DNA of 33,092 nucleotides from NCBI GenBank assembly GCA_007135125.1, contig SLJK01000073.1, positions 1 to 33,092 of the forward strand, in the 5' to 3' direction. Below the pieces are notes generated by a model, which did no database searches, was not told where the DNA came from, and saw nothing but the letters and a program-made list of their open reading frames with translations. Both the position numbers and the translations under genes were made by a program. The stretch's first letter is position 1; each line of letters starts with the position of its first letter. This document shows positions 1-33,092 of this stretch, in pieces. This stretch comes from Syntrophomonadaceae bacterium (GTDB lineage: Bacteria > Bacillota > Dethiobacteria > DTU022 > UBA8154).

Positions 1-468
1 CCAGAAACCGGAGAGATCTGGCAGAGCGAGCACGGAGAGCGGGACGGTGATGAGATTAACATCATCTACGGAGGCAACAACTATGGGTGGCCGATAGCCA
101 CCTATGGCTGCACCTATGCAACCGGGCAGGATATCGGAGTATTTCCTGAAGATCGAGATGATACGATCAATCCGGTGCATTACTGGGAGTGCGGTAGCGG
201 CGGATTCCCGCCTGCCGGGATGACCTTTTATGATGCTGACGGGTTTGCTGGCTGGCAGGGAGACCTCTTTGTCGGCGGTTTGGCAAGTGAATACCTGGCC
301 CACTTCCGGCTCACTGATGATGGCCTTGAAGAGCTTGCCCCGCTGCTTGCAGATGAAGGCTGGCGCGTCCGTGACGTAATTGTCGGTCATCATGATGGAG
401 CGCTCTATGCTGCTGTCGAAGGCCGCAGCGTTTCAATCGTTCGCATTGTTCCCGAATCAATAGAATAA
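1..468 (+). CDS. PQQ-type aldose/sorbosone dehydrogenase, C-terminal part (5' end outside window)
   Basis: The frame is open from base 1 to a TAA at 466-468, giving 155 residues of a protein that starts outside the window. The residues GDEINIIYGGNNYGWP followed by a YG and a GGFPPAGM segment are characteristic of the soluble glucose/sorbosone dehydrogenase beta-propeller family (YliI-like, PQQ-dependent in characterised members). These enzymes oxidise aldose sugars, usually outside the cytoplasm; the signal peptide would lie in the missing part. The last blades, with a GDLFVGGLASEYLAHFRL-type strand and a GHHDGALY-type strand, are complete to the normal C-terminus. Base composition is visibly richer in GC than the genes that follow, which may point to acquisition by transfer. 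The family call is firm; cofactor and substrate are inferred. Confidence 0.85.
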   Translation, partial: PETGEIWQSEHGERDGDEINIIYGGNNYGWPIATYGCTYATGQDIGVFPEDRDDTINPVHYWECGSGGFPPAGMTFYDADGFAGWQGDLFVGGLASEYLAHFRLTDDGLEELAPLLADEGWRVRDVIVGHHDGALYAAVEGRSVSIVRIVPESIE

Positions 469-471
469 CCT

Positions 472-501
472 TTGACCAAATACCCAGTCCCATGATAGTA
501 T
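472..501 (+). promoter_or_regulatory. Putative sigma-A-type promoter with extended -10
   Basis: TTGACC at 472-477 and TAGTAT at 496-501 are separated by 18 bases, with TG one base before the -10 (an extended -10). A transcript from here would start near 508, inside the spacer after the sugar dehydrogenase. It would carry an inverted repeat (TCCTCCTA 531-538 / TAGGAGGA 557-564) and the tiny UGA-containing ORF at 573. It runs antisense to the XRE gene further on. Confidence 0.4.
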
Positions 502-530
502 AAAGATAGTACAAGTTAAATATGGACAGG

Positions 531-564
531 TCCTCCTAGAAGCCATAAACTATATTTAGGAGGA
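531..564 (+). repeat. 8-bp perfect inverted repeat occluding a Shine-Dalgarno sequence
   Basis: TCCTCCTA (531-538) pairs perfectly with TAGGAGGA (557-564) across an 18-base loop. The right arm contains the AGGAGG ribosome-binding site that precedes the ATG at 573. In RNA this hairpin could mask the site and control initiation of the short ORF. The function is inferred; the pairing is seen directly. Confidence 0.4.
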
Positions 565-572
565 TGAGAATT

Positions 573-614
573 ATGTGCAGCTGATTAAGGTTGCACTCCT
601 GGAAAAGGAGCTAA
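573..614 (+). other. Tiny ORF with in-frame UGA and a bSECIS-like hairpin (possible selenopeptide or leader)
   Basis: An AGGAGG site at 559-564 precedes ATG-TGC-AGC-TGA at 573-584. If the UGA is read as selenocysteine the frame continues to a TAA at 612-614, giving a 13-residue peptide that begins Met-Cys-Ser-Sec. A hairpin follows the UGA: CTCCT (596-600), loop GGAAA (601-605), AGGAG (606-610). Its first loop G is 17 bases after the UGA, inside the spacing known for bacterial SECIS elements, and the shape is close to the hairpin in the HesB gene at 1338-1352. The peptide is very short and nothing like it is known to me. The signal may be accidental or a remnant of a decayed gene. Confidence 0.22.
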
Positions 615-814
615 ACACCCCTTTCCCGGGTATCTTTTGCATTTCCCGAAAAGGTAAAAACTTCCTCAATGGTGCTGTTTAAAGCCCTCGCAATTTTATA
701 GGCGAGCACCAGGGAAGGGTTATACTTGTTTTTTTCAATATGCCCGATTGTTTCGCGCCGAACATTTACAATGTTGGCCAGCTGTTCCTGGGTCAGGTCG
801 TACCTGACCCTCAA
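611..814 (-). CDS. Small XRE-family HTH transcriptional regulator, N-terminus doubtful
   Basis: About 67 residues form a compact Cro/C1-type helix-turn-helix ([20 protein letters not shown], then the [14 protein letters not shown] helix). This matches the stand-alone YozG-like regulators of 65-70 residues in Firmicutes, which bind DNA as dimers and often regulate themselves. The frame can only start at TTG 812-814, which has no good ribosome-binding site and lacks the first few residues normal for the family. The frame remains open upstream (reading I-K-E before the TTG) to a stop near 850. An ATG at 841-843 in the next frame encodes M-E-N-I-N-L-A before running into its own stop. A one-base shift would join the two into a typical family N-terminus, so the gene may carry a frameshift. 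The DNA-binding fold is certain; activity is not. Confidence 0.65.
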
Positions 815-1131
815 TTCTTTAATGCAAGATTTATATTTTCCATTTTATGTAATCTTACTTTTCGTAGTAATAAAGTGAAAATGTAAAAGTAAGCAGAGAG
901 GCGACGAAAGTCAAAACAATTAAAATGGCTGCCGCTTAAAACACATAACTAACAGCATTATCAACTGTTTGAATCAAACCCACCAATGGGGCCTGGACAG
1001 CTTTTCCCGCGATGCGGCAGAAGCAGAAGCGGCTATAAGAAGAATAACCGACAGAAGAGAACTTTAACGATCATTTGCCAGTGTTGCAGTGCCACTTATA
1101 TAATATTTTTGACTTTATGAATATTTGGAAT
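815..1131. other. Spacer between the XRE gene and the HesB gene; no convincing gene
   Basis: The first part is AT-rich upstream sequence of the XRE gene. From 924 to a TAA at 1065-1067 one plus frame is open, and its last 32 codons from TTG 969 have a protein-like, Ala/Arg/Glu-rich composition (LDSFSRDAAEAEAAIRRI). There is no ribosome-binding site and I recognise no family. It may be the tail of a decayed gene. The end of the spacer merges into the HesB promoter. Confidence 0.35.
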
Positions 1132-1161
1132 TTGAGATTTCCACCAGCATTACAGTATAAT
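1132..1161 (+). promoter_or_regulatory. Promoter of the HesB-like selenoprotein gene
   Basis: TTGAGA (1132-1137) and a perfect TATAAT (1156-1161) are 18 bases apart. Transcription would begin near 1168, about 45 bases before the start codon, which suits a single-gene transcript. No operator was recognised. Confidence 0.6.
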
Positions 1162-1212
1162 GGGAAAAGAACTGTATAGTGATAAATTTATCGGATTTTT
1201 GGGGGGAGTAAA

Positions 1213-1509
1213 TTGATTAAAGTAACACAAAAAGCAGCTGACAAAATAGAAGAACTAATGAAAAAGGAAGGTGGGAGAGAAAAACAGGTACGCATTAACC
1301 TGGATAGTGTAACCTGAGGGGGCCCAAGTTTTAGCCTGGCTCTGGAAGAGCCGAGCAATTATATTGGGGATGAAGAGGTTTCTGTTCGCGGCATGAGGAT
1401 TGTTTATGAGAGCCAATTAGCACGCTATTTAGCAGGAAAGATGCTTGATTTCACCACTGGAAACTTTGCCCCAGAATTTAAAGTCCAGGACTTTCGTCCT
1501 GGAGAGTGA
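1213..1509 (+). CDS. HesB/IscA-like selenoprotein (UGA at codon 35 read as selenocysteine)
   Basis: Start is TTG 1213, five bases after GGGGGGAG. The frame meets TGA at 1315-1317 (codon 35), continues with protein-like sequence and ends at TGA 1507-1509, for 98 residues. The sequence after the UGA, GGPSFSLALEEP, is the hallmark of the short HesB-like proteins of anaerobes, in which the position before GGP is a cysteine. Here the UGA sits exactly at that cysteine. A hairpin with G in its loop lies 20 bases beyond the UGA, as bacterial Sec insertion requires. HesB-like selenoproteins are a known Sec family. IscA/HesB proteins are linked to iron-sulfur cluster handling, but this short form lacks the C-terminal CGC motif of true IscA, so its reaction is unknown; a redox role for Sec is inferred. 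An automatic gene finder would cut this gene at the UGA or miss it. Confidence 0.85.
1338..1352 (+). promoter_or_regulatory. bSECIS-like hairpin for selenocysteine insertion
   Basis: GGCTC (1338-1342) pairs perfectly with GAGCC (1348-1352), closing the loop TGGAA. The first loop G (1344) is 27 bases after the UGA, within the roughly 16-37 base window seen for bacterial SECIS elements, which are bound by SelB. The hairpin lies inside the coding sequence and is translated as Leu-Ala-Leu-Glu-Glu-Pro. Confidence 0.7.
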
Positions 1510-1849
1510 TACCCAGCAAATAAAAAAAGACAATAAAAATATTTGCGTAAAATTTTGAAAGGACTAATTATGGGTAAAATTTTCCTAATATAATTTTATC
1601 ATGGCTTATTCCGGAAATATTAAGCAATTTGGTGCCAGAGGTGTTAAATGCCTTTTATTATTTTTGATTTCATGGCACATGAACCCTAGGTTCGAACTGG
1701 GAAACAGTACTGGCATCTGGTTCGCCTAAAGAATTCCGGAGGGCTGTAGCAGTCCATAGCAGGGCAGAATGTGGAGATAGCGAGCACTGACGTCTTTTAT
1801 TGGCCGTAACCTTGACTTGTGACATGAAATGATGAAGGTGGTTTAAACT
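1510..1849. other. 340-base spacer without a recognisable gene
   Basis: The first 100 bases are AT-rich and contain GTAAAATTTT twice (near 1550 and 1574). From about 1680 to 1800 the sequence is richer in GC and could fold, but it matches no RNA family I know (checked by eye against tRNA, tmRNA, SRP RNA and RNase P motifs). A 42-codon ORF at 1601-1729 has no ribosome-binding site. The spacer ends with AAGGTGG, the ribosome-binding site of the broken gene at 1850. Confidence 0.4.
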
Positions 1850-2741
1850 TTGAACAGTGTCATAAATGGAATAATGGGTTTATGTGTGGGGGATGCCTTA
1901 GGAGTTCCGGTTGAGTTTAAGAAAAGAGATGAACTAAAAAGAAAACCGGTAGAAAATATGCTGTGGGGTATGGAACCCATAACCAACCGGCAGGGACCTG
2001 GTCCGACGATACCAGCATGAGCCTCTGCTTATTAGATAGCCTTTCCCAGGGATTGGATTACCAGGATATCATGAGAAAGTTTCTTGAGTGGTATGATGAG
2101 GGGGCATATACGCCTTACGGAGAAGTTTTTGATATAGGTGGGACCACCAGGGAAGCTTTAGAACGTTTTGTTAAGGGAACACCACCTTTAAATTGCGGCG
2201 GGTCTTCCGAGCGTGATAATGGAAACGGCGGAATATTATAGGAATCACGCTGATTACTTAGAAGAGTTCACTTTTTTTAAGCGATTGCGGGAAAAGGATT
2301 TTGCAGAACTCCCCGAGCATTTTATAAAAAGCAGTGGTTATGTGGTTGACACCCTGGAAGCTGCTCTTTGGTGTTTGCTTAATGCCAGTTCTTATAAAGA
2401 GTGTGTGCTGAAAGCAGTTAACCTGGGTGAGGATACCGATACTGTAGCTGCGGTTGCCGGTGGGCTTGCGGGCCTTTATTATGGTTATGAAGGCATTTCC
2501 AAAGAATGGCTTGACATGCTTGCCAGGCGCGATTATATTGAAAGACTATCCCATATACCATCCCACCTTAGATGAATTTACCAGGGTTTTTAATAAAACC
2601 AATCTTGTCTGTTATAATTATTTAGAAGTGCTGGAAAATCGTGGCCTTAATAATATGGAGGCCATGATTGATGATGCTATTGACACTTCCGAATTAGAGC
2701 TTTTGAAAGCGCTTCTGACCGGGGAATTTTTCTTTGGATAA
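1850..2741 (+). pseudogene. ADP-ribosylglycohydrolase (DraG family), broken by frameshifts and an internal deletion
   Basis: The family removes ADP-ribose from modified proteins or small molecules using two metal ions. The start, TTG 1850 after AAGGTGG, gives the typical GIMGLCVGDALGVPVEF N-terminus. Near 1958-1965 the reading frame shifts; the second frame carries the metal-binding TWSDDTSM motif and NCGGSSERDNGNG, then stops near 2241. The third segment (2213-2575) resumes at AEYYRNHADYLEEFTFFKRL and contains the other metal site, GEDTDTVAAVAGGLAG. The stretch of about 70 residues that the family has between these parts is missing. A further shift near 2560 leads into a helical tail ending at TAA 2741, which I cannot assign. 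Both metal-binding motifs survive, but three frames and a deletion make an active product unlikely. Confidence 0.8.
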
Positions 2742-3272
2742 TCTATAGAGGAGAACATTTATTTCTACTTAGTTTACATAATATGGTAGATAAAAAAAGA
2801 GAGAGTGGGGTAGGGAGTTTGTATAAGGTTGTATGATTTTTTTTCGATACGCTCTTGACTCTCCTTAAACGTGACAGTTCGTTGTACGGATGCGTTTATA
2901 TATAGAAGATAAATATAATAGAAGTTTAGATAATTGTTTAGCATCTGTTAGTGGACATGATAAAACAGGCATAAATGGTCACGAAAACTCGGTCACCTGC
3001 AAAATGTTTAAGCGGTTAATAATTGGCCATTAAAGAATCATTAGAGAATATGGAGAACAGAGGACAAAAAGAACGGCAAACTATTAGGAAGCCGCTATGC
3101 AAGGGATTTAGTTGCACCTCTTCTACTAAGTTAACATAATATATATTATAGGACGTTACAAGTTGAGCTTTAACGGTTTAAAATCTTAATAATCGCCTCT
3201 CTTCCCTCTTCCCCTCTGCCCTTTTAATTAATGTCTTCTCTTTTGTCGGATAATATTATTATTTATAAGGGG
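2742..3272. other. 530-base AT-rich spacer with a near-perfect 22-base direct repeat
   Basis: No ORF in this stretch has both a ribosome-binding site and a protein-like translation. The only structure I see is a pair of direct repeats, 2763-2784 and 3121-3142, identical at 20 of 22 bases (TTCTACT, AGTT and ACATAATAT are shared) and 358 bases apart start to start. A pyrimidine-rich tract (3196-3225) precedes the T-box promoter. Confidence 0.5.
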
Positions 3273-3299
3273 TTGACAGGAAAAGAAAAAATGTATAAC
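3273..3299 (+). promoter_or_regulatory. Promoter of the leuA T-box transcript
   Basis: A consensus TTGACA lies at 3273-3278. The -10 is either TATAAC (3294-3299, 15-base spacing) or TAACAT (3296-3301, 17-base spacing). It is placed just before the start of the T-box leader. Confidence 0.55.
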
Positions 3300-3308
3300 A
3301 TAGATTCA

Positions 3309-3593
3309 ATTGAATACTTTAAAGGCAATGAGCAGGACCAGTAGGAAAAAAAGAAGTGTTCAGAGAGTTGCCACCCACCATGCTGAAAGAGCAACCCTTC
3401 TTTATTCTGAAACTCCCCTGTGAGCAGCCGGCTGAAAACCATATTTTTAAGCAGGGATAGTAAGTCGGGACGGCACTTTTCCGTTATAAAAAGAACACTT
3501 AAGCGAGCAGGCGCACCTGCTAAGTAGAGTGGTACCGCGGAGGGCATACCTTTCGTCTCTATTTTGTTTTATAATTTGGCGAGAGGTTTTTTT
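3309..3593 (+). promoter_or_regulatory. Leucine T-box riboswitch upstream of leuA
   Basis: The leader has the order of parts of a T-box that senses uncharged tRNA. Stem I carries an AGTA bulge and CAGAGAG (3361-3367). The specifier region holds CTC at 3413-3415, a leucine codon and a common T-box specifier. The T-box sequence AGAGTGGTACCGCGG lies at 3526-3540. Its TGGT bulge (3530-3533) would pair with an ACCA tRNA end, as expected for tRNA-Leu with discriminator A. A terminator follows at 3549-3593. Uncharged tRNA-Leu should favour the antiterminator and switch on leuA when leucine is scarce. The T-box class is certain; the specifier was assigned from position and from the downstream gene. 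Confidence 0.88.
3549..3593 (+). terminator. T-box intrinsic terminator
   Basis: CCTTTCGTC (3549-3557) pairs over nine positions, including G-U pairs, with GGCGAGAGG (3578-3586), followed by seven T residues (3587-3593). It competes with the antiterminator formed by the T-box sequence. Confidence 0.8.
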
Positions 3594-3622
3594 ATTGATA
3601 ATTTTATGATGAGGTGGTTATA

Positions 3623-5194
3623 ATGAGCAATAGAATTATGATTTTTGACAGCACCTTGAGAGACGGCGAACAAACACCCGGGGCGAAACTAAACGCCCAG
3701 GAAAAATTAGAGATTGCCCGGCAACTTGCCCGTTTAAATGTTGATGTTATCGAGGCAGGGTTCCCCATTTCTTCCGGAGGAGATTTGCGAGCTGTGCAGG
3801 GAATCTCCAGGGAAATTAAGGGCCCGGTGATTACCGCTCTGGCCAGGACGGTGAAAGAAGATATTGATTGCGCCTGGGATTCTATAAGGGAAGCTGAAAA
3901 GCCACGCATTCATGTTTTCCTGGCAGCTTCTGATATTCACATGGAGAAAAAGCTGCGCAGGGGTCCCGATGAGTGCCTGCAGGAAGCCATCCAGGCTGTA
4001 AAATATGCTAAAAGCTTAACCAATGATGTGGAATACTCCCTGGAGGATGCGACGAGGGCCCGTGAGGATTATATTTTAAAAGTAATAGAAGCCGTTATAG
4101 ACGCCGGAGCTACCGTGGTAAACATACCTGATACAGTCGGTTATGCTGTGCCGGATGATTTCGGCAAATTAATACAAAAAATTATGCACAAGGTCCCTAA
4201 TATAAATAAAGCAACAATTAGCGTTCACTGCCATAATGATTTGGGCTTGGCGGTGAGTAATTCTTTGGAAGCTGTTAAGTACGGCGCCAGGCAGATCGAG
4301 TGCAATATCAACGGGATCGGAGAAAGGGCCGGCAATGCCGCGCTTGAAGAAATTGTAACGGCAATGTCCATAAGAAAAGATGCCTTTCCATATGATACGG
4401 AAATTAAGTTAAACGAAATCTACCGCACCAGCCGGCTGGTAAGTAAGCTGACAGGGATTCCTATTCCAGTAAATAAGGCCGTAATAGGAATAAATGCTTT
4501 CGCCCATTCTTCTGGCATTCACCAGGACGGGGTGCTTAAGGACAAAGAAACTTATGAAATAATCAATGCAGATTTAATAGGAGGACAAGCTGGACAGATG
4601 GTGCTCACGGCTCGTTCCGGCAGGCATGCGGTGCGTCACCAGTTGGAAGCCATGAATTTCGAACTGTCGGAAGAAGAATTTGAAGGTTTTTTCGTGCGCT
4701 TTAAGGAATTGGCTGATAAAAAGAAAGAAGTGTATAGGGAAGACTTAGAAGCCCTAATTGTGGATGTTTCGTATACAGTGCCTACGTATGAACTGGAATA
4801 TGTCCAGACCGTTAGCGGTACCAGGACCATTCCTGCGGCAGTGGTTAGGCTCAATAAGGGCGAGGAAAGTTTTGAGGAAGTTGCCTCAGGGGCTGGGCCT
4901 ATCGATGCTGCTTACAAGGCAATAGATAAGATTACAGGACTCAATACCCGTCTGGAAAACTATAACTTGGCAGCTGTTACTCGGGGAATGGATGCCTTGG
5001 GTGAAGTATCTATAAAAGTTACCTACAAAGATAAAACACTTATCGGTCGCGGTGTTAGTACGGATATTGTTGAAGCAAGTGTTAAAGCTTATATAGATAG
5101 CTTAAATAAGCATATTCGTATGCTCTCCTATGCCAATAACAACCATAATCATAAAAGCAGCAACCAGAAATCATCTACAGGACAATATATATAG
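3623..5194 (+). CDS. leuA: 2-isopropylmalate synthase
   Basis: LeuA condenses acetyl-CoA with 2-ketoisovalerate, the committed step of leucine synthesis. The protein is about 523 residues, the normal length for the bacterial long form. The N-terminal TIM barrel begins IFDSTLRDGEQTPGAKL, with the metal-binding HCHNDLGLA strand and NGIGERAGNAALEE following. The SGIHQDGVLKD segment is typical, and the last 130 residues form the LeuA dimer domain that binds leucine for feedback inhibition. ATG 3623 was chosen because GAGGTGG (3611-3617) lies five bases before it; a GTG at 3614 overlaps that site. The tail is Asn/His/Ser-rich and probably disordered. The other leucine genes are not nearby, so leuA stands alone behind its T-box. 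lexA follows after 30 bases. Confidence 0.95.
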   Translation: MSNRIMIFDSTLRDGEQTPGAKLNAQEKLEIARQLARLNVDVIEAGFPISSGGDLRAVQGISREIKGPVITALARTVKEDIDCAWDSIREAEKPRIHVFLAASDIHMEKKLRRGPDECLQEAIQAVKYAKSLTNDVEYSLEDATRAREDYILKVIEAVIDAGATVVNIPDTVGYAVPDDFGKLIQKIMHKVPNINKATISVHCHNDLGLAVSNSLEAVKYGARQIECNINGIGERAGNAALEEIVTAMSIRKDAFPYDTEIKLNEIYRTSRLVSKLTGIPIPVNKAVIGINAFAHSSGIHQDGVLKDKETYEIINADLIGGQAGQMVLTARSGRHAVRHQLEAMNFELSEEEFEGFFVRFKELADKKKEVYREDLEALIVDVSYTVPTYELEYVQTVSGTRTIPAAVVRLNKGEESFEEVASGAGPIDAAYKAIDKITGLNTRLENYNLAAVTRGMDALGEVSIKVTYKDKTLIGRGVSTDIVEASVKAYIDSLNKHIRMLSYANNNHNHKSSNQKSSTGQYI

Positions 5195-5224
5195 AAAGAT
5201 ATATAGAAAGGTGGCTGCTCAGTT

Positions 5225-5845
5225 ATGAAAGGTTTAACCGTAAAACAAAGAAAAATTTTGGATTTTATTAGAGAAGAAGTATTGTTAAAAAATTACCCTC
5301 CCTCAGTGAGAGAGATATGCGAAAAAATGAATCTTAGTTCCAGCTCCACTGTCCACGCACATTTGAAAGCTCTGGAGAAAAAAGAATACATTAAAAGAGA
5401 CTCCACTAAACCGCGGGCTTTAGAACTCCTGGATCCGTCGCAAAAAAGTGATCAGAATAAAAAGCCCCGCTTAGTTCCACTGGTGGGTCAGGTTACAGCT
5501 GGTACTCCTTTACTCGCAGAAGAAAATATTGAAAGCTACATGTTTTTACCGGAAAATGCAGCCAAAGGCGAAGTTGTTTTTCTGTTTCGTGTTAGAGGAG
5601 ACAGCATGTCCGGTGCTGGTATTTTTGAAGGTGACTTTCTTATTGTAAGAGAGCAATTCGTTGCAGAAAACGGCGAAATTGTGGTTGCCCTTACTGAAGA
5701 AGAAGAAACTACTGTTAAAAGATATTACCAGGAAAAGGGTCAAATCCGTCTACAGCCGGAAAATCCCGCATACAGAACTATTATAACAACCAATAATGGA
5801 CGTATCCTGGGCAAAGTTATAGGATTATTGCGTTCCTATGAATAG
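5225..5845 (+). CDS. lexA: LexA repressor, SOS regulator
   Basis: LexA represses DNA-damage genes and cleaves itself when RecA filaments form. At 206 residues it is of normal length. The N-terminal winged helix (residues 1-65) contains the recognition region SSSSTVHAHLKALEKKEYI. The cleavage site is Ala92-Gly93 (VTAGTP). The catalytic pair is Ser127 (RGDSMSGAG) and Lys165 (TTVKRYY). AAAGGTGG at 5207-5214 precedes the ATG by ten bases. The gap to leuA is only 30 bases, and I see neither a promoter nor a GAAC-N4-GTTC LexA box in it, which is unusual because lexA is normally self-regulated. Its stop codon abuts that of the convergent gene on the other strand. Confidence 0.96.
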   Translation: MKGLTVKQRKILDFIREEVLLKNYPPSVREICEKMNLSSSSTVHAHLKALEKKEYIKRDSTKPRALELLDPSQKSDQNKKPRLVPLVGQVTAGTPLLAEENIESYMFLPENAAKGEVVFLFRVRGDSMSGAGIFEGDFLIVREQFVAENGEIVVALTEEEETTVKRYYQEKGQIRLQPENPAYRTIITTNNGRILGKVIGLLRSYE

Positions 5846-7069
5846 CTATAGAATCTTTTTTAAGATGTTAGAGAGGCCCAGTAAAACATGCTGGTAACTG
5901 AGGCCACCCTGTATGTATACAACCCAGGGTTCACGTAAGGGGCCATCTGCACTGAATTCGCTTGAAGAGCCCTGCACAAAAGTCCCTGCTGCCATAAGTA
6001 TCGGATCTTTGTAGCCAGCTGTTACCCCAGCTACAGGTGTAACAAAAGAATTTACCGGCGAACAGCTCTGGACAGCCTGGCAAAATGCCTCCAGTTCTTC
6101 CCTGTTTTTTAGGCGAACTGCCTGGACGATATCCCCCCTATTTTTATTTGCGGGCGGATCTACTTCGTACCCGGCCATTTCAAGCGAATCGGCAATAAGC
6201 ACCGCTCCTTTAAGTGCTTCTCCCACCAGGTGAGGAGCATGAAAAAGGCCCTGAAAATAGGGTCTTTTATTATGGACAAATGCACCCAAGTCTTTTCCCA
6301 GTCCTGGGGCAGAAGCAGCACAACTGATGGAGGATATAAGACGAGCATTGCCTACTATATAACCACCGGTAGGTGTAATACCTCCACCAGGATTTTTTAT
6401 AAGGGAACCAGCTATAATATCAGCGCCTACCTCCAGGGGTTCTTTTTTTTGCACAAATTCCCCGTAACAATTATCAACCATAATAACCGCTTGTGAGTTC
6501 ATGGAGCGGATTTTTTTTATGAGCTCGTCCAAATCTTCTATAGTCAATGACTTCCTGAAATATGTATATCCCCTGGAACGCTGTATATATATTACCCTGG
6601 TGGGTTCCTGTAATATAGCCTTTATTTTGCTTTCTTTATCTGGTTGCTTAAAATCATTTTCTTCTATACACTGGAAAGAAATATTCCATTCTGCAAGTGT
6701 CCCCCCCTCCTCCTTTTTCGATCCTCTTAAGGCCCGGGATAGAGTATCATATGGTTCTCCCGTTACTGATACGAGGCGGTCTCCCGGACGCAAAAGTCCT
6801 CTTAAAGAGGTATAAAGTGTATGGGTTCCCGAAACAAAATGTGGCCTCACCAGGGCTTTTTCTCCCCGGAAGACCCTTGCAAAAAGAGTTTCTAGTTTTT
6901 CGCGTCCCTCGTCACCATAACCATATCCCTCTGTTGAGTGAAAGTAGTCATCAGAGATCTTCTCTTCCCGGAATGCTTTTAAGACCTTGGCCTGGTTGAA
7001 AAGTGAGTTTTCATTTATGAGCTGTTGTATTCCGGCAGTATTCTTTTCTGCTTCCGAGATTATTTTCAC
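5846..7069 (-). CDS. YnbB-like PLP-dependent protein (Met_gamma_lyase family, 'aluminium resistance protein')
   Basis: At 407 residues this is a fold-type I PLP enzyme of the PF06838 family, found beside hflX, hfq and miaA in many Firmicutes. Visible signatures are STEGYGYGDEGR, RPHFVSGTHT, the VMVDNCYGEF strand that holds the cofactor aspartate, and SLIKNPGGG, whose lysine should bind PLP. The substrate is unknown; 'methionine gamma-lyase' is only a similarity name. GTG 7069 is the last conventional start, but it has no ribosome-binding site. The frame stays open upstream through L-E-E-W-W-N-L-L-E-I-D-P, matching the usual N-terminus of the family. A CTG at 7109-7111 lies five bases after AGGAGTGGAG, so the true start is probably CTG 7111. 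It lies 17 bases downstream of hflX, likely cotranscribed. Confidence 0.9.
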   Translation of the reverse strand: MKIISEAEKNTAGIQQLINENSLFNQAKVLKAFREEKISDDYFHSTEGYGYGDEGREKLETLFARVFRGEKALVRPHFVSGTHTLYTSLRGLLRPGDRLVSVTGEPYDTLSRALRGSKKEEGGTLAEWNISFQCIEENDFKQPDKESKIKAILQEPTRVIYIQRSRGYTYFRKSLTIEDLDELIKKIRSMNSQAVIMVDNCYGEFVQKKEPLEVGADIIAGSLIKNPGGGITPTGGYIVGNARLISSISCAASAPGLGKDLGAFVHNKRPYFQGLFHAPHLVGEALKGAVLIADSLEMAGYEVDPPANKNRGDIVQAVRLKNREELEAFCQAVQSCSPVNSFVTPVAGVTAGYKDPILMAAGTFVQGSSSEFSADGPLREPWVVYIQGGLSYQHVLLGLSNILKKIL

Positions 7070-7128
7070 AATAGCGGGGTCAATTTCCAGTAAATTCCAC
7101 CATTCTTCCAGGAAAACTCCACTCCTTT

Positions 7129-8388
7129 TTATGTTTGGGCACTTTTTTGTGGTCCTTTTTCAAAAGAAGATAATTCTTTGGCGAACTTTTCTTTTACTTC
7201 TGCTTCTACCTGAACGTATTGTTCCTGGTATTCTATTTTTAAGACCCTGCCTTTTTCGTAGAGACGGTGAAAAGATGGCCACCTGTCATAGGGGATGAAC
7301 AGTTTCATGCGTATTTCATTGCTCTTGAGGTTGCTCTCAATCTTTTCTTGTAGCTCGGTGATTCCGAGCATTTTTTCTGCGGATATAAAAACAGAGGAGG
7401 GATATCCCCGTCTTAGTTTTTGTTCGAGTGCTGCAAATTCTTTATTAGAGAGGGCGTCAATTTTATTGAAAATAACTACCTGCTGTTTTTCGTCGATACC
7501 CAGGCGTGAGAGAATTTCGTTCACAGAAGACATAAGTTTACCAAGCTCCGGGCTGGTTATATCAACAACATGTAGCAAGAGGTCTGCTTCTTGTAGTTCT
7601 TCGAGGGTAGCGCTGAAAGCTTCGATTAATTGAGGAGGCAGATCTTTAATAAAGCCGACGGTATCGGACAATAGTACATTTTCACCACTTTCCTGAGGTA
7701 GTTCCCTGACAGCAGGATCTAAGGTTGCAAATAACTTGTTTTCGGTAAAAACTTGCGAATTCGTAAGAGCATTTAAAAGGGTCGATTTGCCGGCATTGGT
7801 ATAACCGACAAGCGCTACCAGTAGATAACCCTTGTCCCTGCGGCTTTTGCGGTGTAGATCCCTGTGTTTTCTTATCTCATTAATTTCTTTTTTTAAAGAA
7901 GAAATTTTCTTTTTAATACGTCTTCTATCGACTTCTAACTTTGTTTCCCCGGGACCTCGTGTGCCGATCCCTCCTCCCAGACGTGATAGTTGAACTCCTC
8001 GCCCGGTTAAGCGCGGTAAAAGATAGTTTAACTGTGCTAGTTCAACTTGCAGCCTTCCCTGGCGAGAGAGAGCTCGGCGGGCAAATATATCGAGTATCAG
8101 TGCAGTACGGTCAATTATCTTTCCTCCTATTAGATTTTCTAGATTTCTAAGCTGTGTAGGTGATAGTTCTCCATTAATAACAAGGAGATCGGCAGCCATT
8201 TCATCCATGGCTGTCCCTAATTCAAGGGCCTTTCCTTTGCCGATATAATAGGCAGGATCAATTTTTTCTCTTTTTTGTTGGGCCTCTGCTATTACTTTTC
8301 CCCCCGCAGTTTCTGCTAAAAGCTTAATTTCTTCCATAGATGAGGACTGATTATCCTCTTCTTGTGTTTGCAAGTCAACGATAATCAC
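7129..8388 (-). CDS. hflX: Ribosome-associated GTPase HflX
   Basis: HflX binds the 50S subunit and splits stalled or heat-damaged ribosomes. The 419 residues contain the N-terminal HflX domain (GKGKALELG, then DRTALILDIFA) and the glycine-rich GTRGPGETKLE linker. A coiled helical pair follows, then the G domain with P-loop GYTNAGKST near residue 200, DTVGFI (G3) and NKID (G4). The called start is GTG 8388, with GGGGA just before it. An ATC at about 8409 placed behind GAGGTG would add seven residues and cannot be excluded. It sits between hfq and the ynbB-like gene, the classic hfq-hflX neighbourhood. Confidence 0.96.
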   Translation of the reverse strand: MIIVDLQTQEEDNQSSSMEEIKLLAETAGGKVIAEAQQKREKIDPAYYIGKGKALELGTAMDEMAADLLVINGELSPTQLRNLENLIGGKIIDRTALILDIFARRALSRQGRLQVELAQLNYLLPRLTGRGVQLSRLGGGIGTRGPGETKLEVDRRRIKKKISSLKKEINEIRKHRDLHRKSRRDKGYLLVALVGYTNAGKSTLLNALTNSQVFTENKLFATLDPAVRELPQESGENVLLSDTVGFIKDLPPQLIEAFSATLEELQEADLLLHVVDITSPELGKLMSSVNEILSRLGIDEKQQVVIFNKIDALSNKEFAALEQKLRRGYPSSVFISAEKMLGITELQEKIESNLKSNEIRMKLFIPYDRWPSFHRLYEKGRVLKIEYQEQYVQVEAEVKEKFAKELSSFEKGPQKSAQT

Positions 8389-8463
8389 TTTTTCCCCGTT
8401 TTTTTTGATCTTAATTCACCTCGCTCCTTAGATGGCGAAAACTATTTCTAGAGATTAATACTA

Positions 8464-8721
8464 CTACTCAGCATTCTCTGCCGTTGTTTCTGATGGCGCA
8501 AGATTAATAGATAAGTTCCGAAAAGGAATTATAGTTGAAACAGCATGTTTGTAGACAAGCTGCTGTTTTCCTTCAACATCAAGGAGAATGGTAAAATTAT
8601 CGAAACTGCGGATTTGGCCTTTAATCTGGTATCCGTTAACTAGAAAAATTGTACTTTGCATATTTTCTTTTCGAAGTTGGTTTAAAATGTTGTCCTGTAA
8701 GTTGAATGAGCCTTTTGTCAT
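8464..8721 (-). CDS. hfq: RNA chaperone Hfq
   Basis: Hfq forms a hexameric Sm-type ring that binds U-rich small RNAs and mRNAs. The 85 residues show the N-terminal [12 protein letters not shown] helix, Sm1 with [19 protein letters not shown], and Sm2 with the YKHAVSTI signature. The C-terminal tail is short and acidic, as in Clostridia. The ribosome-binding site AGGAGGAG lies just before the ATG. It is 48 bases downstream of miaA. Confidence 0.96.
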
Positions 8722-8769
8722 ATTAATCTCCTCCTATCTCTCATTAATTAACCTATTCGGGATGTTCAG

Positions 8770-9744
8770 TTAATATCCTTTTACTTTTTTGCAAATATTG
8801 CCTATAAATGGCTTCAGAGGATTTTCAGGTTTTACCTCCACCCAGGAAACCCTTGAATCAGCTTTAAACCAGGTGAACTGTCTTTTGGCGTAACGCCTGG
8901 TATCTCTTTTAAGGAGAGCGACTGTTTCTTCCCAATCTCTGATGCCATGAAGGTATTCTATCATGTGTTTGTATCCCAGTGCCTGAAGTGATTTAAGCCC
9001 GCCGTGGTAACCTTTTAATAGAAGCTCTTTTACTTCTTCTAATAAGCCTTTTTCAATCATCTTGTCTATTCTTTCGTCTATTCGAGCATAGAGTGTTTTT
9101 CTTTCCATATATAAACCGATCATGATGGTATCATAAGGGCTTATTCTTTTTTCCGTCCTTTCCCACTGTCTGGAGATAGGTTCCCCTGTTTGGTAATAAA
9201 ATTCCAACGCCCTGCCGATACGCTTTTTGTCATGGGGATGGATTTTTTCAGCAGCCTGTGGATCAATATCTTGGAGCAGACAGTACATATATTTATTACC
9301 TTTGCTGCGCATTTCTTCTTCCAGGCGCTTTCTTATCCTGGGGTTAATTTTTGTTCCGCTGAAAGTATATTGATCCAGTAAGGCCTTTATATATAATCCT
9401 GTTCCCCCCACCAGAAGGGGAAGCATGCCTTGCTCATGAATATCATTGATAATCTCCGCAGCTTTTTGTTGATAATCATAGACGGAAAAATTAACATCGG
9501 GTTCGACCAAATCAATCATATGATGTGGAACGGTTTTTCTATCTTTTAATGAAGGTTTGGCAGAACCGATGTCCAGGTAGCGATATACTTGTACAGAGTC
9601 GGCAGAAACGATTTCCCCGGATAGTCTTTGTGCCAGTTCAATAGATACTTTACTTTTCCCCACAGCTGTCGGTCCTACTATTACCAGTAAAGGGATTTTT
9701 TCTTTATTATGCTGAAAATGCATGTTTGATTCTTTTCCCGCCAC
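8770..9744 (-). CDS. miaA: tRNA dimethylallyltransferase
   Basis: MiaA transfers dimethylallyl to N6 of A37 in tRNAs that read UNN codons, producing the substrate of MiaB, also in this window. The 324 residues include the P-loop GPTAVGKSK, the DSVQVYRYLDIGSAKP segment, GGTGLYIKALLD, and the C-terminal RRYAKRQFTWFK tRNA-binding motif. GTG 9744 starts two bases after the mutL stop, indicating translational coupling. An internal ATG at 9723 (M-H-F-Q) is an alternative start that leaves the P-loop intact. Confidence 0.96.
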   Translation of the reverse strand: MAGKESNMHFQHNKEKIPLLVIVGPTAVGKSKVSIELAQRLSGEIVSADSVQVYRYLDIGSAKPSLKDRKTVPHHMIDLVEPDVNFSVYDYQQKAAEIINDIHEQGMLPLLVGGTGLYIKALLDQYTFSGTKINPRIRKRLEEEMRSKGNKYMYCLLQDIDPQAAEKIHPHDKKRIGRALEFYYQTGEPISRQWERTEKRISPYDTIMIGLYMERKTLYARIDERIDKMIEKGLLEEVKELLLKGYHGGLKSLQALGYKHMIEYLHGIRDWEETVALLKRDTRRYAKRQFTWFKADSRVSWVEVKPENPLKPFIGNICKKVKGY

Positions 9745-9746
9745 AA

Positions 9747-11576
9747 TTAAGACCGCCTTTTAAAGTATTTTTCCAGTTCATTTTTGCCAATCTGGAAAAA
9801 GACCGGCCTGCCGTGGGGGCAATAAAAGGGGTTTGTGCATTTCTCCAGCTGTTCCAAAAGAGATTCTATTTCGTCTTTTGCCAGGCTTTGATTGGCTTTT
9901 ATGGCTCCTTTACAGGCCAACTGCAACAAGGTGTGTTTCTTAAATTCACTATCGAAAAGATTCTGGCTGGTGACCTCTTCCAGGATATCCAACAGTACTT
10001 CGGATGTGATTACTTCCTGCAAGGCGAAGGGAACAGCCCTCAGGATAAAAGTATTGTTGCCAAATTGTTCTAGTTCCAGCCCTATCTCTTTCAGAAACTC
10101 CAACTTAGTGCTCAAGGCTTCTGCAAGAGAAAGCGGTAATTCTATGGTAAGGGGCAGAGTAGCCTGACTTTCTCCCGAATCCTCTTGTTTTTTTAACTGA
10201 ATGTTTTCCCACAAAACCCTTTCATGAGCAGCATGCTGATCTAAAAAATAGAAATTTTCCCCTTTTTTGCCCTCTATTAATATATAGGAGGAAAAAACCT
10301 GTCCCAGGAATCTACCCTTGAAGAAATCGTCATTATCTAAATCCAATTTTGTTTCGAAATTATCTTCTTTTTTGTCTTTTGTAGGATAAGCCGTTCTTTC
10401 TGCAGCAGCTTCAGTTTTATTAAGAGAGGTGTCCGGTATTTTGTTTGAGGGTGAATAGTAATTTTGGGGTGCGCCGGTTTCCCTGATGGAAGTTTTGCTT
10501 TCTTCTGTGAACTTTTCGTTTTCTACGCTGAATTGTGTTCCCCTGGGAGCAGCAGTCCCTTGAGTTTTGGGGCTCCAGGAAGGAATAAAACTGCCGGAAA
10601 ATGAAGTCTTAAGGGCTTTTTGCAGGAAACTATCGATTGAATCTTCGCGGTGGAAACGCACTTCAATTTTGGCAGGGTGAACGTTAACATCCATTTCTCG
10701 GGGTGGAATTTGCAAAAACAGAAAGGCTACCGGGTAACGTTTAGAGGTTACGTGGTCACGGAAGCATTTGTCCAGAGAGTTTCTTAAGAAGGAACTCCGT
10801 ACATAACGGTTATTTACATAAAAAAACTGGTAATTTCTGTTGTTACGGGTATAGGTGAGGTTGCTTATATAACCACTAAGGGATATATCACCTTCAACGA
10901 AATGATCCACAGGCACCAATTCCCTGACCATATTGCTGCCGAAAAGAGAAGAAATCACGTTTAGCAGCCTGCCGTCCCCCGGGGTTTCTAAGAATGTACC
11001 GGATTCTTTTTGTATAACAAAGGAGACATCAGGCCTGGAAAGCGCCAGGATCTGTACTGTTCTGGATATCCTTGCTGTTTCAGCCGAGATTCCCTTTAAA
11101 AATTTCCTTCTGGCCGGGGTATTAAAAAACAGGTTCCTAACTGTGACCCTGGTACCAACTGGAAAACCTAATTTTTGAAACTCTTGCTCTTTTCCTGCTT
11201 CTAAAGAAAGATAACTTCCTGTCTCTTCTGTCTTATGTCTGGTTGTTAGGGAAATTTTTGAAACAGATGCTATGCTGGGTAGTGCTTCTCCCCGGAAACC
11301 CAGAGTTTTTATTATTTCAAGATCGGCCAATATTTTTATTTTGCTGGTGGCATGTCTCTGAAAAGCGAGGGGTAATTCCGCAGAGGGGATACCGCTGCCA
11401 TCGTCTATAACGGTAATTTCTTCCAGTCCTCCTTTTTTCAGGGTTATTCTAATTCGTTTTGCCCCAGCGTCCAGGGCATTTTCCAGCAATTCTTTAACTA
11501 CCGAAGAGGGGTTCTCTACCACCTCTCCTGCCGCTATTTGATTGGCTGTGTTTTCATCGAGTTTGTGAATGGGCAC
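9747..11576 (-). CDS. mutL: DNA mismatch repair protein MutL with endonuclease motifs
   Basis: MutL links mismatch recognition by MutS to strand incision. The 609 residues begin with a GHKL ATPase: NQIAAGEVV, the ELLENALDAGA helix, DDGSGI, and the GFRGEALPSIA lid. A polar linker of about 100 residues (330-430) separates it from the C-terminal domain. The endonuclease motif DQHA-x2-E-x4-E is intact at residue 446, and the zinc-site partners ACKGAIKA and CPHGRP (residue 586) are present. This is therefore the nicking type of MutL used by bacteria without MutH. It follows mutS by 26 bases. Confidence 0.97.
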   Translation of the reverse strand: MPIHKLDENTANQIAAGEVVENPSSVVKELLENALDAGAKRIRITLKKGGLEEITVIDDGSGIPSAELPLAFQRHATSKIKILADLEIIKTLGFRGEALPSIASVSKISLTTRHKTEETGSYLSLEAGKEQEFQKLGFPVGTRVTVRNLFFNTPARRKFLKGISAETARISRTVQILALSRPDVSFVIQKESGTFLETPGDGRLLNVISSLFGSNMVRELVPVDHFVEGDISLSGYISNLTYTRNNRNYQFFYVNNRYVRSSFLRNSLDKCFRDHVTSKRYPVAFLFLQIPPREMDVNVHPAKIEVRFHREDSIDSFLQKALKTSFSGSFIPSWSPKTQGTAAPRGTQFSVENEKFTEESKTSIRETGAPQNYYSPSNKIPDTSLNKTEAAAERTAYPTKDKKEDNFETKLDLDNDDFFKGRFLGQVFSSYILIEGKKGENFYFLDQHAAHERVLWENIQLKKQEDSGESQATLPLTIELPLSLAEALSTKLEFLKEIGLELEQFGNNTFILRAVPFALQEVITSEVLLDILEEVTSQNLFDSEFKKHTLLQLACKGAIKANQSLAKDEIESLLEQLEKCTNPFYCPHGRPVFFQIGKNELEKYFKRRS

Positions 11577-11602
11577 TTTCTTATTTACCTTTCTGTGGAA
11601 AG

Positions 11603-14260
11603 CTATTTTAAAAGTTTCTTTTGAAGTGCAAAGAGCTTGTTAAGTGCCTGCAGTGGAGTAGTATTGACTACGTTCATTTGTAGTATTTCCTGAATGATCT
11701 GTTTTTCGATTGTAGACAGTTTATCGTGTGATATTTCTTCTTTGCCCTGAAAAAAGGTTAACTGTCCCTCCTGTAGTGGGACGTTACTTCCCCAGTTATT
11801 ATTCAACTTAAATTCTTCTTCGTTTGAAGAAAACTTCCCTTCCAATTCCTTGAGGATTTCCCTGGCTTTAATCAGCACCACTTCAGGCAGGCCTGCCAGA
11901 CGTGCTACATTGATACCGTAACTTTTATCAGCTTTTCCGGGAACCACCTTACGTAAAAAGACCACATCTTCCCCCATTTCTTTGACCGATACAGTATAAT
12001 TAGCTACACCATCCAGCTTATCTTCCAGGGAAGTTAGTTCGTGGTAGTGGGAGGAAAAAAGGACTTTAGCTTTTACCCGGTCATGGAGATATTCCAGGAT
12101 GGCCCTGGCAAGACTCATCCCATCATAGGTGCTTGTGCCGCGTCCAATTTCATCTAGAATAACAATGCTTTGGGGGGTGGCCGAAGAAAGGATGGAGGCT
12201 GTTTCCTCCATCTCCACCATAAAGGTGCTGCGACCGCTACTTAGATCATCACTGGCTCCCACTCTGGTAAAGATACGTTCTACAGGTTGAAATTCCATTT
12301 CTTTGGCGGGAACAAAGCTGCCAGCTTGAGCCATTATAACCAAAAGGGCTATACTACGACAGTAAGTGCTTTTCCCAGCCATATTAGGGCCGGTTATAAG
12401 TAATACCCTTTCTTTTTCAGCATTCATAGATAAATCATTCGGTATGAAAGGATCGTCGGCGGTTTTTTCCACTACAGGATGGCGGCCGCTTTTAATCCTT
12501 AGCACATTTTCTGTAGTAAGGGCCGGTTTAACATATCCAGAGGCAGAAGCTGTCTCAGCCAAAGAAAAAATACAATCCAGGGTCCCTATTACATGTGCTG
12601 CCAATTGGATGTATTCTGTGTGAAGAACCGTTTTTTGGCGAAATTCCTCAAATAATTTGTATTCCAGGTGTCCTAATTTTTCCTCCGCGTTTAGAATCAT
12701 AGCTTCCTTTTCTTTTAGCTCTTCAGTTATGAAGCGTTCAGCATTAACCAGCGTTTGTTTGCGAATATAATCCGCAGGAACAAGTTCGAGATTGGCCCGG
12801 GTGACCTCTATGTAATAGCCGAAAACTTTATTGAAACCAATTTTTAAAGACTTAATACCGGTGCGTTTTTTTTCTTCTTCCTCCCACTTTATCATCCATG
12901 CTTTACTGTTCTTGGATATCATGCGCAGTTCATCTATTTCATGATTATAACCTTTTTTAAAGATACCCCCCTCTTTTACTGAAAAAGGAGCATTTTCACT
13001 TATAGCCAGCTCCAGCTCCCGGGTCAGTTCCGAGAAATCAGGAATCTGTTCTTTCAGTTCCTGCAGCAGCCTGCTTCCTGTCTCACTTAGAAAGCCTGAC
13101 AGGTGAGGAAGTACCTGAAAAGTTCTTTTTAGGCTCAGCAGGTCTCTGGGGTTTATATAGCCGAGATTCAGACGACTGCTAAGCCTTTCCAGGTCGTAAA
13201 CATCGCTTAAAAGATTCCCCAAATCACTTCTTAGGGGGTGATTATCTTTTAATTCTTCTACAGCTTGCCAGCGCAGTTCAATAGATTCATTATTTAGCAG
13301 TGGCCGCACCAGCCACTTCCTAAGCAATCTTTTTCCCATAGCAGTTTTGGTTCTGTCCAGGACACCAAAAAGGGAGTTCTTTTTTTCTCTTGTCCGCATA
13401 GTCTCCATGAGTTCCAAATTTCTTATAGTAATAGCATCAAGGATGACTGCATTTTCATCCCGGGAGAATTTTATATGCCGAATATGGCCTAGTGAACCTT
13501 TCTGCATGTTTTGCACATATCTAATTGCTACAGCCGCAGAAAATATTGAGGCCCTGTTGTCGGTCAATCCTGAATTCAGCAAAACATCATTCTCAAACTG
13601 TTCTTGCAGCAGGTTTAGCGCTTCTTTTTCATTACTAAAAGGACAATCCATGCTGACCAGTGAGCTGCCCTGGCGTTTGTTTAATAGTGTTTTGCAGTGT
13701 ATATCTGTTTGAAATGTGGTTTCAACAATAATTTCAGCAGGATGCAAACGGTCTATTTCGTCAAAAAGCCTGTATAAAGCTCTTTCACCTTCAAATAAAT
13801 GCACCTGAAATTCACCAGTGGATACGTCAATAAAGGTTAAGCCCAGGGATTCGGGATCCTCCGTTTTGCAGATAGCGGCCAGGTAATTGTTGCGTTCTTC
13901 GTCCAGCAGGCCGTCTTCGATACGTGTTCCTGGTGTAATGATACGGGAGACCTCCCGTCTTACCAGTCCTTTTGCCTGTGACGCTTCCTCTACCTGTTCG
14001 CAGATAGCTATTTTGTGCCCGTTTTCTAAAAGCCTAGCAATATAACTTTGAACGGAATGATAAGGCACACCTGCCAGTGGAATAGCATTTTCCTTATCGG
14101 TGCTCCTGCTTGTTAAGGCTATTTCTAGTTCCTGTGAAGCGATTACTGCATCTTCAAAGAACATTTCATAAAAATCGCCTACCCGGAAAAAAAGAATTGC
14201 ATCCGGATATTCTTTTTTAATGTTTTTGAACTGCTGCATCATGGGTGTCTGCTTGCTCAA
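11603..14260 (-). CDS. mutS: DNA mismatch repair protein MutS
   Basis: MutS recognises mismatches and small loops, then clamps onto DNA with ATP. The mismatch-binding F-x-E lies in GDFYEMF near the N-terminus. The clamp and lever regions follow, then the ABC ATPase with Walker A GPNMAGKST (about residue 628), the Walker B segment ILDEIGRGTSTYDG and the SSHYHELT switch. I start it at TTG 14260, nine bases behind GGGGTG and giving M-S-K-Q-T-P-M-M, which fits family N-termini. GTG 14272 in the same frame lies inside that ribosome-binding site and is the alternative. It begins the mutS-mutL-miaA-hfq-hflX run and is separated by a terminator from ylbF. Confidence 0.97.
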   Translation of the reverse strand: MSKQTPMMQQFKNIKKEYPDAILFFRVGDFYEMFFEDAVIASQELEIALTSRSTDKENAIPLAGVPYHSVQSYIARLLENGHKIAICEQVEEASQAKGLVRREVSRIITPGTRIEDGLLDEERNNYLAAICKTEDPESLGLTFIDVSTGEFQVHLFEGERALYRLFDEIDRLHPAEIIVETTFQTDIHCKTLLNKRQGSSLVSMDCPFSNEKEALNLLQEQFENDVLLNSGLTDNRASIFSAAVAIRYVQNMQKGSLGHIRHIKFSRDENAVILDAITIRNLELMETMRTREKKNSLFGVLDRTKTAMGKRLLRKWLVRPLLNNESIELRWQAVEELKDNHPLRSDLGNLLSDVYDLERLSSRLNLGYINPRDLLSLKRTFQVLPHLSGFLSETGSRLLQELKEQIPDFSELTRELELAISENAPFSVKEGGIFKKGYNHEIDELRMISKNSKAWMIKWEEEEKKRTGIKSLKIGFNKVFGYYIEVTRANLELVPADYIRKQTLVNAERFITEELKEKEAMILNAEEKLGHLEYKLFEEFRQKTVLHTEYIQLAAHVIGTLDCIFSLAETASASGYVKPALTTENVLRIKSGRHPVVEKTADDPFIPNDLSMNAEKERVLLITGPNMAGKSTYCRSIALLVIMAQAGSFVPAKEMEFQPVERIFTRVGASDDLSSGRSTFMVEMEETASILSSATPQSIVILDEIGRGTSTYDGMSLARAILEYLHDRVKAKVLFSSHYHELTSLEDKLDGVANYTVSVKEMGEDVVFLRKVVPGKADKSYGINVARLAGLPEVVLIKAREILKELEGKFSSNEEEFKLNNNWGSNVPLQEGQLTFFQGKEEISHDKLSTIEKQIIQEILQMNVVNTTPLQALNKLFALQKKLLK

Positions 14261-14313
14261 GAGATTAATCACCCCAAATTCATATTTAATTCATTATATC
14301 ATAAATATTTGCT

Positions 14314-14363
14314 CCAAAAAAAGAACTGCTGCAGCATTATAAACTTGCTGCAGCAGGTTCTTT
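14314..14363 (-). terminator. Strong intrinsic terminator after the ylbF-like gene
   Basis: A 17-base arm (14320-14336) and an 18-base arm (14346-14363) pair almost completely with one bulged base; the core is TGCTGCAGCA. On the minus strand the hairpin is followed by a run of T residues (complement of 14314-14322). It separates the ylbF-like gene from mutS. Confidence 0.8.
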
Positions 14364-14420
14364 CGCAATGAAAAACAACTACTTGATTCACCCATAAAAT
14401 TCTTAAATAACTATTGGAAG

Positions 14421-14771
14421 TTATTTCTCACCTTCGACATTCTTTTCCCCGGTTATTCCGTAACTGATTGCATCATTAACCGTTTTCATGACATTATTAA
14501 AATCTTCTTGGGCTTTCATGAAAGATCTAACGGTAAGGTTGCTGTGCATTTGCTCTCTCAAATTGTTGAAATTTGTTACTTGCTCTTCGCCGGGTTGAAC
14601 CCCTGACTGCTGTGAGAACTCAAGGGTCTTCTGTGCTTCTTGAACAGCTTGAATCAGTTCTTGGGCTGTGGGGTCGCTCTTCAGGTTATCTCCAGCTCTT
14701 TCCAGCTCTTGATACTCTTCAGTTTCTCTAATTTCTTGCCCAAGTTCTTTTGCTTTGTCTTCTAAAGACAA
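14421..14771 (-). CDS. YlbF/YmcA family protein
   Basis: The 116-residue, almost wholly helical and charged protein is of the Com_YlbF family (PF06133). The EYQELERAGDNLKSDPTAQELI opening and the FMKAQEDFNNVMKTVNDAI end are typical. In Bacillus subtilis YlbF, YmcA and YaaT form a complex that directs RNase Y cleavage and affects competence and biofilm formation. Whether this clostridial homologue does so is inferred, and no partner gene is in the window. The start is TTG 14771, seven bases behind AGGAGG. A strong terminator follows the gene. Confidence 0.85.
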   Translation of the reverse strand: MSLEDKAKELGQEIRETEEYQELERAGDNLKSDPTAQELIQAVQEAQKTLEFSQQSGVQPGEEQVTNFNNLREQMHSNLTVRSFMKAQEDFNNVMKTVNDAISYGITGEKNVEGEK

Positions 14772-14878
14772 TATCCTACCTCCTGTTCGTATAAATAAAT
14801 TTGCCGGGTTTGTTTTGAAAAAACCGGCTTTTATACAGTGTACTTCTCCAGTAAAATACTATAACCTTCCTTTATAAT

Positions 14879-14900
14879 AAAAAAGTCCGGTTTCCCGAAC
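14879..14900 (-). terminator. Intrinsic terminator after the Fur-family gene
   Basis: On the minus strand GTTCGG and CCGGAC form a six-pair stem closed by a GAAA tetraloop, followed by six T residues. It lies 20 bases beyond the stop codon of the regulator at 14921. Confidence 0.75.
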
Positions 14901-14920
14901 AAAAACGAAAAGGCTGCTAG

Positions 14921-15352
14921 TTAATTATTGCATTGGGGGCAAATGCCATAAAAATAAAGTTGTGTAGAGGTTATTTCATACCCCGTTTGTTTGTTAACTT
15001 TTTCCAGGAGTTGTTTATCTTCTAAAATGTCGAGGGAAAAGCCATTTGCATCTTCAACTTTACTGCATTTTTCACAGTAGACGTGGGAATGAGGAATTGT
15101 GGTTGAATCGTAGCGCAGGCCGCCGTCACCGACATTTAACTCCTGCACCAGGCCGACTTTTTTGAGGACGTCTACAGTTTTGTATACAGTGGCAAGGCTC
15201 ATAGCAGGATAGTCAGGTTTTAGTTGTTGGTAGATCATCTCCACGTTAGGATGGCTTTTCGTGCCCTTTAAAATGGCATAAACAGCCATCCTTTGAGGGG
15301 TTACTTTGATTTTTTTCTCTCTTAGAGTTTCTTCAATATTTTGCATTTGCAC
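14921..15352 (-). CDS. Fur-family metalloregulator (PerR/Fur/Zur type)
   Basis: The 143 residues have the Fur layout. An N-terminal winged helix contains KVTPQRMAVYAIL and the recognition helix around SLATVYKTVDVLKKVGLV. The metal-sensing and dimerisation half contains HSHVYCEKCSKVED. Structural zinc ligands are visible as two C-x2-C pairs (CEKC and CPQC). The general appearance is closer to PerR than to Fur or Zur, but the sensing metal cannot be decided by eye. It is transcribed alone, with its own promoter and terminator. An inverted repeat overlapping the leader suggests self-regulation. The start codon follows GGAGGG. Confidence 0.9.
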   Translation of the reverse strand: MQMQNIEETLREKKIKVTPQRMAVYAILKGTKSHPNVEMIYQQLKPDYPAMSLATVYKTVDVLKKVGLVQELNVGDGGLRYDSTTIPHSHVYCEKCSKVEDANGFSLDILEDKQLLEKVNKQTGYEITSTQLYFYGICPQCNN

Positions 15353-15364
15353 CCTCCATCGGGA

Positions 15365-15380
15365 ATATAAGATATTATAT
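15365..15380. promoter_or_regulatory. Inverted repeat, possible operator of the Fur-family gene
   Basis: ATATAA (15365-15370) and TTATAT (15375-15380) form a perfect 6-4-6 palindrome between the promoter and the start codon. It is AT-rich like Fur and PerR boxes but matches neither consensus fully. Its role as an operator is inferred from position. Confidence 0.4.
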
Positions 15381-15408
15381 GATAAGAACTAGAACATATC
15401 CCTTTTCA

Positions 15409-15436
15409 ATATATAACATTTACAACAAAAGGTCAA
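15409..15436 (-). promoter_or_regulatory. Promoter of the Fur-family gene
   Basis: On the minus strand TTGACC (15436-15431) and TATATT (15414-15409) are 16 bases apart. The predicted transcript starts about 50 bases before the coding sequence. Confidence 0.5.
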
Positions 15437-15446
15437 CAATTATTTT

Positions 15447-16799
15447 TTAAAACGAGATATTATTATCAAGTAGCTTACCGGTTAGTGTCCAGGGTTTGGC
15501 CTCTACAATTTCCAGGTTTACCAATCGGCCTGTTAAATCTTCTTCTGTTGAAAAGTGAACTATCTTATTGGTCCGCGTGCGCCCGGTATAAATGTTTTGA
15601 TCGGTCTTACTCTTTCCTTCCACCAAAATCTCTTGTTGATAGCCCAGCAGTTTGAGATTTTCCTCCAGGCTTATGTTATTCTGCACCTTGTTAATTGTTA
15701 CGATTCTGCGTTTTTTTTCTTCTAAGGAAACCTGGTCTTCCATTTCTGCGGCCTTTGTTCCGCTACGGGGTGAATAAACAAAGGTAAAAGCAGCGTCGAA
15801 TCTAACCTGTTGAAGCACTTCAATGCTTTCTTGAAAATCATCTTCCGTTTCGCCCGGGAAACCGACGATGATATCAGTGGTAATAGAGCATTCAGGTATT
15901 AACTTTCTGATGGTGTGAACCAGCTGCAGGTACTTTTCCTTGGTATAACCCCTGTTCATTTTCTGTAAGATTTTATTGCTGCCTGCCTGGAGGGGCAAGT
16001 GAAAATGTTCACATATTTTTTCCCCTGCTGCAATTACTTCTACCATATTTGTGGAAAAATCCCGTGGTTGTGAGGTCATAAAGCGAATACGCTGTAGCCT
16101 GCCGGTTTCATCCAATACTTCTAGGAGCTGCGCGAAACCAATATCTTCTTCCAAGTCTTTGCCGTAGGAGTTGACGTTTTGTCCCAGCAGAGTAATTTCC
16201 CGGTAACCTTCCCGGGCAAGTTCTGTGATTTCCTTGATTATTTCTCCAGGAAGCCTGCTTTTTTCCGGGCCCCTTACATAAGGAACTATGCAGTAAGTAC
16301 AATAATTGTCGCACCCATGGCTAATAGGGACCCAAGCCGAGACCCCTTCCCCTCTCTTTACCGGTAAACCTTCACGCTCGCCTTCAGGCTCGATATCAAT
16401 GATAGTTCTGGAGGAAAAAGGAGCCTTTTCCAGCAGTTCGGGAAAGCGGCCCAGGGAATGTGGCCCGCCTATGATATCTAGAAAAGGAAACCTTTCTGCC
16501 ATTTTCCGGGCAGTGCCTCCCTGCTGCACCATGCAACCCCAGAGGACCATTAGCATTTCCGGTTTCTCTTTTTTCAAGATTTTCAGCTTGCCCAGGCGGC
16601 TGTGAACTTTTTCTTCCGCCTTTTTTCTTACTGCGCAGGTGTTTATTACAAATACATCTGCTTTTTCTTGTTCTTCAGTTGAACTATACTCCATGTTTTC
16701 AAGGTGGCCTGCCAGCACTTCGGAGTCATAAACATTCATCTGACATCCCATAGTAAGAATATAGTAATTTAACTCTTTTTTCCTGGTGGGTTGAATCAT
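15447..16799 (-). CDS. miaB: tRNA-2-methylthio-N6-dimethylallyladenosine synthase
   Basis: MiaB is a radical-SAM methylthiotransferase that adds a methylthio group to C2 of i6A37 in tRNA, completing the modification begun by MiaA. The 450 residues show the N-terminal UPF0004 domain, with its three cluster cysteines in MGCQMNVYDSE, NTCAVRKKAEEK and WGCMVQQ. The radical-SAM motif CDNYCTYC comes next, and a C-terminal TRAM domain ends with the GRTRTNKIVHF segment. A DUF2007 gene lies 37 bases upstream, suggesting cotranscription. Confidence 0.96.
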   Translation of the reverse strand: MIQPTRKKELNYYILTMGCQMNVYDSEVLAGHLENMEYSSTEEQEKADVFVINTCAVRKKAEEKVHSRLGKLKILKKEKPEMLMVLWGCMVQQGGTARKMAERFPFLDIIGGPHSLGRFPELLEKAPFSSRTIIDIEPEGEREGLPVKRGEGVSAWVPISHGCDNYCTYCIVPYVRGPEKSRLPGEIIKEITELAREGYREITLLGQNVNSYGKDLEEDIGFAQLLEVLDETGRLQRIRFMTSQPRDFSTNMVEVIAAGEKICEHFHLPLQAGSNKILQKMNRGYTKEKYLQLVHTIRKLIPECSITTDIIVGFPGETEDDFQESIEVLQQVRFDAAFTFVYSPRSGTKAAEMEDQVSLEEKKRRIVTINKVQNNISLEENLKLLGYQQEILVEGKSKTDQNIYTGRTRTNKIVHFSTEEDLTGRLVNLEIVEAKPWTLTGKLLDNNISF

Positions 16800-16836
16800 G
16801 GTATCGGACCTTTCAGTTTTTTAAAATTATCTTTTT

Positions 16837-17082
16837 TCATGGCTGCTCCTCTTCTGTGCTGCGTTCTTTAATAATATTTTTTGCTTCATGTAATCTGTCT
16901 GAGGGAACAAGAATTTTTGCTTCAGCCAATGGGCCGGACGTCAGACCGTAAATTGACCCGGCGGCCTCTTTTTTTACCAGTACCGGAATGCCTTCTGCTT
17001 TTAACCTTTCTTCCAGCATTTCTGTCAGAACAAGGTCTGTTTCCACTGTTAACTTAACCCATTCCTCCATCTTCAACAACAC
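16837..17082 (-). CDS. DUF2007-family small protein
   Basis: An 81-residue protein beginning with a short strand (WVKLTVETDL), then a helix (EMLEERLKAEGIPVLVKKE) and a second strand pair ending AKILVPSDRLHEAKNII. This is the ferredoxin-like layout of DUF2007 proteins, sometimes labelled putative signal-transducing proteins. No catalytic residues are evident and the function is unknown. Several TTG codons and an ATG follow AAGGAG; the exact start is uncertain by up to four residues. It lies between the MBL hydrolase and miaB on the same strand. Confidence 0.75.
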   Translation of the reverse strand: MLLKMEEWVKLTVETDLVLTEMLEERLKAEGIPVLVKKEAAGSIYGLTSGPLAEAKILVPSDRLHEAKNIIKERSTEEEQP

Positions 17083-17111
17083 TCCTTATTGCTGCCGGAT
17101 CGCAATAAATT

Positions 17112-17861
17112 TTAAATATCTGCAACCCGGTAAGTTTTGCCTTCCCGGGCCAGTTCCGCTGCAGGAAATATTGCCGCTGCTTCCTTTAGGTATGCTTGCG
17201 GGTCACGGTAAGGGAAAAGATGTGTGAGCAGCAGTTGCTTTACACGGCCTTCCCTGGCCAATTTTGCGGCTTGACTTGCACTGAGATGGTTAATCTTTCC
17301 TTTCTGTAAATCTGCGGCGAGCAAGTTTGATTCACATAAGAACAGCGGCGCATTTTCGGCATAATTACTGAGCTGCGGGAAGTATTCCGTATCCGAAGAG
17401 TAGACTATTTTCTTTCGGTTATGGTAGGACACGGAGACGGCATAGGACGGGACAGAGTGTACCGTCTGCAGAAAAGAAAATTGCAAAGAGCCGATTTCAA
17501 ACTGTTTGTTTTCGGCAATTATTTCGATATCGAATATGTCTTTATAAGATGAAAAACGGGCAAATTCTGCTTCCGGTTCGGCAGGTGAAAATATTTTCAG
17601 GGGTAAATTTCGAAATCCATTATCAAATGCTAATTGAAGAGCATAGCGAAGTATAAAAAGATCAGAAATATGGTCGCTGTGCAGGTGGGATATAATAACT
17701 GCCGAGAGCTTGTCCAGGCCGATGTAAAATTGCAGCCTGCTCAGGACCCCATTACCACAGTCCAGCAGAATATAACAACCATCCTGCTCCAGCAGATATC
17801 CCGAACAGGTGCCTCCTGCTTCTGGAAACGGTCCATAAGACCCTAAAATTGTAAGCTTCAT
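17112..17861 (-). CDS. Metallo-beta-lactamase-fold hydrolase (RNase Z-like)
   Basis: About 249 residues of the MBL superfamily. The metal-binding motif is HLHSDH, followed by the later ligands at TVHSVPS, SDTEYF (bridging aspartate) and LTHLFPY. The N-terminal GSYGPFPEAGGTCSGYLL strand-loop places it with the RNase Z/arylsulfatase-like branch. The flexible arm of true RNase Z is not evident, so a general phosphodiesterase or hydrolase role is more likely; the substrate is unknown. I start it at ATG 17861 by family comparison; GTG 17876 would add five residues. The next gene downstream (DUF2007) begins 29 bases on. Confidence 0.85.
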   Translation of the reverse strand: MKLTILGSYGPFPEAGGTCSGYLLEQDGCYILLDCGNGVLSRLQFYIGLDKLSAVIISHLHSDHISDLFILRYALQLAFDNGFRNLPLKIFSPAEPEAEFARFSSYKDIFDIEIIAENKQFEIGSLQFSFLQTVHSVPSYAVSVSYHNRKKIVYSSDTEYFPQLSNYAENAPLFLCESNLLAADLQKGKINHLSASQAAKLAREGRVKQLLLTHLFPYRDPQAYLKEAAAIFPAAELAREGKTYRVADI

Positions 17862-17966
17862 GGTTTGCTCAAGCACCTGCCTTTAAAGACCGGTATTGAA
17901 GGCATCGAAAGAAACAAACTCCACCAGGGCAATAGTTTGCCTCCTTTGTCCCAACTATTCTTTCCT

Positions 17967-19637
17967 TTACAATCTTCCTGAACGCAGAATAGACCACAAC
18001 CACCAAAACCCCATGGCTGCTGCCAGTATAAGGCCTATTTCTGCTAAAGCAAAATACCTGAAGATTGTAGTTTCAGTAAACTGTAATATCAAGCAGAGCC
18101 CGACAATTATACTTGCTAGAACGATACTAAAAGAGAGCCTGTTTACCATAAAATTCAGGTCGTTTAGGATTTGTTCGACCTTGAAGATTTCTACTTTTAC
18201 CTTTAGATTTCCTTCGGCACCGCGGTCTAAAATGGTGAGGAAACGTTCCGGGAAATATTCCAGCAGCCTTTTATATTTCCTGGCATTCTTATAGAGGCTT
18301 TTAATAACCCTCTTGGAAGAAAACTGTTTGCGGAATATTTCCTTGCTCATGGGTTGGGCCAGTTCAGCAATACTGAAATCCGGGGATAAATCAGTGAGCA
18401 ATCCTTCTAAGGTTAAAAACGTTTTTGCCAGCAGGGTAAAATCTGCGGGAAGCCTGATGTGGTGCTTTGCTGCGATATCCATTAATTCGTGGAGACTTTG
18501 TCCAAGGTTAATTTCTTTGAGGGGTAGGTCATAATATTTTTCATGCAGGCGTTCGAGCTGCAGACGCAGCTGCCTGGGATCGGTCTGTTCGGTAACAATT
18601 CCCAGGCTCAAAATGCTGTCCAGTATCTCGTCTACATCTCTTCCCAAAAAACCCAGGAGCAGTTTGCTGAAAGCATACAGTTGTTTTTCGTCCAGTCCCC
18701 CGGCTATCCCGAAATCCAGGAAGAAAAGCCTTCCATCAGCAGGTATTATGCCAATATTACCGGGATGTGGATCCCCATGAAAATAGCCGTCCAGAAGGAT
18801 TTGTTTTAAATAAGCTTTACTGAGATTTTCGGCAATTTTTCGAGGGGAAAAACCTGCTTGAAGCAAACGGTCATTTTCTTTTAGCTTAATACCTTCCACA
18901 TATTCCATGGTGATAACCCTGGTACTGGTATGATCCCAGTAAATGCCGGGTATAAAAACCGTTTTGTCATCATGAAAATTCTTTTTTATCCTTTCCGCGT
19001 TCCTGGCCTCATGATAATAATTTAACTCCATATTAATAATATGGCTGAATTCATCTACAATCTCGCCGAAGTGATACATTTTGCCGAGATTTGTATATTT
19101 ATCCAAAAGATGGGCAATCTCCCGCAGGATATCCAAATCCTGGGCAATAGTTTTGCGGATGTGGGGACGTTGTATTTTAATAACAACTTTTTCACCGCTC
19201 AGCAGTTCGGCGCCGTGTACCTGTCCGATAGAAGCTGCGGCGATAGGTGTTTCTTCTAGATGTTTATAAAGGGTTTCCAGGTTGCCGTGCAGTTCCTCTT
19301 CGATGATATCCTTTACCTGTGCAAAAGGGATGGGAGCAATATCGTCCTGAAGTTTTTGCAGCTCTAAAATATATTCCCGTGGCAACAGGTCGGAGCGTGT
19401 GCTCAAAAGCTGCCCGAATTTAATAAAAGTAGTCCCTAATTCTTCCATAACCATCCGTAAGCGGACGGCGTTGGAGTATTTTTTAATTCCTCTTTTTTCT
19501 TTTTTGCGAACGGAGAAACGAAGGTGCCGGGCAAATTTGCTAACACCCAACTCCTGGATCAATTGGCCAAAACCATGCCTGGCCATGGTATTAATAATTT
19601 TCTGAAACCTTCTTACGCGCCCTTTTCGTAAGATCAA
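17967..19637 (-). CDS. ABC1/UbiB-family atypical kinase
   Basis: The 556 residues carry all marks of the ABC1/AarF/UbiB family: the KxGQ motif in TTFIKFGQLLSTRSD, the alanine-rich loop AAASIGQVH, the VVIKIQRP lysine strand, the catalytic YFHGDPHPGN loop and FLDFGIAGG for metal binding. Two C-terminal membrane segments follow a basic linker. UbiB supports ubiquinone synthesis in Proteobacteria as an ATPase that helps extract lipids. In an anaerobic Firmicute the partner lipid is unknown (menaquinone or other isoprenoids are possible). The phasin-like gene upstream appears to form a unit with it. Start is TTG 19637 behind GGCGGTG. Confidence 0.92.
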   Translation of the reverse strand: MILRKGRVRRFQKIINTMARHGFGQLIQELGVSKFARHLRFSVRKKEKRGIKKYSNAVRLRMVMEELGTTFIKFGQLLSTRSDLLPREYILELQKLQDDIAPIPFAQVKDIIEEELHGNLETLYKHLEETPIAAASIGQVHGAELLSGEKVVIKIQRPHIRKTIAQDLDILREIAHLLDKYTNLGKMYHFGEIVDEFSHIINMELNYYHEARNAERIKKNFHDDKTVFIPGIYWDHTSTRVITMEYVEGIKLKENDRLLQAGFSPRKIAENLSKAYLKQILLDGYFHGDPHPGNIGIIPADGRLFFLDFGIAGGLDEKQLYAFSKLLLGFLGRDVDEILDSILSLGIVTEQTDPRQLRLQLERLHEKYYDLPLKEINLGQSLHELMDIAAKHHIRLPADFTLLAKTFLTLEGLLTDLSPDFSIAELAQPMSKEIFRKQFSSKRVIKSLYKNARKYKRLLEYFPERFLTILDRGAEGNLKVKVEIFKVEQILNDLNFMVNRLSFSIVLASIIVGLCLILQFTETTIFRYFALAEIGLILAAAMGFWWLWSILRSGRL

Positions 19638-19760
19638 TTTTTCACCGCCATCTATTCCGGAAAACTAAGCTCTACAGTTTGCATATACCCGGTAGTTAGG
19701 CAAAGCAGCATGGTTTTATATTATGAACAGAGTTGGGCAAATAGCACACAAGAACTGTTA

Positions 19761-20078
19761 TTATAAACTGCTCTGCTTTTCATCGTTTTCGCTACGGTTT
19801 ATTTTTTCTTCCAAAACGCTTATTCTACTTTCCAGCTGCTTGTATTCGTCCCGTGTTACCAGGTCGCTTTTCTGCAAGGCATTTTGGACTTCGTTTTTAA
19901 TATGTTGCCGGAATTCCTCCTTCTCTTTCTCCCCTCGTTCCATAATTTCTTTTAGCAAAGCCTTTGCTTCTTCACGCTGTATTTCCCCTTTTTTCACCAG
20001 GGTATCTACAGTTTTTTCTGCTTTTTCTTTTGTCATTGATAATGTTCCCCAACCTAAAGATATTAATAAATCTATCAT
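19761..20078 (-). CDS. Phasin-related coiled-coil protein
   Basis: About 105 residues, with a short hydrophobic N-terminus (MIDLLISLGWGTLSM) followed by a long amphipathic, charged helix rich in Glu and Lys, ending in a coiled coil (LESRISVLEEKINR). This resembles the phasin-related proteins annotated near ABC1 kinases in Firmicutes. Phasins coat polyhydroxyalkanoate granules, but the similarity here rests on a short helical pattern, so granule binding is an inference. I chose ATG 20078, nine bases after GGGGAG; the ATG at 20102 would add eight residues and contains that site. The gene precedes the ABC1 kinase by about 120 bases on the same strand. Confidence 0.65.
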   Translation of the reverse strand: MIDLLISLGWGTLSMTKEKAEKTVDTLVKKGEIQREEAKALLKEIMERGEKEKEEFRQHIKNEVQNALQKSDLVTRDEYKQLESRISVLEEKINRSENDEKQSSL

Positions 20079-20110
20079 GTCCGTACTCTCCCCTTTTCCC
20101 ATTTAATTAT

Positions 20111-20128
20111 CAAGCTCAAGCTCAAGCT
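20111..20128. repeat. Hexamer tandem repeat (CAAGCT)x3
   Basis: Three perfect copies of CAAGCT lie directly upstream of the phasin-like gene, in the 90-base gap after the homocitrate-synthase-family gene. Slippage here could change leader length but not any protein. Confidence 0.7.
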
Positions 20129-20168
20129 CAAAGTCATTATTGTTAAATTGTTAAGCTATAAAACAATT

Positions 20169-21362
20169 TTACAGTTCGGTATCAATAGTACTGTATTCAA
20201 TACCCTTTTCATATTTCTTATGCATATAATCTTCGTAAATATATACTAATTCTTTATCAAACAAGGTCCGCTTCATCTGCACGGTATTGCGACGTATCAT
20301 GGGTAGAAGTTCTGTAGCCTCTTCTTCTGTCAGCTTGATACCATATTCCAGGAATTTTAACATAATAGCCTTGGAGCCGGAGTGTTTGCCGATAACGATT
20401 TGCCTTTCCATGCCAACATCGTCGGGGCTGAATATTTCATAGGTGCCGGGATATTTGATTACCCCGTCAGCATGTATGCCCGACTCGTGACGGAACATAT
20501 TATCGCCCACTATCGGTTTGCCGGGAGGAAGAGAGCGCCCTGAAGCACGGGCCACATACTCGGAGAGTTCCCTAAACATCTGGGTGTTTAAATCCTGGTC
20601 TTTTTGAAAAAGAAATTTTAGGGCCATAGCCACCTCTTCCAGGGCGGCGTTTCCGGCTCTTTCCCCGAGCCCGTTAACCGTTACGCCCACAAAGCTGGCT
20701 CCAGCCTTTACTCCGGCCAGGGCATTGGCTGTAGCCATGCCGAAATCATTGTGAGTATGCATTTCTATCTCCATGGCGGTCTCTGCAATAAGCCTGGCAA
20801 CGTTTTCATAGGTAATAAACGGTTCAAGCGTGCCTATGGTATCGCAGTATCGAAGCCTGTCAGCTCCCGCTTCCTTGGCTGCCAGGGCAAACTGGAGCAG
20901 GAAATCAAAGTCAGTGCGGGAGGCATCCTCTGCGTTAACAGATATATATAGGCCTTTTTTCTTGGCGAACTCTGTCGCCTCGACCATTCGCTTCAGAACC
21001 TCTTCCCTGCTGCTCTGCAGTTTGTGCTTAATATGGATATCCGAAGTAGAAATAGATATTGCTACTGCATCAACGCCACAATCCAAGGAATGGATAACAT
21101 CATCGATATTTGCCCTGTTCCAGGCCATCAAGCTGCAGTTCAAACCCTGGGCGGCAATTTTTCTTATTACTGCTTTTTCGCTGCCTCCCATAACCGGCAC
21201 ACCTATTTCTAGTTGGTGTACGCCGATTTCGTCAAGCAGCTTCGCAATCCTGAGTTTTTCCTGGTTAGAAAAGATTACCCCTGCTGTTTGTTCTCCATCT
21301 CGCAAGGTAGTATCTACAATAATGACATCATTTTTTTCCAGTCCCTGCTTAAACCTGTCCAT
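20169..21362 (-). CDS. Homocitrate-synthase-family protein (NifV-like; candidate Re-citrate synthase)
   Basis: The 397-residue DRE-TIM metallolyase condenses acetyl-CoA with a 2-oxo acid. Seen: DTTLRDGEQTAGV at the start, the metal-binding EMHTHNDFGMA, VNGLGERAGNAALEE, and the HESGIHADG segment. It lacks the leucine-binding regulatory domain of LeuA. NifV makes homocitrate for the nitrogenase cofactor, but no nif genes are in the window. Re-citrate synthases of anaerobes belong to the same superfamily and condense oxaloacetate, feeding glutamate synthesis. The gene lies 50 bases behind proC-proB-proA, which consume glutamate; that context favours the citrate option but does not prove it. ATG 21362 follows a strong GGGGG site. 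Confidence 0.85.
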   Translation of the reverse strand: MDRFKQGLEKNDVIIVDTTLRDGEQTAGVIFSNQEKLRIAKLLDEIGVHQLEIGVPVMGGSEKAVIRKIAAQGLNCSLMAWNRANIDDVIHSLDCGVDAVAISISTSDIHIKHKLQSSREEVLKRMVEATEFAKKKGLYISVNAEDASRTDFDFLLQFALAAKEAGADRLRYCDTIGTLEPFITYENVARLIAETAMEIEMHTHNDFGMATANALAGVKAGASFVGVTVNGLGERAGNAALEEVAMALKFLFQKDQDLNTQMFRELSEYVARASGRSLPPGKPIVGDNMFRHESGIHADGVIKYPGTYEIFSPDDVGMERQIVIGKHSGSKAIMLKFLEYGIKLTEEEATELLPMIRRNTVQMKRTLFDKELVYIYEDYMHKKYEKGIEYSTIDTEL

Positions 21363-21412
21363 ATTTCCCCCTTAAAAAGGTTTCCCCCTTTCTAAAAAAG
21401 ATGTTAAGTGTT

Positions 21413-22660
21413 TCAACGTATCTGTCCATCTCCAAAAATTATATATTTAGTACTGGTAAGAGCAGTGAGCCCCATGGGTCCCCTGGCATGTAATTTTTGC
21501 GTGCTAATACCCATTTCAGCACCCAGGCCAAACTCAAAACCATCGGTAAAACGGGTAGAAGCGTTAATGTAAACTGCCGCTGCGTTAACCCTGGAAAGAA
21601 AAGCATGGCCGCGAGCGTAATCACTGGTCACAATAGCTTCTGAGTGTCCAGAACCATAAGTGTTAATGTGGTCTATCGCTTCTTCAAAATTCTCTACTAC
21701 TTTTATGGCTAAAATCAGGTCTAGATACTCCGTTTTCCAGTCTTCTTCGACAGCAGGTTTAACACTGTTTACATATTTTTGAGTTATTTGGCATCCTCTG
21801 CACTCAACCCCCTTTTCTTCAAGTCGTTTTATAATCTGAGGCAGAAAAGAGGCAGCGATCTCCTGGTGAACCAAAAGCGTTTCCATCGCATTGCATACCC
21901 CCGGGCGATGAGTCTTAGCGTTATCAGCTATTTCAAGAGCCATATTTAGATCAGCATTGCTATCAACATAGGTATGGCAATTACCGATACCTGTTTCCAA
22001 AACAGGCACCGTTGCGTTTTCAACAACGGTTTTGATCAAGGCAGCTCCTCCCCTGGGAACCAGTACATCCAGGTACTGATTCTGCTGCATCAGCTCTGTA
22101 GCGGCGGACCTGCTTACATCTTCGATTAAAAGGACGGCATCTTCGGGAAGATCAGCCTGTTTAAGTCCTTCTCTCAAAATTTTTACCAGAGCCTTATTGG
22201 AGTTAATGGCTTCGGAACTGCCGCGCAGAACTACAGCATTTCCTGATTTAAGTCCCAGGCTGGCAGCATCTATTGTTACGTTGGGACGGGCCTCATATAT
22301 AATGCCAATAACGCCGAGAGGAACACGAACCTGTCCCACCTGCAGGCCATTTGGCCTGCGCCACATAGAAGTAACCTCCCCGACAGGGTCTGGCAGTGCA
22401 ATAATAGCCCTCAGACCTTCGGCCATATCCTTGATTCGCTCCGTAGTTAGCTGGAGCCGGTCGTAAAAAGCCTTTGTATACCCCTCTTTTTCCATAAGCC
22501 TATCCAGGTCCAGGCTATTTTCCTGGATAATGCTTTCCGCCTTGTTCCCCAAAAGCTGGGCGATATTTTCCAAAGCTTCATTCTTTTGCAAGGTAGAAGC
22601 CTCAGCCATAATATGGCTGGCTTTTTGAGCTTTTTTTGCTTTATCAACTACTTCTGTCAT
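21413..22660 (-). CDS. proA: Glutamate-5-semialdehyde dehydrogenase (gamma-glutamyl phosphate reductase)
   Basis: ProA reduces gamma-glutamyl phosphate with NADPH, the second step of proline synthesis. The 415-residue protein has the ProA signature blocks PLGVIGIIYEARPNVTIDA and VLRGSSEAINSN, the catalytic cysteine in RPGVCNAMET, and the RVNAAAVYINASTRFTDG C-terminal motif. It is the third gene of a proC-proB-proA cluster and starts 28 bases after proB. Confidence 0.97.
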   Translation of the reverse strand: MTEVVDKAKKAQKASHIMAEASTLQKNEALENIAQLLGNKAESIIQENSLDLDRLMEKEGYTKAFYDRLQLTTERIKDMAEGLRAIIALPDPVGEVTSMWRRPNGLQVGQVRVPLGVIGIIYEARPNVTIDAASLGLKSGNAVVLRGSSEAINSNKALVKILREGLKQADLPEDAVLLIEDVSRSAATELMQQNQYLDVLVPRGGAALIKTVVENATVPVLETGIGNCHTYVDSNADLNMALEIADNAKTHRPGVCNAMETLLVHQEIAASFLPQIIKRLEEKGVECRGCQITQKYVNSVKPAVEEDWKTEYLDLILAIKVVENFEEAIDHINTYGSGHSEAIVTSDYARGHAFLSRVNAAAVYINASTRFTDGFEFGLGAEMGISTQKLHARGPMGLTALTSTKYIIFGDGQIR

Positions 22661-22687
22661 TTAAGTTCTCTCCCTTCCTGAAAAAGG

Positions 22688-23812
22688 CTAACGAAGAATA
22701 AGATTGTCACGATGAACTACCTCTTCACTTCCCGCATAACCAAGAATGCCTTCAATGTCCTTGGATTTGCATCCCATTATTTTTCGAAGTTCTTCAGCAT
22801 TGTAATTAACCAACCCCCGAGCCACTTCTTCGCCCCCGATTCCGTTAATTCTAACGACTTCACCCCTGGTAAAATTCCCCTCAATTTCTGTAATGCCAAT
22901 TGGCAAAAGGCTTTTATTATCTCCTGTTAAAGCTTTTTCTGCTCCCTTGTCCACATGGATGGCTCCTTTTAATTTTTGAGTGAACGCAATCCAGCGTTTT
23001 CTGCTTCGCAGGTGCGTATTATTGGAACTGAAGAGGGTGCACAAAGCTTCTCCTTCTAAAATTTTCCTGATGATATTTTTTTCCCGGCCGTTAGCGATAA
23101 CCATGTTAATACCAGCAGTCATGGCAATTTCTGCTGCTTCCAGCTTGGTTACCATTCCACCCTTGGCCAGTATTTCTTCGGTTGTCCCTGCATATTGTTT
23201 AATCTCCGGAGTAATTTCCTGGATAAACCTGATACAGGTTGCGTCAGGATCGATTTGAGGGTTTCCAGTATATAGGCCATCTATATTGGTGAGTATAATT
23301 AGCAGATCAGCGTCTATTAGAGTTGCTGCCAGGGCAGAAAGCCTGTCATTATCCCCAAATTCTATCTCTTCTGTAGAAATGGTATCATTCTCATTAACAA
23401 TGGGAATAGCTCCGTATTTAAATATATGCAGCAGGGTATTGCGTGAATTTAGATACCGTTCCCGGTTTTCAATGTCCTCCCTGGTAAGCAGGAGTTGGGC
23501 CACGGTATGGCCGTATTCCGAAAAAAACTTTTCATAATGTTGGATTAAAAGCCCCTGCCCTATAGCAGCTACTGCCTGTCTTTCCTGGATGGATACAGGT
23601 TTTTTTTTCAAACCCAAACGTCCGATACCAGCACCAACCGCTCCAGAAGAAACCAATACTACGTCTTTCCCCTGATTTTTAAGATCAGCAATCTCCATGG
23701 CCAATTTTTCTATAATTCCCAAGTTTAGCTTCCCCGACTTATAAGTAAGCAGGCGAGTACCTACCTTGATTACAATTTTTTGAATCTCATCTACATTAAA
23801 GGGTTTATTCAA
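22688..23812 (-). CDS. proB: Glutamate 5-kinase with PUA domain
   Basis: ProB phosphorylates glutamate, the first step of proline synthesis, and is normally inhibited by proline. The 374 residues consist of an amino-acid kinase domain (IVIKVGTRLL, SSGAVGAGIGRLGL, IVNENDTISTEE, GDNDRLSALAA, NIDGLYTGNP) up to about residue 260 and a C-terminal PUA domain, as in the long bacterial form. It lies between proC and proA on the same strand with 27-base gaps. Confidence 0.97.
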   Translation of the reverse strand: MNKPFNVDEIQKIVIKVGTRLLTYKSGKLNLGIIEKLAMEIADLKNQGKDVVLVSSGAVGAGIGRLGLKKKPVSIQERQAVAAIGQGLLIQHYEKFFSEYGHTVAQLLLTREDIENRERYLNSRNTLLHIFKYGAIPIVNENDTISTEEIEFGDNDRLSALAATLIDADLLIILTNIDGLYTGNPQIDPDATCIRFIQEITPEIKQYAGTTEEILAKGGMVTKLEAAEIAMTAGINMVIANGREKNIIRKILEGEALCTLFSSNNTHLRSRKRWIAFTQKLKGAIHVDKGAEKALTGDNKSLLPIGITEIEGNFTRGEVVRINGIGGEEVARGLVNYNAEELRKIMGCKSKDIEGILGYAGSEEVVHRDNLILR

Positions 23813-23839
23813 GAAAATCTACTCTCCCCGGGTATCTAA

Positions 23840-24637
23840 TTATTTTCCTAATAATTTACTTCTCTCAGCCGCTTTTTTTACAGCATGGATAGCTGCGGTC
23901 CGCAAACCGCTTTCTTCTAGCGCAATGAGTCCGGCGCTGGTAGTTCCTCCTGGTGAGGTGACTCTATTTCTCAAGACTGCGGGGTGCTCGCCGTTCTCTA
24001 CCATCATCCGGGCAGCGCCAAAAACTGTTTGCGCAGCCAACATTAGCGCTGCATCTCGTTCCAGGCCCATTTCCACTCCACCATCAGCCAAAGCTTCAAT
24101 AAACATGAAAGTGTAAGCCGGGCCGCTGCCGCTTAATCCTGTGGCAGCATCTAGATATTTTTCTTCCAGGGGAAGCACTTTCCCCAGCGCTTCCAGAAGG
24201 CTTATGACCTTCTTTTCTTCTTTAGTTGTGACCTGGTTTCCCTTGCTTATTACACTCATACCTTCTCCTATCAGGGAGGGAGTATTAGGCATAACCCGTA
24301 TTATTTTCTGCGAACTGCCCAGGTACTCTTCAAAAAAAGAAATATTTAAACCGGCTGCCACAGAAACCACCAGATGCTCCTTCCGCAGGATAGGATTTAA
24401 TTTAAGCAGCAAGCTTTCCATCTCCTGTGGTTTTACCGCCAAAAAAATAATTTCCGCTTCATCGCACAATGCGCTTAGGTCAGGGCTGGTTCTTACCTTA
24501 TAATCCGCTGCCAAATCCTTGGTTTTCTCCTCGTCTTTATCAAAAACAGAAATATCATCGGGGGCGACATGTTGTTTGGAGAGTATCCCTTTGATTATTG
24601 TCGAACCCATGATTCCGCATCCTATAAAACCCAGCAA
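23840..24637 (-). CDS. proC: Pyrroline-5-carboxylate reductase
   Basis: ProC reduces pyrroline-5-carboxylate to proline. The 265 residues begin with the Rossmann motif GFIGCGIMGS and contain IFLAVKPQEME, VMPNTPSLIGEGM, and the C-terminal family signature RVTSPGGTTSAGLIALEESG. Start is TTG 24637, six bases behind GGGGGCG. As the first gene of the cluster it is preceded by a promoter at 24712-24684. Confidence 0.97.
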   Translation of the reverse strand: MLGFIGCGIMGSTIIKGILSKQHVAPDDISVFDKDEEKTKDLAADYKVRTSPDLSALCDEAEIIFLAVKPQEMESLLLKLNPILRKEHLVVSVAAGLNISFFEEYLGSSQKIIRVMPNTPSLIGEGMSVISKGNQVTTKEEKKVISLLEALGKVLPLEEKYLDAATGLSGSGPAYTFMFIEALADGGVEMGLERDAALMLAAQTVFGAARMMVENGEHPAVLRNRVTSPGGTTSAGLIALEESGLRTAAIHAVKKAAERSKLLGK

Positions 24638-24683
24638 TTATTTCGCCCCCTTAACAGGAAAATAGATAAAAATCCACGCCTAT

Positions 24684-24712
24684 ATTGTATTATAAAGGCC
24701 CGGGCAATGCAA
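24684..24712 (-). promoter_or_regulatory. Promoter of the proC-proB-proA operon
   Basis: On the minus strand TTGCAT (24712-24707) and TACAAT (24689-24684) are 17 bases apart. A second TATAAT lies at 24694-24689. The spacer contains GCCCGGGC, part of a larger inverted repeat (24698-24704 with 24734-24740). The start codon lies about 45 bases downstream. Confidence 0.5.
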
Positions 24713-24824
24713 GATTAAGTAAGCTTTTGCTTTCCCGGGCTTTAACGTCCTACCACACCCGCCTTGTATTTATTATTATTTTTGGAATACATTTCTTTCC
24801 AATGTTTTAAGATTGTTGTTTGTC

Positions 24825-24853
24825 TTGACAAAAACGAGCGATTCAGTTAAAAT
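24825..24853 (+). promoter_or_regulatory. Promoter of tRNA-Trp
   Basis: A consensus TTGACA (24825-24830) and TAAAAT (24848-24853) are separated by exactly 17 bases, close to the start of the tRNA. This is one of the best promoter matches in the window, as expected for a stable RNA gene. Confidence 0.75.
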
Positions 24854-24863
24854 ATTTTTGCGT

Positions 24864-24939
24864 AGGGGAGTAGCTCAACTGGCAGAGCAGCGGTCTCCAA
24901 AACCGCAGGCTGCGGGTTCAAGTCCTGTCTCCCCTGCCA
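24864..24939 (+). tRNA. tRNA-Trp (anticodon CCA)
   Basis: AGGGGAG (24864-24870) and CTCCCCT (24929-24935) form the seven-pair acceptor stem with discriminator G and an encoded CCA (24937-24939). The anticodon arm GCGGT-CTCCAAA-ACCGC gives CCA, which reads UGG. The T arm contains GGTTCAAGTCC. All four arms are present and no intron is seen. The tRNA stands alone, flanked by its promoter and a terminator. Confidence 0.96.
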
Positions 24940-24950
24940 GATGAATAATA

Positions 24951-24974
24951 AAGCCACGGAACCCCGTGGCTTTT
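24951..24974 (+). terminator. Intrinsic terminator of tRNA-Trp
   Basis: AAGCCACGG and CCGTGGCTT form a nine-pair stem around the loop AACC, followed by TT. It begins 12 bases after the tRNA and could also work on the other strand. Confidence 0.75.
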
Positions 24975-25054
24975 CCTATTACATCAAATTTCCTAATATT
25001 TCAAGATTATAAGAGAAAAACGGTACTATATTAAATAGGATTAACCTGCATATC

Positions 25055-25447
25055 CTAGTGCTCCTCTTCCACTTCCACTTCCACTTCCTCTTCCTCTTCA
25101 TGTTTCGGCCATCCAAGTACATAGCTAACGACTGAAACAAATACCGCTAACGGTACCGGGATAATCAAAAAGGCTCTTGCTGCAGGAGGAAAGGCTACTT
25201 CGCTTCCTGACAGAAAAATACTTTCCATCCATATTTCAAAATCAAAATAGTTTTGATAGTAAAACCATATATAAACTATAAAGGCAATGGGAACACAAAT
25301 TACCTTTATCAACCTGGTAAGGATCGATGGTTTTAAAAAAATAAATGCCCAACCGACAATATGCCCGGTCGCATAAGCATTAATAAGCGCTATCAACGGT
25401 GATAGAAGGTAAATAATGCCGGCAGTGTTGTTTAAAAGAAAGTCCAT
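25055..25447 (-). CDS. Small membrane protein with an acidic repeat-encoded tail, function unknown
   Basis: About 130 residues, not assigned to a family. Three hydrophobic segments are visible: IIYLLSPLIALINAYATG, VICVPIAFIVYIWFYY and AFLIIPVPLAVFVSVVSYV. They are followed by a charged tail of Glu, Val and a final His. The DNA of the tail is a hexamer repeat (25067-25096). The protein should sit in the cytoplasmic membrane with the acidic tail on one side, perhaps binding cations or a basic partner; that is a guess. I chose the second ATG (25447) because GGAG lies nine bases before it; the ATG at 25462 would add five residues and contains that site. The gene is transcribed alone. Confidence 0.6.
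   Translation of the reverse strand: MDFLLNNTAGIIYLLSPLIALINAYATGHIVGWAFIFLKPSILTRLIKVICVPIAFIVYIWFYYQNYFDFEIWMESIFLSGSEVAFPPAARAFLIIPVPLAVFVSVVSYVLGWPKHEEEEEVEVEVEEEH
25067..25096. repeat. Tandem hexamers: TTCCAC x3 then TTCCTC x2
   Basis: Five consecutive six-base units encode alternating Glu-Val and Glu-Glu on the minus strand, at the C-terminus of the membrane protein. Copy-number changes would lengthen or shorten the acidic tail by two residues without shifting the frame. Confidence 0.85.
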
Positions 25448-25543
25448 AATTTTTTTCTCCATAAAAAAAATGTTTGATTATATCCTTTATATTCAACAAC
25501 TTTATTAAAAATCCTTTTCATTATCAAACTTCAACATATAACT

Positions 25544-26329
25544 TCAAGTAGAATCCACTTTCTTAATTTCTTCAAAGATTTCGCTGCAGATTATCCTGTT
25601 ACCTGCTATTAGAGAAACTTGCCTTCTCTCTGGCAATAAAATAATCTCACCCCCTGCTTCCGTGACCAGCAGGTTGCCTGCTTCAACATCCCAGGCCCCC
25701 AGGTTAATTTCCCAATAACCGTCAAGCCTGCCTGCTGCCACGCAGGCCAGATCATATGCTGCTGCGCCCATTCTGCGCAAACCCCTTACTCTCGGCACAA
25801 AATGAGCGACGTAATTGGCATTATTATCCGGGTGGGTAGCTTTATCGTAAGGGAATCCGGTGGCCAGCACTGCTTCCCGAAGAGTTTCCCTTATCGATAC
25901 TTGAATCCTACTACCGTTAAGATAAGCACCGTTTCCTTTAACAGCACTGAACATCTCGTCAAGGAGGGGATTATATACCAGGCCGAGCACCGTTTCTCCC
26001 TTGTGGCGCAGGGCAACCGATATGACAAATATTGGAATTCCCCGGGCGTAGTTAGTCGTCCCATCCAGGGGGTCCACAACCCAGAGAAAATCTGATTCTT
26101 GCCGGGTCGCCCCGGACTCTTCCGCTAAAATAGCGTGCTCGGGGTAAGCCTCCCCTATGGCCTCGAGTAAATATTTTTCGGAGAGTTCATCTACTTCGGT
26201 GAGCAGTTCATAGCCGGTTGATTTAGAATCTACGCGGAGATCTTTTTTCCCGAACATTTTTATTTGCAACGCACCTGTTTCCCTAACCCATTGGGAAGCT
26301 TTTTGCGCTGTTTCCTGAAGATTGAGCAC
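25544..26329 (-). CDS. Inositol monophosphatase family protein (SuhB-like)
   Basis: The 261-residue, metal-dependent (magnesium, lithium-sensitive in the family) sugar phosphatase shows LLTEVDELSEKYL, the AEESG glutamate, WVVDPLDGTTNYARGIP and the late GAWDVEAGNLLVTEAGG aspartate motif. It may act on inositol phosphate, fructose-1,6-bisphosphate or related sugar phosphates; the substrate cannot be told from sequence alone. Start is GTG 26329 behind GAGGTG. The macrodomain gene upstream (ending at 26399) is on the same strand 69 bases away. Confidence 0.93.
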   Translation of the reverse strand: MLNLQETAQKASQWVRETGALQIKMFGKKDLRVDSKSTGYELLTEVDELSEKYLLEAIGEAYPEHAILAEESGATRQESDFLWVVDPLDGTTNYARGIPIFVISVALRHKGETVLGLVYNPLLDEMFSAVKGNGAYLNGSRIQVSIRETLREAVLATGFPYDKATHPDNNANYVAHFVPRVRGLRRMGAAAYDLACVAAGRLDGYWEINLGAWDVEAGNLLVTEAGGEIILLPERRQVSLIAGNRIICSEIFEEIKKVDST

Positions 26330-26398
26330 TTCATCACCTCTTTTACATTAATTCCGGTTTTGTTTTCTATTTCTGAAATAAGCCCGGCGGGCAGGATG

Positions 26399-26926
26399 TT
26401 AGAGGCGAGAAAGCACCTTTTCGTGAACCTTCAAATCCTTTTCGCTAAACAGGACAAAACGAACCAAATTTACATTACGGAGCGTCTTAACCTTTTCCAA
26501 GACGGTTTTTAAAGCAATTTCTGCCGCTTCTTCTATGGGATAACCGAAAGCACCAGTGGATATAGCGGGAAATGCAATTGATTGCAGGTTGTGTTCCTCA
26601 GCCAAAGCTAAGGCGTTTTTATAGCAGTCGGCGAGCAGCTTATCTTCCGGTTTATCAGCTCCGAAAACCGGTCCCAGGCAGTGTATGACATGGGAGTTAG
26701 GCAGGTTGTAACCTTTAGTAATTACCGCCTCCCCCGGCTTAATCGGGGCCAGGGGCACACCCTCTTCTTCCAGCTCCGGCCCTGCAGCGCGGTGGATAGC
26801 GCCGGCCACACCGCCGCCAGGCCTGAGTTGAGAATTAGCGGCGTTTACAACGGCACCGATATCCTTTTGTGCGGTTATATCACCTTGAACCAGCTCCACA
26901 GTAACCCCGGCAACCACTTTTTGCAT
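26399..26926 (-). CDS. Macrodomain protein (O-acetyl-ADP-ribose deacetylase/ADP-ribose hydrolase type)
   Basis: A 175-residue single macrodomain. The ADP-ribose-binding strands are clear: VELVQGDITAQKDIGAVVNAANSQL, then the GGGVAGAIHRAAGPEL diphosphate loop, HVIHCLGP, and the distal loop AFPAISTGAFGYP. The layout is that of YmdB/TARG1-like macrodomains, which remove ADP-ribose from glutamate or hydrolyse O-acetyl-ADP-ribose. The start is ATG 26926, nine bases after AAGGAGG; the frame upstream of it is open but not family-like. It is the only intact ADP-ribose enzyme here, since the other one at 1850 is broken. Confidence 0.93.
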   Translation of the reverse strand: MQKVVAGVTVELVQGDITAQKDIGAVVNAANSQLRPGGGVAGAIHRAAGPELEEEGVPLAPIKPGEAVITKGYNLPNSHVIHCLGPVFGADKPEDKLLADCYKNALALAEEHNLQSIAFPAISTGAFGYPIEEAAEIALKTVLEKVKTLRNVNLVRFVLFSEKDLKVHEKVLSRL

Positions 26927-27098
26927 TTTTAGCGGCCTCCTTTTTAAAAAATTGACCAAGCAAATTGTAAAAATGTTAACTTTTCTTAATTCTAACAGTT
27001 GCAGCCGCATATTTCAACGTAGACAAGAACCGTTTACTTGTTTTATGATATACACGTACGGCTGTATAGATCACGGCCGTAAAAAGGAGTTGATAAAT

Positions 27099-27821
27099 GT
27101 GCTTGTCCTTGACGCCCATATTCATTGTGGGTTGACTCTTCCCTTTGAGCAAATCAGTGCTCTCTGGCGAGAGGGTAATATTGACGGTGGAGTGGTTTTT
27201 TCTCCGGTCGAGGAAATATATGACCGTTTTGACAGCAATTTTGAGGACAGCGATCTATTCCGCGAATCCAGGAAGAATGTGCATCAGTATTTGCAGTCGT
27301 TGAACGCAGAGAATATCATACCTTTCTGGTTCGTTTGGAATGATTTTATACTTCCCGCGCAGGGGTTCAAAGGAATTAAGTGGCACAGGCACTCCGACGA
27401 GCCTAACTACAACTATGATTCGCCAAAATGCCAGGAATTTATCGAGTATATTTGTTCTTTTAAGATGCCTGTTACCCTGGAAGAGGAGTTCCAGCACACC
27501 CTGGATTTCGTTAAACGCATCGACGGTAAAACCACGGTTATTATCCCCCATTTCGGCGGTTTAAACGGCGGCTACCAGAACCTGAAAAGGGCAGGAGTAT
27601 TCGAAAACCCTTCCGTTTATGTGGATACAGCTTTGGCCGGTACCAGGGAAGTCGAAGATTTTGCGGAAGCATATGGGGTGGAAAGGATACTTTTCGGAAG
27701 CGACTTTCCGTTTAGCCGCCCCGTTCACGAGCGCGCTAAAATAGAGAGAGTCTTAAAAGGCGAAGACCTGCAAAAGGTACTGGGGAAAAATCTTCTACAG
27801 ATAATACCGGACAAAAAATAA
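27099..27821 (+). CDS. Amidohydrolase family 2 (PF04909) TIM-barrel hydrolase
   Basis: About 240 residues. The N-terminal metal motif is LDAHIHCG, the strand with KGIKWHRHSD follows, then VIIPHFGG and the C-terminal LFGSDFPFSRP with the catalytic aspartate. These are the marks of the ACMSD/uracil-like branch of amidohydrolases, which hydrolyse or decarboxylate small cyclic and aromatic compounds. The particular substrate is unknown. I start it at GTG 27099, nine bases after AAGGAG, giving M-L-V-L-D-A-H-I-H. It is divergent from the macrodomain gene and ends two bases before the stop of the small zinc-ribbon ORF on the other strand. Confidence 0.88.
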   Translation: MLVLDAHIHCGLTLPFEQISALWREGNIDGGVVFSPVEEIYDRFDSNFEDSDLFRESRKNVHQYLQSLNAENIIPFWFVWNDFILPAQGFKGIKWHRHSDEPNYNYDSPKCQEFIEYICSFKMPVTLEEEFQHTLDFVKRIDGKTTVIIPHFGGLNGGYQNLKRAGVFENPSVYVDTALAGTREVEDFAEAYGVERILFGSDFPFSRPVHERAKIERVLKGEDLQKVLGKNLLQIIPDKK

Positions 27822-27822
27822 G

Positions 27823-27966
27823 CTATTGTTCCGGTGAGCCAAAGTTTACCCGGTAGAAGTCTTGCTTGATTTTTTCCAACAGCGCCTCCACACTTTCTCC
27901 ACATTCAGGACAGTGATCTAACTGCCGGTTAAGTATATAACCACAAAGGCACTTAATTGCATGCAT
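27823..27966 (-). CDS. Small zinc-ribbon protein (47 residues)
   Basis: ATG 27966 follows AGGAAAGG by ten bases and runs to TAG 27823. The 47 residues contain a CLCGY pair and a CPECG pair about 12 residues apart, a typical zinc-ribbon knuckle, followed by a short amphipathic helix. No homologue comes to mind. The frame is also open upstream of the ATG for 56 codons, overlapping the end of the recombinase gene, and that stretch is Pro/Ser/Glu/Lys-rich like a linker. The zinc ribbon might therefore be the tail of a longer protein. The stop lies two bases from the end of the convergent amidohydrolase. Confidence 0.6.
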   Translation of the reverse strand: MHAIKCLCGYILNRQLDHCPECGESVEALLEKIKQDFYRVNFGSPEQ

Positions 27967-28075
27967 AGGAAGTCTGCCTTTCCTGCTTTTTGTTGCTGGT
28001 TCATCGGGTGTCTTGGCGTGGGGCTCGTTCTCGGACGGGGATGATGATAAAGTGCTATGTGCCTCTGGCAGCTGC

Positions 28076-28675
28076 TTATGCGGCTGCCCGCCGGCTACGA
28101 AAAAATTGTAGGTCGTCTTCGATTTTGTCGTTAACTAGATAGGTGTATATCATGGTGGCTGAGAGGCTGGAGTGTCCCAGGGCTTTTTGTACCAGGCGGA
28201 TATTACTGGTTTTTCTGTAAAGCTCGGCTGCAAAAGTATGTCTCAGGGTATGAGGGGATATGTTTTTGTTAATATGGGCTTTACCGGCCAGCCTTTTTAC
28301 CATTTCCCTGACATAGCGGTTATCCAATTTCCCCCCTTTTAAGGTGGGGAAAAAATACCGGCTCTCAGGGCTGACCTGCAGCCATTTTTTAAAAAGTTCA
28401 AGACTTTCCTTACCGGCCCATAATGTGCGCCTTTTTTTTTCTTTTCCCCCTTCAACCTTTAGCTCACCACTTTCCAGATCAACGTCTTCCCTTTTAAGGC
28501 CGGTTACCTCTGACAAGCGAAGGCCCGCTTCAAGCATGATTCTCAGCATACACAGGTTACGGATACCGGTCGGCGCTTTCGGATTGGGAATGGAGAGCAA
28601 GGCTTCCTGCTCTTCTTTTGTCAATATCTCCGGTAGCTTCCGGTAACCTGTTTCTTGATTGTTTAAAGTGCCCAC
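28076..28675 (-). CDS. Single-domain tyrosine recombinase/integrase
   Basis: The 199 residues form only the catalytic half of a tyrosine recombinase. The catalytic residues are in order: Arg in EAGLRLSEVTGL, the beta-hairpin Lys region KVEGGKEKKRRT, H-x-x-R in SPHTLRHTFA, HSS in KALGHSSLSAT, and the Tyr in MIYTYL. The SAM-like core-binding domain that holds DNA in XerC/D and phage integrases is missing; the start GTG 28675 with GGGGGGGTG looks genuine. Such catalytic-only recombinases occur in Firmicutes and their targets are mostly unknown. No attachment-site repeats or phage genes were found around it. The MoxR/VWA pair lies directly upstream on the same strand. Confidence 0.88.
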   Translation of the reverse strand: MGTLNNQETGYRKLPEILTKEEQEALLSIPNPKAPTGIRNLCMLRIMLEAGLRLSEVTGLKREDVDLESGELKVEGGKEKKRRTLWAGKESLELFKKWLQVSPESRYFFPTLKGGKLDNRYVREMVKRLAGKAHINKNISPHTLRHTFAAELYRKTSNIRLVQKALGHSSLSATMIYTYLVNDKIEDDLQFFRSRRAAA

Positions 28676-28752
28676 ACCGACACCCCCCCATATAATAATT
28701 TGTATGCGTTTGCCTCCAGGGCATCATATACCAACTTCCTGCCCCAAAAGCC

Positions 28753-29949
28753 TTATCTTTTTACTTTTAATTTCTTAATTCCCATATCTAAACCTTCCAG
28801 GGTGAGCTCATACATGGGGAAAATATCCCTAATTAGAGATATAGTGTAAGAACCTGTGGTGCGGTTCCAAAAATTAGAAGGTATGGGATTCAGCCATATG
28901 GAGTGGTCAAAATGGGCGGCAAGGCGCTGTAGCCAGTAAATTCCGGATTCGTTATTACTGATTGACCAATCAATAGCACCCCCTACCATGGTAAGCTCAC
29001 TGGGAGCCATGCTTGCGTCGCCTACAATAATAACCTTGTATTCAGTATCCAGTTGTTGTAATAAATGCTCAGTTTTAACGGAATTACGAGGGTTACAGGA
29101 AGGATCCAGGAAAATATTTTCATAGATGCAATTATGGAAATAATAGAAACGCAGGTCCCTGAAGTGGGTTGCCCTATTAATGGCGGTAAATAGTTGGCTG
29201 CAGATTCGCATATAGGGCATCATCGAGCCGCCGGAATCCATTAACAAAGCAACCTTTACGTCGTTTTTGCGTCCCCGGTCCCATATAAGTTCCAGCAGGC
29301 CACCTTTATCTGCAGTTGCCTGAATGGTTTCATCAATATTCAGTTCCTCTTTAGGTCCTTCGTCTTTGCTGGTTAACTGCCGCAGCTTGCGCAGGGCCAC
29401 TTCGAATTGCCTGACCCCTATGGTCTCGTCGGTACGAAAACCTTTAAATTTGCGTTCCCCGGCGACTTTGACGGCAGACTTATTGACCGATTCGCCGCCA
29501 ATACGAACTCCTGCAGGGTGATACCCCGAATGACCGAAAGGCGATCTTCCGCCTGTCCCTACCCACTTACCGCCGCCATGATGTTCCCCGTCCTGTTCTT
29601 TCATGCGTTCCTCAAGGCGCTTGCGCAGCTCCTCCAGATCCCAATCCTGAAACTGCTTGCGTTCTTCCGGAGATACATGCAGCGGAGGCAGAGCATTTTC
29701 CAGCCATTTCATGACCCTTTCGGTCAACTCTTCAGAGGATTCTATGCCGTTAAAATAATGCTGGAAAGCAAGGTCATACTTATCATAAAAAGTTTCGCTT
29801 TTAACCAGTACTGCCCTGGCCAGGTAGTAAAAACCTGAAAGGCTGGAATAGGCCATCCCACGACTCAGGGCCTCGATCAGGGTCATCCATTCGGTAATAG
29901 AAACGGGGACACCGTAACCTCTTAGCAGATAAAAAAAATTAACAAACAT
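28753..29949 (-). CDS. VWA-domain protein of the CoxE-like family
   Basis: The 398 residues have a helical N-terminal half with a Gly/His-rich hinge (HHGGGKWVGTGGRS) and a C-terminal VWA domain. The metal-ion-dependent adhesion site is LLMDSGGSM, a D-x-G-x-S variant common in this family. The later GDASMAPSEL and HSIWLNP motifs are typical. VWA proteins of this type work with a MoxR ATPase, here 11 bases upstream, as a chaperone pair that inserts metals or remodels target complexes. The client is unknown; no CO dehydrogenase or other obvious client gene is adjacent. ATG 29949 follows GGGAG. Confidence 0.9.
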   Translation of the reverse strand: MFVNFFYLLRGYGVPVSITEWMTLIEALSRGMAYSSLSGFYYLARAVLVKSETFYDKYDLAFQHYFNGIESSEELTERVMKWLENALPPLHVSPEERKQFQDWDLEELRKRLEERMKEQDGEHHGGGKWVGTGGRSPFGHSGYHPAGVRIGGESVNKSAVKVAGERKFKGFRTDETIGVRQFEVALRKLRQLTSKDEGPKEELNIDETIQATADKGGLLELIWDRGRKNDVKVALLMDSGGSMMPYMRICSQLFTAINRATHFRDLRFYYFHNCIYENIFLDPSCNPRNSVKTEHLLQQLDTEYKVIIVGDASMAPSELTMVGGAIDWSISNNESGIYWLQRLAAHFDHSIWLNPIPSNFWNRTTGSYTISLIRDIFPMYELTLEGLDMGIKKLKVKR

Positions 29950-29960
29950 AGTGCTCCCTT

Positions 29961-30827
29961 CTACCAGCTGCGTAGTATCCCCGGATTTTTTCTCTGGGCA
30001 CCCTGGTTGTGCAACCGCTGTAAAACTGCATTAAAGTCCCGGTCTTTTTTGATCAGTACTCCCAGGAAAGGAAGCTCCTGCACTATTGCGTCAGTGCTGA
30101 TCCCTCCAACTGTCAGGGCCTGTACCCAGTCCAAAAGCTCGCTGGTGCTGGGCTTCTTTTGTAGCCCGTTGATGCTGCGCACCCAGTAAAAAGCCTTCAT
30201 AGCTTCTTCCAACAGCTTTTTGTGTAAATCCGGGTAATGGGCATAAATAATCCTCTCCATCATCTCCTCGTCGGGGAAAGGTATATAATGGAAAACGCAC
30301 CTTCTTAAGAATGCATCGGGCAATTCCTTTTCCGCGTTACTGGTTATAATGACTATAGGCCTGTGAGTGGCTTCGACGGTTTCGTTTGTCTCCGGGATAT
30401 CGAAACTCATAATATCAAGCTCCCAAAGTAGATCATTGGGGAACTCAATATCTGCCTTGTCAACTTCGTCAATTAAAAGCACGACCTGCTCCTCGGACAC
30501 AAAAGATTCCCCGAGTTTGCCTAGTTTAATATAATGGCTGATATCGGAGACATCATGATCCCCAAACTGGCTGTCATAGAGCCTCTGCACAGTATCATAA
30601 ATATAAAGTCCGTCCCTGGCTTTCGTGGTGGACTTAATGTTCCAGATTAAAAACCTCTTCTCCATTTGCTCTGCTATACTCCGCGCCAGCATGGTTTTTC
30701 CTGTTCCCGGTTCACCTTTAATAAGTAAGGGCCTTCCCAGGGCTATAGCAATGTTTACACTGTTCTGCAGATCTTCTGAAGCAATGTAATCTTTTGTGCC
30801 TGAAAATACTGCTTGGGCTTGCTGCAA
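29961..30827 (-). CDS. MoxR-family AAA+ ATPase
   Basis: The 288-residue AAA+ protein has Walker A GEPGTGKTML, Walker B VVLLIDEVDKAD, sensor 1 in IVITSNAEKELPD and the arginine finger region AFLRRCVFHYIPFPD. MoxR ATPases act as chaperones with VWA proteins to assemble or activate enzyme complexes. The gene precedes the VWA gene by 11 bases, so the two are translated together. Start is TTG 30827, eight bases after AAGGAGG. Confidence 0.93.
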   Translation of the reverse strand: MQQAQAVFSGTKDYIASEDLQNSVNIAIALGRPLLIKGEPGTGKTMLARSIAEQMEKRFLIWNIKSTTKARDGLYIYDTVQRLYDSQFGDHDVSDISHYIKLGKLGESFVSEEQVVLLIDEVDKADIEFPNDLLWELDIMSFDIPETNETVEATHRPIVIITSNAEKELPDAFLRRCVFHYIPFPDEEMMERIIYAHYPDLHKKLLEEAMKAFYWVRSINGLQKKPSTSELLDWVQALTVGGISTDAIVQELPFLGVLIKKDRDFNAVLQRLHNQGAQRKNPGILRSW

Positions 30828-31037
30828 GATAAATCCTCCTTCGATGATATATTTTTTCTCTACTTTTTTATTTCTCTATATTATTAATTCGCTATTTCCT
30901 TTCCCTTTTCCTGCCGCTATTTTAAAATTACAAACCCTGTTCCCCCATTTAACTACATTTATATAAATACGGCAAGCGTAATAAAGATTATTATAAGGAT
31001 GGTCGAAATATGTTCTCGGTAGTTATGGGAAAAAAAG

Positions 31038-31112
31038 AAACCCCGAAAACATTATGTAACCCATTGTGAAAATTGTTAATAATATCTTAACAATATCATG
31101 ATTTAGGGGTTT
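31038..31112 (-). terminator. Putative deoC terminator with a large structured loop
   Basis: Read on the minus strand, AAACCCC pairs with GGGGTTT and the hairpin is followed by C then seven T residues (complement of 31030-31037). The 60-base loop contains a second perfect eight-pair hairpin. The long loop makes it an unusual terminator; it could also be a small RNA. Confidence 0.4.
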
Positions 31113-31115
31113 TAT

Positions 31116-31136
31116 TGTGGATAACCCTGTGGAAAA
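31116..31136. promoter_or_regulatory. Two tandem DnaA-box matches
   Basis: TGTGGATAA (31116-31124) is the complement of TTATCCACA, a perfect strong DnaA box. TGTGGAAAA (31128-31136) is the complement of TTTTCCACA, which fits TTWTNCACA. They are in the same orientation, starts 12 bases apart. An AT-rich, hairpin-forming tract lies beside them. dnaA, dnaN or rpmH are not in the window, so this is more likely a DnaA-binding regulatory or titration site than oriC. Confidence 0.55.
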
Positions 31137-31235
31137 TGTGAATTATTCTAGCGAACAAAGCAACCATTTCTTTTTTATACAGGCCTTAAATCAACAGACA
31201 TGCTGCCTTCAGAGTTAACATAACTCCCCCATGGC

Positions 31236-31901
31236 TCAAGGTTCTTTTTCCTTTTCCTCTGCTGCAGCTTCTTGCATAATTGCGGATGCAGAACTTGTTC
31301 CAATTCTTGACGCTCCCGCACGGATCAGCTGCCGGGCAAATTCAGCCGATTTGATACCCCCTGCAGCTTTTATCTGCATTCTAGCAGGAAGGATAGAGCG
31401 CAACAGGATGATATCGTTTATGGAAGCTCCTCGGGGCCCGAACCCGGTGGAAGTTTTGACAAAATCCGCCCCCCCTTCTACTGCGCAATGACAGGCAAGT
31501 GCAATATCCTTGCTAAGGAGGAAACCCGTTTCAATGATCACTTTTAGCGCTGCACCTGCTTTTTTTAGTAGAGCAATCTCATCTATTATTTCCTGTTTGC
31601 GACCGTCTTTTAAGGCCCCGATGTTAATAACCATATCAATTTCCAGGGCTCCGTTTAGAACTGCCTGCTCTGCGGCACGTGCCTTAACCATCCCGGTATC
31701 TGCCCCCAGAGGGAAGCCCACAACCGTAACCGGCAGGACGCCGCTTCCCCGCAGCATAGAAGAGGCCGGGGCGATATAGCAGGGATTAACACAGATACCA
31801 CGTAAATTATATTGCATTGCTTCGGCGCAGAGTTTTTCGATCTCTTCACTGCGTGTATCGGCACGCAGCAGCGTGGATTCCAGATAACCTTCCAGGTTCA
31901 A
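31236..31901 (-). CDS. deoC: Deoxyribose-phosphate aldolase
   Basis: DeoC cleaves 2-deoxyribose-5-phosphate to glyceraldehyde-3-phosphate and acetaldehyde in nucleoside breakdown. The 221 residues show the class I aldolase barrel with RGICVNPCYIAPA, VVGFPLGADT, the Schiff-base lysine in DFVKTSTGFGPRGA and a second active-site lysine in IKAAGGIKS. The tail is Glu/Lys-rich. Start is TTG 31901, seven bases behind AAAGGTGGTG. It diverges from the MTA/SAH deaminase, another enzyme acting on nucleosides. Confidence 0.96.
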   Translation of the reverse strand: MNLEGYLESTLLRADTRSEEIEKLCAEAMQYNLRGICVNPCYIAPASSMLRGSGVLPVTVVGFPLGADTGMVKARAAEQAVLNGALEIDMVINIGALKDGRKQEIIDEIALLKKAGAALKVIIETGFLLSKDIALACHCAVEGGADFVKTSTGFGPRGASINDIILLRSILPARMQIKAAGGIKSAEFARQLIRAGASRIGTSSASAIMQEAAAEEKEKEP

Positions 31902-32111
31902 AAAAACACCACCTTTTAACGCAGTTATGTGTGAGCATGATTAATTGGCAGGTATTGCTTATTTTCTCTTTCTTTCGCTATTTTAAGATGAAAAACCTTT
32001 TTTAACATACCTGCACAGAGAGGAATTTCCGGGTCCGTGTTGAAAGAAATGAAAGTAGTATCCGTTCTCTGCCAACTACAGGACCAAAGACAGAACAAAA
32101 GGAGGATACCA

Positions 32112-33092
32112 GTGGCTTTCAGGATATTGATTAAAAACGCAACCATAATTACCATGAATGAGTATGAAGAGGTTATCGATACGGGTGATCTTTTAATTGA
32201 AAATGATCTTATTAAATCTATCGGTCACCACATAACAGATGCACAAGAAAATGATCTGCTGATCAGGGGTGACGGCAGGGTAGTAATACCCGGGTTGATC
32301 AATTTGCATAACCATGCAGCGATGAGTTTGTTTCGCAGTTATGCCGATGATTTGCCTTTAAAAGATTGGCTGGAAAAAAAAATATTCCCGGCCGAAGCAA
32401 AGCTGACGGGAGAAGATGTGTACTGGGGCACGTCACTGGCCCTGCTGGAAATGTTAAAAGGCGGGACCACTACTTTTGTTGATATGTATTATTATATGGA
32501 TGAAGTGGCCCGTGCATGTCTGGAAGGTGGAATAAGGGCAGTGCTTTCCCACGGGATTGTGGGCATAAACAGTATTTTAGCATCCAAAACCTTGCAGGGC
32601 GCAAAAGATTTTGTTACTAACTGGGGCAATGAGGGAAACGGGAGAATAAAAGCTATTTTCGGGCCGCATGCTCCTTATACATGTCCCCCGGATTACTTTA
32701 AACAAGTATTGAAAGAAACTGAAACTTTTAATAACGCATTTTTCCACATACACCTTGCCGAGTCCGGGCAAGAGATGAAGGAATCACTGGAGAAATATAA
32801 CAAAACCCCGGTGGGCCTGATGGAAGAAATAGGACTCTTTGAAAGGCCAGTTCTGGCCGCGCACTGTGTTCATATTACTGATGAGGATATAGATATAATG
32901 GTTAAGCGAGAAGTCGGGATTTCCCATAATCCCGGCAGTAACCTTAAATTGGGCAGCGGAATTGCTCCTTTAACAAAGCTGCTGGATAAAAAAACCAAAG
33001 TGGGGCTGGGCACTGATGGTCCCGCCAGCAACAATAACCTGGATATGTTTGAAGAAATACGTCTTTCCAGCCTTTTACAAAAAGGTTATCAC
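32112..33092 (+). CDS. mtaD: 5-methylthioadenosine/S-adenosylhomocysteine deaminase (3' end outside window)
   Basis: Start is GTG 32112, six bases after GGAGG (32101-32105), and the frame is open for 327 codons to the window edge. The metal and substrate motifs of the amidohydrolase MtaD/SsnA branch are present: LINLHNHAAMSLFR (HxH), FGPHAPYTCPP, FHIHLAES, AAHCVHIT, HNPGSNLKLGSG and GTDGPASNN. MtaD deaminates methylthioadenosine, SAH or adenosine to the inosine forms and serves SAM-by-product recycling. The missing C-terminus should be about 100 residues. The 210-base leader was examined and no SAM or SAH riboswitch motif was recognised. Confidence 0.93.
   Translation, partial: MAFRILIKNATIITMNEYEEVIDTGDLLIENDLIKSIGHHITDAQENDLLIRGDGRVVIPGLINLHNHAAMSLFRSYADDLPLKDWLEKKIFPAEAKLTGEDVYWGTSLALLEMLKGGTTTFVDMYYYMDEVARACLEGGIRAVLSHGIVGINSILASKTLQGAKDFVTNWGNEGNGRIKAIFGPHAPYTCPPDYFKQVLKETETFNNAFFHIHLAESGQEMKESLEKYNKTPVGLMEEIGLFERPVLAAHCVHITDEDIDIMVKREVGISHNPGSNLKLGSGIAPLTKLLDKKTKVGLGTDGPASNNNLDMFEEIRLSSLLQKGYH

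Follow-up and report, generated by a model that had tools for sequence, protein, structure and literature searches.

The in-frame UGA at positions 1315–1317 of the analysed DNA is, judging from sequence comparisons, very probably decoded as selenocysteine (Sec), and the gene that contains it is very probably a real selenoprotein gene. The window, i.e. the whole stretch of 33,092 nucleotides, lies in contig C62 of a 2.0 Mb MAG that is 94% complete. The locus would represent a stand-alone selenoprotein gene of the HesB/IscA-like type, in which SelB together with Sec-tRNA(Sec) would decode the internal UGA, a hairpin at positions 1337–1353 would direct the insertion of Sec at this codon, and translation would terminate at a second UGA (1507–1509). 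The recoding signal, the decoding machinery and the conservation and selection of the gene were read from the sequences, and the fold of the product was predicted.

The gene and its expression signals

The gene (positions 1213–1509, forward strand) starts with TTG at 1213, encodes 98 residues and matches PF01521 and TIGR00049. Its translation reads MIKVTQKAADKIEELMKKEGGREKQVRINLDSVT-U-GGPSFSLALEEP...KVQDFRPGE, with a single in-frame TGA as putative Sec codon for residue 35, in the column of the first conserved cysteine of the A-type carrier fold. This agrees with the earlier note, which had described a HesB-like frame running through the TGA at the cysteine of a C-G-G-P motif. The classic IscA motif is C-S-G, and the motif given in that note is the right one for the HesB-like selenoprotein branch (U-G-G-P). 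The proposed ribosome-binding site was also found, as the G-rich sequence GGGGGAG (1202–1208, forward strand) 4 nt ahead of the TTG. For the proposed promoter, a sigma-70-like TTGAGA-N18-TATAAT is indeed present on the forward strand (1132–1161) and agrees with the consensus at 11 of 12 positions; this assignment is a consensus match alone, and a regional scan around this site gave no more promoter-like sites than shuffled sequences.

The terminating UGA provides an internal contrast to the UGA at 1315, since inspection by eye revealed no SECIS-like hairpin on its 3' side. A perfect 8-bp inverted repeat, TCCAGGAC-TTTC-GTCCTGGA, occupies the extreme 3' end of the coding sequence (1484–1503) and is not accompanied by a T-run on the forward strand. 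Upstream of the selenoprotein gene, a short gene for an Xre-type helix-turn-helix protein (HTH_3) lies on the reverse strand (611–814). An ADP-ribosylglycohydrolase gene (PF03747, 1852–2741) is split into two frames with the middle missing: positions 1963–2241 correspond to profile positions 37–126 and positions 2213–2575 to profile positions 192–286, with a frame change between them, which indicates either a pseudogene or an assembly error.

Selenocysteine machinery of the host

The earlier note had concluded that the host must synthesize Sec, and the components required for this were detected in the host genome. A tRNA-Sec with the anticodon UCA scored above the cut-off (75.9 bits), and profile searches identified selB (399 bits) and selD (387 bits, locus L018 on contig C54). 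SelA is represented only by its C-terminal part, comprising the last 78 profile positions, which is encoded immediately ahead of selB at the edge of contig C28. The selD gene itself carries an in-frame TGA (context SSAGUAAKLGP) and is thus a selenoprotein gene. Two PF01521 genes occur in this genome, one in the window and one on contig C85, and each contains exactly one TGA.

The SECIS hairpin

A bacterial SECIS hairpin is located on the forward strand at positions 1337–1353. Its stem is formed by G1338–C1342 and G1348–C1352, extended by U1337–G1353, and encloses the loop UGGAA (1343–1347). The hairpin with a G-containing loop described in the earlier note is therefore present, with 5–6 rather than just five pairs and at a distance of 25 nt, not 27 nt, between UGA and loop. 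Bacterial SECIS elements have been delimited by a loop of 3–9 nt, a stem of 4–16 bp, a G in the first two loop positions, a distance of 16–37 nt after the UGA and a minimum free energy of at most -7.5 (PMC13188914). The hairpin lies within these limits: its loop measures 5 nt and has G as the second base, the UGA is 25 nt away, and the free energy is -13.4 kcal/mol.

The free energy of the single window sequence did not differ significantly from that of shuffled sequences (z ~0); the energy of the lone hairpin would thus have missed the SECIS element, and it is the conservation across homologues that reveals the signal. In 62 ungapped aligned homologues, the full seven-pair stem was formed in 44 sequences and at least five stem pairs in 61, in comparison to 0.6% and ~1.5%, respectively, under synonymous-codon randomisation. 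Over the seven-pair stem, 95.3% of the cells were paired. Double changes affected 23 stem cells versus 8.3 in shuffles, and none of 500 shuffles reached this number; compensatory examples are GGCUC/GAGCC, GACUC/GAGUC and UUAACUC/GAGUUAA. Covariation of the stem amounted to 0.272, whereas slid versions gave at most 0.09. Codon choice within the stem was invariant: Leu was encoded by CTG (62/62; background 91/332) and Glu by GAG (62/62; background 129/462), and the Ala/Thr codon ended with T in all 62 sequences. Rfam showed no SECIS match at the hairpin, which is uninformative, because its model SECIS_1 (RF00031) was likewise silent in all 14 control genomes.

Conservation of the UGA codon and selection on the protein

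Among 100 relatives, all 66 hits contained one TGA. Across the class (98 genomes), TGA was present in 70 of 70 full-length homologues, and two C-terminal pieces did not contain it; selB exceeded the cut-off in 86 of these genomes. A phylum-wide sample of 399 genomes comprised Sec forms as well as Cys forms. As anticipated in the earlier note, cysteine occurs at the UGA position in other homologues: the column is occupied by TGA in 129, TGC in seven and TGT in two of 138 homologues, a ratio of 129:9 that is not a frequency, because the homologues read out were chosen mainly among TGA hits. The nine Cys forms stem from the wider phylum.

The conserved protein sequence claimed for both sides of the UGA was recovered in the comparison with the two nearest relatives (63% and 53% identity), in which dN/dS was 0.15–0.30 before and 0.07–0.28 after this codon. 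The protein is thus under purifying selection of similar strength on either side. Termination at the proper C-terminus was also borne out, as the three genes stop at nearly identical positions, the window gene with TGA and these two relatives with TAA or TAG.

One of the Cys forms (L090, contig C13 of genome G100, 1501–1815) possesses TGC and a partly decayed SECIS-like stem, GGCTCTGGATGATTC. The same genome also holds a Sec copy, and L090 looks like a Sec-to-Cys change following duplication.

Family assignment and predicted fold

With Cys in place of Sec, the read-through product matched Pfam Fe-S_biosyn (PF01521) with 28.7 bits (gathering threshold 26.3; E 1.6e-6), and TIGR00049 matched along its length. 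An AlphaFold2 model reached a pLDDT of 87. When this model was compared with the PDB by Foldseek, IscA, HI1723 and SufA were among the best matches (best hits 1r94, 2apn and 1s98, probability 1.00), with TM-scores of 0.68–0.77 among the significant matches, which points to an IscA fold. When the protein was aligned with HI1723 by profile, the TGA codon coincided with the first conserved cysteine.

In classical A-type carriers, this first cysteine and a C-terminal CxC together serve as ligands of Fe or Fe-S. The predicted fold resembles that of the carriers IscA, ErpA and SufA (PDB 1r94, 1s98, 1x0g, 2d2a); however, the window protein has Sec instead of the first cysteine and lacks the C-terminal CxC, so that the three cysteines of an A-type carrier are not present. 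From fold and family, we infer that the protein has an A-type carrier site. The product would accordingly adopt an A-type (IscA/ErpA) fold, in which Sec would take the place of the first of the three cysteine ligands for Fe or an Fe-S cluster.

A clade without cysteine and a second Sec-HesB protein

Beside Sec at residue 35, the window protein contains no cysteine at all. It forms a clade on a long branch (support 100/99) with two homologues, one from a 'Syntrophomonadaceae bacterium' (L024, genome G022, record SLRC01000197.1) and one from an 'uncultured Firmicutes' (L025, genome G003), and all three proteins possess Sec and are free of cysteine. The sister of this clade is L026, a homologue with a Cys tail from a relative at the order level, and not the paralogue from the own genome. 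In G003 the Cys-free copy alone was found, the absence of another copy being provisional in a MAG. A search for conserved gene order around the members of the clade revealed none.

Most relatives retain at least one C-terminal cysteine, and each of the nine Cys forms read out has at least three. The tail cysteines are absent in 18 of 128 complete Sec forms, which belong to several separate clades. The idea that the loss was unique to the window clade had arisen from 63 proteins; it was ruled out when 80 further loci were included.

The paralogue in the host genome (L021, contig C85, 1435–1743) is also a Sec-HesB protein with the same SECIS type, but it is only 31% identical to the window protein and keeps a C-terminal CDSCC tail. 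Divergently oriented to this gene is a small open reading frame (2043–2396) whose product, by eye, looks like a CsoR-type metal-sensing repressor.

Alternative explanations

The TGA might be a true stop, and the frame downstream of it the relic of a gene inactivated by a nonsense mutation. Gene decay does occur in the neighbourhood, as seen from the broken ADP-ribosylglycohydrolase gene, and the energy of the hairpin by itself is unremarkable. Against such a relic stand the identical TGA in all full-length homologues of the class, the equally low dN/dS downstream of it, the covariation and fixed synonymous codons of the SECIS element and the termination of relatives at the same C-terminus via different codons, which together make this explanation highly improbable. 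Even less credible is an assembly or sequencing error in an ordinary Cys protein. The sequence is a MAG contig and the adjacent gene is frameshifted, but a misread TGC or TGT at 1315 is contradicted by the conservation of TGA, along with a covarying SECIS element, in dozens of independently assembled genomes; the Cys forms do not need this hairpin, and L090 retains only part of it. The in-frame UGA within a conserved frame would also be expected if UGA were reassigned throughout the genome, e.g. to Trp or Gly, and no local recoding took place. In the window, though, all three stop codons are in use and four of 27 genes, including the selenoprotein gene itself, end with TGA, so that UGA is no general sense codon; moreover, the UGA column aligns with Cys and not with Trp or Gly, and the Sec machinery is encoded in the host genome. 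Reassignment is hence considered just as extremely improbable as the sequence error.

A further alternative accepts the recoding and regards the protein as a conventional IscA/ErpA-like Fe-S carrier, in which Sec merely substitutes for one Cys ligand. The fold is the same, the reactive residue occupies the same position, and the C-terminal Cys tail is kept by most Sec homologues. In the window clade, however, the ligands of the C-terminal CxC are missing together with all other cysteines, and this explanation appears rather unlikely, albeit far more plausible than the three discussed above.

Putative role of the protein

As to the role of the Cys-free selenoprotein, the window protein and its two relatives would have lost the C-terminal Cys tail, which would leave Sec as the sole thiol or selenol group. 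One Sec without any cysteine is unlikely to act alone as a three-Cys carrier. It is therefore more likely that the one selenolate per subunit ligates a metal or an Fe-S cluster jointly with the other subunit of a dimer or with a partner, or that it functions as a redox selenol. The chances that this describes the biochemical role are about even, and this proposal is much less certain than the selenoprotein reading itself. More speculatively, Sec-only, Cys-less HesB proteins might have arisen several times, with the selenol of the window clade having adopted a role other than three-Cys cluster carrying; binding of metal or selenium, or a diselenide/selenol redox switch across the dimer, are tentative examples, doubtful even when taken together.

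Relation to known seleno-HesB proteins and their annotation

Sec-HesB was already termed known in 2005 (PMC1242214), HesB-like selenoproteins were catalogued in 2006 with 11 genes tabulated (PMC1794560), and the family was listed in 2026 with the signature UxGP (PMC13188914). Since knowledge of such proteins goes back about 20 years, the window gene is a new, divergent member and not a new kind of selenoprotein. This family context, like the lack of cysteine and the second Sec-HesB gene in the genome, goes beyond the earlier note. In the literature searched, Dethiobacter, to whose vicinity the host probably belongs judging from the records of its relatives, was mentioned together with selenoproteins in one paper, where the latter term occurs once. 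With the TIGR01911 family (HesB_rel_seleno), the window protein shares the small PF01521 type, Sec at the first conserved cysteine, the U-G-G-P motif and a host type of Sec-decoding, mostly anaerobic bacteria; it differs from this family by T instead of G directly before Sec and by the absence of cysteine.

The window protein scored 30.2 bits with TIGR01911 (curated cut-off 66.35) and 44.6 bits with NF038090 (IscA_HesB_Se; curated cut-off 85), although it matches nearly the full length of the latter profile (E 1.4e-11). The paralogue L021 and the other relatives scanned also remained below both cut-offs. As it scores under both, automatic annotation probably truncates or misses the window gene, which makes the corresponding suggestion of the earlier note plausible. 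Across the whole bacterial class, every full-length HesB homologue found was of the seleno form, and as divergent members are missed by the curated models, public annotation probably contains such genes in truncated form.
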